Below, in pieces: positions 1 to 64,000 of a stretch of 64,000 nucleotides of DNA. How positions within the stretch are numbered: position 1 is the first letter of the stretch; each line of letters starts with the position of its first letter. The translations under genes and the position numbers were made by a program. The DNA is from an uncultured SAR86 cluster bacterium (GTDB lineage: Bacteria > Pseudomonadota > Gammaproteobacteria > Magnimaribacterales > D2472), in assembly GCA_902596165.1 (NCBI GenBank), contig CACJSU010000002.1, positions 124,001-188,000 on the forward strand, read 5' to 3'. Under the pieces are notes generated by a model. That model was not told the DNA's origin, ran no database searches, and saw nothing but the letters and a program-made list of their open reading frames with translations.

Positions 1-2
1 GA

Positions 3-875
3 GGCTATGACGTTTGGGAGCTTCCTCCAAATGGTCAAGGCATTGCAGCTTTGCAAATTTTGAATATTTTAGAAAACTACAACGTTAAAAAAATGGGACT
101 TTTTAGTGCTGAATACATCCATTTGTTTACTGAAGCCAAAAAATTAGTCTTTGCAGATCGAGCAAAATATTATGCAGATCCTGATTTTTCAAAAATTCCA
201 GTTCAGGAATTAATCTCTAAAAGCTATGCTAAAGATAGAGCAAAACTTATCAATCTTTCTGAAGCAGCCCAAACAGATCAGCCTGGGGTTTTAGAGTCTG
301 GAGATACCATCTATCTAACTGCTGCAGATCAATATGGAAACATGATCTCTCTAATTCAAAGCAATTATCGTGGTATGGGCTCTGGAATGATGCCTCCTGG
401 TTTAGGCTTCATGCTTCAAGATCGAGGAGAGCTATTTAGTTTAGATAAAAATCATAAGAATGCTCTTGAAGGAGGCAAAAGACCCTTCCACACAATCATT
501 CCAGCATTTGTGACTAAGGATGGGAAGCCATTTATGAGTTTTGGGGTGATGGGTGGAGCAACCCAACCTCAAGCACATGCTCAGATTATTATTAATATGA
601 TCGATTTTGGTTTAAATCTTCAGGAAGCTGGTGACGCTCCACGAATAGTCCATAGCGGATCTTCGCAACCAACCGATGAGGTAATGACAGATGGAGGTAC
701 ATTGAGCATTGAAAGCGGCTTTGGAAAAGAAATTGAAAAACAATTAACAAAGAAAGGTCACAACATAAAATATGAAAAAGGTATCTTTGGTGGCTACCAA
801 GCAATTATGCTTGAGGATGGCGTTTACTATGGTGCATCAGAAACTAGAAAGGATGGTCAAGCTGCTGGATATTAA
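3..875 (+). CDS. ggt: Gamma-glutamyltransferase, 3' part (5' end lies outside the window)
   Basis: Frame is open from base 3 (GYDVWELPPNGQGIAALQ...). Ntn-hydrolase GGT small-subunit motifs such as GSGMMPPGLGFMLQDRG and GGKRPFHTIIPA are present. Confidence 0.9.
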   Translation, partial: GYDVWELPPNGQGIAALQILNILENYNVKKMGLFSAEYIHLFTEAKKLVFADRAKYYADPDFSKIPVQELISKSYAKDRAKLINLSEAAQTDQPGVLESGDTIYLTAADQYGNMISLIQSNYRGMGSGMMPPGLGFMLQDRGELFSLDKNHKNALEGGKRPFHTIIPAFVTKDGKPFMSFGVMGGATQPQAHAQIIINMIDFGLNLQEAGDAPRIVHSGSSQPTDEVMTDGGTLSIESGFGKEIEKQLTKKGHNIKYEKGIFGGYQAIMLEDGVYYGASETRKDGQAAGY

Positions 876-879
876 ATCT

Positions 880-1281
880 TTAACTCATCCTTTTTAATGC
901 ACATAACTTATTGCCAGATGGATCTCTAAGATAGGCAAGATACATATCATATCCAACATATTTTTTTACATCTCGGATACCTGGCGGATCCTCACATGTT
1001 TCTCCACCATTTTCTATGCCTGCTTGATGCCAAGCATCACCAGTCTCAGTATCTGGAACTGAAAAACCGATTGTAGTTCCATTTCCTCCCGAGGCTGGCT
1101 CGTCATTTATGGGCTCAGTAATAATAAACATATTGTTTTCATGTATGTATAAATACCTGGTTTGGCCAGTTGGATTAACAGATAAGATTCCCGGCTTACA
1201 ACCCAGAGTTCCTAAAACCGCATCATAAAAAACTTTAGATGCCTCAATATCATTTGATCCAACCATAATATGACTAAACAT
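880..1281 (-). CDS. VOC (glyoxalase/bleomycin resistance) family protein
   Basis: 133 aa; MFSHIMVGSNDIEASKVFYDAVLG... with C-terminal YLRDPSGNKLCA. Confidence 0.85.
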   Translation of the reverse strand: MFSHIMVGSNDIEASKVFYDAVLGTLGCKPGILSVNPTGQTRYLYIHENNMFIITEPINDEPASGGNGTTIGFSVPDTETGDAWHQAGIENGGETCEDPPGIRDVKKYVGYDMYLAYLRDPSGNKLCALKRMS

Positions 1282-1297
1282 ATGCGCTCCTCCTGAA

Positions 1298-1657
1298 TTA
1301 AATTAATGACTTTTTCTTAGCCCCTTGATCTAGAATATCTTGAAATCCAACCAAGTTAAAAACTTTTTTATAACCTACTTTTTTTAAATTGTATCCTGCT
1401 ATAGCCGATCTTACGCCTATAGCACAAAAAACATAGACTGAAGTGTCAAATGAAATATCATCATTGTTATTTAACCTAAATTCTATAACCCCTTTAGGAA
1501 CATGGATTGATCCATGAACTGTACCAGATGCCTTTAACTCATCATGCTGTCGAACATCTATCATGACTTTTGCGTTTGAATCATTTTTGAAATCATCAAA
1601 TGATACCCTGGGGATTATTTCATCCGCTTTTAGTAATAATTCTTCTGTATATGTCAT
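1298..1657 (-). CDS. Rhodanese-like domain protein
   Basis: 119 aa; VMIDVRQHDELKASGTVHGSIHVPKG and the active-site-like segment VYVFCAIGVRSA. Confidence 0.85.
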   Translation of the reverse strand: MTYTEELLLKADEIIPRVSFDDFKNDSNAKVMIDVRQHDELKASGTVHGSIHVPKGVIEFRLNNNDDISFDTSVYVFCAIGVRSAIAGYNLKKVGYKKVFNLVGFQDILDQGAKKKSLI

Positions 1658-1658
1658 C

Positions 1659-2522
1659 TTAATTTTTGATCTTTACTTTAGTTGAATTAGCAAAGTACAT
1701 ACCCATCATAACAAAAAGAAAACCACCCAAAATAATGAGCGTAATCTTTTCTTGAAGAAAAATTGCACCCCACAAAATACTAAAAACAGGAAGTAAGTAT
1801 GTCAGAGTTGATGTTTTTACAGCTCCTATTCTATTTATCAATCTTATATAACCAAGATAGCCAATTCCTGTTGAAACAACAGCAAGCCAAAGCAATGCTA
1901 AAAATGAGTTTAAATTAGGAATTGTATCGGGCAAATTAAAAACTGCAAAAGGTGTCATAAATAGTCCGCCAAAGAGCATCGACCAACCTATTAAAACTTT
2001 TTTATTTGAATTTGAGTGAAATTTTTCAAGATAATTACCATTAAATGCATAACACAGAGAGCCAAGTAACGCGCACAAACTTGCAATAATAGTGCTAGAT
2101 CCATTCGCAGGATTTACAAGAATAATAACACCCAAAAAACCTAGGCATAGACCAATAATCTGTTTTACAGAAATCGACTCATTTAACCAGAAATAAGCAA
2201 TCACAGTGGTAAGAAAGGCAGTAGTACCATTTAGAATTCCAAGCATATTTGATGTAGCACCAAGAGAAGCAAATGCAAATAATGTAAAAGGCAATGCATT
2301 GCTAAAAATTGCAATAATTATGATTCCAGGTAAATGAGATTTAAATAAGAATCTATATTTTTTTCGTAATAACAAGGGCATGAATACTAAACCAGCAATT
2401 AAAAGTCTTAAAGTCACTAATAAAATCGGTCCAAAATCTACAGCTGAAATTTTAATGAACATAAAGGCGCTGCCCCAAATGGCAGCAAGCGAAGTTAGTA
2501 AAAACCAGTCTTTAGATTCCAC
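1659..2522 (-). CDS. EamA/DMT-family transporter
   Basis: 287 aa polytopic membrane protein; LTSLAAIWGSAFMFIKI at the N-terminus and a duplicated EamA architecture. Confidence 0.88.
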   Translation of the reverse strand: MESKDWFLLTSLAAIWGSAFMFIKISAVDFGPILLVTLRLLIAGLVFMPLLLRKKYRFLFKSHLPGIIIIAIFSNALPFTLFAFASLGATSNMLGILNGTTAFLTTVIAYFWLNESISVKQIIGLCLGFLGVIILVNPANGSSTIIASLCALLGSLCYAFNGNYLEKFHSNSNKKVLIGWSMLFGGLFMTPFAVFNLPDTIPNLNSFLALLWLAVVSTGIGYLGYIRLINRIGAVKTSTLTYLLPVFSILWGAIFLQEKITLIILGGFLFVMMGMYFANSTKVKIKN

Positions 2523-2604
2523 GTAATATATAAGTCTTATAAAAGTTGATGAATTTTAAACTAATTAAAAGCCTTGGGTTGATAATTTAGATATAAATTA
2601 TTTT

Positions 2605-2632
2605 AAAAAAGAAGCCTCCCGAAGGAGGCTTC
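2605..2632 (-). terminator. Rho-independent terminator (minus strand)
   Basis: Minus-strand GAAGCCTCC-TTCG-GGAGGCTTC followed by TTTTTT: 9-bp stem with UUCG tetraloop. Confidence 0.9.
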
Positions 2633-2734
2633 ATACTATCAGAGTTAGATAAGTCTGATAGGCGAATTCGGTAATTCACCTCTTGTCAAAAGGCGAACCC
2701 TCCGTTTTCTAATTTAATATAAATACTAATAAGA

Positions 2735-2767
2735 TCACCTCCTGCGCAAGGGTATTAAAACAAGCAT
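2735..2767 (-). CDS. Putative leader peptide MLVLIPLRRR
   Basis: ATG CTT GTT TTA ATA CCC TTG CGC AGG AGG TGA, preceded by AAGGGG about 8 nt upstream; lies upstream of alternative hairpins and a terminator. Confidence 0.4.
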   Translation of the reverse strand: MLVLIPLRRR

Positions 2768-2865
2768 AAACAAATCCCCTTAGTAATTTGTACATGCGAC
2801 ATCTAGTTAAATTATATAGAGAAATCCTTTAAATTAAATACTGTTTTCAAGGAAAAGATGCAGCT

Positions 2866-3099
2866 TTAATGCAATAATTCAGGTTGATAGTATTCTTTGC
2901 TTTCAACCAAACTAAGATCAATAGGTTCACTTTCTTTTGGTTCTTGAATGTTATCAATATCTAAATATTCAATCGCTTTTTGTATATCTGCACCGAAGTA
3001 TTTAAATGCAATAGTCTTTAAGCCTGCACTTTTATCTACAAAAGCCTCATACTCGTGAAAGATCGGATCTAAAGGGTTTAAATGTATTAAATTATTCAT
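2866..3099 (-). CDS. Uncharacterised 77-aa protein, putative SOS-regulated gene
   Basis: ATG at 3099 (MNNLIHLNPLDPIFHEYEAF...) lies directly downstream of a perfect LexA-type palindrome. The longer 105-aa ORF would read through that palindrome. Confidence 0.6.
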   Translation of the reverse strand: MNNLIHLNPLDPIFHEYEAFVDKSAGLKTIAFKYFGADIQKAIEYLDIDNIQEPKESEPIDLSLVESKEYYQPELLH

Positions 3100-3110
3100 A
3101 ATATTATTTT

Positions 3111-3130
3111 TACTGTATATATATACAGTA
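3111..3130. promoter_or_regulatory. LexA (SOS) box
   Basis: TACTGTATATATATACAGTA, a perfect palindrome identical to the gammaproteobacterial LexA consensus. Confidence 0.8.
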
Positions 3131-3198
3131 TTTAATAACATTATTAAAACTAAGTCAACTATTGGCTGCAAGCGATTAATCAACCAAAATAGTTACTT

Positions 3199-3711
3199 AT
3201 GAGAAATAATCAAGATATCAACGAAAGAGTTGAATCAGTTCATGCAGTTAGCACTATTAAAAATTTAAAATTTAAATATTGGCATGCTTGCGATTTAAAA
3301 AAACCCGCTGATATTCTTAGTTGTTTTTGTATGGATGATGTTTACATTAATTTTGAAGATTTTGGTATCTTCTCTTCCGCTAAAGCCATGGTAAAAAAAT
3401 ATGAACTTAATTCATGTCATGATCATTTGCTTGAACAGCATGTAGGTAAAAATGAGGTTATTAAATTATTATCTAGCAACGAGGCATCGGGGTTTTGGTC
3501 ATTATCCTATAGCTTAATTGATACTCTAAAAAATATTAATCTTCATATTACTGGCACCTACGAAGACTTATATATTAGTGATGAGAATAATAATTGGCTA
3601 ATTAAAGAAACGGTCTTTAAAAAAAGAAGCAGTATGTATAGATCATTATCTTCAGGCCAATGCTCCAACCCAAGAATTTCTAGAAGCTTAGGTGGCAAAA
3701 AGATTATCTAA
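3199..3711 (+). CDS. SnoaL/NTF2-like family protein
   Basis: 170 aa; LKFKYWHACDLKKPADILSCFCMDDVYINFEDFG resembles SnoaL-like domains. Confidence 0.7.
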   Translation: MRNNQDINERVESVHAVSTIKNLKFKYWHACDLKKPADILSCFCMDDVYINFEDFGIFSSAKAMVKKYELNSCHDHLLEQHVGKNEVIKLLSSNEASGFWSLSYSLIDTLKNINLHITGTYEDLYISDENNNWLIKETVFKKRSSMYRSLSSGQCSNPRISRSLGGKKII

Positions 3712-4101
3712 GTTTTTAAAGGCTTTAAATTCAAGCGCGTTCCCACTAGGATCTTTGAGAAACATTGTGCGCTGTTCTCCTGGTTGACCTGAGAAACGAA
3801 CTTTAGGCTCAATAATAAAAGATTGATTTTTATTTTTTAATTGCTCGGTAAGAATATCGAATTGATCGAAACTTAAAATAACTCCAAAATGTGGTACTGG
3901 AACATCATCCCCATCAACAGGATTAGTGTTTTCTGCATGAGCTTTTTTAACAAAGTGACAAACTAATTGATGGCCGAATAAGTTAAAATCAATCCAAGAA
4001 TCACTTGCTCTGCCTCTCTGACACCCAAGGGTGTTTTCATAAAAATCAGTTGCTTTAGCTAAATCATTAACAGGTATAGCTAAGTGAAATGGATTCTTCA
4101 T
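3688..4101 (-). CDS. VOC (glyoxalase) family protein
   Basis: 137 aa; FHLAIPVNDLAKATDFYENTLGC... FLKDPSGNALEFKAF. Confidence 0.9.
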   Translation of the reverse strand: MKNPFHLAIPVNDLAKATDFYENTLGCQRGRASDSWIDFNLFGHQLVCHFVKKAHAENTNPVDGDDVPVPHFGVILSFDQFDILTEQLKNKNQSFIIEPKVRFSGQPGEQRTMFLKDPSGNALEFKAFKNLDNLFAT

Positions 4102-4158
4102 GACTAAATGTTTAGTAGAATGTTAAAATCAATATACTACATCAGGCAAAGGAATATT

Positions 4159-5976
4159 ATGAAAAAATTATTTAAGTATGTTGGCTATCTTGCTCTCAGC
4201 GGCTTAGCTGTTATATCGCTATATTTAACAAATTTATTTTTAATGAAGCCCTATTCGATTGATCATTATCTTGCTAAAGAGCTAACTTTAAGCCTTTTGG
4301 ACTCACCTGAGTTTATGACATACATAGGTATTTTTGATCCATTTAATGCAATTCTTAAACACAATCAGCAGTTGACCATTGACACCTTGGAGGATGGTGA
4401 ACAGGATTATCAGGATACTCTAGAACACCTTAAGGTCTTGAAAAAATACAACACAGATGGCTTAACGGATGTACAAAAAGTCACACAAAAAATAGCTATT
4501 TTTGATACTGAAAATAGCATTAATAGATTTGAAAACTTTAGATTCCATTCTTATCCATTCAATCAAATTAGCGGTAATCACCTAAATATTGTTGAATTTA
4601 TGACAGACACCCATCCTATACGAAATTATAGAGAGGCTACAGATTACATTAAAAGAGTTAGATTATTTGATGACTCAATGAACTCAGATTTGGTTTGGCT
4701 AGAAGAACAAAAAAAATTAGGGATTTATGCACCTAAATTTGTTTTTGATCATGTGATAAGGCAGTTGAAAGAATTAATTGCATACACAGATGATAACAAT
4801 CCATTGATGCAAGTATTTATAAGAAAAGTTAATGAGTTAGATATATCATCTGAAAAAAAAGAAGCATTGTTTAGCGAGTTGAGCCTTGTTATTCAATCCG
4901 ATGTAAAACCAGGTTATCAATCAATCCTTCAATACATGGAGAACAACTATGATCAAGCAAACAAGCATCATGGCGTTTGGTCTTTGCCAAACGGTGATGC
5001 TTTTTATACATCTCGTCTAAGGTCTTATACTACGACAGACTATACGGCTGAAGAAATCCATCAGATTGGCCTTTCAGAGGTTGAGAGGATTGGAAATCGT
5101 ATGAAAGAAATCTTTATTTTATTGGGGTATGAGGTCAATAAGCCGGTTGGCGAGATGATGAATGAGTTAAACGAGAATCCAGATTTTCTTTATGCCGATA
5201 CTCCGGATCGAAAACAAATTGTTATTGCTGATTACAATCAAATGGTAAAAGAAGCAGAAGAAGATGTTAGACCCTATTTTGAAAGATTTCCAATAAGTCC
5301 GGTAGAGGTGAGAGCTGTTCCAGAATATTCAGAAAAAACTGCTGCTGGAGGCTATTATCAAGCTCCAAGCTTAGACGGTTCACGCCCAGGTGTTTTTTAT
5401 GCAAATTTATATGATATTAAACAGACGCCAACTTTTGGCATGAGAACTCTCACATTTCATGAAGCCGTTCCAGGTCATCATTTTCAAATTGCTTTAAATC
5501 AAGAAAATGAAGATTTAACACTCTATAGAAAGATGGGATATAGAACCTCTGCATTTACAGAGGGTTGGGCTTTGTACTCAGAGCAATTAGCTGTAGAGGT
5601 TGGGATGACCAAAAATCTATATGATGAATTGGGGGTCTTACAAAGTGAGATGTTTAGAGCCAATCGATTGGTTGTAGATACAGGCCTGCATTATAAAAAA
5701 TGGACTAGAGAAGAAGCCATGGATTATATGAAAAGAACTACAGGCATGTCAGATACAGAAGTCAGGGTTGAAATTGAGAGATATATTGTTTGGCCCGGTC
5801 AAGCAACTAGCTACAAAATGGGCATGCTAAAGATTCTAGAGTTAAGAGAAAAAGCAAAAGAAGCTCTTGGAGAGAAATTTGATATAAGAAAATTCCACAC
5901 TATTGTCCTAGATCAAGGAATAGTTCCTTTGTTTATTCTTGAAGATATTATTGATGAGTGGATTATGAGTTATTAA
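4159..5976 (+). CDS. DUF885 family protein
   Basis: Conserved FHEAVPGHHFQ and TEGWALYSEQLAVEVG motifs. The start is taken as MKKLFKYVGYLAL (signal anchor) rather than 4108. Confidence 0.88.
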   Translation: MKKLFKYVGYLALSGLAVISLYLTNLFLMKPYSIDHYLAKELTLSLLDSPEFMTYIGIFDPFNAILKHNQQLTIDTLEDGEQDYQDTLEHLKVLKKYNTDGLTDVQKVTQKIAIFDTENSINRFENFRFHSYPFNQISGNHLNIVEFMTDTHPIRNYREATDYIKRVRLFDDSMNSDLVWLEEQKKLGIYAPKFVFDHVIRQLKELIAYTDDNNPLMQVFIRKVNELDISSEKKEALFSELSLVIQSDVKPGYQSILQYMENNYDQANKHHGVWSLPNGDAFYTSRLRSYTTTDYTAEEIHQIGLSEVERIGNRMKEIFILLGYEVNKPVGEMMNELNENPDFLYADTPDRKQIVIADYNQMVKEAEEDVRPYFERFPISPVEVRAVPEYSEKTAAGGYYQAPSLDGSRPGVFYANLYDIKQTPTFGMRTLTFHEAVPGHHFQIALNQENEDLTLYRKMGYRTSAFTEGWALYSEQLAVEVGMTKNLYDELGVLQSEMFRANRLVVDTGLHYKKWTREEAMDYMKRTTGMSDTEVRVEIERYIVWPGQATSYKMGMLKILELREKAKEALGEKFDIRKFHTIVLDQGIVPLFILEDIIDEWIMSY

Positions 5977-6542
5977 TTTTTTGCTTGTCTTAAAATTGGT
6001 TTCAATAATATGGTCAAAAACAAAAAGACTGAAACTGTTCCAACAATATCACCAATAAAAAATCTAAATACTTGATCTACATCTGTAATAGCATTTGAAA
6101 AACTTAAATTATTCCTACTAAGATATAAATTAACTAGCAATGAGTTGAAACCGGCAGATATAAAAGTAATTAAAAAAATATGTTTGTAGTTTCTTCTATT
6201 TAAAGGGCTAGAAATAGTTTGACCTAAAGTCAGACCAAGTGAGTTCAACATCGACAAGGAGAAAGGAACTGCCAAAACACTGATCAAACTAGTTATATAT
6301 ATAGGAAAGCTATAAAAACCGGGATCGATAATATATGGACCAAACAGCTCAGCTAAATATAACCCTGGTATAGCTTTATAGCCAAAATATACTACACACA
6401 AAACTCTTGCGGCATGTGGCAAGTAAAAAAATCCTCCGTGACCAGCAATAAATAAAACATGGGTATCTAAGAAATGCCATATGATCCACAAAACTGAGGA
6501 AAATACAAAGCTCGTGATCGAAACTACAATAAAGTTTTTCAA
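5973..6542 (-). CDS. Integral membrane protein, MASE1-like sensory domain without an output domain
   Basis: 189 aa polytopic; LPHAARVLCVVYFGYKAIPGLYLAELFG resembles MASE1-type sequences. Confidence 0.5.
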   Translation of the reverse strand: MKNFIVVSITSFVFSSVLWIIWHFLDTHVLFIAGHGGFFYLPHAARVLCVVYFGYKAIPGLYLAELFGPYIIDPGFYSFPIYITSLISVLAVPFSLSMLNSLGLTLGQTISSPLNRRNYKHIFLITFISAGFNSLLVNLYLSRNNLSFSNAITDVDQVFRFFIGDIVGTVSVFLFLTILLKPILRQAKN

Positions 6543-6550
6543 TGGAGTTT

Positions 6551-6847
6551 TTAGCTATTACAAACCAGAGTAACTAGAGATTCTCTGCCATCTTCTTCGG
6601 ACTGATTTAAATTGATAATTCCCTCATTAGATAGTTTTTTTAGGGTTTTATATACAGTAGACCGTGACATCCCTGAGTTATCAACAATTTCTGAAATATT
6701 AGAACCCGCTTGATTGACAGCACTTTGAGTAACAATAGTATAGAAAACCTTTAACTCATTGGGTGTAAAGTGTCTAATATTTAAATCCCTCTCAAGCCCA
6801 TCAAGCATGATTAGGGCATCGGAAATATTTCTGTAAAATTCATTCAT
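6551..6847 (-). CDS. Helix-turn-helix transcriptional regulator (MarR/TrmB-like)
   Basis: 98 aa with winged-HTH segment ISEIVDNSGMSRSTVYKTLKKLSNEGIINLNQ. Confidence 0.75.
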   Translation of the reverse strand: MNEFYRNISDALIMLDGLERDLNIRHFTPNELKVFYTIVTQSAVNQAGSNISEIVDNSGMSRSTVYKTLKKLSNEGIINLNQSEEDGRESLVTLVCNS

Positions 6848-6936
6848 ATCTATATGTTAACTTTGCTAAATAAAATTGTACATTACAAAAATTAATAAAT
6901 GAAAATGAGTTTGTTGTGGATGATGGGTTTTGAGAT

Positions 6937-7026
6937 TGGCGGAGAGACGGGGATTCGAACCCCGGAACCAGTTGCCCAGTTACTACCTTTCCAAGGTAGC
7001 GCAATCGACCACTCTGCCATCTCTCC
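6937..7026 (-). tRNA. tRNA-Ser(GGA), CCA encoded
   Basis: Cloverleaf GGAGAGATGGCAGAGTGGTCGATTGCG...CTACC-TTGGAAA-GGTAG...GGTTCGAATCCCCGTCTCTCCGCCA. Confidence 0.95.
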
Positions 7027-7059
7027 GAATTATGCTAAAGCATTTTACATGAACCAATC

Positions 7060-9525
7060 CTAAGAATCTCTCAAGGTGATCATAGGCGAAGCATAAATAC
7101 TCTTTCTTATAGAAATAACACCTGCAATAAATATAAAACCAATAGCAAGCAAAAAACTTAGCCCAAGAATTAACAAATTTGGCGTATAAATAAGATCAAA
7201 AAATTGATAAAAAATCACAGATGACAACACTATAGAAAAAATAATTGCAGTGATTGCAGATAACATACCCAAAATAAAAAACTCTGAAGAAGCAGATTTA
7301 AAAATCATCGCCCTACTGGCACCAATTGCATGCATAATTGCCGTCTCTTTGGTTCGCTGATCTCTGTTTGAATAAATAGAAGCTATCAAAGCTAAAATTC
7401 CTGCAATTAATGTTAATAAAAAGATATATTGCACAGCTAAAGAAGCGCTTGAGATTGAGCTTTTTGCTTGATCTATAATTGCTTCTAGGTTAACTGCGCT
7501 AATAGTGGGGAAACGTGTTATAAATTTATTCATTAGCTTCTCAGAATCTTCTACCTTAATGCTTGTAATGTATGAATTTGGGAGATCTCTGCCTGCAGCT
7601 GGAGATAGGATAAAAAAGAAATTTGGCGAAAAACTTTGCCATTCAATCTCCCGGAAACTTGATACAGATGCGCTAAATGTTTTACCACCAGCTGAAAAAT
7701 TAAGCTCATCACCAATTTCAAGATTCATTGACGCTGCTATTTCTCGATCAACTGAAACTTCTGCAACTTCATCAGCATTAGCCCACCATTGACCATCTGC
7801 TAAGGTATTACTTTGCGGTATGTCATACTGCCAAGTTAAATTGGCTTCTCTTTCCATTAGATTGTCAAAATTTATACCTTCAGATCCAGGTCGTCTTGCA
7901 GATAAAAGCCTTCCGCGAATTAAGGGCGTAAAGTCTGGACTAATGTTTGCTTCATCTTCTAAATAATCTGAAATAGCCTTTATGTTATATTCCTGAATAT
8001 TAAATAAAAAATAATTAGGCGTTTCTTCATCTAACGTTTCAGTCCAGGAATCTACCAAATCAGTTCTAGTTTCTGCGAGGACAACAAGAAACAATAATGA
8101 AAGACCAAAAATAATAACCTGCAAAATACTTTCATTGCCTCGCTGAACTATATTCTTGAGACCGAGCTTCCAACCTGTGCCATTAGAAAATTGTATTAAG
8201 TAAAGAACGTAAATCAATAATTTTCCAATTAGATACAAGGCAGAAGTTACAAAGATTAATGTCATAACTATATATAAAATTAATTTAATGTCTTGAAACA
8301 ACACTATTAGAAATCCGAACATTGTAAAAAAAGCAACTAAATAAATTATGAAATTGCTTGATAGCTTGATAACAAAATTATTTCTTAGAATCCTGATTGG
8401 TTCAGTTTCACTGAGAATTTTGATATAGGGAGTAGCTGTCGCAAATACTACAAAACCAGCTGTAATAAAACCAATAATGACTGGTCTAAATGTAGGAGGC
8501 GGCAAATCAACATTAATTATTCCCTGTAACGTAGATAGCAACAGATGCTGTAATACATAACCAAAAATCAATCCAAATATTGAGGCGCTAATTACCATTA
8601 ATGTAAGCTGCATTATTTGATGACCTAAAATAAATGATTTAGAGGCACCAAAAACTTTCATTAAAGATGTATGAAGGAGATTTCTGTTAGCGTATCTTCT
8701 AACTGCCATCATGGCTGCAATTACAGAAATAATTATGGTGAACAAACTAGCTAAATTGAAGAAAGTTGTTGAATTAGCGATATCTTCTCCAATATTGTCA
8801 CCCACTTCAATTGCTTTTTGCAGCCTAATATTGGGGGGTATTGCTTCAAGGGAATCTTCAAAACGATTTAAGTTATCCTGGGTACCTGAAAAAAGTTTCC
8901 TATATACAACCCTGCTGCCAGTTTGAATAACGCCCATCTCCTCAACATCAACAATGTTTGCAATTGCAATTGGATAAAAACCAACAAAGCTAGAGTTTCT
9001 ATCTGGATAATCTTCAATAATGCCGTCAACGATAAAATTTTTATTACCTATAGAAAGTGTGTCTGATTGGTTTAATTCCAAAGATTCTGAAATTTTTTTC
9101 TCTATCCAGATCTTGCCCGACGGAGGAGAGCCTGAATGCTCAATTTGAATCCCATTAAAATTAACAATCTTTAAATCCCCTCTTAATGGATATGATTCTG
9201 TAACTGCCTTAATGGAGGTTAGCAGATTGTCATCTTTGGTTATTACCATACTCAAAAAAGTAGTTGTTTCAGCCCAATTAAGATTGTTCGTTTCAGCTTT
9301 GCTTAAAAATTCTGAATCTATTTCAGACGTTGATCGCAATACGAGATCTGCACCTAACATGCTCGAGGCTTGCATTTTCATAGAAGCTTGTAGTCTATCG
9401 CCTAAAAACCCAACACTTGATATAGAAGTAACGGCTAAGACAAGCGAAAAAAATAGTATAAGCAAATCGCCACTAAAAACCTCTGACCAAAATTTCTTTA
9501 AACCATATATCAGACCTCTTCTCAT
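7060..9525 (-). CDS. FtsX-like ABC transporter permease (YbbP-type)
   Basis: 821 aa with two FtsX/MacB-type permease blocks; its start overlaps the upstream ATPase gene. Confidence 0.88.
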   Translation of the reverse strand: MRRGLIYGLKKFWSEVFSGDLLILFFSLVLAVTSISSVGFLGDRLQASMKMQASSMLGADLVLRSTSEIDSEFLSKAETNNLNWAETTTFLSMVITKDDNLLTSIKAVTESYPLRGDLKIVNFNGIQIEHSGSPPSGKIWIEKKISESLELNQSDTLSIGNKNFIVDGIIEDYPDRNSSFVGFYPIAIANIVDVEEMGVIQTGSRVVYRKLFSGTQDNLNRFEDSLEAIPPNIRLQKAIEVGDNIGEDIANSTTFFNLASLFTIIISVIAAMMAVRRYANRNLLHTSLMKVFGASKSFILGHQIMQLTLMVISASIFGLIFGYVLQHLLLSTLQGIINVDLPPPTFRPVIIGFITAGFVVFATATPYIKILSETEPIRILRNNFVIKLSSNFIIYLVAFFTMFGFLIVLFQDIKLILYIVMTLIFVTSALYLIGKLLIYVLYLIQFSNGTGWKLGLKNIVQRGNESILQVIIFGLSLLFLVVLAETRTDLVDSWTETLDEETPNYFLFNIQEYNIKAISDYLEDEANISPDFTPLIRGRLLSARRPGSEGINFDNLMEREANLTWQYDIPQSNTLADGQWWANADEVAEVSVDREIAASMNLEIGDELNFSAGGKTFSASVSSFREIEWQSFSPNFFFILSPAAGRDLPNSYITSIKVEDSEKLMNKFITRFPTISAVNLEAIIDQAKSSISSASLAVQYIFLLTLIAGILALIASIYSNRDQRTKETAIMHAIGASRAMIFKSASSEFFILGMLSAITAIIFSIVLSSVIFYQFFDLIYTPNLLILGLSFLLAIGFIFIAGVISIRKSIYASPMITLRDS

Positions 9526-10190
9526 AATATCTGCCCTTCAGAGAGCTCATAAACTTCCTTACATTTTTCTGCCAAAAATAAATCATGAGTTACTAAAACC
9601 AAAGTTGTTTGAATTATTTCATTTAGTGAAAATAAAAGGTCGCTAATTGAGTCTGAACTTTTTTTATCTAAGTTTCCGGTTGGCTCATCGGCAAATAAAA
9701 TTTTTGGCTTATTCACAATAGATCTTGCAATAGCAACGCGTTGCTTTTCACCACCACTAAGTTGAGTAGCAAAATGCTTTGCTCTTTTAGATAATCCAAC
9801 TTTCTTAAGTGCCTCTTGAGCTTTATCCATTGAATAGGGATCTCCTGAGATTTCAAGCGGCAACATCACATTATCAAGAGCGGTTAATCTTGGCATCAAA
9901 TGAAATGATTGAAAAACAAAGCCAACATCCTGACCCCTGATTTGCGCCCTCTTATCTTCGTCAAGAGATGTAATTTCTGACCCCAGCAAATTTACAGTTC
10001 CAAAAGTTGGTAAATCAAGCCCCGCCATAATAGCTAAAAGTGTCGTTTTTCCAGATCCAGATGGTCCAACCAAAGATATAGGCTTGCCTTGTTCAACAGT
10101 TAAATTTATATCTTTTACTATTGTCAAAAGCCCCTCAGGGCTGTTAACTTCTTTTGTGATGTTCTTAACTTCTAAAATTAAATTTTTCAA
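9522..10190 (-). CDS. ABC transporter ATP-binding protein (YbbA/LolD-type)
   Basis: Walker A GPSGSGKTT, signature LSGGEKQRVAIARS, Walker B ILFADEPTG. Confidence 0.95.
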   Translation of the reverse strand: MKNLILEVKNITKEVNSPEGLLTIVKDINLTVEQGKPISLVGPSGSGKTTLLAIMAGLDLPTFGTVNLLGSEITSLDEDKRAQIRGQDVGFVFQSFHLMPRLTALDNVMLPLEISGDPYSMDKAQEALKKVGLSKRAKHFATQLSGGEKQRVAIARSIVNKPKILFADEPTGNLDKKSSDSISDLLFSLNEIIQTTLVLVTHDLFLAEKCKEVYELSEGQIL

Positions 10191-10833
10191 AATTTCCTTA
10201 GCTTTGTTTTTAGGTATTCTACTGTCACTTACTTTATCAGTAAATTCATCTAATCAGTTCCAAAATAAAGAGCATATTGCAGTTGTTTTAGGTGACAGTT
10301 TGAGCGCTGGTTATGGAGTTAAAATAGATGAATCTTGGCCCTCTGTTCTTGAGAATAATTTAAACGCGGTGAATATTAATATCAAAATTATTAATGCAGG
10401 TATTAGTGGCGACACAACCTCTGGTGGCCTATTTAGACTTCCAAAATTATTAAGAGAACATAAACCAAATTTAGTAATTTTAGAACTAGGCGGGAATGAT
10501 GGTTTAAGAGGCATGTCTATTAAAAAAATAATTCAAAAAAATCTAGATGAAATGATTAGAATGTCTCTGCAAAGTGGTGCTAATGTTGCTATTGTTGGAG
10601 TTGAGCTTCCCCCTAATTATGGAGAACAATATACTAGCAAGTTTAAGAAAATGTATATTGAATTAGCAGATGAATATAATTTAACCCTTATAGAAGGCTC
10701 AATAAAAGAAATGGTCGCATTAAATTTGATGCAAGCAGATGGGATTCATCCAAATGCCAATGGACATTTAAGAATAGAAGAGGAAGTAAGGAGCAAGATA
10801 TTGACTCTATTAGATGAGAGGATTACTGACTAA
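10159..10833 (+). CDS. tesA: SGNH-fold arylesterase / acyl-CoA thioesterase I-like
   Basis: AVVLGDSLSAGYG block I, ELGGNDGLRG, DGIHPNANGH. ORF starts at 10084 but a later start after the divergent gene is more likely. Confidence 0.85.
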   Translation: MFLTSKIKFFKISLALFLGILLSLTLSVNSSNQFQNKEHIAVVLGDSLSAGYGVKIDESWPSVLENNLNAVNINIKIINAGISGDTTSGGLFRLPKLLREHKPNLVILELGGNDGLRGMSIKKIIQKNLDEMIRMSLQSGANVAIVGVELPPNYGEQYTSKFKKMYIELADEYNLTLIEGSIKEMVALNLMQADGIHPNANGHLRIEEEVRSKILTLLDERITD

Positions 10834-11554
10834 AATCTCTGAAATTTTTAAATATTAATTTTTTTGAGGTTGAGCGCATAGGATTAATATCGATGCCGCC
10901 TCGTCTTAAGAATTTTCCATAAACAGTCAAATTATCAACCGCAAAATCTTCCACCAAGGTTATAAAAATGGACTCAATACAAGCTTCATGGAAATCGCCT
11001 TTATTTCTGTATGATTTCAAAAATTTAATTAATTTTTTTGAATCCAAGAGATGAGACGTTGAATGAATATAAATATTACCCCAGTCAGGTTGAGAGGTCA
11101 CAGGGCAGATTGATCTAAAGCCCTCAAAACAAACAATCTTATTTTTGGGAATCTTGTTTTCAAATCTTGAAATAAGACTTGAGCTAGGAGCATTATTAAA
11201 TCTATTTAATTTTTTAACAGATACATTAGAATTTAACAGTTTACTTAAATCATTTTCAACCAGCTTGTATGCCTTTGAAGGATCTTTAAATTTTTTATTA
11301 TAAAAAGAGCCTAAGTAGAGCTTCAAAGACTTAGATTCAACCGTTAAAATTGAATGCATAGGGATTTTAATTTCTATAGCCTCAATCACTGGATGATTCT
11401 TGGAATTTAAATAGGAAAATTCATATGCATTCCAATAATCCAATCCAAAAAAACATTCTAAGTGCTTATTGTTTCGAGGAATTGCATCCAAAAAATCTGC
11501 AGAATAAGAATCAAGCTGTGGATTAGATTGCCGCCCTAAATATTTAACCTTCAC
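10823..11554 (-). CDS. queF: NADPH-dependent 7-cyano-7-deazaguanine reductase
   Basis: FEGFRSICPVTSQPDWGNIYI catalytic region and the FHEACIESIF segment. Confidence 0.92.
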   Translation of the reverse strand: MKVKYLGRQSNPQLDSYSADFLDAIPRNNKHLECFFGLDYWNAYEFSYLNSKNHPVIEAIEIKIPMHSILTVESKSLKLYLGSFYNKKFKDPSKAYKLVENDLSKLLNSNVSVKKLNRFNNAPSSSLISRFENKIPKNKIVCFEGFRSICPVTSQPDWGNIYIHSTSHLLDSKKLIKFLKSYRNKGDFHEACIESIFITLVEDFAVDNLTVYGKFLRRGGIDINPMRSTSKKLIFKNFRDFSQ

Positions 11555-12330
11555 TGACGAGTTCCAACTCCTCTATGAAGAAGAAGTAAGCATGCTGAAG
11601 TCAATATAATTATAAAAAAAATAATCATTCCTAATGCAAATGGGATGGATACATCACTTACTCCTAGCATCCCTTCCCTAAAAGTATTAACAACGTAAAG
11701 CATTGGATTTACCATAGAAATATTTCTCCAAATATCAGGAAGTATATTGATTGAATAGAAGACACCACCCAAATAAATTAAAGGTGTAAGAACAAAAGTA
11801 GGAATAATGGAAATATCATCAAAACTATCTGCAAAAATAGCATTGATAAAACCCATTAGTGAAAACAATATAGCTGTTAAAAATAGAACTGAAACTGTTA
11901 ACAAGGGATTGACAATTGTAAAAGATGGATAAAAGAAAAGACTGACACAAAAAACTATACAGCCAATTAGTACGCCACGAGATACTCCACCCATAACAAA
12001 GCCAACCAATATCGCCCAATTTGGCATTGGAGATACGAGCAATTCTTCTATTGATTTTTGAAATTTTACAGAATAAAAGGAAGAAACAACGTTTGCGTAT
12101 GAGTTTGTGATTACGGACATCATAATTAAACCAGGTATCATAAACTGAATGTAATCAAGGCCATCCATGGTCCCAATTCTTGGGCCAATCAAGGATCCAA
12201 AAATTACAAAATACAAAGACATGGTTACTGCAGGCGGAACCAATGTTTGCACCCAAATTCTTAGATACCGCTTAATCTCTTTTCTAATAAGAGTAATTAA
12301 AGAAACGAAAATTTCATTTCCTCTGTTCAT
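11551..12330 (-). CDS. ABC-2 type permease (YadH-like)
   Basis: Six-TM ABC-2 permease; FMIPGLIMMSVITNSYANVVSSFYSVKFQKSIEELLVSPM. Confidence 0.9.
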   Translation of the reverse strand: MNRGNEIFVSLITLIRKEIKRYLRIWVQTLVPPAVTMSLYFVIFGSLIGPRIGTMDGLDYIQFMIPGLIMMSVITNSYANVVSSFYSVKFQKSIEELLVSPMPNWAILVGFVMGGVSRGVLIGCIVFCVSLFFYPSFTIVNPLLTVSVLFLTAILFSLMGFINAIFADSFDDISIIPTFVLTPLIYLGGVFYSINILPDIWRNISMVNPMLYVVNTFREGMLGVSDVSIPFALGMIIFFIIILTSACLLLLHRGVGTRQ

Positions 12331-12332
12331 AA

Positions 12333-13250
12333 TTAACTTTTATTAACCATTTCGATAAACATCTCTTCCAATCTATTTGATTTATTTCTCATAGATAGGA
12401 CATTTATATCAAGAGCGGATAATTGTTCAAAAAGATGATTAATAGATTGGTCTTTTTTTATTGATACGTTTAAAGTTGTTGAATCTTCAAGGGTTATCGG
12501 AAATTTAGAAATAGAAGGCGGTTGGTCGAGTGTCTTATCTATGTCTAAAACAAAACCTTGAACATCTAGCCGACTCAAAAGATCTTTCATTGAAGTATTT
12601 TCAACCAACTCTCCATAATCGATAATAGCTATGTTTTTACATAATTGCTCAGCTTCTTCTAGATAGTGAGTAGTTAAAATGATGGTAGTACCTTTAGCAT
12701 TAATCTCTTTTAAAAACTCCCACATCTCTCGTCTGAGCTCTATGTCAACTCCTGCGGTGGGCTCATCGAGTATTAGGAGTTTTGGTTCATGAATTAATGC
12801 CTTTGCTATCATTAGTCGTCTTTTAAATCCACCAGATAATGTCCGAGCTTGTTCGTTGCGCTTTTCCCAGAGACCAAGACGTTTAAGAGTTGTCTCAGTC
12901 TTCGGCTTAGAATCTTTTAGTGAAATACCATAAAAGCCTGCTTGAGTTGTGACAATATCAATAACTTTCTCAAAATTATTAAAGTTTATTTCTTGTGAAA
13001 CCACTCCGAGTAAACGCTTTGCTTCGGGAAAATTTTCATCTGTATCAATTCCAAAGATTTTTACTTTACCACCCGTCTTAGTAACCAATGAAGCAATTAT
13101 TCCTATTGTTGATGATTTACCAGCTCCATTTGGTCCAAGCAATGCAAAGAAATCTCCTTCTTTTACTGATAGATTAATCCCTTTTAAGGCAACTACATCA
13201 GAATCATATGTTTTTTTGAGATCAGTGATCTCAAGAGCAAATTGATTCAT
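12333..13250 (-). CDS. ABC transporter ATP-binding protein (YadG-like)
   Basis: GPNGAGKSS, LSGGFKRRLMIAKAL, LLILDEPTAGVD. Confidence 0.95.
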   Translation of the reverse strand: MNQFALEITDLKKTYDSDVVALKGINLSVKEGDFFALLGPNGAGKSSTIGIIASLVTKTGGKVKIFGIDTDENFPEAKRLLGVVSQEINFNNFEKVIDIVTTQAGFYGISLKDSKPKTETTLKRLGLWEKRNEQARTLSGGFKRRLMIAKALIHEPKLLILDEPTAGVDIELRREMWEFLKEINAKGTTIILTTHYLEEAEQLCKNIAIIDYGELVENTSMKDLLSRLDVQGFVLDIDKTLDQPPSISKFPITLEDSTTLNVSIKKDQSINHLFEQLSALDINVLSMRNKSNRLEEMFIEMVNKS

Positions 13251-14632
13251 ACAACCTCTTCTTCAAAACCATCAACAAAAACTGCTAACAATAAACCTAT
13301 AAGAAGACCCACCCAGGCACTGTAAAAAGTTATGAAGAATGCTATGAGAAGCGCTGTTGCCATTTCAGAATTCTTTTTTGGAATTGCCATGGCAACATAA
13401 GCGCATGCAAAACCAGTTAAGATTAATGTGAGGGTTAAAGCCATTACCATTAATGGCTGCATGAGGGTAACGAAAGGCAGAGTAAAGTACAAAAATGGAA
13501 TACCCATTAAATAATAAGAACCAATCCCATCAAAAATTGAAGGCATCTGTTTGCGCCCCTTCTTCCATTGCTCAGCTACAACAACATGAACGCCTGTCCA
13601 TAAAGCTCCTTGTGTTGGAAAAAAAGGATTTACCAATGAAGCCAATAAATTTCTTATCCCAACTGAAAGATGTGAGCGATTAAGATCAATGGGTAGCTTC
13701 TCATCATCTCTATGCTTTTGAGCATCTTTAAGAACCTCTGTTGCGGTAACCAAATCCCCAAAAAGAAGCATGTAACCAATTATCACAAGCGGTAATGCAT
13801 CGATGTACATCTCTAATGAAGGTAATCCAATATAAAGTGGAGAGGTTTTCTCAATCAAGCTTATAATTGCTGGTATTTTGAAACCCCACTCAATATTAAA
13901 GGTTAACTCACCTAAAAAGAAAGCTACTAAACCAGCAACCAGAAATCCTGGCAATAATCCCAGCGAACCAATAACTTCAAAAAATTTATTCTTTGCAGCA
14001 ATTCTTTTAAAAGGATTAGAAAAAGTAGTTATAACGCATAAAACAATTGCTACTGTCATGGAAACAGGTTGCATAAGATAGGCATCAAAATCTTCAAAAA
14101 ATACTTGATAAAATGCAGCTAAAGCTGCCCCTAAGATAATTCCAGCTTTTAGTCCATTGGGTATTCTTTCAACCAATAATTTACCCCAACCCGTTAATCC
14201 AAGAATTAAAATTAAGGCAGTAAATTCAAAACACATTGCTGCCATAAACTGAAAGGCCTCTGGGTTATATCTACATACGCCATCAACACAAATATCTGAA
14301 CCTTCAGTAGGCACTCCATAATAACCAGCAGCAGCTAAAGCACCCATAACAATAGGAACCGCTGGAGTAACCCAACCAGGTGCCATGGGCTCTCCAAAAA
14401 TTATAGGGCCAGCTGAAATAAAAGTTCCTGCAACCATACTTAAAGCTACAGCCTCCTCAAAAGTTAAGCCTAGTTTCATAGCTAAAGGAGCGGCTGCAAA
14501 AGCAGTAGCACCAGAAATTACAAGACCTTGAAGAAATTCAGGGGCTCTAAATTTTATATGGATAAATGGAATTCTTAGAGTAAATGGACCCCATTTAATT
14601 CCGCTGTTTTGTGAAGTATTGATTGCATTCAT
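13247..14632 (-). CDS. Multi-TM permease, NCS2/SulP-like fold
   Basis: 461 aa polytopic membrane protein; substrate not assignable from sequence. Confidence 0.6.
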   Translation of the reverse strand: MNAINTSQNSGIKWGPFTLRIPFIHIKFRAPEFLQGLVISGATAFAAAPLAMKLGLTFEEAVALSMVAGTFISAGPIIFGEPMAPGWVTPAVPIVMGALAAAGYYGVPTEGSDICVDGVCRYNPEAFQFMAAMCFEFTALILILGLTGWGKLLVERIPNGLKAGIILGAALAAFYQVFFEDFDAYLMQPVSMTVAIVLCVITTFSNPFKRIAAKNKFFEVIGSLGLLPGFLVAGLVAFFLGELTFNIEWGFKIPAIISLIEKTSPLYIGLPSLEMYIDALPLVIIGYMLLFGDLVTATEVLKDAQKHRDDEKLPIDLNRSHLSVGIRNLLASLVNPFFPTQGALWTGVHVVVAEQWKKGRKQMPSIFDGIGSYYLMGIPFLYFTLPFVTLMQPLMVMALTLTLILTGFACAYVAMAIPKKNSEMATALLIAFFITFYSAWVGLLIGLLLAVFVDGFEEEVV

Positions 14633-15804
14633 TTTGATAGTTCTGCCATCCCCTCTTCTAGACCCTTTAAAGTTAACGGAAACATTCTGTTATCCACCAG
14701 TTCTCTAATAATACATAATGAAGAGGTATAGTCCCAGTGATCATCAGGCACAGGATTTAACCAAGCCACCCTATCAAAATGATCGCAAAGACGTCTTATG
14801 GTTGCGCCTCCAGGCTCCTCATTCCAGTGCTCAATACTTCCCCCAGCATTAGTAATTTCATATGGAGCCATGGTGGCATCGCCCACAAAAATAACTTTAT
14901 AATCGGCACTGTATTTGTTAATGATATCTTGCACTAAAAATCTTTCTTGGGTTCTTCTTCTATTGTCTTCCCACACAGACTCATAAACACAATTATGAAA
15001 GTAGAAATATTTTAAATGTTTAAATTCTGTTTTAAGGGCCGAAAAGAGCTCTTCGCACAGTTTAATATATGGGTCCATTGACCCCCCAACATCAAAAAAG
15101 ATCAAAACCTTAACGTGATTTGTTCTCTCAGGGATCATATTAATATCTAAAATTCCTGCGTTTCTAGCAGTAGATTTAATTGTTCCATCCATGTCCAACT
15201 CATAATCTGCGCTTTGGCGTGCAAATTTTCTTAATCTTCTTAAAGCAACTTTAATATTTCTAGTTCCTATCTCAACAGAATCATCTAGATTTTGAAATTG
15301 CCTTTGCTCCCAAACTTTTACAGCCTTTTTATTTCCACCCTCTCCACCAACTCTCACTCCTTCAGGGTTGTTTCCATTATTCCCAAAGGGTGAAGTGCCA
15401 TTCGTACCAATCCATTTGTTTCCACCCTCATGTCTTTCTTTTTGCTCCTCAAGTCTTTTTTTAAATTCTTCAAGCAGCTTTTCTAAGCCGCCTAGGGACT
15501 GAATTTTTTTTAACTCTTCAGGGTCTAATTCTTTTTCGAATGCTTTTCGCAACCAATCCTCTGGAATGAGCGCTTCAAAAATATCCTCTAAGGTTTCAAT
15601 TCCTTTAAAATAAATTTCAAAGGCTCTATCAAACTTATCGTAATTTTTTTCATCTTTTACAAGAATTGTTCTTGAGAGGAAGTAAAAATCCTCCATATCA
15701 GCAAATGCAAGGTTTTTTTCAAGCGCACCCAATAAATCAAGCAATTCTCTCAAGGTGCAAGGAACTCCCGCAGATCGAACTGTATGAAAAAGATTAATTA
15801 ACAT
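14629..15804 (-). CDS. VWA domain-containing CoxE-like protein
   Basis: MIDAS-like VLIFFDVGGSMDPYIKLCEELF; RKFARQSADYELDMDGTIKSTARN; coupled to a MoxR ATPase. Confidence 0.88.
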   Translation of the reverse strand: MLINLFHTVRSAGVPCTLRELLDLLGALEKNLAFADMEDFYFLSRTILVKDEKNYDKFDRAFEIYFKGIETLEDIFEALIPEDWLRKAFEKELDPEELKKIQSLGGLEKLLEEFKKRLEEQKERHEGGNKWIGTNGTSPFGNNGNNPEGVRVGGEGGNKKAVKVWEQRQFQNLDDSVEIGTRNIKVALRRLRKFARQSADYELDMDGTIKSTARNAGILDINMIPERTNHVKVLIFFDVGGSMDPYIKLCEELFSALKTEFKHLKYFYFHNCVYESVWEDNRRRTQERFLVQDIINKYSADYKVIFVGDATMAPYEITNAGGSIEHWNEEPGGATIRRLCDHFDRVAWLNPVPDDHWDYTSSLCIIRELVDNRMFPLTLKGLEEGMAELSK

Positions 15805-16653
15805 TTATTTTGCTTGCTCTCTCCTTGACATGAATGCGAGTCTTTCAAGAAGCTGCACATCTTGTTCGTTTTTTAGAAGCGCGCCGTAAAGTGGTGGAAT
15901 TGCTTTTGATGTATCAGCATTTTTTAGGATTTCATCTGGGAGTTCATCTGACATAAGCAACTTTAACCAATCAATTAATTCCGAGGTTGAAGGTTTTTTC
16001 TTCAATCCAGGAATTTTCCTGACATCAAAAAATAGATCTAAAGCATCTTTAACTAACGCCTTCTTTATTTTAGGGTAATGAACTTTAACAATGCCTTCCA
16101 TGGTTGGACGATCTGGAAATTGAATGTAATGAAAAAAACATCGTCTTAAAAAAGCATCTGGGAGCTCTTTTTCATTATTAGAGGTGATGATGATTAATGG
16201 TCTTTTTTTTGCTTTTATTGTCTCCCCTGTTTCATAGCAGTAGAATTCCATACGATCGAGTTCTTGCAATAAGTCATTTGGAAATTCAATGTCTGCCTTA
16301 TCTATTTCATCGATAAGCAAAACTACTTGCTTATCTGATTCAAAAGCTTCCCACAATTTTCCTTTTTTGATGTAATTTTTGATATCCTTGACCCTCTCAT
16401 CTCCTAATTGAGAATCCCTGAGTCTAGTAACAGCATCATATTCATAAAGTCCTTGCGATGCTTTTGTAGTCGATTTTACATGCCATTCAATTAATTCCAT
16501 TCCGAGTGATGCAGCCACTTCAATAGCCAACAATGTCTTGCCAGTTCCTGGCTCCCCTTTAATAATTAGAGGTCTTTCTAATGCTATAGTTGCGTTAACA
16601 GCCATACTGAGATCTTCAGTTGACACATAATTTTTAGTACCAGTAAATTTCAT
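15805..16653 (-). CDS. MoxR-family AAA ATPase
   Basis: Walker A GEPGTGKT, Walker B VVLLIDEIDKAD, TSNNEKELPDAFLRRC. Confidence 0.92.
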   Translation of the reverse strand: MKFTGTKNYVSTEDLSMAVNATIALERPLIIKGEPGTGKTLLAIEVAASLGMELIEWHVKSTTKASQGLYEYDAVTRLRDSQLGDERVKDIKNYIKKGKLWEAFESDKQVVLLIDEIDKADIEFPNDLLQELDRMEFYCYETGETIKAKKRPLIIITSNNEKELPDAFLRRCFFHYIQFPDRPTMEGIVKVHYPKIKKALVKDALDLFFDVRKIPGLKKKPSTSELIDWLKLLMSDELPDEILKNADTSKAIPPLYGALLKNEQDVQLLERLAFMSRREQAK

Positions 16654-16671
16654 TTGGTTTCCTTTTTTTAA

Positions 16672-17514
16672 TTATGAAGAAATTTTTTCTTCTGATTTTA
16701 AGATTTTTGCGAGCTGTCTGCTAGTAGCAACTAAGTTTCCGTTCATATCCCATATGTAGCAATCTTGCTCAAAATACCCATTGCTTATATCTTTTGCAAG
16801 ACCGTCAATGAATAATAGGTTTGTTTGAGGAAGTTGCCGAATGTTACAAGTAAGTGCAAGTGTAGGAATCCACCCTAAAGGGCCATATTTATTTTGAACA
16901 ACAGGCGGCAAAATATCTGCTAGATAGGAAAGAACTGACGTATCGGCGACTCCTCCCTCTAATTCTAAGTATGCAGAACAACGAGCTTGGGCAGCTTCAG
17001 TGGAAATTTCTCTATCCCACCATGCATGATCTGGATGAACTGACATATTTAGTTGCTGAATGAAAGATGGGGTTGATCCTGATTTAAAACTATCATAATT
17101 CATTACTTTAAAATCACTTTGTTTTACAGAATGAATAATTTCCGGCAATGGGGTTTCAAGCCCAGAATGACCTTTCATGTATTGAAAATCAGAACATAAA
17201 GAGGAATACAAGCATGTTATTTTTTTATTCTGAATTAATTTAACCTGACCCATTGATGATCCTCTTGAGGTTCTGAATACTTCAACATGCAACTCAGCAG
17301 GCTCTGGTTCAGTTCTATCTAGATAATATACATTTGAATTAATTGCACTCGGATGAGGGAGCACTTGCACCATCGCCTTGTTCATTAGCGCTAAGAGATA
17401 TCCTCCATGAGGGGTATTGCCAACAAAATATCTTGAATCAGGCGTGAAAGAAAAAACAGTATCTGAAACTTTCGTTAGATCTAAAGCTGCTTGAAATTGT
17501 TCAAATTGGTTCAT
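16672..17514 (-). CDS. Acyl-CoA thioesterase family protein (double hotdog)
   Basis: 280 aa; GNTPHGGYLLALMNKAM and DHAWWDREIS segments. Confidence 0.75.
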   Translation of the reverse strand: MNQFEQFQAALDLTKVSDTVFSFTPDSRYFVGNTPHGGYLLALMNKAMVQVLPHPSAINSNVYYLDRTEPEPAELHVEVFRTSRGSSMGQVKLIQNKKITCLYSSLCSDFQYMKGHSGLETPLPEIIHSVKQSDFKVMNYDSFKSGSTPSFIQQLNMSVHPDHAWWDREISTEAAQARCSAYLELEGGVADTSVLSYLADILPPVVQNKYGPLGWIPTLALTCNIRQLPQTNLLFIDGLAKDISNGYFEQDCYIWDMNGNLVATSRQLAKILKSEEKISS

Positions 17515-17559
17515 ATTGATAGATAATTACATCATTATTGTAATAGATAGAAATGAAAA

Positions 17560-18345
17560 ATGGCTGGATTTATAGACATTGCTTGTAATTTTACTCATGA
17601 GTCTTTTAAGCGTAACTTAGAGGAAGTAATAAACGATGCAGAGCTTGCGGGCGTGGAAAAGTTTGTATTACTTTGTGCGAGTTTAGCTGACCTTGATCCT
17701 ATAAAGAAGATTCAAAATAATGCTCCGAATAAATTCTTCATATCTGCAGGTATTCACCCTCATCATGCAACAGAAACAGTTGAAATTAATTACGACCAAC
17801 TACTAAGACAACTTCAATCAATTACTCCTCATGCCATTGGAGAGACTGGATTAGATTACTTTAGAAATATATCTCCACCTGATATTCAGAAAGAATCTTT
17901 TAAAATGCACATTGAAATTGCAAAAGAACTCAATCTCCCTCTCTACCTTCATCAAAGAGACGCACACAATGATTTTATACGCATCATTAGAGAGAATAGA
18001 AAGAACTTTCCAAAATTTGTAGTTCACTGCTTTACTGGGACTCAAAAAGAATTAGATGAATACCTCGATTTAGGAGCATACATTGGACTTACAGGATGGA
18101 TATGTGATGCAAAAAGAAATATTGATTTGCGTCAGTCGATTAAAAATATTCCTCTTGAAAAAATGATGATAGAGACTGACTCTCCTTACCTAATTCCAAA
18201 AAACTTACTAAATAAGCCTAAAGAAAACATCAATGAGCCAAAATATTTGCCCCATATAGCAAATGAAATATGTGAGCTTACAGGATATGAATTGGAAGAA
18301 CTTAAATTAGCAACAAGCAAAAATGCAATTAATTTCTTTAGCTAA
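17560..18345 (+). CDS. tatD: TatD family hydrolase
   Basis: FIDIACNFTHESF, GIHPHHA, AIGETGLDYFR, VVHCFTGT, IETDSPYLIPK. Confidence 0.93.
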   Translation: MAGFIDIACNFTHESFKRNLEEVINDAELAGVEKFVLLCASLADLDPIKKIQNNAPNKFFISAGIHPHHATETVEINYDQLLRQLQSITPHAIGETGLDYFRNISPPDIQKESFKMHIEIAKELNLPLYLHQRDAHNDFIRIIRENRKNFPKFVVHCFTGTQKELDEYLDLGAYIGLTGWICDAKRNIDLRQSIKNIPLEKMMIETDSPYLIPKNLLNKPKENINEPKYLPHIANEICELTGYELEELKLATSKNAINFFS

Positions 18346-19444
18346 AACAAGATCTGTCTAAATCAAATTTAGCGCAGATCTCATCGTTGTTTTCTCCTGC
18401 TTTAACGGAGGAATGCTTAATACTAGGTGCTGTATCAGAAAACCTTGGTGCGGGCGCAGGCTGTATAACCCCATCAACTTCAACAAATGAATTCCTTGCT
18501 TTCATATGATGATGCTCTGGAGCCTCAGATAAACTTAAAACTGGGGCAACGCATGCATCAGAGCCATCAAAAATATCTGCCCATTCGTCACGAGTCTTTT
18601 CTTTTATTTTTTTTCTAATAATAGATTTTAGTTCTGGCCACAGTTTTTTATTATGCTGATCTTGAAATTTGATGTCTGAGATTTCTAATTTATCTAATAG
18701 CACTGAATAGAATTGAGGTTCTATTGAGCCAACCGCAAGAAACTTTTGATCAGCACATTCATAAGTATCATAAAAATGTGCAGCTCCATCTAACAGATTA
18801 GACTCCCTCTCCTCTATCCAAAAACCAGAGGCTTTAAAAGCATAAAACATTGACATAAGAACAGAGGCCCCATCAACCATTGCAGCATCAACAACCTGGC
18901 CTTTTCCACCATGTTTGATGTTTAGTAATGCAGAAACAATTCCAAGAGCAAGAAACATGCCACCGCCACCAAAATCTCCCACAAGGTTTAATGGAGGTGG
19001 AGGCGTTTGACCCGCTCTTCCCATTGCTTCAAGTGCACCAGTTAATGCAATGTAATTTATATCATGGCCAGCGGTTTTAGCTAAAGGTCCATCTTGTCCC
19101 CATCCAGTCATCCTGCCATAAACTAGATTTGGATGAATCTTTAAGCATTCATCAGGACCTAGTCCCAAACGCTCCATTACACCAGGTCTAAACCCTTCAA
19201 TTAATCCATCAACTTTTTTAAGAAGCTTTTTAATTTCATTAATAGTTTGTGGATTTTTTAAATCTGCAGAAAGCGATAATTTAGATCTATGTTGAAAATC
19301 TATCCTGTTTCCACGACCGTGTTGAGAAGATCTATCTATTCTTATAATTTCAGCCCCTAAATCAGCTAAGATCATTCCGCAAAATGGCCCTGGACCAATG
19401 CCAGCAAATTCTACAAGTTTTATCCCACTTAAAGGTCCCGCCAT
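18338..19444 (-). CDS. CaiB/BaiF CoA-transferase (alpha-methylacyl-CoA racemase-like)
   Basis: VEFAGIGPGPFCGMILADLGAEIIRIDR, NPNLVYGRMTGWGQDGP, AGHDINYIALTG. Confidence 0.93.
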   Translation of the reverse strand: MAGPLSGIKLVEFAGIGPGPFCGMILADLGAEIIRIDRSSQHGRGNRIDFQHRSKLSLSADLKNPQTINEIKKLLKKVDGLIEGFRPGVMERLGLGPDECLKIHPNLVYGRMTGWGQDGPLAKTAGHDINYIALTGALEAMGRAGQTPPPPLNLVGDFGGGGMFLALGIVSALLNIKHGGKGQVVDAAMVDGASVLMSMFYAFKASGFWIEERESNLLDGAAHFYDTYECADQKFLAVGSIEPQFYSVLLDKLEISDIKFQDQHNKKLWPELKSIIRKKIKEKTRDEWADIFDGSDACVAPVLSLSEAPEHHHMKARNSFVEVDGVIQPAPAPRFSDTAPSIKHSSVKAGENNDEICAKFDLDRSCFS

Positions 19445-21904
19445 CTATGACTCCTGACTTGAAAAAGCATTAAAGAGATTTAAAAGAAATGGTAACAAAG
19501 TTAAAGATGCAAAAAAAGAAATCATAAGTGCAAAGGCTGTAAACAAGCCAAATAAGACTGTGGGTGTAAAACTTGAAAGAGCAAAGATAGAAAACCCAGC
19601 AGCTATTGTTGTTGCTGTATAAAAAACCGCTCTACCCACTGAATCATGAGAGTTTAAGATTCTTTGATCATTGGTAAGATCTTTATTTTTAACCTCTGTT
19701 TTATATCTATAAAGATAATGAATAGTGTTATCTACAGCCATTCCAACGCTAATAGCAGCAACAGTAATTGTCATAATATCTAGGGGAATACTTAGCACAC
19801 CCAACAAACCCAAAACAGAACCTGCAGTTATTAAATTTGGTGCTAATGCAATTAAAGTAATTTTTAATGATCTGAAGAGCAGTAAGATCATTAACCCAAT
19901 AACAGCAAAAACCATACCAAGAGATTTAATTTGTGATGAAAATAATGATTGAAGCATATTGTTATACAAAACAGCCAAACCTGTTACTTGAAATTGCTCT
20001 TCATCTAAATCAAATTTATTGACTAGATCAAAGTTAATTTTTTCAAGTAACTCTTTTCTATTTAACGTTTGAGCAGATTCAAGGACCCTTGCAGAGATCC
20101 TTACTGTTGAATCATCTTGATTAATATATGAATAAAGCAAAGTTTCTTTAATATCCTCAGGCAAGACAGAACGAAGCAATGCTAACTCTAAATCATTTAA
20201 ATCATTATCATCATTAATCATCCTAGCTAATTTGATCCCGCTCGCTACACTTAAAACTTTTCCCATTTCTGGAATCTCGTCTAAATAGTCATGAATCTCT
20301 TCAAGCTTAGCTAGGGATGTTGCATTCCACCAGTAGCCAGATGCCTCGCTTGAATCGTCCATAAATAAGTCATCTTCAAATAAGTCATCGCCATCAAAAT
20401 CTAACTCATCAAATATTTCATCAGATGGCTGATCAATCAAGATGTCTAATGTTGCAGTTCCTCCTAATTCCTCATCAAGCAATAACATACCCTGATATAT
20501 CTCCGTTTCAGGAGAAAAATAATCTATAAATCTGTTCTCGACTTCAAGTTTTGAAATCCCATAAACCAAAGAGATTGCCAATAAAAGAAAAAAAATAGCA
20601 ATCTGTTTTCCCTGCTTTAAGGCTATCAAAGCTAACCTTGAAGGTATTTTATTGATAAGCTCTAATGAATGGGTGCCAGGAGATTTAATTGCTAATTTCA
20701 TTGCACTTGGCAAAAAAGTAAAAGTAAAAATAAACGCAAAAACCATTCCTACTGACATCATCTTTCCAAATTCTATAACGGGTTTAATATCGCCCATGAT
20801 CAGCGAAAGAAAAGCTATGGCGGTAGTTAATGCAGCAAATAGGCAAGGCCTAACCATTTGATTTAAGGTTTTATAAATAGCGTCGTCAGTCGATTCAGAA
20901 CTACGAGAAACTTCGGTGAATCTTACTAAAACATGCACAGTCAATGAAATAGTTAAAATAAGCAAAAGAGCAATGAAATTAGAAGAAATAACGCTTATTT
21001 TCCAATCCATTAACCCAAGAACACTTGCTGTAAAAGCTGTTGTAATAAAAGCATTGCCCAATGGCAGTAGAACAAACCAAATATTTTGAAAAAACAGATA
21101 GAGCATTAAACAAAAAACTATGGCAACTCCAATACCGAAGATCAATAAATCTGATTTAATAAAACTCATCATATCTGTAGCAATCATTGATGCGCCGCCT
21201 AAAAATAAAGTTCCTTCATTACTGTATTGTTCAAGAAGAAGTCTAATTTGAGCTATTAAATGCGCTCGTTGTTTTGCCTCATCATCATTTAATTGTGAGA
21301 TTTGCTTATTAATATTATTAAGTTCATTTTTTTGATTTAAAGAAAGGTTTGTAAAATCAAGCAATTCATACCTTTTATTAATCAATTCTCTGTATAGAAG
21401 ATTTTCCTCAAGAGTTACCTGCATTGCTGTAGTATCTCCCGACAGGCTAATAATCAGTTCTGAATACACTGGATTACTTATGATTTCTTCCTTTGCAGCA
21501 GCAAAATTGATATCTTCAGTTTCAAGAGTTTTAAGATTATCCATCAAATCAGCAAGGGGAACTTTTGGTTGAAAAAATATTGGAGCATCAAGAATTGTCA
21601 GAACAGATTGAACACCTGGCAAATTTTCCAATTGCATGTCTAAGGTTTTAATTGTTGCTAAGGATTGAGGTGAAAATAAATCAAGTTTTGGGGTAAAGGT
21701 GATGATAAGAAAATCAGAATTGCCAAATTTTTCACCAGTTTCTCTATAAACTTCAAAAGCTTCATCCCCTTCTATCACCAGTGCATCAGAAGAAGCATCA
21801 AGTTTAAAATTCTTAAGACCAATACCTGCTGAAAGAAAGACAGCAACTATAAAAGCCATGACAAGAACTGGCTTTTTTAGAATAAATTGAAAAAGTTGCT
21901 GCAT
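19445..21904 (-). CDS. MMPL/HAE3-type RND superfamily exporter
   Basis: 819 aa; two 6-TM repeats (MVRPCLFAALTTAIAFLSLIMGDIKPVIEFG; SVGRAVFYTATTIAAGFSIFALSSFTP). Confidence 0.88.
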   Translation of the reverse strand: MQQLFQFILKKPVLVMAFIVAVFLSAGIGLKNFKLDASSDALVIEGDEAFEVYRETGEKFGNSDFLIITFTPKLDLFSPQSLATIKTLDMQLENLPGVQSVLTILDAPIFFQPKVPLADLMDNLKTLETEDINFAAAKEEIISNPVYSELIISLSGDTTAMQVTLEENLLYRELINKRYELLDFTNLSLNQKNELNNINKQISQLNDDEAKQRAHLIAQIRLLLEQYSNEGTLFLGGASMIATDMMSFIKSDLLIFGIGVAIVFCLMLYLFFQNIWFVLLPLGNAFITTAFTASVLGLMDWKISVISSNFIALLLILTISLTVHVLVRFTEVSRSSESTDDAIYKTLNQMVRPCLFAALTTAIAFLSLIMGDIKPVIEFGKMMSVGMVFAFIFTFTFLPSAMKLAIKSPGTHSLELINKIPSRLALIALKQGKQIAIFFLLLAISLVYGISKLEVENRFIDYFSPETEIYQGMLLLDEELGGTATLDILIDQPSDEIFDELDFDGDDLFEDDLFMDDSSEASGYWWNATSLAKLEEIHDYLDEIPEMGKVLSVASGIKLARMINDDNDLNDLELALLRSVLPEDIKETLLYSYINQDDSTVRISARVLESAQTLNRKELLEKINFDLVNKFDLDEEQFQVTGLAVLYNNMLQSLFSSQIKSLGMVFAVIGLMILLLFRSLKITLIALAPNLITAGSVLGLLGVLSIPLDIMTITVAAISVGMAVDNTIHYLYRYKTEVKNKDLTNDQRILNSHDSVGRAVFYTATTIAAGFSIFALSSFTPTVLFGLFTAFALMISFFASLTLLPFLLNLFNAFSSQES

Positions 21905-21912
21905 AGATACAA

Positions 21913-22212
21913 TTATTTTTTAGAGCACTCGGGTGATGAAAGTATAACTGGATTATTGTTATATTCTTCAATAGTAAAAGCTTGTATAGATAATGCATGA
22001 ATTTTCTTCATAGTCTCAACTAAAATTTGATAAATAAGTTGATGTCTTTTCACTTTGGTCATTTCAATGAAATTATCTGACACAATTACTAGTTTAAAAT
22101 GAGTTTCAGAGTTTACAGGCACATTGTGCATTGCACTCTCATTCTCAAGATACATTTTTTCAACAACCAATCGAGCATTAAGACTTTCGATGATACTGTC
22201 ATAACAGCTCAT
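21913..22212 (-). CDS. BolA family protein
   Basis: HFKLVIVSDNFIEMTKVKRHQLIYQILVETMKKIHALSIQAFT. Confidence 0.88.
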   Translation of the reverse strand: MSCYDSIIESLNARLVVEKMYLENESAMHNVPVNSETHFKLVIVSDNFIEMTKVKRHQLIYQILVETMKKIHALSIQAFTIEEYNNNPVILSSPECSKK

Positions 22213-22649
22213 TTTGACTCCATTTTTAAAAGATATTTTTTATTAGCTTTTCCAAGCGCAAATTCTCCAATCGATCCATCTTGCTTGATAACTCTATGAC
22301 ATGGAATAAGAAGTGGTATGGGATTTAATTTACAAGCTGTACCAACTGCTCTTGCGGCTCCCGGTAGACCAATCTTATATGCTAATGATGAATAAGATTC
22401 TGTGTGACCTTTTGGGATCTTTGTTAATGCTTTCCACACACTTAACTGAAATGGTGTTCCCTGTAGATAATATTTAGGAAAGTTTTTTAACTCACTGTTG
22501 CTAAAAAACTTATCAATCATCTTCTGAAGAGTTAAGTCAGGAGGACAAGATGAGCTTCGTTTATTGATATAAACTAATTTTGCCAATAAAGAATTAACAT
22601 AAAATGAATTGAATGCTCCTATTGGTGTGATTAAGGACTTAATTTCCAT
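22209..22649 (-). CDS. ogt: Methylated-DNA--protein-cysteine S-methyltransferase
   Basis: Active site PLLIPCHRVI; GTPFQLSVWKALTKIPKGHTESY. Confidence 0.95.
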   Translation of the reverse strand: MEIKSLITPIGAFNSFYVNSLLAKLVYINKRSSSCPPDLTLQKMIDKFFSNSELKNFPKYYLQGTPFQLSVWKALTKIPKGHTESYSSLAYKIGLPGAARAVGTACKLNPIPLLIPCHRVIKQDGSIGEFALGKANKKYLLKMESK

Positions 22650-22751
22650 AAACAGATTTTAACATTGGCAGATGTCTCAAATTAATAAAAATCAAAAAAA
22701 GAGAGCGCTAATCTCATTTTTAATCATAGAAATGTATCTCAAAAAGGTAAA

Positions 22752-22826
22752 TGGTGCGGCATCCGAGATTCGAACTCGGACCATCTGCTTGGAAGGCAGA
22801 TATACTAGCCATTATACTAATGCCGC
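22752..22826 (-). tRNA. tRNA-Gly(UCC), CCA encoded
   Basis: GCGGCATTAGTATAATGGCTAGTATATCTGC-CTTCCAA-GCAGAT...GGTTCGAAT-type T arm...ATGCCGCACCA. Confidence 0.95.
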
Positions 22827-22933
22827 TTTAAGAAGAAACCGTATGTTACACCATCTTTATACTAATCTTAAGGGAATTAAATGCTCTTTTAGATTTTCAT
22901 AAACATTTTTATTGAATTAGTTTAAGATTAACC

Positions 22934-23128
22934 ATGATATTTGATTTTTCTCATCTAAAAAAAACCAACGCAAGCTACCTTTCCCATGGATTAAGAGTTA
23001 TAAAAGTATCAATTGTTCTTATTAAACTTGGGATTATAGGAGTCATTCACGGCCTTTTTCCTTTTGCTTTTGTGAAGACCGTTAGCAATGGGGTTAAAAA
23101 AATTGCTGATGATATTTCGCACTTTTAA
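22934..23128 (+). CDS. Small membrane-associated protein, DUF6356-like
   Basis: 64 aa; FSHLKKTNASYLSHGLRVIKVSIVLIKLGIIGVIHGLFPFAFV. Confidence 0.6.
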   Translation: MIFDFSHLKKTNASYLSHGLRVIKVSIVLIKLGIIGVIHGLFPFAFVKTVSNGVKKIADDISHF

Positions 23129-23129
23129 A

Positions 23130-23867
23130 TTACAAAACTTTATATTGACTAAAAATTTTAGATGACTGACAAGTGGATTGTTCAAGTAAAAATTCTTGAA
23201 TCTCCTTGCTGATCTCTAATGCTTGCCAAGATTCAACAAAATCTTTCCTAGATTCAAGAGATGTAAATATATTCGTCCATTGAAAACTGATGTTAGATCC
23301 ATCTTCTTCAGAATAAACTATCTCTACAGGTGAATTATTTTTGACTAATGCATCGGTAAACTGCTCAATGACCAATTTCATTGTTGCGTAACTGAATCCA
23401 TTCTTATACTCACAATGTAATATCTCTGAAATTACAGGAAAATTATTAATAACTTTTTTTGTAAGCCTAAAAGAATTCTTTACAGTTTTTGAATTATCAC
23501 AAGTCGCAATATCATCAAAACTTAAAGATTTGAGGGTAAGTAAAAATCTATCCAAATCAGTGACTTCATCATATTTTAACAAAAGATCAAAGGATTGTGT
23601 TTCTATATTATCCTCAGTGACTGGGAATAGAAAATATAACTCCTCATCATCTCCCCCCTCTATTTTTGCAAAGCTATCAACAAATTTTGGAATGAACCTT
23701 TCAACCGAATTTAGGGTTTTACCTGCAGCCATCTCGCAATTAAACAATGATTCTTTGAATGAATACTCCGGTTTAATAAAATTGCTTAATGCTATATTTG
23801 AGTTTTTAGAGTCTCCCTCACAACTCACAAGAAGAATAACGACTATAAATTTAACAAAGGGTTTCAA
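23130..23867 (-). CDS. Putative lipoprotein of unknown function
   Basis: 245 aa; signal peptide with lipobox-like VILLVSCEGD. Confidence 0.6.
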   Translation of the reverse strand: MKPFVKFIVVILLVSCEGDSKNSNIALSNFIKPEYSFKESLFNCEMAAGKTLNSVERFIPKFVDSFAKIEGGDDEELYFLFPVTEDNIETQSFDLLLKYDEVTDLDRFLLTLKSLSFDDIATCDNSKTVKNSFRLTKKVINNFPVISEILHCEYKNGFSYATMKLVIEQFTDALVKNNSPVEIVYSEEDGSNISFQWTNIFTSLESRKDFVESWQALEISKEIQEFLLEQSTCQSSKIFSQYKVL

Positions 23868-23906
23868 TTTAGATCTAAAAAATTAAATTAATGAGATAAT
23901 AATATT

Positions 23907-24890
23907 ATGAAAAATTATATATGCATACCGTTCATCTCCCTTTGTCTCTTATCTATAATCCCAGAAAAAGTATACGCATATAAGTACGGACTTGGTTCAT
24001 GCCTAGACCAAGATCGAGAACAAAGTATTTGGTCTGCAATTAAAAAAGAGAATGTAGACGGTTTTATATTTCTTGGTGATAACGTTTATGGAGATATTCC
24101 AAACGGCAAGCTATCAAAGATGAAAAAAGCATATCAAATTCAAAAAGACCGACTGCCAATATGGCTTATGAATTACAAAGATATATTAGCAATATGGGAC
24201 GATCATGATTTTGGTATAAACGATGGGGGTGGAGATTACCCTTTTAAACAAGAATCTGAAAAAATGTTTCTTGATTTTTGGAAAATTCCTAATTCAGATC
24301 CCAGAAGAAAAAGAGATGGTATTTATTTTAAACAAACCAAAATAATCGAGGGAGTCGAGATTGATATAATTGGTCTAGATACTAGGTATTTCAGATCTAA
24401 GCTACAGGGTAAAAAAAATGCTTATCAACCAAATAATGATTCTTCGGCAACTATTCTTGGTCAAGATCAATGGGCTTGGCTTAAATCTTCAATTTTTAAT
24501 TCAAATGCAGAGATTATTGTAATACTCTCCTCTATTCAAATCTTAGCAACCAATCATCCCTATGAAAAATGGGATAATTTTCCTCTAGAGCGAAAAAAAT
24601 TACTTAACTTGATGGCTATTGCGGCAAAAGATAAAACAATTATTGCCGTCACTGGTGACAGACATAGATCAGGCATTTATCAAAATCAAGATTTTGTTGA
24701 AATTACAGCTTCATCCCTTAATAGACCAGCATCTAGAGACAAAGAAACTGATCCATTGTTGATTGGTAATACATATCGAGAAAAAAATTATGGAGTTCTA
24801 AATATTGAACCTAGTAAAAATAAAATTACTTTGTCGATTCATAATAAAAGTGGGCAAAAGCTTAATTCAAAAATAATTAACATCCATTGA
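23907..24890 (+). CDS. PhoD-like alkaline phosphatase family protein
   Basis: [34 protein letters not shown] metallophosphatase motifs after a signal peptide. Confidence 0.9.
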
Positions 24891-24937
24891 TAAAGATAGT
24901 ATTGTTAAATATTAGCAAACGTATAGAAATAAAAATT

Positions 24938-26215
24938 ATGAAAAAAATTTATTTATTCCTAGCTCTGTTAGCTCCGGGCATTATTTACGCAGACATTCTT
25001 TTGCATGTTGGCAACTTGATAGATACAGATAACGGAGAGATCAGCAAAGCTATAACCATTAGAATTAAAGGCAATAAAATATCCGAGGTTACAAAGGGTT
25101 ATGCAATCCCAAAAAAAGACGATGAAATTATTAATTTAAAACAATCATATGTTATGCCGGGATTTATGGATATGCATGTTCATCTAGCTCAAGAATATAT
25201 TCCAAAAGCAGAAAGAGAATCAAAAATTGAACCTGAATATAGAACACTATTTGCTGCTAATGCTGCATCAAAAACATTGATGGCTGGATTTACAACTGTT
25301 AGAAACCTTGGTGATGGAGGCATGGAAACCATCTCACTTAGAGAAGCAATCAAGCAAGGTTTGGCAATAGGTCCACGAATATTTACATCAGGAAAAACAA
25401 TAGCTACAACTGGTGGACATGGAGACCCAACCAACGGCATGCCAAAAGACAACTATGCACCCCCCACTCCTGAAGAAGGAGTTATTGATAGTCCAGCAGA
25501 AGCCATAAAAGCTGTAAGGCAAAGATACAAAGATGGAACAGATGGCATAAAAATTACTGCTACTGGAGGTGTTTTAAGCGTTGCTAAATCAGGAGAAAAT
25601 CCTCAATTCACTGACGCGGAGTTGCTTGCTATTGTGAGCACTGCGAATGATTACGGATTATGGACTGCAGCTCATGCTCATGGAAAAGAAGGCATGAAAA
25701 GAGCAGTTATAGCAGGCATCAATTCTATAGAGCACGGCACATACATGGATAAAGAGGTGATGGAGTTGATGAAAGCCAGAGGCACCTACTATGTTCCTAC
25801 CATTATGGCTGGTGATTGGGTAGCTGAAAAAGCTAAGATTCCTAATTTTTTTCCAGCACTTGTTAAACCTAAAGCAGAAAAAATTGGCCCTCAGATTCAA
25901 TCAACTTTTGCTGCAGCATATAAAGCTGGAGTAAAAATAGCTTTTGGTACGGATTCAGGTGTTTCCGCACATGGAGATAATTGGCAAGAATTTATTCTCA
26001 TGACAAATGCTGGCATGACAAATAAAGATGCTTTAAAAAGTGCAACGATCGAAACAGCTAAACTCCTAAGAATAGAAGATAAGTTAGGCCAGATAAAGCC
26101 TGGGATGCTTGCTGACATAATAGCTGTTCAAGAAAATCCTATTGATGATATATCAACTGTTAAGAATGTAAGTTTTGTGATGAAGGATGGAGTCATCTAT
26201 AAACAAAATTCTTAA
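24938..26215 (+). CDS. Secreted amidohydrolase family protein (imidazolonepropionase-like)
   Basis: [40 protein letters not shown] metal-ligand motifs. Start taken at [14 protein letters not shown]. Confidence 0.92.
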
Positions 26216-26217
26216 AA

Positions 26218-27153
26218 ATGATTAAGAAACCTAAGATTATTATCTTGGGAGCTGGCATGAGCGGGATTGCCTGCGCACTGAAGCTTAATAATAACTTTGA
26301 CGTTCATATATATGAAAAGTCTCGGGGTGTTGGTGGGAGACTTTGCGCTAAGACTTTACCTGGTGGGTTATTTCATTTTGGTGCTCAATTCTGTACAGCA
26401 CAATCATCCAGTTTTCAAAATTTTTTGAAGCAAAATAATGCTATAAATTTTATTGGAACTTCTTTTGACTTTGAAACAAATGCTTGCATAGAAACTAAAA
26501 ATTATTTTGTTGGAAAGAATGGTATGCATACTCTGCTTAAGAATTACGAAAACTCTTTGAATATACACTTTAGTCATCAAGCAATAAAAATAAATGAAGA
26601 AAAAAAAATAGTATATTTTAATTCTGGTAAAAAAGATTTCTACGACATCATAATCTCCAGTCTACCTCTCCCACAAGCACAAAAAATTTTTAAAACAAAA
26701 ATCAATCATGGCTCGATATTTAGCCCATGCATTGCGATGGGGATGACTTTAAGCGGAACACCCATTTACGAACATAATGCATATAAAAATATTAATAAAG
26801 ACATTGCCTACCTTGGGTCAAGCCGTTTTTATAATGATCAAAAAAAAGAAACTTGGGTTTTACAATTTACACCAAAAGCTAGTTTGCAAATGATAAATCA
26901 ATTGGATGAGTCACTTCAAAGCAATGCTAATATGAATGTAAGAAATGTGATCCATGGAAATTACGAAATTGTGCATGCAGGAATCTTTAGATGGAAGTAT
27001 GCTCTTTGTAGCAGATCTAATCATAAGGATGAATTTACATCTATTTCTAACAATGCATTTGCCATAGGAGATTGGAATATTTCGCCACGAGTGGAATCAG
27101 CATATATTTCTGGACATGCATTAGGAGAATATTTAACTGAGACACGGGCATGA
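26218..27153 (+). CDS. FAD-dependent oxidoreductase (renalase/amine-oxidase-like)
   Basis: IIILGAGMSGIACALKLNNNFDVHIYEKSRGVGGRL Rossmann fold, C-terminal FAIGDW. Confidence 0.85.
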   Translation: MIKKPKIIILGAGMSGIACALKLNNNFDVHIYEKSRGVGGRLCAKTLPGGLFHFGAQFCTAQSSSFQNFLKQNNAINFIGTSFDFETNACIETKNYFVGKNGMHTLLKNYENSLNIHFSHQAIKINEEKKIVYFNSGKKDFYDIIISSLPLPQAQKIFKTKINHGSIFSPCIAMGMTLSGTPIYEHNAYKNINKDIAYLGSSRFYNDQKKETWVLQFTPKASLQMINQLDESLQSNANMNVRNVIHGNYEIVHAGIFRWKYALCSRSNHKDEFTSISNNAFAIGDWNISPRVESAYISGHALGEYLTETRA

Positions 27154-28649
27154 AACAAATTGGATTAATCTTTCCAGACGAATTATCAACAAATAATAAA
27201 GTTCTCTCTGCTATCAATAAATCAGATGCATTATTGATGTATGAGCCTTGTGATACTTTTTATCAACTCAAACATCACAAACATAAACTTGTCTTGCTGA
27301 TATCAGCCTTAAGACATTGGAAAAAAACTTTAGAAAAAGATTTTAAAAATATTATCCATATAAAAATTACTAAAGATAGAGATATAGATCTTATGCATGA
27401 GCTTGAAACAATGCGTAAAAAAATTGATTTTAATATACTGCATGTAACACAGCCCAGTGATCATGGAATATTAACTCAGCTCATGTTCTTTGGATCCAAG
27501 CACAATGTTGAATTAAAAATTCATCAAGATACAAAATTTATTGACTCAGTTGAAGGTTTTTCTGAATGGTCTAAAGATAAAAAATCTCTTGTACAAGAAT
27601 ACTATTATCGATGGTTGAGAAAAAAATATAACCTTCTTATGGAGGAGAATAAACCGTTAGGTGGCAAATGGAACTTTGATAAAGAAAATCAAAAAAGTAT
27701 CTCAAAATTAATAGAACTGCCAAAGCCAAGAAAAAAACTCAAATCAGATGAATTAACAATATCGACAATGGTTGATGTAGAAAACTGCTTTCCAAATTCA
27801 ATTGGAAATTTAGAAAACTTTAATTGGGCCGTAACTCATGCTGAGGCAAGAAAGCAATTAAATAATTTTTTAAAGAATTATTTTAAATCCTTTGGGGACT
27901 TTCAGGATGCAATAGATAAAAAAAATCCAACCTTATTCCACTCTCTTCTGTCTCCATACATAAATTCTGGTTTACTTGATCCCATGGAGTGCATTGTGGA
28001 TGCCATAAGCCATTTCAATAATGCAAAACATGAGATTCCAATTAATGCTTTAGAGGGCTTTGTTAGACAAATTTTAGGATGGAGAGAGTTTATTAGAGGA
28101 GTCTATTGGGAAAATATGCCTCAATATAAAGAAATGAATTTTTGGTCACATAACAAAAGTCTAAATGAAAATTGGTATTCAGGAGACACTGGGATCCCTT
28201 TGCTCGATGATGCAATTAAAGAGTCAGTGAATACTGGGTATACTCATCATATTAATAGACTGATGATCATTTCTAATTTAATGAATCTATCAAATATTAG
28301 ACCAAATGAGATTTATAGATGGTTCATGGAAATGTATGTTGACTCGGCAGATTGGGTGATGGTTCCAAATGTATTTGGAATGGGAACTTATGCTGATGGA
28401 GGAATATTCTCTACTAAACCTTACATCTGTGGATCGAGTTACATGCTCAGAATGTCAAATTATAAAAAAGGAACATGGTGCGATACAGTAGATGGTCTTT
28501 ATTGGAGATTTATAGAAAAGCACAGAGATTTTTTTGCCAATAATCCTAGGTTAGGATTAATGCTAAAGTCGCTTGATAATATGAATGAACATAGAAAGAT
28601 CAAAATATATAACGCGGCTGATGAGTTTATTGAGAAGAATACTACCTAA
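27150..28649 (+). CDS. Cryptochrome/photolyase-related protein, CryPro (FeS-BCP) clade
   Basis: EGFVRQILGWREFIRGVYW, THHINRLMIISNLMNL, WVMVPNVFGMGTYADGGIFSTKPYICGSSYMLRM. Confidence 0.9.
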   Translation: MKQIGLIFPDELSTNNKVLSAINKSDALLMYEPCDTFYQLKHHKHKLVLLISALRHWKKTLEKDFKNIIHIKITKDRDIDLMHELETMRKKIDFNILHVTQPSDHGILTQLMFFGSKHNVELKIHQDTKFIDSVEGFSEWSKDKKSLVQEYYYRWLRKKYNLLMEENKPLGGKWNFDKENQKSISKLIELPKPRKKLKSDELTISTMVDVENCFPNSIGNLENFNWAVTHAEARKQLNNFLKNYFKSFGDFQDAIDKKNPTLFHSLLSPYINSGLLDPMECIVDAISHFNNAKHEIPINALEGFVRQILGWREFIRGVYWENMPQYKEMNFWSHNKSLNENWYSGDTGIPLLDDAIKESVNTGYTHHINRLMIISNLMNLSNIRPNEIYRWFMEMYVDSADWVMVPNVFGMGTYADGGIFSTKPYICGSSYMLRMSNYKKGTWCDTVDGLYWRFIEKHRDFFANNPRLGLMLKSLDNMNEHRKIKIYNAADEFIEKNTT

Positions 28650-29488
28650 AGATCTTCTAGCAAAAACTCAGATGCAGCTAGACTCATACCAGCGTTATCA
28701 TGAGCAATACCAGGAACGGTCTGATATCTCCATCGAAATGGAAGATTATTTTCTACTCCAAGTTTTATCAAAGAGTTAAAGAAATTTGTTCCTCTTTCAA
28801 ATCGATGTTTGCCCTGTTTTTTTGCTTTTCGCATAGAGGGCAATGAATGATGCTTAGGATCATTATCAGCATCTCCTAGAAATACCCCACCCTTCAACCT
28901 TAGAAACCACTCAAGTCTTTCATTGGAAACATTCATATTTTTGATACCAAACGGGTAAGAGATTTGATCATCTGCAAAGGTATAAAAACCAGCGTTAGCC
29001 ATTGCAGCTTTTTCAATTCTTGATTCATCGCTTAATAAAAGATATCTGTGAACAAATTGAGATCCTCCAGAATGACCATAAAGCCTAAAAGTTGAAGTTG
29101 AGAGTTTTAATTTAGCCTTAAAATAATCAAAGAACAGCCCTAGAGAGTCTGTTAAATAAAGCGATTGGTCTTTTAATAGCTTGCCTCTCTCTGTGCTCAT
29201 CATTAAGTAAACATATTCAGGATAGGATTCTTTTGAAAATTCTGGTGCTATCAGCACAGCATTTCTATTTTTAACTAATGGAAGCCAATCATTTAAATAC
29301 TTCTCTGCGCCTCTTGAGGCTCCATGCATAATAAAAATAATTTTTGTATTCTCATCTATTGACTCTGGTATTGAATAGTAAATTTGTGAATCTGGCTTAT
29401 CCCAATAAGAAAAAGTTGTTTCTTCTATTTGTCGAGCAAGAAGATTTAAGCTTATAAAAAAGAAAGAAAGTAGAGTAAGCTGCTTCAT
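28646..29488 (-). CDS. Secreted alpha/beta hydrolase
   Basis: LYGHSGGSQFVHRYLLLS nucleophile elbow, C-terminal PGIAHDNAG. Start MKQLTLLSFFFISLNLLA. Confidence 0.8.
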   Translation of the reverse strand: MKQLTLLSFFFISLNLLARQIEETTFSYWDKPDSQIYYSIPESIDENTKIIFIMHGASRGAEKYLNDWLPLVKNRNAVLIAPEFSKESYPEYVYLMMSTERGKLLKDQSLYLTDSLGLFFDYFKAKLKLSTSTFRLYGHSGGSQFVHRYLLLSDESRIEKAAMANAGFYTFADDQISYPFGIKNMNVSNERLEWFLRLKGGVFLGDADNDPKHHSLPSMRKAKKQGKHRFERGTNFFNSLIKLGVENNLPFRWRYQTVPGIAHDNAGMSLAASEFLLEDL

Positions 29489-31122
29489 TAATGTTGATGA
29501 GTATTTGGCAATTCTGGAGCCTTGCATTTTCCACGCTCCCAGTCTCCGGGCTTGCAATCATAAATAATTCTTCCGTGATCTTTAATTAAATAATCTAATA
29601 CCTGATGAGCATGCGCGCCAAAACCTAGAGATGCATCTTCTTGGAGATCTTCAATCGGGATAGTGTAGCTTGTCCAGTCCTTTGGAGCCCTCCAACCAGG
29701 CGGTGGAACTAATTGAGCTCTTATGCCTGAAATGGGATGAAGCGCTCTCCACTCTCTAATCTTATTAGCCATTATTTCAACTAATTTTGGATGTTCTTCT
29801 GCAAGATTTTTATATTCATATGGATCAGCGCTGATATTAAATAATTTATTTTCTACGTTAATCTCTAATAATGTGCTTGTTATAACTTGAACCAATTTCC
29901 ACTTATCATTAAAAACTGTTGTATGAAATTCACCGTAATTGGGTGTCTCAGAGGCAAAATAAACTTCTTTATCGAGCTTAACTTTTTTTCCATCTTTTAT
30001 AGCTGGCCACATATCTCTTCCCCAAATTTCTTTTGTATTTAACATAGGAACTCCTGAGGCACTTGCAAGAGTCGGAAAAACATCCATTACAGTCATTATT
30101 GATTCAAAGTTTTTTCCTGCTTCCAACTTGCCTTTCCACTTCATAGCAGCTATAACTCTAATTCCTCCTTCATATGTATCACCTTTACCTCCCCTTAGTG
30201 GGAAATTATCAGCCCCACCTCCAGCATATGCAGCCCCACCATTATCACTGCTAAATAATATTATTGTCTCTTCTTCAATACCTTCACTAGCTAGAGTATC
30301 TAAAACTTTACCTATCGCTTGATCTAATCCATCTACAACAGCAGCATAAATAGGTCTTGCGCTAGGAAGAAAGCCGCTCAATGTTCTGGTGCGATCAATT
30401 GCAACGCTTCTTGTAAGCTCCCTAGTATCCTCTAAATTCTTATATTTTTGAACTAGGTCCTCTGGAGCCTCTAAGGGAGTATGAGGAGCAATAAATGGCA
30501 TGTACAGAAAAAAAGGTTTCTCTTTGTTCCTTGCTTTAATCCATCTAGAAGCTTCATCTGCCAAAAGAAACGTTTCATAACCTTCATCTGAAATAGTTTC
30601 ACCATTTCGCTGAAAATCAATGCCGCCTTGATTTGCAAATGGAGGAAAATATCCTACTTCTGTATGCATGTGACCATAAAAATTATCAAAACCTCTGGCA
30701 TTGGGATGGAATATTTCTTGAGAATGACCAAGGTGCCATTTGCCTACCATGGCAGTTTGATACCCGGCTGCTTTGAATGATTCTGGCATAAAATGCTCGT
30801 CTGGATGAACGCCGTTGTTCATCCAAGGCATAACTACAGAGTATGATATTCCTAGCCTCAATGGATCCCGCCCTGTCATTAAAGCTGCTCTTGTTGGACT
30901 GCATATTGGCGTTGTATAAAATCTGTTTAATGCTAGACCCCCAGAAAATATAGAATCAATTGCTGGTGTATCAATGGGGGCACCTCTTAATGAAATATCA
31001 GCCCAGCCCAAGTCATCAACTAAAAAAATTATTACATTGGGTCTTTTTTCTTGTGCGTTAATAATGTTGCAAAAAGCTAATAATCCAATAAAAAATAATT
31101 TAAAAGTCATATTCATCTGCAT
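29488..31122 (-). CDS. Arylsulfatase (type I sulfatase)
   Basis: RPNVIIFLVDDLGWADISLRG; Cys-type formylglycine motif CSPTRAALMTGR; MVGKWHLGH. Confidence 0.93.
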   Translation of the reverse strand: MQMNMTFKLFFIGLLAFCNIINAQEKRPNVIIFLVDDLGWADISLRGAPIDTPAIDSIFSGGLALNRFYTTPICSPTRAALMTGRDPLRLGISYSVVMPWMNNGVHPDEHFMPESFKAAGYQTAMVGKWHLGHSQEIFHPNARGFDNFYGHMHTEVGYFPPFANQGGIDFQRNGETISDEGYETFLLADEASRWIKARNKEKPFFLYMPFIAPHTPLEAPEDLVQKYKNLEDTRELTRSVAIDRTRTLSGFLPSARPIYAAVVDGLDQAIGKVLDTLASEGIEEETIILFSSDNGGAAYAGGGADNFPLRGGKGDTYEGGIRVIAAMKWKGKLEAGKNFESIMTVMDVFPTLASASGVPMLNTKEIWGRDMWPAIKDGKKVKLDKEVYFASETPNYGEFHTTVFNDKWKLVQVITSTLLEINVENKLFNISADPYEYKNLAEEHPKLVEIMANKIREWRALHPISGIRAQLVPPPGWRAPKDWTSYTIPIEDLQEDASLGFGAHAHQVLDYLIKDHGRIIYDCKPGDWERGKCKAPELPNTHQH

Positions 31123-32980
31123 TAAAGTTATTTGTCCAATTCCAATATTCTACCAATCTCCATGGGGATGTGGTGACAACCTTTCCTTTGGAATTTTGAT
31201 ACCAGCTGGAAACCCTTTCATCCTGCCAAACCATCTTCTTATGCCTACTATCAAATTTATCTTGATAGTCCTTTTCAACCTCAGCTTTTACCCTAATAAC
31301 TTTATGGTCATTATTCAGCATGTATTCAATTGCAGAACAAATATAATTAATTTGACATTCTGAATTGAAAATGATGCTGCCTGCATGAGCCAAATTAGTT
31401 CCTGGTCCATACATAGCAAAAAAGTTTGGCATAGATGAAAAAGTAATTCCTAAATAGGATTGTGGCGAATCCTTGTAAATACTTCTAAAGTTACCCAAAC
31501 CGCCATCAATATTAATAGGGTAAAAAAAATCTTGTGCTTTAAAGCCTGTGGCAAAGATCACCGTATCAAACTCAAGCTCCTGTTTAGAGCTAACAATTCC
31601 TTTTGCACTCATCTGCTCGACTCCCTCTGAGAGCAAAGTAACATTGGGAAGATGAAGTGCCTCCAACCATGCACCATTATCTTGCAACATTCGCTTTCCA
31701 AATGGAGGATAAGTTGGAATAACCTTATCAATAAGGGATTTATCAGAAATTTGAGACAACATTGCAGATGTAAAGAGCTCCCTCATTTCATCATTTTGTT
31801 GATTAATAGAATCCTGGTTGGCTTTCCATGAAGGGTCAATAAACAATGAATCAAGCAGTTGATCTGAGCCAGGATAAAAAAGCAAAAATCTATACCATCG
31901 TGAATAAAAAGGTAAATTTTCTAATAACCATTTTTTTGCTTCATCAACTCGTTCATGATATTTTGGGTTTGGAAACATCCATGGAGGAGATCTCTGAAAA
32001 ATAGTTAGCGCTTCACAAGATTGTGCAATGCTAGGAACTATCTGAAAAGCACTTGCACCACTTCCAACAACAGCAACTTTTTTCTTAGTAATCACATCGG
32101 AATCAGGCCATTTTGAAGAATGGAACATATTACCTGAAAACTTATCTAAGTCTTTAATATCAGGAATTTTTGGTTGATTGAGCTGGCCAACACAAGAAAT
32201 CACAATGCTTATCATTTCCTTGTTTGATTTACCCTTACATATCGAATCCACCTCCCATGCTTTAGTTGAATCATCAAACTTCATATCAGTGACCTGAGTT
32301 TCAAAGTAAGTGGTTTTTTGAATATCATATTTATGGAAGCATTTTTTAAAATAATCGAGTAATTCTGGTTGTTGAGAAAAGTGCTCTGACCACTGATGGT
32401 TTTCTTCAAATGAATATGAATAAAAATGATTTGCTATATCAACTCGAGATCCTGGATATTGGTTTTCATACCAAGTTCCACCAAGATCAATATTCTTTTC
32501 ATAAATTTTAAACTTAATGCCCCGCTCAGCTAATTTAATTGCAGCAAGGATTCCAGACATTCCTGCACCAATAATTAATACCTCTAGACTCGAGTTTGCA
32601 GGCTTGAAGCCTGAATTTAAATCATGAGATGAAATGTCTAAATCGCTCAACATCATGGGGATATAATCAGAAGAAACGGTTTCCCCCACAATGAAATTCA
32701 TCATTTTGTGAAGCTCTTCGTTAGACGGAACATAGATGTCATCATTCCCAAAGTTAGAATAAAACTTATCTATCTCTTTGACGGCTATTTTTTTAATTGT
32801 CTTCTTATCTTCATTGGACAAGAATCCTTGTATTTCCCCTAGGACAGCTTGATTAGGCCTAGGTAATTTATCTAATATTGAAATATCTCCTGTAAAATGA
32901 ACCAATAATGCTGCGACAACAGGAAAACTGGCTGAATCTAATGCCCCTTCTAGAGTTTGCTTGGTAATATTCACATTCAT
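31100..32980 (-). CDS. Flavin-containing / Baeyer-Villiger-type monooxygenase
   Basis: VLIIGAGMSGILAAIKLAERGIKFKIYEKNIDLGGTW; VAVVGSGASAFQIVPSIA; FKAQDFFYP. Confidence 0.9.
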   Translation of the reverse strand: MNVNITKQTLEGALDSASFPVVAALLVHFTGDISILDKLPRPNQAVLGEIQGFLSNEDKKTIKKIAVKEIDKFYSNFGNDDIYVPSNEELHKMMNFIVGETVSSDYIPMMLSDLDISSHDLNSGFKPANSSLEVLIIGAGMSGILAAIKLAERGIKFKIYEKNIDLGGTWYENQYPGSRVDIANHFYSYSFEENHQWSEHFSQQPELLDYFKKCFHKYDIQKTTYFETQVTDMKFDDSTKAWEVDSICKGKSNKEMISIVISCVGQLNQPKIPDIKDLDKFSGNMFHSSKWPDSDVITKKKVAVVGSGASAFQIVPSIAQSCEALTIFQRSPPWMFPNPKYHERVDEAKKWLLENLPFYSRWYRFLLFYPGSDQLLDSLFIDPSWKANQDSINQQNDEMRELFTSAMLSQISDKSLIDKVIPTYPPFGKRMLQDNGAWLEALHLPNVTLLSEGVEQMSAKGIVSSKQELEFDTVIFATGFKAQDFFYPINIDGGLGNFRSIYKDSPQSYLGITFSSMPNFFAMYGPGTNLAHAGSIIFNSECQINYICSAIEYMLNNDHKVIRVKAEVEKDYQDKFDSRHKKMVWQDERVSSWYQNSKGKVVTTSPWRLVEYWNWTNNFNADEYDF

Positions 32981-33026
32981 TTAATTATGCACTCAAAAAC
33001 ATTAAGATTTATAGCGAAAATTTAAA

Positions 33027-34133
33027 ATGTCTCAGTATTTAGAAATTATCAACAAAGTTCACTCCTCCTCATATAGATTTGTTTTAGTATCAAGTGGGGG
33101 TGGCACAAACGCCATATCCGAAATCTTAAAAGTTCCTGGAGCAAGTACATCGGTTTTAGAGGCATATGTTCCCTATGCCAAAGAATCTCTAGATTATTAT
33201 TTACTGAAGCAGCCAGATCATTATTGCAGTCTAGATACAACTTTAAGCATGGCAGCAAAAGCTTATAGTGCCGCTAAAAAAATCGATCCCGATACAAATC
33301 CAAAATATTTGCTAGGTATCGCAGTTACAGCCTCATTAGCTACAAATTACTCAAAAAAAGGAGATCATAAATTTTTTATTGCCATTCAAACTTATAAATA
33401 CTCCTCTAGCTTTTCTTACTCATTTGTAAAAGGTGAGCTGACCCGAGAAGAAGAAGAGCAAATTGTAACTGATCACATCATCAATGCTATTGCTCAATCA
33501 TGCGAGGTTCAAAGCAAAATAATCAGTGAAAACTCTTCACTTGTAATTAAAACTGTTAAAGCCCAAAAAAATTGGGTTAAGTTAGTTGATAATAAAATTG
33601 ATTTTGTCTCTTCATCAAACCGTATACCTGAACTCATTTTCCCTGGATCATTTAATCCCTTTCATTCAGGGCATCAGTCTATGAGTGAATTAGCTGAGAA
33701 AAAAACTGGATTAGGTCTAGCATATGAAATATGTATTCAGAATGCAGACAAACCTCCCCTTTCGTATCATGAAATTGAAAAAACTCTTAATCAATTTAAT
33801 CATGAGCATGAGTGGGTATTAACCAAAGCAGGTAAATTTACTGATAAAGCAGAGTTGTTTCCAAACTCAGTTTTTATTATCGGCGCAGATACATTAACAA
33901 GAATTTTAGATGAAAAATTCTACCTAAATCGAAAAGATATGCTTGATCAACTAGATTTATTTAACAGCCATAATATTAATTTCTTGGTGTTTGGTCGGAA
34001 AATCAAGAATAGTTTTATAAGTCTTGAGTCTATCTCAATACCTGAGCATATAGCTAAACGGTTTTCTGGATTTGGTGAGGAAATCTTTAGGGATGATATT
34101 TCCTCAACATTGATTCGAAAAGAAGAAAACTAA
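33027..34133 (+). CDS. Fusion of CinA/PncC-like NMN amidohydrolase domain with NadD-like nucleotidyltransferase domain
   Basis: N-terminal SSGGGTNAISEILKVPGASTSVLEAYVPYAKESL (CinA C-terminal family) and C-terminal FPGSFNPFHSGHQ ... ISSTLIR (NadD-type motifs). Confidence 0.8.
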   Translation: MSQYLEIINKVHSSSYRFVLVSSGGGTNAISEILKVPGASTSVLEAYVPYAKESLDYYLLKQPDHYCSLDTTLSMAAKAYSAAKKIDPDTNPKYLLGIAVTASLATNYSKKGDHKFFIAIQTYKYSSSFSYSFVKGELTREEEEQIVTDHIINAIAQSCEVQSKIISENSSLVIKTVKAQKNWVKLVDNKIDFVSSSNRIPELIFPGSFNPFHSGHQSMSELAEKKTGLGLAYEICIQNADKPPLSYHEIEKTLNQFNHEHEWVLTKAGKFTDKAELFPNSVFIIGADTLTRILDEKFYLNRKDMLDQLDLFNSHNINFLVFGRKIKNSFISLESISIPEHIAKRFSGFGEEIFRDDISSTLIRKEEN

Positions 34134-34189
34134 AATGTAAAAAATCGGTATACTGTTTTTTAATCTGCTCATATAAAACTGGGGGTTTT

Positions 34190-35332
34190 ATGAAAGGGTT
34201 TTTACCAAAAAAAACACCGGCTCAATCATTCTCAATTGAATCTGAATCTTGTTCAAGAATAGAAGAAATTTGTAATAACCTTCCAAAATTATTGTTAACT
34301 GGAAAAGTTCAACAAACTATTAATAAGCTTTCTAAGAAAGATTTATCTATAAAACAATTATTGGTAAATCAAATGGGGCAAGATTTAAAACTTGCCATGT
34401 CACAACTGAGTTTTATTGCTCATGCCTACATCTGGGGTGATATAAAACCTCATGGGACTCTACCAGAAGCACTTGCAAAACCTTGGGTTGAAGTATCCAA
34501 GCACCAAGGCAGACCTCCAATATTAAGCTATGCAAGTTACTGTTTGGATAATTGGTTTTTAATTAATCAAGATGAAGAAATCTCCCTAGAGAATGTTGGA
34601 TTAATAAATAACTTTTTAGGCGGGGTTGATGAAGATTGGTTCGTAACAATTCATGTATGTATAGAGAATGCAGCATCAGGAGCTATAGAAGCTTGCAAAA
34701 AAATATCTCAATGTGATGAAAATTCCTCTGAAAATGAAATATTAAAATTATTAGAGCAGATAGCTGAATCAATGCAAAAAGTAAATTCTATTTTTGCAAG
34801 AATGCCTGAGAAGTGTGATCCTTATATTTATTATCATCGTGTACGTCCTTTTATCTTTGGTACAAAAGATAATCCAGATCTAAAAAAAGGTCTTGTATAT
34901 GAAGGGCAATTTGATAATAAGCCTCAATTTTTTAGAGGAGAAACAGGTGCACAAAGCAGCATCATCCCATCTTTGGATGGAGCCTTACAAATCTCACATA
35001 CAAAGGATCATTTACGTCATTACTTAAATGAGATGAGGGATTACATGCCGCCAAAGCATAGAAATTTTATTTCTGAGCTTGAAAACACTTCGCAAGTTAA
35101 AAAACTTTTAGAAGGCTCAAGAAAACTTATAGATAAATACAATGATTGTCTTGAGGAAATAAGGGCATTTAGAGCCATGCATCTTGAATATGCTGGAACC
35201 TACATTCACAAACAATCTCAAATTAAAAACCCGTTTGGTAGAGGTGGCTCAACTATAACTGGGACAGGCGGAACCCCATTTATGACATACTTAAAAAAGC
35301 ATCGGGATGAAACCGAAGAGCAAAAAAAGTAG
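34190..35332 (+). CDS. Indoleamine 2,3-dioxygenase family protein
   Basis: RPPILSYASYCLDNW, RPFIFGTKDNP, FRGETGAQSSIIPSLD, heme-ligand region FRAMHLEYAGTYI, GTGGTPFMTYLKKHRDET. Confidence 0.9.
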   Translation: MKGFLPKKTPAQSFSIESESCSRIEEICNNLPKLLLTGKVQQTINKLSKKDLSIKQLLVNQMGQDLKLAMSQLSFIAHAYIWGDIKPHGTLPEALAKPWVEVSKHQGRPPILSYASYCLDNWFLINQDEEISLENVGLINNFLGGVDEDWFVTIHVCIENAASGAIEACKKISQCDENSSENEILKLLEQIAESMQKVNSIFARMPEKCDPYIYYHRVRPFIFGTKDNPDLKKGLVYEGQFDNKPQFFRGETGAQSSIIPSLDGALQISHTKDHLRHYLNEMRDYMPPKHRNFISELENTSQVKKLLEGSRKLIDKYNDCLEEIRAFRAMHLEYAGTYIHKQSQIKNPFGRGGSTITGTGGTPFMTYLKKHRDETEEQKK

Positions 35333-35337
35333 AAGTA

Positions 35338-35541
35338 TTATTTGCTATGAGGCGGAAGTTTTGCCTCAACAAACCATTCATGGACCTGCTTAGCGGGATT
35401 GAATTTTTTTAATCTCAATTTTTGATTTTCAATTACTAGCTTCTTCGTCTTAACAGCCATGTAATGATAAGTGTGGCTATCTCTTGATTCGCTTTCTGGA
35501 ATTAAATAAACCTTAGTTTGTTTTTTTTTGCTATCTGCCAT
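35338..35541 (-). CDS. rpmG: Divergent 50S ribosomal protein L33-like
   Basis: 67 aa; HYMAVKTKKLVIENQKLRLKKFNPAKQVHEWFVEAKL aligns with the L33 core ([31 protein letters not shown]). Confidence 0.65.
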   Translation of the reverse strand: MADSKKKQTKVYLIPESESRDSHTYHYMAVKTKKLVIENQKLRLKKFNPAKQVHEWFVEAKLPPHSK

Positions 35542-35655
35542 AATGATGCAGATTATACCGAAATCAGAGCAATTTCCCATGAAAAAATCTAAATATATTC
35601 TTTAAATTTTTAGGTATAAATCATTTATTTGAACTAAAATAATCGCTCAAAAAAC

Positions 35656-37839
35656 ATGCTTCATAAAATTACATTCAAAAGATTAATTACAATTTTTATC
35701 TGTACATTTTCATTTCATCTAATGAGTGAAGGTATATCTCTTGATGGTGTTATCTCACCAAATGAGTGGGATCAAGCAACCCCATTTGATTTAGAGTATG
35801 AATTAATGCCATCTCGAAACACACCTGCTGCACTAAAAACTATAGCTTATGTAAAGTTTGATAAAAAATATCTTTATATAGGCATAAAAGCATATGGGGA
35901 CCCAAACAAAATAAGAGCTACATTAAAAAATAGAGATCAAACATGGAATGAGGACTACGTTGCTCTCATGACAGACCCATTTAGGGATGGAAGATACGGC
36001 ATTCTTGTTGGTGTTAATGCTTTAGGAGTTCAGCTGGATGAAAAACATATCAGCAGCGCAGGTCCAGATGATTCATGGGATATTCTTTTTCAATCCGCTA
36101 CTGCTTTTCAAGATGATGGTTATTCAGCCGAATTTATCATTCCTTTTTCAGAACTTCAATTACCAGATACAGAGGTTCAAAGATGGAAGATGGGATTTAT
36201 TAGAAAATCATATGAAGCAGGCATACAAACTGTATTTGGATCATTTAAAAACCTGCCAGCAGAAACTTGTTATGCATGTCAGGCAGATGAAGAAATTTTT
36301 TTAGGCTCACCAGAAAAAATCTATAGAAATTACTTATATCCATATATATTTTTAAATCAAAATGGTGATAGGCCTGTAAAAGATTTTAAATTACAAAATC
36401 CTGATTATGAGATTGGCATAACTGGTCTTTACGATCTTAGCAAGTCATCATCCATAGAATACACAATAAACCCTGATTTCTCTCAGGTAGAGTCAGATGT
36501 TCCAATGATCATGGCTAATCAAACTTTTGCCATGTCATACCCTGAAAAAAGAACCTTTTTTCTTGAAGGATCTGAATTACTTAAATCAGATACGCAAACT
36601 GTTTATACTCGATCAATTACCAATCCTCTGGGTGCAATTAAATATATAAATCAGGGTAAAAAAAATACCATTTATTTATTACAAGCCACCGACACTGATT
36701 CGCCCTACTTGGCAGCTGGGCAATACAGATCATATAAAGGCAATGCTGGTAAAAGCAAAGTAACCGTAGGAAGGGTTAAAAGAAATTTAGGAAATAAATC
36801 ACACATTGGATTGATTGCAACAAATAGAGATTACCAAGTTGGCGGCTCTGGTTCCGTGGTTGAATTCGATAGTCTTATTAACCTCTTAGATGATTATATT
36901 TTAGATCTAAATTATGCAAGGAGCGATACCCAAGAAGGCAGTATTAATTTTATTGATACTGATGATACTTTTGCGGGTAGAACTTATGCAATGGATGGTG
37001 AGTCTTTCTCAGGGACAGCCAAAAATTTTCGTTTAAGGTGGGCTGTTAATGAGAGGAACGCAGGTATAAGATTTTCAGATGTATCGCCCACATACAGAGC
37101 TCATGTTGGGTTTGTAGGTAGAAATGATTATAAATATCGTAACTATTGGTACGGAAGGACTTATAGACCTCAAGGGACCATTAGGAGGATAAATTTTAAT
37201 TTAAATAATCGAAATAGATTAAATTCTAAAAATGAAAAAATTCTAGAGTTTTATGAGTTTCAAATTGATCTTGAAACAAATTTTAATTTTACTGGAACGA
37301 TTGAATGGCAGCATAAACCTAGCGAGAAATTTAATGGTATTCAATATGGCCAGCAAAGAGATATTGAAATTAGGGGTCAATATCACCCTACAGAAAACTT
37401 CTTTACTAGTTTTGAGATTGAGAAAGGTGAATCTATAGCCTATAGAATTGATAATCCAGAAATCGGAGATGCAACCGAATACAATCTCTATAATGTCTTT
37501 AGATTTTCAGACAACTTTAAAATTTCTTTGGGGCATCGATACTCTGAATTAAAAAATAAAGTCACTGGAGAAAAATTCTATGCAGGTGAAATTAATAGAT
37601 TTGAAATTGATTATCAAATTGATGGCGCCCTATCGACAAGAACCATCATTGAAAAAAATGATTTTAGTGACGATTACTTTTTAGAGGCTCTTATTCAATG
37701 GAAGCCCAACCCATTCACAATATTTTATGCAGGTGGAACGCAATTTTACAAAGAACCAAATCCTTTCAGCGATAATCTTAGGCTTGAAACTTCACAAATT
37801 TATGCAAAGTTTCAATATTTCTACAATCCAAATAAATAA
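35656..37839 (+). CDS. DUF5916 / carbohydrate-binding family 9-like secreted protein
   Basis: N-terminal CBM9-like SLDGVISPNEWDQATP...; C-terminal outer-membrane-protein-like beta region. Confidence 0.8.
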   Translation: MLHKITFKRLITIFICTFSFHLMSEGISLDGVISPNEWDQATPFDLEYELMPSRNTPAALKTIAYVKFDKKYLYIGIKAYGDPNKIRATLKNRDQTWNEDYVALMTDPFRDGRYGILVGVNALGVQLDEKHISSAGPDDSWDILFQSATAFQDDGYSAEFIIPFSELQLPDTEVQRWKMGFIRKSYEAGIQTVFGSFKNLPAETCYACQADEEIFLGSPEKIYRNYLYPYIFLNQNGDRPVKDFKLQNPDYEIGITGLYDLSKSSSIEYTINPDFSQVESDVPMIMANQTFAMSYPEKRTFFLEGSELLKSDTQTVYTRSITNPLGAIKYINQGKKNTIYLLQATDTDSPYLAAGQYRSYKGNAGKSKVTVGRVKRNLGNKSHIGLIATNRDYQVGGSGSVVEFDSLINLLDDYILDLNYARSDTQEGSINFIDTDDTFAGRTYAMDGESFSGTAKNFRLRWAVNERNAGIRFSDVSPTYRAHVGFVGRNDYKYRNYWYGRTYRPQGTIRRINFNLNNRNRLNSKNEKILEFYEFQIDLETNFNFTGTIEWQHKPSEKFNGIQYGQQRDIEIRGQYHPTENFFTSFEIEKGESIAYRIDNPEIGDATEYNLYNVFRFSDNFKISLGHRYSELKNKVTGEKFYAGEINRFEIDYQIDGALSTRTIIEKNDFSDDYFLEALIQWKPNPFTIFYAGGTQFYKEPNPFSDNLRLETSQIYAKFQYFYNPNK

Positions 37840-37845
37840 GAACAT

Positions 37846-40278
37846 TTAGCAGCTAACTTCTTTGCCTGTTGCTTTACCATCCTTGATAACAATTGAATTA
37901 AGATCGAAGTTAACTCCATTTTCACTTAAAAAAAGACCTCTGACTTGAATTTTATTTTTATTCAAACCATCTTTTTCAAGGCAAGAAACAGGAATATTTA
38001 TTGTTAACCACTCTGTCATAGAATCGGTTGGTAATTGAATAGATCCTCTACAATTATTTCCACAGCCCACGCTAAAATATAAAGCTGGATTTGTCAGCGT
38101 ATTAACCCTCATTATAATTTCATAAAAAGGTGAGATCATGCCAGATAGGTTAACTGGTGATTCTGTTGAAATACCAAAAGCTTGCAGGGATTCATTCTCT
38201 ATAAAAATAATATTTTTAGCATCATCTTGTCTTTGATAATCGAATCTAGTGATTTTAATTTTGCCATTAGCGCTTTTGAAATCATCATCCATAACAAATT
38301 CAGGACCTGAATCAGTAACTATAAATTCCTTACCAGGAATTGATGCTGCACCAAGGAAAACATTAACCAACTCTAATTTAGAAAGAGTTTTATTTGTTTG
38401 AATTTTCTCAAGCTGAATATCTGATTCGTAAGAAAGTCCATATCCAAATGGAAATAATGGGTCATATATACTGTCAGTAAAATTAAGAACTGCCTGATCT
38501 TTGGATTTAGGCCATGAATAAGATAATTTGCCAGTAAAGTCATAATTAATTTCATTATCTTTAGTGAAAATTATATCTCCTATACCCTCCACAGCAGTTC
38601 CTGGAAGCCAGGCAGCAATAAACGCATCTGAAGCATTAATCTGCCTATTCACCACTAAAGGCCTACCAGATAAAAATATGCTTACAGTTGGAATGCTCTG
38701 AGCATTTACAGACTCGAGTATGGGTAGAAACTTAGGATCGGTTGGGGTAAATGAAACATCTTTTAAATCACCTAGCATTTCAGCATATGGCTCCTCGCCA
38801 AAGACACCGATAACGACATCTGGTTTTTTAGAAAATTTACCATTTCCAGAGAATTCAACTGACCCTCCTGATGAAATAATAAATTGTTCTAGGGCCTGAT
38901 ATATTGAATTAACATTTACAAAGTCTTTATTTGAGTTTTCTCTTCCTTGCCAAGTAATTGTCCAGCCACCTGTTTGAGATGATATCTTGTTTGCAGCATC
39001 TCCAATGATTCCTATGTGTTGAACAGGGTTTAATGGAAGAAGTTTGTCATTATTTTTTAACAAAACCAATGACTCTCTAACAGCCTGACGAGCCAAAGCT
39101 ATATGCTCAGGATGACCAAGATAATTTCCCTTAAATTCATGGGGAATCCTTCCATTAAATAGTCCTAATCTAGATTTAACCGTTAAAATCTTCCTAACTG
39201 CTTCATCAAGCCTTGCTTCGGAGATTTCTCCTGATTTTACTTGCTTGATAGTATTTCGTAGGAGATCTTTCCAATTTTCGGGAACCATAAACATATCCAC
39301 ACCAGCATTAAAAGACTGAGCACATTTTGCATTTGAACAGCCCTCAACTTGACCATGGCCATTCCAGTCACCTACTACGAAACCATCAAATTGCATGTCT
39401 ACTTTCAAGATGTCAGTCAATAATTCTTTATATCCATGAAGTTTCTTACCATTCCAAGAATTAAAACTTGCCATAACAGTTTGCGCGCATGCATCTAAAG
39501 CATCAAAATAAGGGTAACCATGAATCTCTCTTAAGCCTGTTTCTGAGATTCTTGTATTGCCTTGGTCAACACCTTCAAAAGTCCCGCCATCACCCATAAA
39601 ATGTTTTGCAGTTGCAATCACATGATTGCCATCAAGCAAAGTTTCTCCCTCACCTTGAAGACCAAGCACAAATGCCTTCCCAAGTTTTGATACCAGTATA
39701 GGATCTTCAGAAAATCCTTCGTATGTCCTTCCCCAGCGATCATCCTGAGGAACTGCTACAGTTGGAGCAAATGTCCAAGCTACCCCTGTGGATAAAACTT
39801 CGAGGGCAATTGCTTCTCCGATACTTCTCATTAAATCAACATTGCCTGAAGCTCCTAGACCAATGTTGTGAGGAAACAAAGTTGCTCCGATAACATTGTT
39901 GTGCCCATGGACTGCATCGGTACCCCATAAAACAGGTACTTTTATGCCTTTATAAGTAGGAGAAGCATCATAAAACTCTTTGCTTAAATTTTTCCAATCT
40001 TGAACTGAGCTGTATTTATCTCCATTAGGTGCAGTATTTCCTCCATTTAAAACAGAACCAATTTTAAATTTCTTCACATCTTCTGGTGAAATAAAATCTA
40101 AGTCTCCTTGAATGACTTGACCGACCTTCTCCTCAATGGTCATTCCATCAATTAATTGCTCAATAAGATCAGCATTATTAAAATTTTTATATTCACAAGA
40201 ATGTGTCCGTGACCAGTCGACCTCAGACATCACCAAACCTGTTTGAAAAAATAAAATAATTAATAAAAACTTCTTCAT
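37846..40278 (-). CDS. Glycoside hydrolase family 3 (exo-beta-glucosidase) with C-terminal beta-sandwich domain
   Basis: PVLWGTDAVHGHNNVIGATLFPHNIGLGA; FDGFVVGDWNGHGQV (nucleophile Asp region); AFIAAWLPGTAVEGIGDI. Confidence 0.95.
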   Translation of the reverse strand: MKKFLLIILFFQTGLVMSEVDWSRTHSCEYKNFNNADLIEQLIDGMTIEEKVGQVIQGDLDFISPEDVKKFKIGSVLNGGNTAPNGDKYSSVQDWKNLSKEFYDASPTYKGIKVPVLWGTDAVHGHNNVIGATLFPHNIGLGASGNVDLMRSIGEAIALEVLSTGVAWTFAPTVAVPQDDRWGRTYEGFSEDPILVSKLGKAFVLGLQGEGETLLDGNHVIATAKHFMGDGGTFEGVDQGNTRISETGLREIHGYPYFDALDACAQTVMASFNSWNGKKLHGYKELLTDILKVDMQFDGFVVGDWNGHGQVEGCSNAKCAQSFNAGVDMFMVPENWKDLLRNTIKQVKSGEISEARLDEAVRKILTVKSRLGLFNGRIPHEFKGNYLGHPEHIALARQAVRESLVLLKNNDKLLPLNPVQHIGIIGDAANKISSQTGGWTITWQGRENSNKDFVNVNSIYQALEQFIISSGGSVEFSGNGKFSKKPDVVIGVFGEEPYAEMLGDLKDVSFTPTDPKFLPILESVNAQSIPTVSIFLSGRPLVVNRQINASDAFIAAWLPGTAVEGIGDIIFTKDNEINYDFTGKLSYSWPKSKDQAVLNFTDSIYDPLFPFGYGLSYESDIQLEKIQTNKTLSKLELVNVFLGAASIPGKEFIVTDSGPEFVMDDDFKSANGKIKITRFDYQRQDDAKNIIFIENESLQAFGISTESPVNLSGMISPFYEIIMRVNTLTNPALYFSVGCGNNCRGSIQLPTDSMTEWLTINIPVSCLEKDGLNKNKIQVRGLFLSENGVNFDLNSIVIKDGKATGKEVSC

Positions 40279-40291
40279 AGTTTCTCCATAT

Positions 40292-40927
40292 TTAAAAATC
40301 TATATCTGAAAATTCAATCTTTGTTTTATTTTGTGTTAATAAAAAATGTAAAGGGAGCTTCTTATCTACAAAGGCTTGCTCAATGATGATCCTTTTGTTT
40401 GGATTTGATACCAATAAAATACAACGTTTTGCATTAAGTAATAGTGAAAGATTCATAGAAATTCTCTTATGACTAGGTATGCCTTGAGGTTCTCTAGAAA
40501 GAACTAACTCTGGTGAAGCGTATTCATCAAAAGCATTGTTATTTGCGAGCTCAGCTGGAAACAATGATGCAAAGTGACCATCACTGCCCAGTCCAAGCAA
40601 CACTATATCAAAGGGAAGATTAATTTTTTCTAGTACATTGTTATCATTTAATGGGTAGAAAATAGCTTTATTAGCTTTATTAATAAGTAAATGATTTTTA
40701 ACTAAATATTCATTTGAATCTTCATGATCTGCAGGTACCACCCTATCATCACCAAGAAAAATTGAAACTTTAGACCAGTCTAAATCTGATTTACTTAAGC
40801 ATTGATATAATGGCAATGGACTATTGCCGCCACACACAACGAGCGAAGCTGAACCATTGGAATTAATTCCACTGGTTAATGAATCAACTATAGAGTTTGA
40901 AATTTTATTTAAAATACGATCTTCCAA
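40292..40927 (-). CDS. pgl: 6-phosphogluconolactonase
   Basis: VVCGGNSPLPLYQCLS; FLGDDRVVPADHEDSNEYLVKNHLL; LLGLGSDGHFASLFP. Confidence 0.92.
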   Translation of the reverse strand: MEDRILNKISNSIVDSLTSGINSNGSASLVVCGGNSPLPLYQCLSKSDLDWSKVSIFLGDDRVVPADHEDSNEYLVKNHLLINKANKAIFYPLNDNNVLEKINLPFDIVLLGLGSDGHFASLFPAELANNNAFDEYASPELVLSREPQGIPSHKRISMNLSLLLNAKRCILLVSNPNKRIIIEQAFVDKKLPLHFLLTQNKTKIEFSDIDF

Positions 40928-40929
40928 AA

Positions 40930-41880
40930 CTAATCGAGGGTCTGACTAAATTTATTTATAAAATTTAAACTACCATGCAAGCAGGTCATCTCTTGTTTAA
41001 TTAATGCAATGGGCATCTGTAGTAAAACTTCTTTATGCATTGATTTTCTGTTGATAACAAAATTTTTTATAAAATCATCAGCATCCAGAAATTTATACAA
41101 TGATCGTATTAAACCACCAGCAAGATAAATTCCTTTGCCTGGCATGAATGCCAAGGCAAGCTCAGACAAAATTTGAGAAAAAGATTTTAAAAATAGCTCA
41201 ACACTCTTTTTTGCTAATTCGTCAGAGTGGCAAGCATTCAAAATCTCCTCTGAGGATTTATTGGTTTTAGCAAGGTGAGAATAAATTTTTACCAACCCCC
41301 CTCCAGAAATGAGATCTTCGATTATATTAATATCAGTTTTGCTTGTAAGACCAATATCTAACAATAAATTAGGGATTGTAAACAGACTGTTTCCAATTTC
41401 TGTTGGAAGAACAATACTGTCATTAACAACTTGAGCAGCTCCCAAGCCTGTCCCGGGACCCAAAATTAAAGCAGTATCATTGAAGGGATCCCCTGTATTA
41501 ATAAAGTGCATATCATCTTTTGCAAAAAGAGATAACCCATGGCCTATTGCCTCCCAATCATTTAAGAGATGACAGGAATCGACAGAAAATTCTTTAAGAA
41601 TCTCAGTTTCATCTATTCTAAATTCTCTGTTAGTCATTGAAATAGATTGATGCAATTTCGGTCCAGCGATAGAAAAAACTAGATGCCTTATTGATGAATT
41701 TTCATTTAAAAAGTTTTGTAACATTTCATCAAATGTATCCAAAGACTTTAGATTTTGTTTAGTCGGGTTTATGAGTTCGTTTGAGCCAATTTCAGCTACA
41801 GCTGTTCTGATATTTGTTCCACCAATATCAATCAGCAACACTTTGCTATTTAGAAATTCTACTTGAGGATTAATTACCAT
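40930..41880 (-). CDS. glk: Glucokinase
   Basis: VLLIDIGGTNIRTAVAE; LLNDWEAIGHGL; LILGPGTGLGAA; IYLAGGLI. Confidence 0.92.
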   Translation of the reverse strand: MVINPQVEFLNSKVLLIDIGGTNIRTAVAEIGSNELINPTKQNLKSLDTFDEMLQNFLNENSSIRHLVFSIAGPKLHQSISMTNREFRIDETEILKEFSVDSCHLLNDWEAIGHGLSLFAKDDMHFINTGDPFNDTALILGPGTGLGAAQVVNDSIVLPTEIGNSLFTIPNLLLDIGLTSKTDINIIEDLISGGGLVKIYSHLAKTNKSSEEILNACHSDELAKKSVELFLKSFSQILSELALAFMPGKGIYLAGGLIRSLYKFLDADDFIKNFVINRKSMHKEVLLQMPIALIKQEMTCLHGSLNFINKFSQTLD

Positions 41881-43439
41881 AATAAATAATATGTAATGGT
41901 TAAAATCATGAAAATAATTAATGTGTTGATATTAAAGGATTGCTCAGTTTTAAAATTAATTCCGGCAGTATCGATAGCCTTATCCTGATCGACATATCCC
42001 TGAAGTAAGCTAGTGATATAGCATGCAAAGCCTGAAATTATGAACACAACTCCCATTCTATGAATAAAAGGATATTCTGGAAAAACAAGAAAAATAAATA
42101 GAGATAAAATTAAAGACACACTTGCAGCAACCAAGACACTTAAGGTTGTAGCTTTTTTCCAAAATAAAGCTACCAAAAATATTACTAGAATTCCAGGAGT
42201 AAAAAACCCTGTGAAGTTTTGAATGTATTGAAATGCTGATTCCATACTTCCAAGCAGCGGCTGAGCACAAAGAACAGCAACAAGCAATGCAATCCATGCC
42301 ATATTTCTTCCTACATTAACTAGCTTCTGCTCTGTAGGCGGAGATTTAACAAAACTTCGATAAATATCCATAGTAAAAATAGTACTAACGCTATTTGTCA
42401 TTGATGCTAATGAAGAAACTATCGCTGCAACCAATGCTGCAAAAGTTAGACCCAAAATACCATTGGGTAATAATGACATCATCATAGGGTAAGCTTGATC
42501 TGACTTATCTAAGGCTGGGTAAATTACTGCAGCACATATTCCAGGCAGCACGACAACAAATGGCATTAGAAGCTTTAAATATGCAGCAAACATAACTCCT
42601 TTTTGAGCTTCTGGTAATGATTTAGCACCCAAGGCACGTTGAGTTATATATTGATTAAATCCCCAATAAGCAAAGTGTGCTATCCACAGTCCACCAATTA
42701 AAACCCAAACACCAGGTAAATCTTTATATGCAGAATTTTCAGGAGATAAAATCATGTCAAATTTTTCTGGAAGTAATGCATAAACCTGAGATAAGCCACT
42801 TATAAATCCGGCACCCTCAGAGATTTGATTCAATGCTATGTATGAAACAGATAATCCTCCAAAAATTAACAAAACAACTTGAATGATGTCAGTCATAGCG
42901 ACTGCTTTTAAACCACCCCACAAAGAGTATGCTAAGGAAAGGAGAGCTAGAAGAACCAATCCAGAGAATAAATCTAAACCAGTTAAAGAGCTGATTGCAA
43001 GAGAGCCAAGCCATAAAACACTTGTTAGATTGATGAATATATAAACAGCTAACCAAAAAAAAGATAGAACAAGACTCACTCTTTTATCAAATCTTTGCTC
43101 AAGAAACTGAGGCATAGTGTAGATTTGTTTCTCCAAAAATAGCGGTAAAAAATACTTTGCCATGACTATCAATGCTATTGCTGCCGTTAACTCATATGTA
43201 GCAATAGCCATACCAACAACAAAGCCTTGACCGGACATACCTATGATTTGTTCCGCAGAAATATTTGCAGCTATAAGGGATGCGCCTATTGCCCACCATG
43301 GTAATGATCTGCCTGCTAAGAAATAATCTTCAGCCGTTTTCTCGGCTCCTTGTTGAGATCGAGAAACATATTGAGCTAAAATGATTATTCCAATGCAGTA
43401 AAAAGCGACAATAAAAACGTCTAAATTACTAAATAACAT
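41874..43439 (-). CDS. Sodium/solute symporter (SSS family, SGLT-like)
   Basis: DYFLAGRSLPWWAIGASLIAANISAEQIIGMSGQGF; FNQYITQRALGAKSLPEAQKG. Confidence 0.92.
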   Translation of the reverse strand: MLFSNLDVFIVAFYCIGIIILAQYVSRSQQGAEKTAEDYFLAGRSLPWWAIGASLIAANISAEQIIGMSGQGFVVGMAIATYELTAAIALIVMAKYFLPLFLEKQIYTMPQFLEQRFDKRVSLVLSFFWLAVYIFINLTSVLWLGSLAISSLTGLDLFSGLVLLALLSLAYSLWGGLKAVAMTDIIQVVLLIFGGLSVSYIALNQISEGAGFISGLSQVYALLPEKFDMILSPENSAYKDLPGVWVLIGGLWIAHFAYWGFNQYITQRALGAKSLPEAQKGVMFAAYLKLLMPFVVVLPGICAAVIYPALDKSDQAYPMMMSLLPNGILGLTFAALVAAIVSSLASMTNSVSTIFTMDIYRSFVKSPPTEQKLVNVGRNMAWIALLVAVLCAQPLLGSMESAFQYIQNFTGFFTPGILVIFLVALFWKKATTLSVLVAASVSLILSLFIFLVFPEYPFIHRMGVVFIISGFACYITSLLQGYVDQDKAIDTAGINFKTEQSFNINTLIIFMILTITYYLLW

Positions 43440-43454
43440 TGATGAACTACCCCA

Positions 43455-43470
43455 TTGATATCGTTGTCAA
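43455..43470. promoter_or_regulatory. Candidate LacI-family operator
   Basis: TTGATATCGTTGTCAA, an imperfect palindrome with central CG, in the divergent gap between the symporter and lacI-type genes. Confidence 0.5.
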
Positions 43471-43519
43471 AATACATTATCGTTAAAATAGACTAATAAG
43501 GCAATAAAATTTAAATGCA

Positions 43520-44527
43520 ATGACGGTTACAATTAAAGACGTTTCGAAAGATGCCAAGGTATCTATTAAAACTGTTTCAAGGGTTATAAATAATGAAGCA
43601 AATGTTGCAGAAGAAACGAAAAAGAAAGTTCTAGTATCTGTTAAAAAGCTTGGATTTAGACCAAATAAAAGCGCTCAAAGCTTAAGATCAAAAAGATCGT
43701 TCATAATTGCATTACTGTATGACAATCCAAACAAATCATATTTAGCAGATGTGCAAAGTGGAATATTTAAAGCTTGCAAATTAACTGGATATAACCTCGT
43801 TATTCAGGAATGTGATTACAAATCACCTGATTTAAATAATACTATTCTTGAATTTGTAAATGATCTAAAAATTGATGGCTTGATTCTCACCCCTCCCCTC
43901 AGCGATATGGATGATTTCCTTAAAGATCTAGACAAAAATAAAATTGAGTATGCTGTTATAGCACCAAGCACAAAGAAAGCTGAATCTTTATATGTATCTT
44001 CTAATGACTATGAGGCTGCATACAAATTGACCTCAGAAATTATAAAGCATGGGCATAAACAGATAGGTTTTATAAAGGGGCATCCAAAACATTCAGCCTC
44101 AAGTCTTCGGTTTAATGGCTTTATCGACGCGATAGTCAATCATAGCCTTGAGACAAATGATGATTGGATTAAACAGGGAAATTTTAGTTTTAAGTCAGGA
44201 TTTGATGCTGGAGTTGAAATCTTTCACTCAGAAAACATACCTTCTGCAATATTTGCAAGCAATGATTCAATGGCTGCAGGGATTATGAAATCTGCTCAAA
44301 TGAAAGGCTTAAAAATTCCAGATGATATATCCATTGCAGGATTTGATGATTCACCTATTGCCGATGAGATTTGGCCAGCACTTACTACTGTTAGACAGCC
44401 AGTTGAGAAAATGGCAAATCATGCAGCCAAAATTTTGATGGCAAAATTTAATGGAATAGAAGAAAGCAATCAGTCAAAAGAATTTAAATCTGATTTGATC
44501 TTGCGTGAATCACTAAAAACCTTGTAA
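43520..44527 (+). CDS. LacI-family transcriptional regulator
   Basis: VTIKDVSKDAKVSIKTVSRVINNEANVAEETKKKV HTH; AIFASNDSMAAG. Confidence 0.95.
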   Translation: MTVTIKDVSKDAKVSIKTVSRVINNEANVAEETKKKVLVSVKKLGFRPNKSAQSLRSKRSFIIALLYDNPNKSYLADVQSGIFKACKLTGYNLVIQECDYKSPDLNNTILEFVNDLKIDGLILTPPLSDMDDFLKDLDKNKIEYAVIAPSTKKAESLYVSSNDYEAAYKLTSEIIKHGHKQIGFIKGHPKHSASSLRFNGFIDAIVNHSLETNDDWIKQGNFSFKSGFDAGVEIFHSENIPSAIFASNDSMAAGIMKSAQMKGLKIPDDISIAGFDDSPIADEIWPALTTVRQPVEKMANHAAKILMAKFNGIEESNQSKEFKSDLILRESLKTL

Positions 44528-45148
44528 TTTAAAAGATTCGACAATACCAGCAACTACAAACTCTATTGCAAGAGCTCCAAGCAGGATTCCAAATATTTTT
44601 TGCACCACAATAATAATTGTTGGGCCAACTTTTTTAGAAAGGCTTGCTGAGAGCCACATAGCAAAAGCAACCAATATCACAATTATCAAAATTGGAATGA
44701 AGTTAATTAATATTTCTGTTGTATTGCTTGCATTGTTTTCAGCAATTAAAAGCGCAGTTGTCATTGCGCCAGGACCAGCGATCAAAGGTATTGCTAAAGG
44801 GAAAATTGCAAGAGACTGAATTGACTCATCATCCAGCGCTACTTCAGCTGTATTTTGTCGCCTAGTTTGCCTTTGCTCTAAAACCATCTGGAATGCAATT
44901 GCAACCAAAAACAACCCACCTATTATTTTAAATGAACTCATTGAGATGCCCATAAGATCCAAAATTGAAGTTCCGAATATATAAAATAAAGATAGTACAA
45001 AAAAAGAAACTATAGTTGCTTGAATATAGATTTTCTTAATATCATCTTTATTTAAGCCTTGAGTAAGACTCGCAAAAATAGGAACAAGTGCAATTGGATC
45101 AACTGCAACAAATAGTAAAATTGTATTTTCAAGTAACTGATCAAACAT
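44513..45148 (-). CDS. marC: MarC family integral membrane protein
   Basis: LFVAVDPIALVPIFASLTQG; FPLAIPLIAGPGAMTTALLIAE. Confidence 0.9.
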   Translation of the reverse strand: MFDQLLENTILLFVAVDPIALVPIFASLTQGLNKDDIKKIYIQATIVSFFVLSLFYIFGTSILDLMGISMSSFKIIGGLFLVAIAFQMVLEQRQTRRQNTAEVALDDESIQSLAIFPLAIPLIAGPGAMTTALLIAENNASNTTEILINFIPILIIVILVAFAMWLSASLSKKVGPTIIIVVQKIFGILLGALAIEFVVAGIVESFKLQGF

Positions 45149-45149
45149 T

Positions 45150-46562
45150 TTAGGTAGTTATGATTTGAATTGAATCGGTATGAGATGCTGAATATACCCC
45201 AGCTATTAATACAAATTTTAGAGATTTTTTAGACTTCTTACCAAACATTAAAGTTGATTTGATCCGTGAGAGTGTTTTTGTCTGATTGGTTATTGATTTT
45301 ATAAAATGCGGTTTTATTCCACCGATTATGCTTAAATGAGAGTAAGTATCATGATTATTTGTAAATGCATAAACAGGCATTCGAAATGGTTTTGTGTTTG
45401 AAACTACATTTGCTGTCTGACCTGACCGAGTGATGACAACTATTCCATCTGCACTTATCCTTTCAGCAAGATCTCGAGCTCCTTGTGCGATATTTTGCCA
45501 GTCTGAATTATCTTGAAGAAATTTTTCATAACCTAGAGTCCTGAACTGTTCAGTTCTAACGGCTATTTTCTTCAGCATTTTGATGCATTGCACAGGATAT
45601 TTACCAACACTGGTTTCACCTGAAAGCATTACAGCATCGGCTCCTTCATATATTGCATTTGCAACATCAGTAACTTCAGCTCTTGTAGGAGTTGGATGAT
45701 GAATCATAGACTCTAATAAATGCGTTGCAACAATGGATCTTCTCCCCCATTTTGCAGTTGCATACATAATTCTTCTCTGTATATTAGGCAAATCAGCAAG
45801 ATCTGTCTCGATTCCCAAATCACCTCTTGCAACCATAACTATATCTGCAGCCTGCGTAATTTCATGAATATTATCTAGCCCCTCTTGATTTTCAATCTTT
45901 GCAATAATTTTTATAGATGATTTGTTTCTTTTTAATATGGCTCTAAGATTAGATATGTCTTTAGCAGATCTTACAAAAGATAAAGCAATGAAACTAACAT
46001 TATGCTTAATTCCAAAATTAATGTCCTTGCGATCTTTTTTAGTAATTGATGGTAAGTCAACCCTAACTCCTGGCAGGTTAACATGACGTTTGCTACCAAG
46101 AGTCCCGCCATCAAGAACTTTACACTTCAAGCTTTCTTTATCTTTAGCCAAGACTTGAAAATTGAGTAAGCCATTATCTATACTTATTTTGGAGCCCTTA
46201 TCTACACTTTTTATAAGTCCTTTGTAATTAATTTTAATTGAGGATGTTTCCACATCAACATCATCTCTTATTGTGAGATTAACTATGTCGCCTGTTTGAA
46301 GATCTATATCCGATTGGTTAATTCCTGTTCTAATTTCTGGCCCTTGAGTATCTAGTAATATTCCTATTGGGCCAAATGATTGTGACTGATTTTTATTGAC
46401 CCTTTGAATCGACTTAATAATTTTTAATGCATCAGTCTGTGATGCATGGGACATGTTTATTCTTGCTACATTCATGCCAGCAGCATGCAAGTCTTTTAAG
46501 GATGAATATTCATTTGTGCTAGGGCCAATTGTTGCAATAATTTTTGTTTTAGTAACTCGCAT
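45150..46562 (-). CDS. pyk: Pyruvate kinase
   Basis: TKIIATIGPSTNEYSSL; MVARGDLGIETDLADLP; GADAVMLSGETSVGKYP. Confidence 0.96.
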   Translation of the reverse strand: MRVTKTKIIATIGPSTNEYSSLKDLHAAGMNVARINMSHASQTDALKIIKSIQRVNKNQSQSFGPIGILLDTQGPEIRTGINQSDIDLQTGDIVNLTIRDDVDVETSSIKINYKGLIKSVDKGSKISIDNGLLNFQVLAKDKESLKCKVLDGGTLGSKRHVNLPGVRVDLPSITKKDRKDINFGIKHNVSFIALSFVRSAKDISNLRAILKRNKSSIKIIAKIENQEGLDNIHEITQAADIVMVARGDLGIETDLADLPNIQRRIMYATAKWGRRSIVATHLLESMIHHPTPTRAEVTDVANAIYEGADAVMLSGETSVGKYPVQCIKMLKKIAVRTEQFRTLGYEKFLQDNSDWQNIAQGARDLAERISADGIVVITRSGQTANVVSNTKPFRMPVYAFTNNHDTYSHLSIIGGIKPHFIKSITNQTKTLSRIKSTLMFGKKSKKSLKFVLIAGVYSASHTDSIQIITT

Positions 46563-46636
46563 GACCAGGATGATACTCCATTAAAATTTAAAGTGAAACA
46601 ATGGTATTGGTTAGCCTATGTTGACTTATCAAAGGC

Positions 46637-46661
46637 AAAAAAAAACAGAGCTAAGCTCTGT
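46637..46661 (-). terminator. Rho-independent terminator (minus strand)
   Basis: ACAGAGC-TTA-GCTCTGT then a run of T on the minus strand. Confidence 0.85.
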
Positions 46662-46855
46662 CTTTTCAGTTCGAGATTGGAAGGGGTCTAAAGTGAGAAT
46701 CTCTTTAGCTCCTTGAAGGTCTTCTCTTTCCTTCTTGGTGGGTTACTAAGCTCTTTTTTATCGTCGACTCTTAATAACGCTTTCGCCCTTCGTCTCTTCC
46801 TTCTCTTTCTCTCTTACTCCCGTCTGCAGTTGATTGTAAGTCGGTCCGAGTTGGT
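46637..46855 (-). ncRNA. Candidate purine-rich small RNA with own promoter and terminator
   Basis: Minus-strand TTGACT-16nt-TATATT promoter (46889-46862), about 220-nt non-coding stretch, hairpin ACAGAGC-TTA-GCTCTGT followed by a T run. Confidence 0.6.
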
Positions 46856-46912
46856 CTATTAAATATACGCCTTTAGGAAATAGAGTCAACACTTTTTTTA
46901 AAAAAAATATAA

Positions 46913-48952
46913 CTAATTTGAACTGGCTTCTTTATTCCATTTATTTTCATAAAAATCTGCTAAAACTTTAAAGGCCATCTTTTTATTTCCAACCTCATCA
47001 ATCAAACCTTTTCTATTATAAAAATCTTGAATTCCAGGCAATGGTCTTAACATGGCTCTAAAATCTTTAAAGACCCAGGGACTTATACCTTGAATTTGAG
47101 GGTTTTTTGAAAGCATTTCTAGTTGGCGCTCGTAGAGTTCAGCCTGATATTCCTCGGACCAAATCTTATTAGTATGATTACCAAATTTTGCACCTGCCCC
47201 AAATTCTGAAATGTGAATGGGTTTGTTAAATGGAGAGCTGATTTTAATATTTGGCATAACCTCAAACATTAATTTTCTGAGAGTGCCCTCGGGAATCATC
47301 ATTTGATCTGTGAAAAATGTTACATAATACCAACCAAAGTATTCGTTATAGGAAATCAAATCAACACTTTCCCCAAGCGGATCGTCAATTGAAAGAGAGA
47401 AAGATAATTTACTATCAAGCGGTATATTTGCTTGATCAAGAATTGATTGAAAAATAGCTTTTTCCTTTGGGCTAACCCATTGAGATTTAGCTCCTTGCAG
47501 CGCCAAGACAAGAACTAATGATCTGAATTGCTCTTCACTACCAGATAAAAGAGCGGCTGTAGATAAGCGTGATGAATCATGAACTTCTATCTCAGAGAGA
47601 AGCTCGTGCAAGAATTTCATTCTTGGTGTGGATAGCGGAGTTTCATTTGCAACAGACCAAACTACTACAGATGCCCTATTCTGATCTCTTTGTACTAATC
47701 TTGTGATTTGATTCCTTGCAATGTCTAATGTTTGAGGATTGCCCCAGTCAATGTTCCAGTAGACAGGAACCTCTTCCCAAAGCATTAATCCAAATTGATC
47801 AGCAACCTTAGCGAGATGTCGGGTGTAGGGATAATGTGCAGCTCTTACAAAATTAATATTCAGATCTTTAGCAGTAGAAAGTAACTCATGAAAATGCTCT
47901 TTTGAGAAAGCTGGCCCTGGAATACCAATGGGTTCAGAGTGCATGGCAATTCCTTTAAATAGAATTTCTTGATTGTTTAAATATATTTTTTGACCTTGCG
48001 TCCTAATGGAACGAAACCCTATCTGATCAGAAATAGTTTCAGCGTTAGATGAAATGATTACCTCATATAGTTTAGGGCTTGAAGGTGACCAAAGTTGAGG
48101 ATTAATCTTTATAGTTTCTCTAATTAATCCCATAGAGTTTGTAGTAAATTCATCTACAAATTGAAGATCTGGAATTTCAAGTTTAATCCTTTGCCCTGAG
48201 GTTTTATCATGCATTTCAAGCTTGAATAAAGCCTCAGAGAAATTTTCAGGATTAAGTTGTAAATATGCGTTTTGAATGAATTTCTTAGGCGTCTCAACAA
48301 TGTAAACGTCACCAACAATTCCTCCCCACGGCCACCAGTCAGTTTTCTGTGTTGGAACAGAAGACTCATTAAGCGTATTATCAGTCTGTATCAACAAGAT
48401 GTTTTCGCCTTCTTTCAAATACTCAGAAATATCAAAATTAAACGGAACATAGCCACCTTCAAACTGCCCAACAATGGAGCCATTAAGAAATATTTTTGTA
48501 GTGAAATTACTACCCTCTATGTAAAGGTGTACTAAAGCTTCTTTTTTGGCTGAATGACTAAATTTCTTATACAACCAAACAGGTCCTCTATAAAAAAATA
48601 GCTTCTCATCTTCAGCATTCCAAGCTCCAGGAATTTGAATTTTTGCAGCGGTTTCAAAATTATATTCAATTAACTCCATGCCTGTTTTTTGAGTTTTATT
48701 TTTAGGGAATCCGCCAAAAAATGATGATTCAGGCAAACCGTTATTCATAGGATCAACTATGTAACTCCATTCACCGTTTAAACTGGTAATTTGACGTGAA
48801 TCAATCCACCCAATTAAATTATCTGGAGAAGGATAATTAGGAGCCTCTCTTTCAAAAAAACTATCTGCATCAGACTTTTCTTCAGCATGTAAACTAATTG
48901 TAAAAACTGTTAAAAAGAAAAAGAAAATTCTTGAAAAAATTATTTCTCGCAC
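46913..48952 (-). CDS. Glycoside hydrolase family 2 (beta-galactosidase/beta-glucuronidase-like)
   Basis: LFFYRGPVWLYKKF; VRAAHYPYTRHLAKVADQFGLMLWEEVPVYW; VVWSVANETPLS. Confidence 0.92.
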   Translation of the reverse strand: MREIIFSRIFFFFLTVFTISLHAEEKSDADSFFEREAPNYPSPDNLIGWIDSRQITSLNGEWSYIVDPMNNGLPESSFFGGFPKNKTQKTGMELIEYNFETAAKIQIPGAWNAEDEKLFFYRGPVWLYKKFSHSAKKEALVHLYIEGSNFTTKIFLNGSIVGQFEGGYVPFNFDISEYLKEGENILLIQTDNTLNESSVPTQKTDWWPWGGIVGDVYIVETPKKFIQNAYLQLNPENFSEALFKLEMHDKTSGQRIKLEIPDLQFVDEFTTNSMGLIRETIKINPQLWSPSSPKLYEVIISSNAETISDQIGFRSIRTQGQKIYLNNQEILFKGIAMHSEPIGIPGPAFSKEHFHELLSTAKDLNINFVRAAHYPYTRHLAKVADQFGLMLWEEVPVYWNIDWGNPQTLDIARNQITRLVQRDQNRASVVVWSVANETPLSTPRMKFLHELLSEIEVHDSSRLSTAALLSGSEEQFRSLVLVLALQGAKSQWVSPKEKAIFQSILDQANIPLDSKLSFSLSIDDPLGESVDLISYNEYFGWYYVTFFTDQMMIPEGTLRKLMFEVMPNIKISSPFNKPIHISEFGAGAKFGNHTNKIWSEEYQAELYERQLEMLSKNPQIQGISPWVFKDFRAMLRPLPGIQDFYNRKGLIDEVGNKKMAFKVLADFYENKWNKEASSN

Positions 48953-48953
48953 A

Positions 48954-49241
48954 TTAATTAATTCCTTGAACCAAAACTACATGACGATTGGAAGAGTTTT
49001 TGGAATACTGCAAAGCCTCTTGATAATCAATTGACTCGTAGCAGAGCTTCGCCTCATTCATTGAATTGAATTCAACCAATACTGTTCTTTCATATTGGCC
49101 ACCTTCTAATTCTATTTGCTCTCCACCTCTGACTAAGAATGTGCCTCCATGCTTACGAATGGCTGGACCAGCTAATTTAATGTATTCATTATATTCTGCT
49201 GCATTGTGAACATGACACCTTGTGATCCAATAAGCTTTCAT
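48954..49241 (-). CDS. DUF1330 domain-containing protein
   Basis: 95 aa; [38 protein letters not shown]. Confidence 0.88.
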
Positions 49242-51409
49242 GAACTTTTAAAGTTCAATCTCATTTCGTGCAAGATGGGCTCAGTGTATCCACTAGGCTG
49301 AACTCTTCCTTGTATAGCAAGATTGCATGCTGCCTTAAATGCAATACCATCGTAAGATGGCCCCATTGGTAGATATGAAGGGTCGCCAGAGTTTTGTTGA
49401 TCAACTACAACAGCCATTCGCTTCATAGTATCAATGACTTGTTCCTCAGAACAAATAGAATGGTGGAGCCAATTGGCAATATGCTGGCTGGATATTCTGC
49501 AGGTTGCCCTATCTTCCATAAGTCCTACATTATTTATGTCTGGTACTTTTGAGCACCCTACCCCTTGATCCACCCATCTGACAACATAACCAAGAATACC
49601 TTGAGCATTGTTATCCAACTCCATCTGTATGATGTCTGGTGAAAGAGACTTTATATCGTCAATTACTGGAATTGTTAAAATATCATCAAGACTAGCTTTT
49701 GCACGTTCTAGCAAAGCCTCTTGCCGATCTGACACCAAAATTTGATGATAGTGCATAGCATGCAAAGTTGCACCCGTAGGAGATGGAACCCAGGCACAAT
49801 TTGCTCCAGACTCAGGATGCATAGTTTTAGTCTTATACATATTTAACATTTCATCAGGCATTGGCCACATACCTTTCCCAATTTGCGCATTTCCTTTAAA
49901 GCCTGTCTCAAGACCGCAATCAACATTCCAATCTTCATATGCAGAAATCCATGGTTGCTGTTTCATTTCTGCCTTTGGAATCATTGGACCAGCTTCCATG
50001 CTTGTATGAATTTCATCTCCAGTTCTATCTAAAAAACCTGTATTAATAAATATCACTCTTTCTCTAGCAACACGAATGCACTCTTTTAAATTGACAGTGG
50101 TCCTTCTTTCCTCATCCATGATTCCAACTTTTGCTGTGAGTGAATTAAGATTTAATGATTTTTCAACTGCTGAAAATAAATCACAAGTAAACTGAACTTC
50201 ATCAGGACCATGCATTTTTGGCTTTACAATATAAATACTTCCAGCTTGAGAGTTTTTAATACCACTATCACCATTCAAATCATGCATGGCAATGCAAATT
50301 GTAAACATTGCATCTAATATTCCCTCTGGCACCTCATTCCCATCCTTATCAAGAATTGCAGGATTGGTCATTAAGTGTCCTACATTTCTTACAAGCATAA
50401 GGCTTCTCCCTGAAAGCTGAAAGTTAGACCCATCTGGAGCTATATAACTTCTGTCAGGATTTAGAGAACGAGTCATTTCGGAGTCACCCTTAATAAAAGT
50501 TTCTTTGAGATCTCCCTTCATTAAACCTAGCCAATTTCGATAAACAGTTACTTTGTCTTCGCCGTCGACTGCTGCAACTGAGTCTTCGCAATCCTGAATA
50601 GTTGTAATTGCAGATTCAAGCAACACATCTTTAATGCCAGCAGGATCTGTTGCTCCAACCGAATGACTGGGGTCTATTTGAATTTCAGCATGGAGGTTAT
50701 TATTTTTTAGCAATACTCCTGAAGGTTGATCTGCTGCACCTTGATAACCTTGAAACTGGTCACTATTTTTTAGGCTAACACTCGCTCCATTATTTAGCCC
50801 TACCTCAAGATGCCCTTCTTTAACGCAGAATGAACTAACATTAGAATAGCTAGCGTTATTAAGCGCAAAATGTTCATCTAAAAAATTCTTTGAAAATGCG
50901 ATAACTTTATCGCCACGTATAGGATTATATGCACCTGCCTTTGAAGCCCCATCATCCTCGGAGATCATATCAGTGCCATACAAAGCATCATAGAGACTGC
51001 CCCATCTAGCATTGGCAGCGTTTAAAGCAAATCTTGCATTCATTACTGGAACAACTAACTGGGGTCCAGCAATAGACGAAATTTCGGGATCAACATTTTC
51101 CGTCGTGATTTTGAAGTCCTCACCTTCTGGAAGCAGATAGCCAATGTCCTTTAAAAAATCTTTATAAACATCAAGATTTTTTTCTCCACCAGGATTCGCT
51201 AAATGCCAAGCATCGATTTGATCCTGGATAGATTCTCTAATATCTAGTAACTCTTTATTTCTTGGACTAAATTCATGAATAATATTTTCTAAACTGGTCC
51301 AAAAATGATCTTCAGATAAGTTCAATCCTGGCAATACTTCAGATTTAAGAAATGCTTCTAGATCTGTTGAAACTGATAATGATCCCTTGTTGATATATTT
51401 GTCTGGCAC
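49238..51409 (-). CDS. glcB: Malate synthase G
   Basis: 723 aa; [67 protein letters not shown]. Confidence 0.96.
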
Positions 51410-51537
51410 TATTTTCTCGCTTATGAAATAAAAATAAAGATATAGTCTAACAAATAAAAATGTATGGCTAGAAGAAAATTAATTTAATTACATTATTAAT
51501 TTTGACACCTACTAATAACAGTCTAGAATTCATTAGA

Positions 51538-52536
51538 ATGCACCAACGAAACACATTATTTATAAGCTTAATAATTATATTAATGACCTCATGTGGTGGC
51601 GGAGGCGGCGGATCATCATCAGAAAATCTTCCAGCTAACTCTGCAACCCCGGCTCCTGCTCCAATCCCCTCTTCACCATCAACAACAGTAACAAGCAACC
51701 TTGTTTCCCAAGCCAAGGGAACCATCAGTGGAGAGATTACCTATAAAGAAATTGATAGAGAGTTTATTCTCTATGTTCCTTCTAGCTATGACAGCTCTTC
51801 AAAGCAACCCCTTGTATTTAACTTTCATGGATATGGGAGTAATGCAAATGAGCAAATGAACTATGGAGATCTTCGATCTCAAGCTGATGCGAACGGTTTT
51901 ATATTGGTTCATCCTGATGCGCTAGACGATATTGGAGGAAAAAGTTATTGGAACATGGGAGGTTGGTCAATTAGCGTTCATGATGATCTAGAGTTTATAG
52001 AGAATTTAATAAATCTTTTAATGGATAAATACTCCATTAATGCTGAAAGAATTTATTCCACGGGGATGTCAAATGGTGGCTTTTTTAGCTTTCATCTTGC
52101 ATGCAACTTAAACGCTAGTTTTGCAGCTATTGCTTCAGTAACCGGTTCAATGTCTTACGAGACTTTTGATAATTGCAATGCAAGAAAACCTACCCCAGTT
52201 CTTCAGATTCATGGATCAATTGATACCGTGGTGCCATACAATGGAATAGACTCGATCATGAAGCCTATCAAAGATGTAATGGACTACTGGAAACTTAATA
52301 ATGGTTGTGAAGACTTCGTGCTGTCTCAACCTGGACTGCTTCCAGGAACAACCTCTTGGACAGAAACCTACCTATTTGATAACTGTTTAAATGGGACTCA
52401 AAATATTCATCTTTACGTTCAAGGAGCTGGGCACATCTGGCCTGGTTCGATATACGAAAGCATTAATGATCCAAATTCCAGCAAAAGAATCTGGGAGTTT
52501 TTTTCAAAGTATGACATAAATGGTGTCATACAATAA
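51538..52536 (+). CDS. PHB depolymerase/LpqC-like esterase lipoprotein
   Basis: Lipobox LMTSCGGGGGGSSS; YSTGMSNGGFFSFHLAC nucleophile; GAGHIWPG. Confidence 0.88.
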   Translation: MHQRNTLFISLIIILMTSCGGGGGGSSSENLPANSATPAPAPIPSSPSTTVTSNLVSQAKGTISGEITYKEIDREFILYVPSSYDSSSKQPLVFNFHGYGSNANEQMNYGDLRSQADANGFILVHPDALDDIGGKSYWNMGGWSISVHDDLEFIENLINLLMDKYSINAERIYSTGMSNGGFFSFHLACNLNASFAAIASVTGSMSYETFDNCNARKPTPVLQIHGSIDTVVPYNGIDSIMKPIKDVMDYWKLNNGCEDFVLSQPGLLPGTTSWTETYLFDNCLNGTQNIHLYVQGAGHIWPGSIYESINDPNSSKRIWEFFSKYDINGVIQ

Positions 52537-52539
52537 AAA

Positions 52540-52557
52540 AGGGGTCTGATGACCCCT
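52540..52557. terminator. Bidirectional hairpin terminator
   Basis: AAAAAAGGGGTC-TGAT-GACCCCTCTTTTT. Confidence 0.85.
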
Positions 52558-52579
52558 CTTTTTAAATTGATTAAAAATT

Positions 52580-53020
52580 CTATTTTTTAAAATCAACTCT
52601 GTAGATGATGTGGTGAGCAATCATCTTACGAATCTCTTCGTAACCTTTAGATATTTCCTCTAACTCAACCTCATTATCTCCATAAAGTTTCTCCAACTCA
52701 GACTCGACCGCTTTGTTTTTTTCTTCAGTTGGTTGCATTGAGGCCAAATCTTTATACTGAACAGTGATCCAAACATTTGGTGAATCAGCAACGCTGAGTG
52801 AAGTCCATACATTAAAATCCTCTACATAACCAAGTTTCTTTTGCACATTCATAGCCCTGACCCAGGTTCTGTTGAGATTTGTAAGGTATGTATCTACATA
52901 GTTTGGTTGAACCGCGACAACAGTTAACTCCATTGGCTCTTGAGAAGGAGTAAAATCTTCGTAGATTTCTGCTGATGCAAACATAGTCAATAACAAAGGT
53001 AAAAGTAAAAACTTTTTCAT
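52580..53020 (-). CDS. Secreted protein of unknown function
   Basis: 146 aa with signal peptide MKKFLLLPLLLTMFASA. Confidence 0.6.
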   Translation of the reverse strand: MKKFLLLPLLLTMFASAEIYEDFTPSQEPMELTVVAVQPNYVDTYLTNLNRTWVRAMNVQKKLGYVEDFNVWTSLSVADSPNVWITVQYKDLASMQPTEEKNKAVESELEKLYGDNEVELEEISKGYEEIRKMIAHHIIYRVDFKK

Positions 53021-53039
53021 AATTTTTCCTTATAAATTT

Positions 53040-53777
53040 TTATCTAATTAAAGTCCCAGAATACATCCTTGAATTTTCACAAGAATATGTTTCTCTGACC
53101 GCTTTATTCTCATCTGTATTGTTAACATTTGACCAGTAATGATCAATTGCTTTGCCCCATTCCTCCCAATCAGGCGAGCCATAGGATAATACAAAATCAT
53201 ACTCAGCAAGTTGAGCTGGAGCTCCATTGCTAGGTCTGATTAAACGGGCACCATTTTTTATGCCTGCTTCATGAGAAATTTTCATTTGATTGCTTAGATT
53301 GATAAAAGCATCAGCAAGAGTCTTGCCTTCTTTTAAGTTGCAGTAACGATAAGAAACTGGATACGCGCTTGATAATTCATCTGAATCAAAATTTGATTCT
53401 AAAACCCATTGAACAGCATTGAAGGCTTGCACACATGTTACAGGAATTGAGTCTCTTACTTTCTTAAAATCATCACCAAACCAATTATCCAAAGCCTTTC
53501 CCATATTGGTAGCTGTATCAGTGTGGCCGACCCAGAACATATCAAAATCATTCAATGGAGTCCGATATCTAGGCACCATAACAGCTGCATCATAACCAGC
53601 TTCATCAGTTGCATCCATGACTTTGTTCCATGACTTGGACCATTTCATAAAATCATCAAAACTTTTTCCATCATTAAGATTACACATTAAGTACTCTGCT
53701 CTAATTGGATCAGGAACTTCCTGTGATTGAATAAAACTTGCTGAAAACAACAAAGTAATTAGAAATATTTTTTTCAT
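53040..53777 (-). CDS. Secreted protein of unknown function with internal duplication
   Basis: 245 aa; signal peptide; two similar segments starting RAEYLMCNLNDGKSFDDF and PVSYRYCNLKEGKTLADA. Confidence 0.6.
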   Translation of the reverse strand: MKKIFLITLLFSASFIQSQEVPDPIRAEYLMCNLNDGKSFDDFMKWSKSWNKVMDATDEAGYDAAVMVPRYRTPLNDFDMFWVGHTDTATNMGKALDNWFGDDFKKVRDSIPVTCVQAFNAVQWVLESNFDSDELSSAYPVSYRYCNLKEGKTLADAFINLSNQMKISHEAGIKNGARLIRPSNGAPAQLAEYDFVLSYGSPDWEEWGKAIDHYWSNVNNTDENKAVRETYSCENSRMYSGTLIR

Positions 53778-53890
53778 TTTTTCTCCGGTAAAAGTAATTA
53801 ATGATATCCAGTATGCAATATATGTATGAAAAATACATGGATCATCTATTAAAATAATACAATAAATATTTAAAATAATTTATTTTTACT

Positions 53891-55561
53891 ATGCGTAATT
53901 TTCTGATCCTCTTATTGCTTAGCTCATCTTCAATGCTTCATAGTATTGAAAAAGCTGATTTAATAATTAGTTCCAATAAAGTGATCCTAATGACAGGTCA
54001 TCAAAAAGCTCAGCCACTTTCAATTGCTATTCAAAATAAAAAAATAGTTTGGATTGGATCACACACTGAAGCAAAAAAAATTCAAGGGCAACGCATTAAC
54101 TATCATAATCAAGCCATTCTCCCGGGTTTTATTGATGCTCATGGTCACGCATCCTACTTAGCATTCGCTACACAAGTTGCAAACATTGCCTCTCCCCCAG
54201 TTGGAGAAGTTACAACCATTAAAGATCTTCAAGAAAATCTCAAAAAATTTATCAAAGACTCTGATCTAAAGCCTGGCGAATGGGTCATGGGACTTGGTTA
54301 CGATGACTCGCTTTTAGCAGAACAAAGACACCCCACCAAAGTTGATCTTGATGCAGTTAGCACTGATCATCCAATATATCTTATTCATGTCTCAGCTCAT
54401 TTGGGTGCCACAAATTCACTGGGCTTATCCTTGGCAAATATTAATAACGAAACACACGATCCTCCCGGTGGAAAAATCCGGAGGTATGAAAACTCACTCG
54501 AGCCAAACGGGGTTTTCGAAGAAACTGCTGCCTACCCTCTTCAACAATTGGCCATGAGCGCTTACAAAGACCCAATTGGCAGCGTCAAAAAAGCTATGGA
54601 TATTTATGCTAGAAACGGTATTACCACAGCTCAAGATGGAGCCTCTAACCTAGAAACCATTGCTTTAATACAAGCAGCTGATGCTCAAGGCATGATCAAT
54701 CTGGATATTATTAGTTACCCCATAGGACAAAATGGATTAGATCAAAATATAGATTCAATTAATTTCGGTAACTATAAAGGAAGATTAAAAATTGGAGGCA
54801 TCAAACTAATTTTAGACGGCTCACCTCAAGGGAAAACTGCTTATTTAACTGAACCCTATTACAAACCGCCTCACAGTGAGTCAGATTCGTATAAAGGATA
54901 TCCTCTCATTCCTCAGTCAGAAGTTTCAAAATGGGTAAAGCGGTATGCTGACCTCAACATTCCCATTATGGCCCATGCCAATGGTGATGCTGCAGCTGAT
55001 ATGCTTATTGAAGCTGTAAAAGATGCAGGCATTACTTCCGACCATCGAACCATCATGATTCATGCGCAAACCGTTAGAGAAGACCAACTGGATCAAATGA
55101 AAGAACTAAGTATCATCCCTTCTTATTTTTCAACCCATACATTCTACTGGGGAGACTGGCATAGAGATTCAGTGTTTGGAGAAGATCGTGCCATGCGTAT
55201 AAGTCCTACAAAATCTACTCTCAATAGAAAAATGCCTTTCACCGTCCACAATGATGCTCCTGTTGTTCCACCCGATATGATTAGACTGTTGTGGTCCACA
55301 ACCAACAGAAAAACCAGGTCTGGAAAAGTTCTGGGTGAGGAACAAAAAATTTCTGCATATTCAGCTCTGGAGGCCATGACAATTAACGCTGCTTTTCAGC
55401 ATTTTGAGGATGATATCAAAGGCAGTATTGAGGTTGGTAAACTGGCAGACTTAGTGGTCTTATCAGAGGATCCTTTAAGCATACCAGTTAATGAACTGCT
55501 AGAATTAAAAATTATGGCCACTTACTCACATGGCAAGGAAATCTTTAAAAATGAAAAATAA
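53891..55561 (+). CDS. Secreted amidohydrolase (YtcJ-like)
   Basis: LPGFIDAHGHASYL; GKIRRYENSLEPNGVFEETA; AHANGDAAADMLIEAV; FTVHNDAPVVPPD. Confidence 0.92.
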   Translation: MRNFLILLLLSSSSMLHSIEKADLIISSNKVILMTGHQKAQPLSIAIQNKKIVWIGSHTEAKKIQGQRINYHNQAILPGFIDAHGHASYLAFATQVANIASPPVGEVTTIKDLQENLKKFIKDSDLKPGEWVMGLGYDDSLLAEQRHPTKVDLDAVSTDHPIYLIHVSAHLGATNSLGLSLANINNETHDPPGGKIRRYENSLEPNGVFEETAAYPLQQLAMSAYKDPIGSVKKAMDIYARNGITTAQDGASNLETIALIQAADAQGMINLDIISYPIGQNGLDQNIDSINFGNYKGRLKIGGIKLILDGSPQGKTAYLTEPYYKPPHSESDSYKGYPLIPQSEVSKWVKRYADLNIPIMAHANGDAAADMLIEAVKDAGITSDHRTIMIHAQTVREDQLDQMKELSIIPSYFSTHTFYWGDWHRDSVFGEDRAMRISPTKSTLNRKMPFTVHNDAPVVPPDMIRLLWSTTNRKTRSGKVLGEEQKISAYSALEAMTINAAFQHFEDDIKGSIEVGKLADLVVLSEDPLSIPVNELLELKIMATYSHGKEIFKNEK

Positions 55562-57629
55562 TACTAAATTTAATCATTCTGTGATTTTGATTAAAAAATA
55601 TCTTTTGAGCTTCTTTTTGATGCTAATAATCTCTCCTATATCCCATGCAGATGAAAGCCTGGCTTTATTTGAGCCAATGGATGTATTTGATCTTGAGTGG
55701 GCAACTGATCCTCGAGTATCACCTGATGGCAAAACTATAGTCTACGTGCGTAAATCCAATGATGTCATGAAAGATCGTGAACGATCTAATTTATGGCAGG
55801 TTTCAACGGACGGAACTGATCATAGACCACTTTATTCAGGCTTAAAAAGCATCAAATCTCCTCGCTGGTCACCAAGCGGAGAAAAGCTCGCATTTGTTTC
55901 TAATGATACTGGTTCGCAACAAATTCATGTGCGGTGGACAGACAATGGAGAAACTGCGGTCATTTCGCAATTACAAGCTTCGCCCTCAAATCTGTCTTGG
56001 TCACCAGATGGGAAATGGCTTGCCTTTACCATGAATGTTAAAGCACCCTCTGAGACTATCGCTGAGCCTCGAACAAAACCTGAAGGTGCTAGTTGGGCCA
56101 AGGGACCTATAACAGTAACAACAACCCGATATCAATATGATGGGCAAGGAATTGTTGAACCTGCATATCGTCATGTATTTATTGTTCCTGCTGATGGAGG
56201 CACTGCACGGCAACTTACTGAAGGTAATTTTAATCATTATGGGCCTCTGGCTTGGTCACCAAAAAGCACTCATATTTTCTTTTCAGCCTATCGTTCTGAC
56301 GATTGGGAGCTTGTAAGCGACGAAGCAGATATTTATTCAGTAAATGTAGTCACAAAAGATATCAAACAAATCACCAACCAATCTGGTGCTGAACGCTCAC
56401 CAGTCATATCGCCAAATGGGGAATTGATTGCATTTAATCAAGAAGAAAGGCGGCCTCTGGCCTACACGCCAGATCAAATCGTAATCATGGATCTAAATGG
56501 AAATAATATGCGCCTGTTAACTGAAGATCTAGATGGAGATGCGAACAATTTACATTGGGCTAATGATAGCAAGTCTATTTTCTTTGCTTATGATGAGCGT
56601 GGTATTAGAAAGATCGGTCGAGTCACCACAAAAGGTAAACTTCAAGAGATTACAAAAGGACTTGGTGGAACGACGCTAGGAAGACCCTATCTTTCAGGAG
56701 GCTTTCATCTTGCTAATGATACTATTGCATATACTCACGGGACTTCTAAGCGACCTGCAAACGTTGCTGTTATAAATGAAGAAGAAGTACAAATTTTAAC
56801 AGCCTTGAATGAAGATCTTTTAAGTCACCGCAAATTAGGAGCAGTCAACGAAATTACTTACAAGTCCTCCTTCGATAATCAGGAAATTCAAGGTTGGTAT
56901 ATTACCCCGCCAGATTTTGATCCTTCAAAAAAATATCCATTAATTCTTGAAATTCACGGTGGGCCGCATCTAGCTTATGGGCCCTATTTCTCAGCTGAAT
57001 TACAAATCATGGCAGCAGCTGGATATGTTGTTTTTTATAATAACTATCGCGGAAGCCTATCATATGGCGAAGATTTTGCCCTTCTTTTGCAATACAAATA
57101 TTCTAGCGAAGAAGATTTTGCTGATCATATGTCAGGCATAGATACGTTGATTGATCTTGGATTTATTGATGATGAAAACCTTTTTGTTGCTGGTGGCAGT
57201 GCCGGTGGAATCGCTACTGCATATGCAGTTGGGTTAACGGATCGTTTTAATGCCGCTGTTGCTGCTAAACCCGTCATTAACTGGTTAAGCAAACCCTTAA
57301 CTGCTGACTCTATGGTCGGTCAAATCTATCACCAATTCCCAGGTCCTCCTTGGGAACATCTTGAACATTACTGGAATAGATCGCCATTATCCTTAATGGG
57401 AAATGTAACAACCCCTACAATGTTGCTGACAGGCGAAAATGATCGAAGAACGCCTATTTCAGAAACTGAACAATTTTATCAAGCCCTAAGATTAAAAGGA
57501 GTAGACAGTGCTATGGTCAGACTTCCAGATACTTCTCATGGAATTGCAAGCAGACCCTCTCGGCTAATTACAAAAGTTGATCATATTCTTGCTTGGTTTG
57601 AGAGATATAAAACTGAGACAACACAATAA
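55551..57629 (+). CDS. S9 family peptidase (prolyl oligopeptidase/acylaminoacyl peptidase-like)
   Basis: N-terminal WD40-like TolB repeats (SWSPDGKWLAF); GGSAGGIATAYAVG; DTSHGI. Confidence 0.92.
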   Translation: MKNNTKFNHSVILIKKYLLSFFLMLIISPISHADESLALFEPMDVFDLEWATDPRVSPDGKTIVYVRKSNDVMKDRERSNLWQVSTDGTDHRPLYSGLKSIKSPRWSPSGEKLAFVSNDTGSQQIHVRWTDNGETAVISQLQASPSNLSWSPDGKWLAFTMNVKAPSETIAEPRTKPEGASWAKGPITVTTTRYQYDGQGIVEPAYRHVFIVPADGGTARQLTEGNFNHYGPLAWSPKSTHIFFSAYRSDDWELVSDEADIYSVNVVTKDIKQITNQSGAERSPVISPNGELIAFNQEERRPLAYTPDQIVIMDLNGNNMRLLTEDLDGDANNLHWANDSKSIFFAYDERGIRKIGRVTTKGKLQEITKGLGGTTLGRPYLSGGFHLANDTIAYTHGTSKRPANVAVINEEEVQILTALNEDLLSHRKLGAVNEITYKSSFDNQEIQGWYITPPDFDPSKKYPLILEIHGGPHLAYGPYFSAELQIMAAAGYVVFYNNYRGSLSYGEDFALLLQYKYSSEEDFADHMSGIDTLIDLGFIDDENLFVAGGSAGGIATAYAVGLTDRFNAAVAAKPVINWLSKPLTADSMVGQIYHQFPGPPWEHLEHYWNRSPLSLMGNVTTPTMLLTGENDRRTPISETEQFYQALRLKGVDSAMVRLPDTSHGIASRPSRLITKVDHILAWFERYKTETTQ

Positions 57630-57695
57630 AACAACTGTGATAAGGTTATGACTTATTAGTTTTACAATATAAATTTATATATTTATGGAGATGAT

Positions 57696-58229
57696 ATGAA
57701 TAAACTACTTTCAATAATTGGCTTGTTATTTATAGCTCAAATTACATTTGCTGGTCATCACGAATCTGGGCATATGAAAAAAGGGGTTGTTATTGGTTAT
57801 GAGATCTCAGAGGATGGGACAAAGTTAGACATTCTTGCTGGAGATCCATCTCTTGTAAAAATTTGGGTTGATTACGTTGAAGCGCATAATCAACGCGATC
57901 TTGAGGCAATTGATAAAACCAATGCTGAAGACTTAGTTGGCAAGGCTCCCAACGGGGTGATTGTGAATGGTTCTGCAGAGCATGCTACTTTTCTTAAGAA
58001 CTGGTTTGAAACATCAAATCCAATATGGGAATTAGTTTATGCTATGGCAAATGATGTGCCTCAAGCAGATGGCTCTATTCATCATTGGGTGACCTCTTCT
58101 TACAAAGTAACCGATACCATTGATGGCAAAGAGGTGGTTGCAAGAGAATCATTTGATGTGCGGATTGAAAACAATAAAATCAAAGAGATCATAGTAGCCT
58201 CTCGACAAGTTCTTTCTGAAGAAGAATAA
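57696..58229 (+). CDS. Secreted SnoaL/NTF2-like protein
   Basis: Signal peptide then IWVDYVEAHNQRDLEAIDKTNAEDLVGKAPNGVIVNGSAEHATFLKNWF. Confidence 0.65.
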   Translation: MNKLLSIIGLLFIAQITFAGHHESGHMKKGVVIGYEISEDGTKLDILAGDPSLVKIWVDYVEAHNQRDLEAIDKTNAEDLVGKAPNGVIVNGSAEHATFLKNWFETSNPIWELVYAMANDVPQADGSIHHWVTSSYKVTDTIDGKEVVARESFDVRIENNKIKEIIVASRQVLSEEE

Positions 58230-58240
58230 ATCTTTCTAAC

Positions 58241-58316
58241 TGGAGCGGGAAACCAGGTTCGAACTGGCGACCTCAACCTTGGCAAGGTTGCGCTCTACCA
58301 ACTGAGCTATTCCCGC
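58241..58316 (-). tRNA. tRNA-Gly(GCC), CCA encoded
   Basis: GCGGGAATAGCTCAGTTGGTAGAGCGCAACCT-TGCCAAG-GTTGAGGTCGCCAGTTCGAACCTGGTTTCCCGCTCCA. Confidence 0.96.
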
Positions 58317-58389
58317 TTTTGAGTTGGTTAATATACATCCAAGCTTTTAGTCATTCAAGAAAAATATATTTTAAATATATAATAAACAT

Positions 58390-58659
58390 ATGGAATTAGA
58401 TCTGTTTGAATTTATAGATATTTTGAGTTTTAAAACATCTTGGTTTGAGGGAAATCCTTTGTGGGTGATTATAAGTTTTTTTATATATGCATCGCTTTTA
58501 GGTCTTTTCTTAAATGCAATCAGGATGAGTATTAAACTTGAAAAAATTCATAAACAAGAAAGAACTAAAACCTACGGACGTTTTTCAAAAGATATACTGA
58601 TTATTGGTTTAACTATTGCATTAATAATATTGAGCTATGTAAGCTATCAAAAGTTATAA
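58390..58659 (+). CDS. Small two-TM membrane protein of unknown function
   Basis: 89 aa with two hydrophobic segments. Confidence 0.5.
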   Translation: MELDLFEFIDILSFKTSWFEGNPLWVIISFFIYASLLGLFLNAIRMSIKLEKIHKQERTKTYGRFSKDILIIGLTIALIILSYVSYQKL

Positions 58660-58663
58660 AAAT

Positions 58664-58745
58664 TTAATTTTTTTCTGATATTCCTCTAAAAATCCTATCT
58701 CTGTCCTCTCCTAATGCTGGGGCACTCAAAAGTGCAAAATCAAAA
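58664..58745 (-). pseudogene. Remnant of a CaiB/BaiF CoA-transferase C-terminus
   Basis: Minus-strand reading ...DFALLSAPALGEDRDRIFRGISEKN*, resembling CaiB-family C-termini (APxLGExxDxVxxxLG..E). No upstream gene body. Confidence 0.4.
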
Positions 58746-58767
58746 ATTACTATTCTTAAAATTATAG

Positions 58768-59190
58768 CTAACCTAGGTCTGGGTTATGAGTAAAGCTATG
58801 AAGACTCTCATCTACTGGTGACCATTGATTCGCTGTAGAGCTCCAGAAATTCGAAGCAATTGAGAGCCAAGATGAATCATTCAGTGTTCCAGCTTTGATA
58901 AATTTGATTGCTGTATTTTCTTCAACAAAACTTATGACTGGTGAACCGCACTCTTCACAGAAACCTCTGCTAATATGAGAACCAGCGGTTCCTGTAACAG
59001 TGTAAAATTTTAAATTACCGCTTAAGGAGAGATCTTCTTCTGGGATCAATAGAATTGTCGCTTTACCACTTCCTGTGGACTTCTGACAGTCTTTGCAATG
59101 ACAATGATGCGCAGAGATAACTTTGGAGCTATCAAACTCATACTCGATCTTGCCACACAAACATCCACCTTTTTTAATTTCATCACTCAT
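58768..59190 (-). CDS. GFA family (Mss4-like, zinc-binding) protein
   Basis: GGCLCGKIEYEF; HHCHCKDCQKSTGSG; GFCEECGSPV. Confidence 0.93.
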   Translation of the reverse strand: MSDEIKKGGCLCGKIEYEFDSSKVISAHHCHCKDCQKSTGSGKATILLIPEEDLSLSGNLKFYTVTGTAGSHISRGFCEECGSPVISFVEENTAIKFIKAGTLNDSSWLSIASNFWSSTANQWSPVDESLHSFTHNPDLG

Positions 59191-59279
59191 TTATTTACCC
59201 CTAAAATTTTTATCAATGAATATCATAAGTTTCGCTAACAAATATGCCAACAGAGACCATAAAAATTATTTATAATACG

Positions 59280-59403
59280 ATGTACCTTTTATATTAAAAA
59301 ATAATGTTTAAATTAAATTAATATATAACTAATTTTTATATTAAAACAATTTAATATTCATAAAAAATATGTACCTTTTATTTTTTAAAAATTAGTTTAA
59401 AGT
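59280..59403. repeat. Imperfect 35-bp direct repeat upstream of the TonB receptor
   Basis: ATGTACCTTTTAT ... GTTTAAA occurs at 59280-59314 and 59369-59403. Confidence 0.6.
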
Positions 59404-59438
59404 CAACATTAATTTTTTAATTATTTAAGGGGAATTCC

Positions 59439-61871
59439 ATGTACAAATATAGAAATATATTGTCTTTATGTTTTATTTTTATCTTTTCATTGAATGCATA
59501 TTCGCAATCAAATGAGATTGAAGAAATAATTACCACCGCAACTAAAACAGAAAAAACTCTGCAAGAAGTTCCAGTTGCTGTATCAGTCATCAGTGCAGAT
59601 GAAATTGATAAGTCGAATGTAGTTGATGCATTTGATTTAATGCAAGTGGTGCCCTCTTTGGACACAAGGCAGTATCAATCATCTAGAAATGCTGCATTTT
59701 TTATTAGAGGTTTCGGTAATGGTTCAAATAATAACGGTGTTGAGCCTTCCGTAGCATTGTTTGTTGATGGTGTATATCGATCAAAAATGCAAAGTCGGAT
59801 CAACGATCTGCCAATGGTTGAAAGGGTTGAGGTTCTTCGTGGTCCCCAAAGTACTTTGTTTGGTAAAAATGCGACTGCTGGTGTGATTAACATCATTACA
59901 AAAAAACCTTCCTTCGAAAAATTTGGAAAGATTTCAACATCATTTGGGAATTACAATTCAAGAATTGTAAAAGCTTATTACACGGCTCCACTGAGTGACA
60001 CTATGGCTTTTAGTTTGAATGCTAATACTAACCAAGCTGATGGTCATGCTAAGAATACAGTGACAGGTAATGATACCAACAACAGAGATAGATATTCTTT
60101 AAGAGCAGATTTATTAATTGAAACTGAAAACGATTTAGAAATTAGGATCACAGCTGATTATGATGAATACGATGAGTTTTGTTGCCAAGTAGGTAATGTT
60201 TCTGCGGGTCCTGCGAAAGAACTCGCTTATGCTCTTGGCGCTCAAGCTGCTCCAAACAATCCATTCACCGATCAGGTGCATTTCAATTTTGACTCTTTTT
60301 CAAAAGGTGAAAATTCCGGAATCTCAGTAAATATTGTTAAAGAAATGGAAAATATGACATTTACAAGTATTACTTCATCAAGGGATTCGGATAGCCTTGA
60401 AAGTCAAGATATTGATTTTGATAGCTCTAGAATACTTAACCCAAATACAACAAATGTGAATTTATCGTCAAAATCTCAAGAATTTAGACTTGCATCCAAC
60501 GGTAATGCAAAGGTCAATTGGTTGGTAGGAGCATACTTTTATGAAGAAGACCTGAAAAATGATAGTAGTGTTAAGTGGGGACCATCATTTTATACATTTG
60601 CAAATATTGCATCAGGTGGAGCTCTTCCCACTGTTGCAGGTCTTTTAGGCTTGCCTGCGTCACTATTTTTCCAGGAAGGTACAGGAAGGGTCGGTTACTT
60701 TACACAAGAGACCGAAACAAAAACTTTATTTGGACAAGTAGACATAAGTCTAACTGATAAGATAAGCACTATCCTTGGTGTAAGTTACATTGAAGACGAA
60801 AAATCAGCAACAGGACTTGATGTAAATAATGATGTGTTTTCACAGATTGGTTTTGTAGGTGTTGGAACTATGGCTTTCATTGGAGCTGGTTTTGATCCTG
60901 CTACTGCAGCAGCTTTAGCTGCAAATCCCGAGACAAATGCATTGCTTGGATTTCAAGCTCTTCAGTTTATTCCTGAAATGCCGCAGTTTCCAAACGTTGG
61001 TCAAAGCGGTCAATCATCTGATGACAACATTGATTACACAGCAAAACTGACGTACATGCTTAATGATGATGTAAGCTTTTATGGAGGAGTTTCAACTGGA
61101 TTTAAATCCTCTGCATGGAACCTATCAACAAATTCTTTGCCCGATCAAGCTGAAATAGCTGCATTAGCAGCAGCTGGAACGCCAGTTGCAGAAAATACTG
61201 CAATTGGTCAAAGGTATGCATCACCTGAAGAAGCAGAAGTTTTTGAGCTTGGTATGAAAATGAGACTATCAACAGGATATTTTAATTTCACTGCATTTAG
61301 CCAGGAGATTAAAGACTTTCAATCCAATACATTTGTTAGCTCCGGTTTTATTTTAGCTAATGCAGGGTTGCAATCATCAGAAGGATTTGAGTTTGATTTG
61401 CTTTTCTCCCCCGTGCCTAGTATTGATATTACTTTAGGTGGGCTAATCATGGATTCAAAATATGATTCTTTTACCGGCTCTGCTGCAGGTGACGTTAGTG
61501 GTACTAAGCCTGAAAATGTCCATGATGATTCTCTAACAAGTTCAATCACTTGGAACTGGTCACGAGGTAGAACTGATGGCTATGTCAGATTAAATCATCT
61601 CTATTCTGGGCCAACATTGATCAGGATTATTCCTTCAGAAAATGTTGCAATGTGTGCAGCAGGAACTTGTGAGAAAACGAAAGATACGCTCAACTTTAGT
61701 GCTGGAATCACTAGAGGTAATTTAGATATAGTAATCTTTGGTAACAACATCAATGATGACAAGTATCTTCATACAGCTTTCTCATCAGTAGGTGATCCAT
61801 TTAGAACATCCTTTGAGGGTTATCCAAATGCACCAAAAACATATGGAGTAACAGTTAATTACTCTTTCTAA
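59439..61871 (+). CDS. TonB-dependent receptor
   Basis: TonB box-like EEIITTATKTEKTLQEVPVAVSVIS; plug VERVEVLRGPQSTLFGKNATAGVINIITKKP; C-terminal aromatic YSF. Confidence 0.95.
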   Translation: MYKYRNILSLCFIFIFSLNAYSQSNEIEEIITTATKTEKTLQEVPVAVSVISADEIDKSNVVDAFDLMQVVPSLDTRQYQSSRNAAFFIRGFGNGSNNNGVEPSVALFVDGVYRSKMQSRINDLPMVERVEVLRGPQSTLFGKNATAGVINIITKKPSFEKFGKISTSFGNYNSRIVKAYYTAPLSDTMAFSLNANTNQADGHAKNTVTGNDTNNRDRYSLRADLLIETENDLEIRITADYDEYDEFCCQVGNVSAGPAKELAYALGAQAAPNNPFTDQVHFNFDSFSKGENSGISVNIVKEMENMTFTSITSSRDSDSLESQDIDFDSSRILNPNTTNVNLSSKSQEFRLASNGNAKVNWLVGAYFYEEDLKNDSSVKWGPSFYTFANIASGGALPTVAGLLGLPASLFFQEGTGRVGYFTQETETKTLFGQVDISLTDKISTILGVSYIEDEKSATGLDVNNDVFSQIGFVGVGTMAFIGAGFDPATAAALAANPETNALLGFQALQFIPEMPQFPNVGQSGQSSDDNIDYTAKLTYMLNDDVSFYGGVSTGFKSSAWNLSTNSLPDQAEIAALAAAGTPVAENTAIGQRYASPEEAEVFELGMKMRLSTGYFNFTAFSQEIKDFQSNTFVSSGFILANAGLQSSEGFEFDLLFSPVPSIDITLGGLIMDSKYDSFTGSAAGDVSGTKPENVHDDSLTSSITWNWSRGRTDGYVRLNHLYSGPTLIRIIPSENVAMCAAGTCEKTKDTLNFSAGITRGNLDIVIFGNNINDDKYLHTAFSSVGDPFRTSFEGYPNAPKTYGVTVNYSF

Positions 61872-61912
61872 GATCATTCCACCCTTAGTTTTGATTTATT
61901 GAAATAGTAATA

Positions 61913-61942
61913 AAGGAGCTCGAAAGAGCTCCTTTTTTTTGT
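61913..61942 (+). terminator. Rho-independent terminator
   Basis: AAGGAGCTC-GAAA-GAGCTCC followed by TTTTTTTT. Confidence 0.9.
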
Positions 61943-61950
61943 GTCAAATT

Positions 61951-62349
61951 TTATTGACTTAATTGATCTAACGCTTCTGACATCTTTTTCTGCAAAGCAC
62001 CTATAGCTTGCAATGGCCTAATCATAACTTTGAAGTCTATAATCTTGCCCTCATCATTCCAACGAATAATATCAACGCCATTGACTGAAATATCATCGAT
62101 ATAGGTTTCAAACTCTAGTACCGTGTCTAATCCATCAACGAGTTCACGAACATACTTAAATCGCTTCATATCAAAAGTCTGTCCAGCTCCCATCAAATAA
62201 AGTTTAGACATCTCCTTTCCTTGAATGGGTTTAAAAACTATTGGCGATGTGAATACACAAGAATCATCTAGAATTTCATCCAAAAAATTTTCGTCATTGG
62301 ATTTTAAGCCTTGATGCCACCTCTCAAGATACGATCGAGTATTATTCAT
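61951..62349 (-). CDS. SnoaL/NTF2-like family protein
   Basis: RWHQGLKSNDENFLDEILDDSCVFTSPIVFKPIQGKEMSKLYL. Confidence 0.75.
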   Translation of the reverse strand: MNNTRSYLERWHQGLKSNDENFLDEILDDSCVFTSPIVFKPIQGKEMSKLYLMGAGQTFDMKRFKYVRELVDGLDTVLEFETYIDDISVNGVDIIRWNDEGKIIDFKVMIRPLQAIGALQKKMSEALDQLSQ

Positions 62350-62451
62350 TTGTGTATTTAAAACTGTTGGCAGTGATGATGCAAGCAGTTATTTTAAGTT
62401 AAAAAAAGCCCTTGCAACTGAATTGTTAAAAATAAAGAAGCTGCTATAAAC

Positions 62452-62580
62452 TTATTTTTTTCTTCGTAGCTTTCGAAGACGAGCATATTCGTTTTGTTGC
62501 TTACGCTCTGCCAAATCACGCCTTTTATGACGCCTGTTTCTAGCTGCTTCAGATTTTTGAATTCTGATAGCTTTATTCAT
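62452..62580 (-). CDS. 42-aa highly basic protein of unknown function
   Basis: MNKAIRIQKSEAARNRRHKRRDLAERKQQNEYARLRKLRRKK*; absent from the supplied ORF list, apparently because it is short. Confidence 0.5.
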   Translation of the reverse strand: MNKAIRIQKSEAARNRRHKRRDLAERKQQNEYARLRKLRRKK

Positions 62581-62626
62581 TCTTCTTTAATACTCTCATA
62601 AAGAAAAAAGAAAAGCAAAAAGTGGT

Positions 62627-63916
62627 TTATTTTGTCTTGGTAAGTTTTTGCAGTCTCAATTTGATAGTCTTTAGTTCTAAATTATAAGCAGAACCAGATG
62701 AAGAATTATTTCTTAAAATTGGTTGTGTAATTAATTGAGGATCTTGATGGGACTTGACTTTAACATAAGCCTCTCTGAAGGGTACTCCTGATTGAACCAG
62801 ATTATAGGCACGATCTGTCATGAGCATGTCCAGATCTATAAATTCATTTGACCGCTGTGTATTTACTTTGATCGATTTAATCAAATCCGGAAGCAGACTT
62901 AAGGTCTTTGTAACGCAATGAGTTGAATATATCAGTGATCTCTTAGTAAGTTGTAAATCACGATGATATCCGCTTGGAAGAGATATTAAGTTTTCTAATT
63001 CTGAATAATGTCCTGCAATCTCTGCATACTTGGCCCTCATAATCTCAATAACATCAGGATTAGATTTGTTTGGCATGATAGATGATCCTGTTGAATATTT
63101 GGATGCGATACTCAATAAGTTAAACTCCTGAGCTAAAAAAATACTCATATCCCATGCAAATTTTCTTACATCAAGCATCGGCTGCTTCAAGGAGCCAATA
63201 AGCTCTAATTCAAACTTACCTCTGCTATTTTGAACATACAGACTATTTAATTGTTTTCTTTTGAAGCCCAATTCCTTGGTTGAAAGTTCACGCTTGATAG
63301 GAAGATTGACTCCATATCCAGCTGCTGTACCCAAAGGATTTACATTCACCCAGGATTGAGTGCTTGAAATCAAATCAATGTTATCAAGAAAAGACTCAGC
63401 AAAAGCTCCAAACCATAAACCCCAAGTGGAAGGCATGGCTCTTTGCAAATGAGTGTAGCCAGGCATAGGATCGGATGAATGTTTTTCAGCTTTATCAAGA
63501 AATGATTTAGCAATCTGTAGGTTGATAGATTGAATTTCATCTAATTTTGCTCTTGTGTAAAGACGCATGGCGACCATGACCTGATCATTCCTACTTCTTC
63601 CTGTATGGATTTTCTTTCCTACCGAGCCAAGCTCCTTTGTTAAGAAATCTTCTATAGCAGAATGACAATCTTCGTATTTAGAAGTTAATTTGAATTTCTT
63701 GGCTTGAAATAATTTGGCAAGCTTTTTTAAAGCTGAAATAATTTTCTTGGTTTCAGATTTATTTAATATATTAATATGTTGTAATTCATTGGCATGGGCA
63801 ATGGATGCCTCAATGTCATATAGAAATAATTCTTGATCTAAAACTATATCTTCACCGGATAAGAAATTATCAATTATAGAATTTTTATCTTTTGAGCTTT
63901 GCTTCCAAATTTTCAT
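62627..63916 (-). CDS. argH: Argininosuccinate lyase
   Basis: TGRSRNDQVMVAMRLYTRAKLDE; PGYTHLQRAMPSTWGLWF; signature GSSIMPNKSNPDVIE. Confidence 0.96.
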   Translation of the reverse strand: MKIWKQSSKDKNSIIDNFLSGEDIVLDQELFLYDIEASIAHANELQHINILNKSETKKIISALKKLAKLFQAKKFKLTSKYEDCHSAIEDFLTKELGSVGKKIHTGRSRNDQVMVAMRLYTRAKLDEIQSINLQIAKSFLDKAEKHSSDPMPGYTHLQRAMPSTWGLWFGAFAESFLDNIDLISSTQSWVNVNPLGTAAGYGVNLPIKRELSTKELGFKRKQLNSLYVQNSRGKFELELIGSLKQPMLDVRKFAWDMSIFLAQEFNLLSIASKYSTGSSIMPNKSNPDVIEIMRAKYAEIAGHYSELENLISLPSGYHRDLQLTKRSLIYSTHCVTKTLSLLPDLIKSIKVNTQRSNEFIDLDMLMTDRAYNLVQSGVPFREAYVKVKSHQDPQLITQPILRNNSSSGSAYNLELKTIKLRLQKLTKTK

Positions 63917-64000
63917 CGTTCTATTATTCCCAAGTTATCTTCCCATCCAAATGCAGAATTTAAATTCTGCACAGCTTGCGTTGCTGCGCCTTTAAGGAGA
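63913..64000 (-). CDS. argC: N-acetyl-gamma-glutamyl-phosphate reductase, C-terminal end (continues beyond window)
   Basis: Minus-strand LKGAATQAVQNLNSAFGWEDNLGIIER*, matching the ArgC C-terminal (L)KGAAGQAVQNxN pattern; ATGA overlap with argH. Confidence 0.8.
   Translation of the reverse strand, partial: LLKGAATQAVQNLNSAFGWEDNLGIIER

Follow-up and report, generated by a model that had tools for sequence, protein, structure and literature searches.

Comparative analysis of an element upstream of an EamA exporter gene revealed a conserved promoter, a terminator belonging to the element itself, an open reading frame (ORF) of 14 codons, and a hairpin with a G-rich loop that is able to form a pseudoknot beside an extended Shine-Dalgarno sequence. 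Judged by sequence comparison, the element is the SAR86 version of a previously uncatalogued, mostly single-copy small RNA. It lies in a window of 64,000 nucleotides (G000:C2:124001-188000) from the 1.45-Mb genome of a member of SAR86, an abundant surface-ocean lineage. The reading that we favour, at a probability of roughly 60%, is that of a peptide-encoding, translation-gated small RNA, with the EamA gene placed downstream by readthrough in this lineage; the RNA would probably make or sense a short peptide. No Rfam family reached its gathering score at the window element and permissive thresholds also gave nothing real, in agreement with the preliminary description, which had recognised no known riboswitch or leader class in it. 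Phe_leader, GibS and STnc100 scored 31.9, 25.5 and 18.9 bits against gathering scores of 55, 115 and 47 bits, respectively, and a resemblance to Phe_leader or STnc100 was rejected on these scores. We did not find the RNA described in the literature. Elsewhere in the window, at 46661-46850 on the minus strand, Rfam identified an IMES-1 RNA motif (RF02034, 198.8 bits).

The element was searched for by blastn in 120 relatives and with a covariance model, R1, trained on SAR86 sequences alone. Kinship is labelled f for family and g for genus, and the window copy belongs to f1 and g1. The blastn search detected the element in most g1 genomes as well as in further genera of f1. R1 matched 137 of 202 SAR86-order genomes, spread over four families and 21 of 22 genera; nearly all genomes with a match had a single strong one. 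The genomes searched were mostly incomplete; among those at least 90% complete, 35/40 carried a match. The RNA has been kept in almost every good-quality SAR86 genome despite the small size of these genomes, and is absent from Rfam. When R1 was run on 369 genomes of the class, three of them SAR86 genomes with a match, it gave one convincing match beyond SAR86 (G500, E 1.5e-5). Further searches, the later of them with a model (R2) that included two AUG-started copies, added G576, G574, G253, G596 and G593. The collection comprised 71 copies, 65 from SAR86 and six from other Gammaproteobacteria.

All features of the element lie on the minus strand of the window. A -10 box, TATATAAT (2811-2818), includes the TATAAT at 2811-2816, and the RNA is expected to start just 5' of a conserved GUC (2800-2798). 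A perfect TATAAT was present 10-11 nt 5' of this GUC in 40/42 f1 copies, and the -10 box was weaker in f2 and f3. The GUC and the hairpin P1 (2797-2786 paired with 2775-2764) together occupy 2764-2800. The P1 loop, UACUAAGGGG, contains AAGGG (2777-2781), the 5' strand of the predicted pseudoknot, and the 3' strand CCCUU (2748-2752) lies directly 5' of the Shine-Dalgarno sequence. The latter, GGAGGUGAUC (2733-2742), is the complement of this genome's own 16S tail, GAUCACCUCC, and is the sole such match in the window. It is followed by the 14-codon ORF (2686-2730), which runs from AUU to UGA and encodes ISIYIKLENGGFAF. Two hairpins, at 2680-2661 with arms GGTGAATT-ACCG-AATTCGCC and at 2661-2636 with arms CTATCAGA..TCTGATAG, lie on the 3'UTR side (2636-2680), which also holds the partner strand of a further helix, P4, weak in g1. 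An intrinsic terminator (2605-2632) with a stem at 2632-2611 and a U run ends the RNA, the length of which is about 190-200 nt. The 200-nt RNA folded at -61 kcal/mol compared with -43.4 kcal/mol for shuffled sequences (z -4.6; 0/200 shuffles as good), and a terminator was found in all 45 f1 and f4 copies folded. An own promoter combined with an own terminator is as in a small RNA. The EamA gene (1659-2522; PF00892, E 7.9e-39) starts with GTG, without a clear Shine-Dalgarno sequence, 82 nt from the U run. The TATAAT, both hairpins, the terminator and its spacing of about 80 nt to an EamA gene had been placed correctly in the preliminary description. Just upstream of the element, a 72-codon ORF (MNNLIHLNPLDPIFHEYEAF..., 2866-3084, minus strand) had no Pfam match.

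Covariation supported P1, in which both strands had changed at 9/11 pairs; helix 3 was out of register in the alignment used (A3) and forms no part of the covariation evidence. Variants of both pseudoknot strands were also observed across families, with AAGGG/CCCUU in the window, GAGGG/CCCUC and CAGGG/CCCUG in other families, and CAGAGA/UCUCUG in f4. When the partner strands were swapped between copies, f4 strands paired better with their own partners (-8.2) than with swapped ones (-5.1). The same test was flat over all copies because GGG/CCC is nearly invariant, and support for the pseudoknot comes from f4 and from the copies with AUG starts. P4, a helix of the 3'UTR with the second half of the ORF, scored -10.8 with own and -9.4 with swapped partners over all copies, and -16.1 versus -9.8 in the AUG group; no pairing excess over swaps was seen in g1, g2-6 or g8-10. 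The RNA thus has a covarying hairpin and a likely pseudoknot, and its core also holds an ORF under coding constraint.

The ORF is preceded by a 10-nt Shine-Dalgarno sequence complementary to the 16S tail, begins with AUU, spans 14 codons and ends with UGA. The block GGAGGUGRUC, which can base-pair with the genome's own 16S 3' tail, was the most constant part of the RNA and lay two to four bases from the start codon. In a tally of 67 copies, which included two non-SAR86 copies, the start was AUU in 62, AUC in three and AUG in the two non-SAR86 copies, the length was 14 codons in 66 and 13 in one, and the stop context was UGA-C in 66 and UAA-C in one. Over the whole collection, all 65/65 SAR86 copies started with AUU or AUC and 6/6 outside copies with AUG, and the ORF was 14 codons long in 70/71 copies and 13 in the other. 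No in-frame stop occurred in 826 codons, compared with a mean of 21.9 and a minimum of 12 when letters were shuffled within columns; such shuffles ignore descent, so the zero count is support and not a probability. The other two frames had stops at about the shuffled level or above, and f1 alone gave a similar picture. Insertions and deletions fell in the flanks and in the spacer between the Shine-Dalgarno sequence and the start, with a single 3-nt loss within the ORF. The end of the ORF was conserved in f1 as x-[A/T]-F-UGA-C, and the amino acids at codons 4-7 varied freely. Since many bases of the ORF also lie in RNA helices, its conservation is partly structural. A prfB-like +1 frameshift at UUU-UGA-C was considered and rejected, as by eye the +1 frame past the stop differed between lineages.

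The six copies outside SAR86 bear directly on the start codon. Each had a G-rich loop, CCCU 5' of the Shine-Dalgarno sequence and a 14-codon ORF, and in G500 this codon count was not built into the search, R1 having been trained on SAR86 alone. Their peptides (MSNDSMCAASGATC, MSNRCIIGAPGGTC, MSHRCIIGFSGGAC, MSNECINGASGGTC, MSNRCMYRTSGGTC and MSNGCINGASEGAC) follow the pattern MSNxCI..GASGGTC* and share with the SAR86 peptides mainly S2, G8, G11 and a small residue at position 13. The Ser2 codon is TCT in the copies that start with AUG and, for the most part, AGT in SAR86. The AUG-started homologues of 14 codons, the shared residues and the difference in the Ser2 codon led us to read AUU as the SAR86 start. 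With AUG in relatives, AUU or AUC across SAR86 and a Shine-Dalgarno sequence retained at full length, the RNA is a natural case in which to ask why a peptide gene would be held at low initiation. Distant blastn searches of E. coli genomes matched a stretch of about 45 nt at the 3' end and nothing more. Weak model matches in G284, G483 and G443, together with most pattern matches, were rejected because the ORF or a motif was missing. Other partial resemblances were seen in G427 (family f113; L245/L269) and G311 (L268), which contain GACAGGGG..GCCCUG and GGAGGTGATCCC; in G427 an 11-codon ORF, MSNGCIEVLTG*, is a possible shortened relative. In L266 (G292) and L267 (G458), ORFs of 26 and 22 codons stand behind GGAGGTGATC and ATGTCT, with terminator-like hairpins 3' of them and no pseudoknot seen.

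These data also bear on whether the RNA is a riboswitch, in which the pseudoknot and conserved bases would form an aptamer for an EamA substrate and the open frame would be incidental to fixed loop lengths. Many invariant bases, the pseudoknot, the covariation of P1 and the terminator platform are in keeping with such a role; however, the avoidance of stops, the AUG start in relatives, the 3-nt-only indel and the switch of Ser codons count against it, and f2 and f3 lack the cis gene. A riboswitch is thus, in our assessment, quite improbable.

The preliminary description had correctly proposed that a structured RNA driven by a promoter, with a short ORF and a strong terminator, lies ahead of EamA, but the ORF that it named, MLVLIPLRRR (2735-2767), lies outside the system proposed here. 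It was thought to encode a leader peptide whose tandem Arg codons control the terminator. With an ATG start, this frame was present in 0/53 copies outside g1; within g1 it was also broken in L019, where it has no in-frame start, and in L017, where just LHRR remains behind TTG, and the first Arg codon was replaced by His or Leu in several copies. The mini-ORF thus failed the check for in-frame conservation that the separate AUU-started ORF passes. Its AGGAGGTGA is the Shine-Dalgarno sequence of the AUU-started ORF and overlaps GGAGGUGRUC. The sequences of the model do exist in the window, and the AGGAGG/CCUCCU pairing with the terminator arm is possible in g1, yet its position varies between copies. 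What paired best with the terminator arm was located in the ORF for most of g1, in the P1 loop for many of the remaining f1 copies and at other sites in the rest, and among the copies compared by equilibrium folding no conserved antiterminator competing with the terminator was found; mutually exclusive hairpins thus did not hold up as a conserved mechanism. In folds of the 45 f1 and f4 copies, mean predicted terminator pairing was 0.93 in the free RNA, 0.92 when a ribosome was placed on the stop codon and 0.94 when it was placed on the start codon. A strong predicted loss with the ribosome at the stop codon, from 0.89 to 0.50, was confined to the window copy and fits the Arg-codon model there. 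Terminator folding is nearly independent of upstream pairing, which does not support classical Arg-codon attenuation; these folds are at equilibrium and without pseudoknots, and so leave room for kinetic or protein-assisted attenuation. As a conserved mechanism, Arg-codon control of the terminator by MLVLIPLRRR is refuted, and we give it hardly any weight. The independent small RNA that had been offered as an alternative came close to the truth.

In the peptide-encoding, translation-gated small RNA that we favour, ribosomes would load through the extended Shine-Dalgarno sequence at a rate that the AUU start should make low and sensitive to IF3. The 14-aa peptide would then be translated, with termination at UGA-C, and the translating ribosome would open P4, an opening that may be important. 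The active product would be either the peptide, whether released or still nascent, or the RNA with a ribosome on it. A related but rather doubtful view is that of a translation-state sensor, in which the 10-nt anti-Shine-Dalgarno duplex would load 30S subunits on a deliberately poor AUU and the 14 codons would report IF3 fidelity or RF2 termination at UGA-C, with readthrough to the exporter in some SAR86.

Parts of the favoured arrangement have counterparts in known systems. SgrS/SgrT is a dual-function small RNA that likewise has its own promoter and terminator, a structured RNA and a conserved small ORF; the ORF described here is much shorter and non-AUG. In the arrest-peptide leaders TnaC and SpeFL, a short ORF has conserved C-terminal residues and stop-codon context, as here, whereas the gene regulated in cis is not invariant in our RNA and the sequence is different. 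E. coli infC likewise starts with the near-cognate codon AUU. In S. aureus, initiation was shown to be lower where a non-AUG start is combined with an extended Shine-Dalgarno sequence, and modulation by IF3 is reported (PMC13009471). There, cvfC1 (AUU) and ccpN (AUA) resemble the present case in a near-cognate start kept across species and an unusually long Shine-Dalgarno sequence (PMC13009471); unlike cvfC1, ccpN and infC, which are protein genes, the ORF here is one of 14 codons within a structured small RNA. A mixed cis and trans role would have a precedent in rnTrpL/peTrpL of Sinorhizobium meliloti, an attenuator-type RNA that is released and carries a short leader ORF, the peptide of which acts in trans (PMC7298713). 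The sequences are unrelated, and our RNA differs in its AUU start, pseudoknot and extended Shine-Dalgarno sequence and in the lack of a biosynthetic operon or regulatory codon run; neither ISIYIKLENGGFAF nor its homologues contained a run of codons for one sensed amino acid.

The relation to EamA differed between families. An EamA gene was located 3' of every f1 copy with readable flanks, and in f4 a gene for an EamA protein 31-33% identical to that of the window directly followed the terminator. Outside g1, the terminator U run ended close to the EamA ATG, which leaves little space there for a promoter of its own. With the terminator shortly before EamA in f1 and f4, readthrough of the RNA probably gives rise to exporter expression there. 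The f2 and f3 copies examined were instead free-standing, with their own terminator and mostly a convergent gene behind, and the AUG outgroup copies examined were free-standing as well. We also weighed a leader-peptide attenuator acting in cis, in which nascent-peptide arrest near Phe-UGA, of the type known from TnaC or SpeFL, would stall a ribosome within the 14-codon ORF, alter termination and turn the exporter on as its substrate accumulates. The constant EamA neighbour in f1 and its presence in f4, the terminator near the ATG outside g1 and the conserved x-[A/T]-F-UGA-C end are consistent with it, and the f1 flanks may even indicate cis control as the main role. Against it stand the free-standing copies, a predicted terminator that barely shifts with ribosome position and the lack of a conserved antiterminator partner among the copies compared, and we regard it as possible but somewhat unlikely. 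As EamA is constant in f1, present in f4 and missing in f2 and f3, control of EamA in cis is likely a lineage-specific addition to the peptide-encoding small RNA and not its core function, which suggests that a free-standing RNA can be put to use, in particular lineages, as the leader of an exporter gene. A separate feature of f2 and f3 copies (L123, L129, L170, L172 and others) was an additional hairpin, located 3' of the ORF and before the terminator, whose conserved loop resembles AGUUGAGAUAC; this hairpin was missing in f1 and f4.
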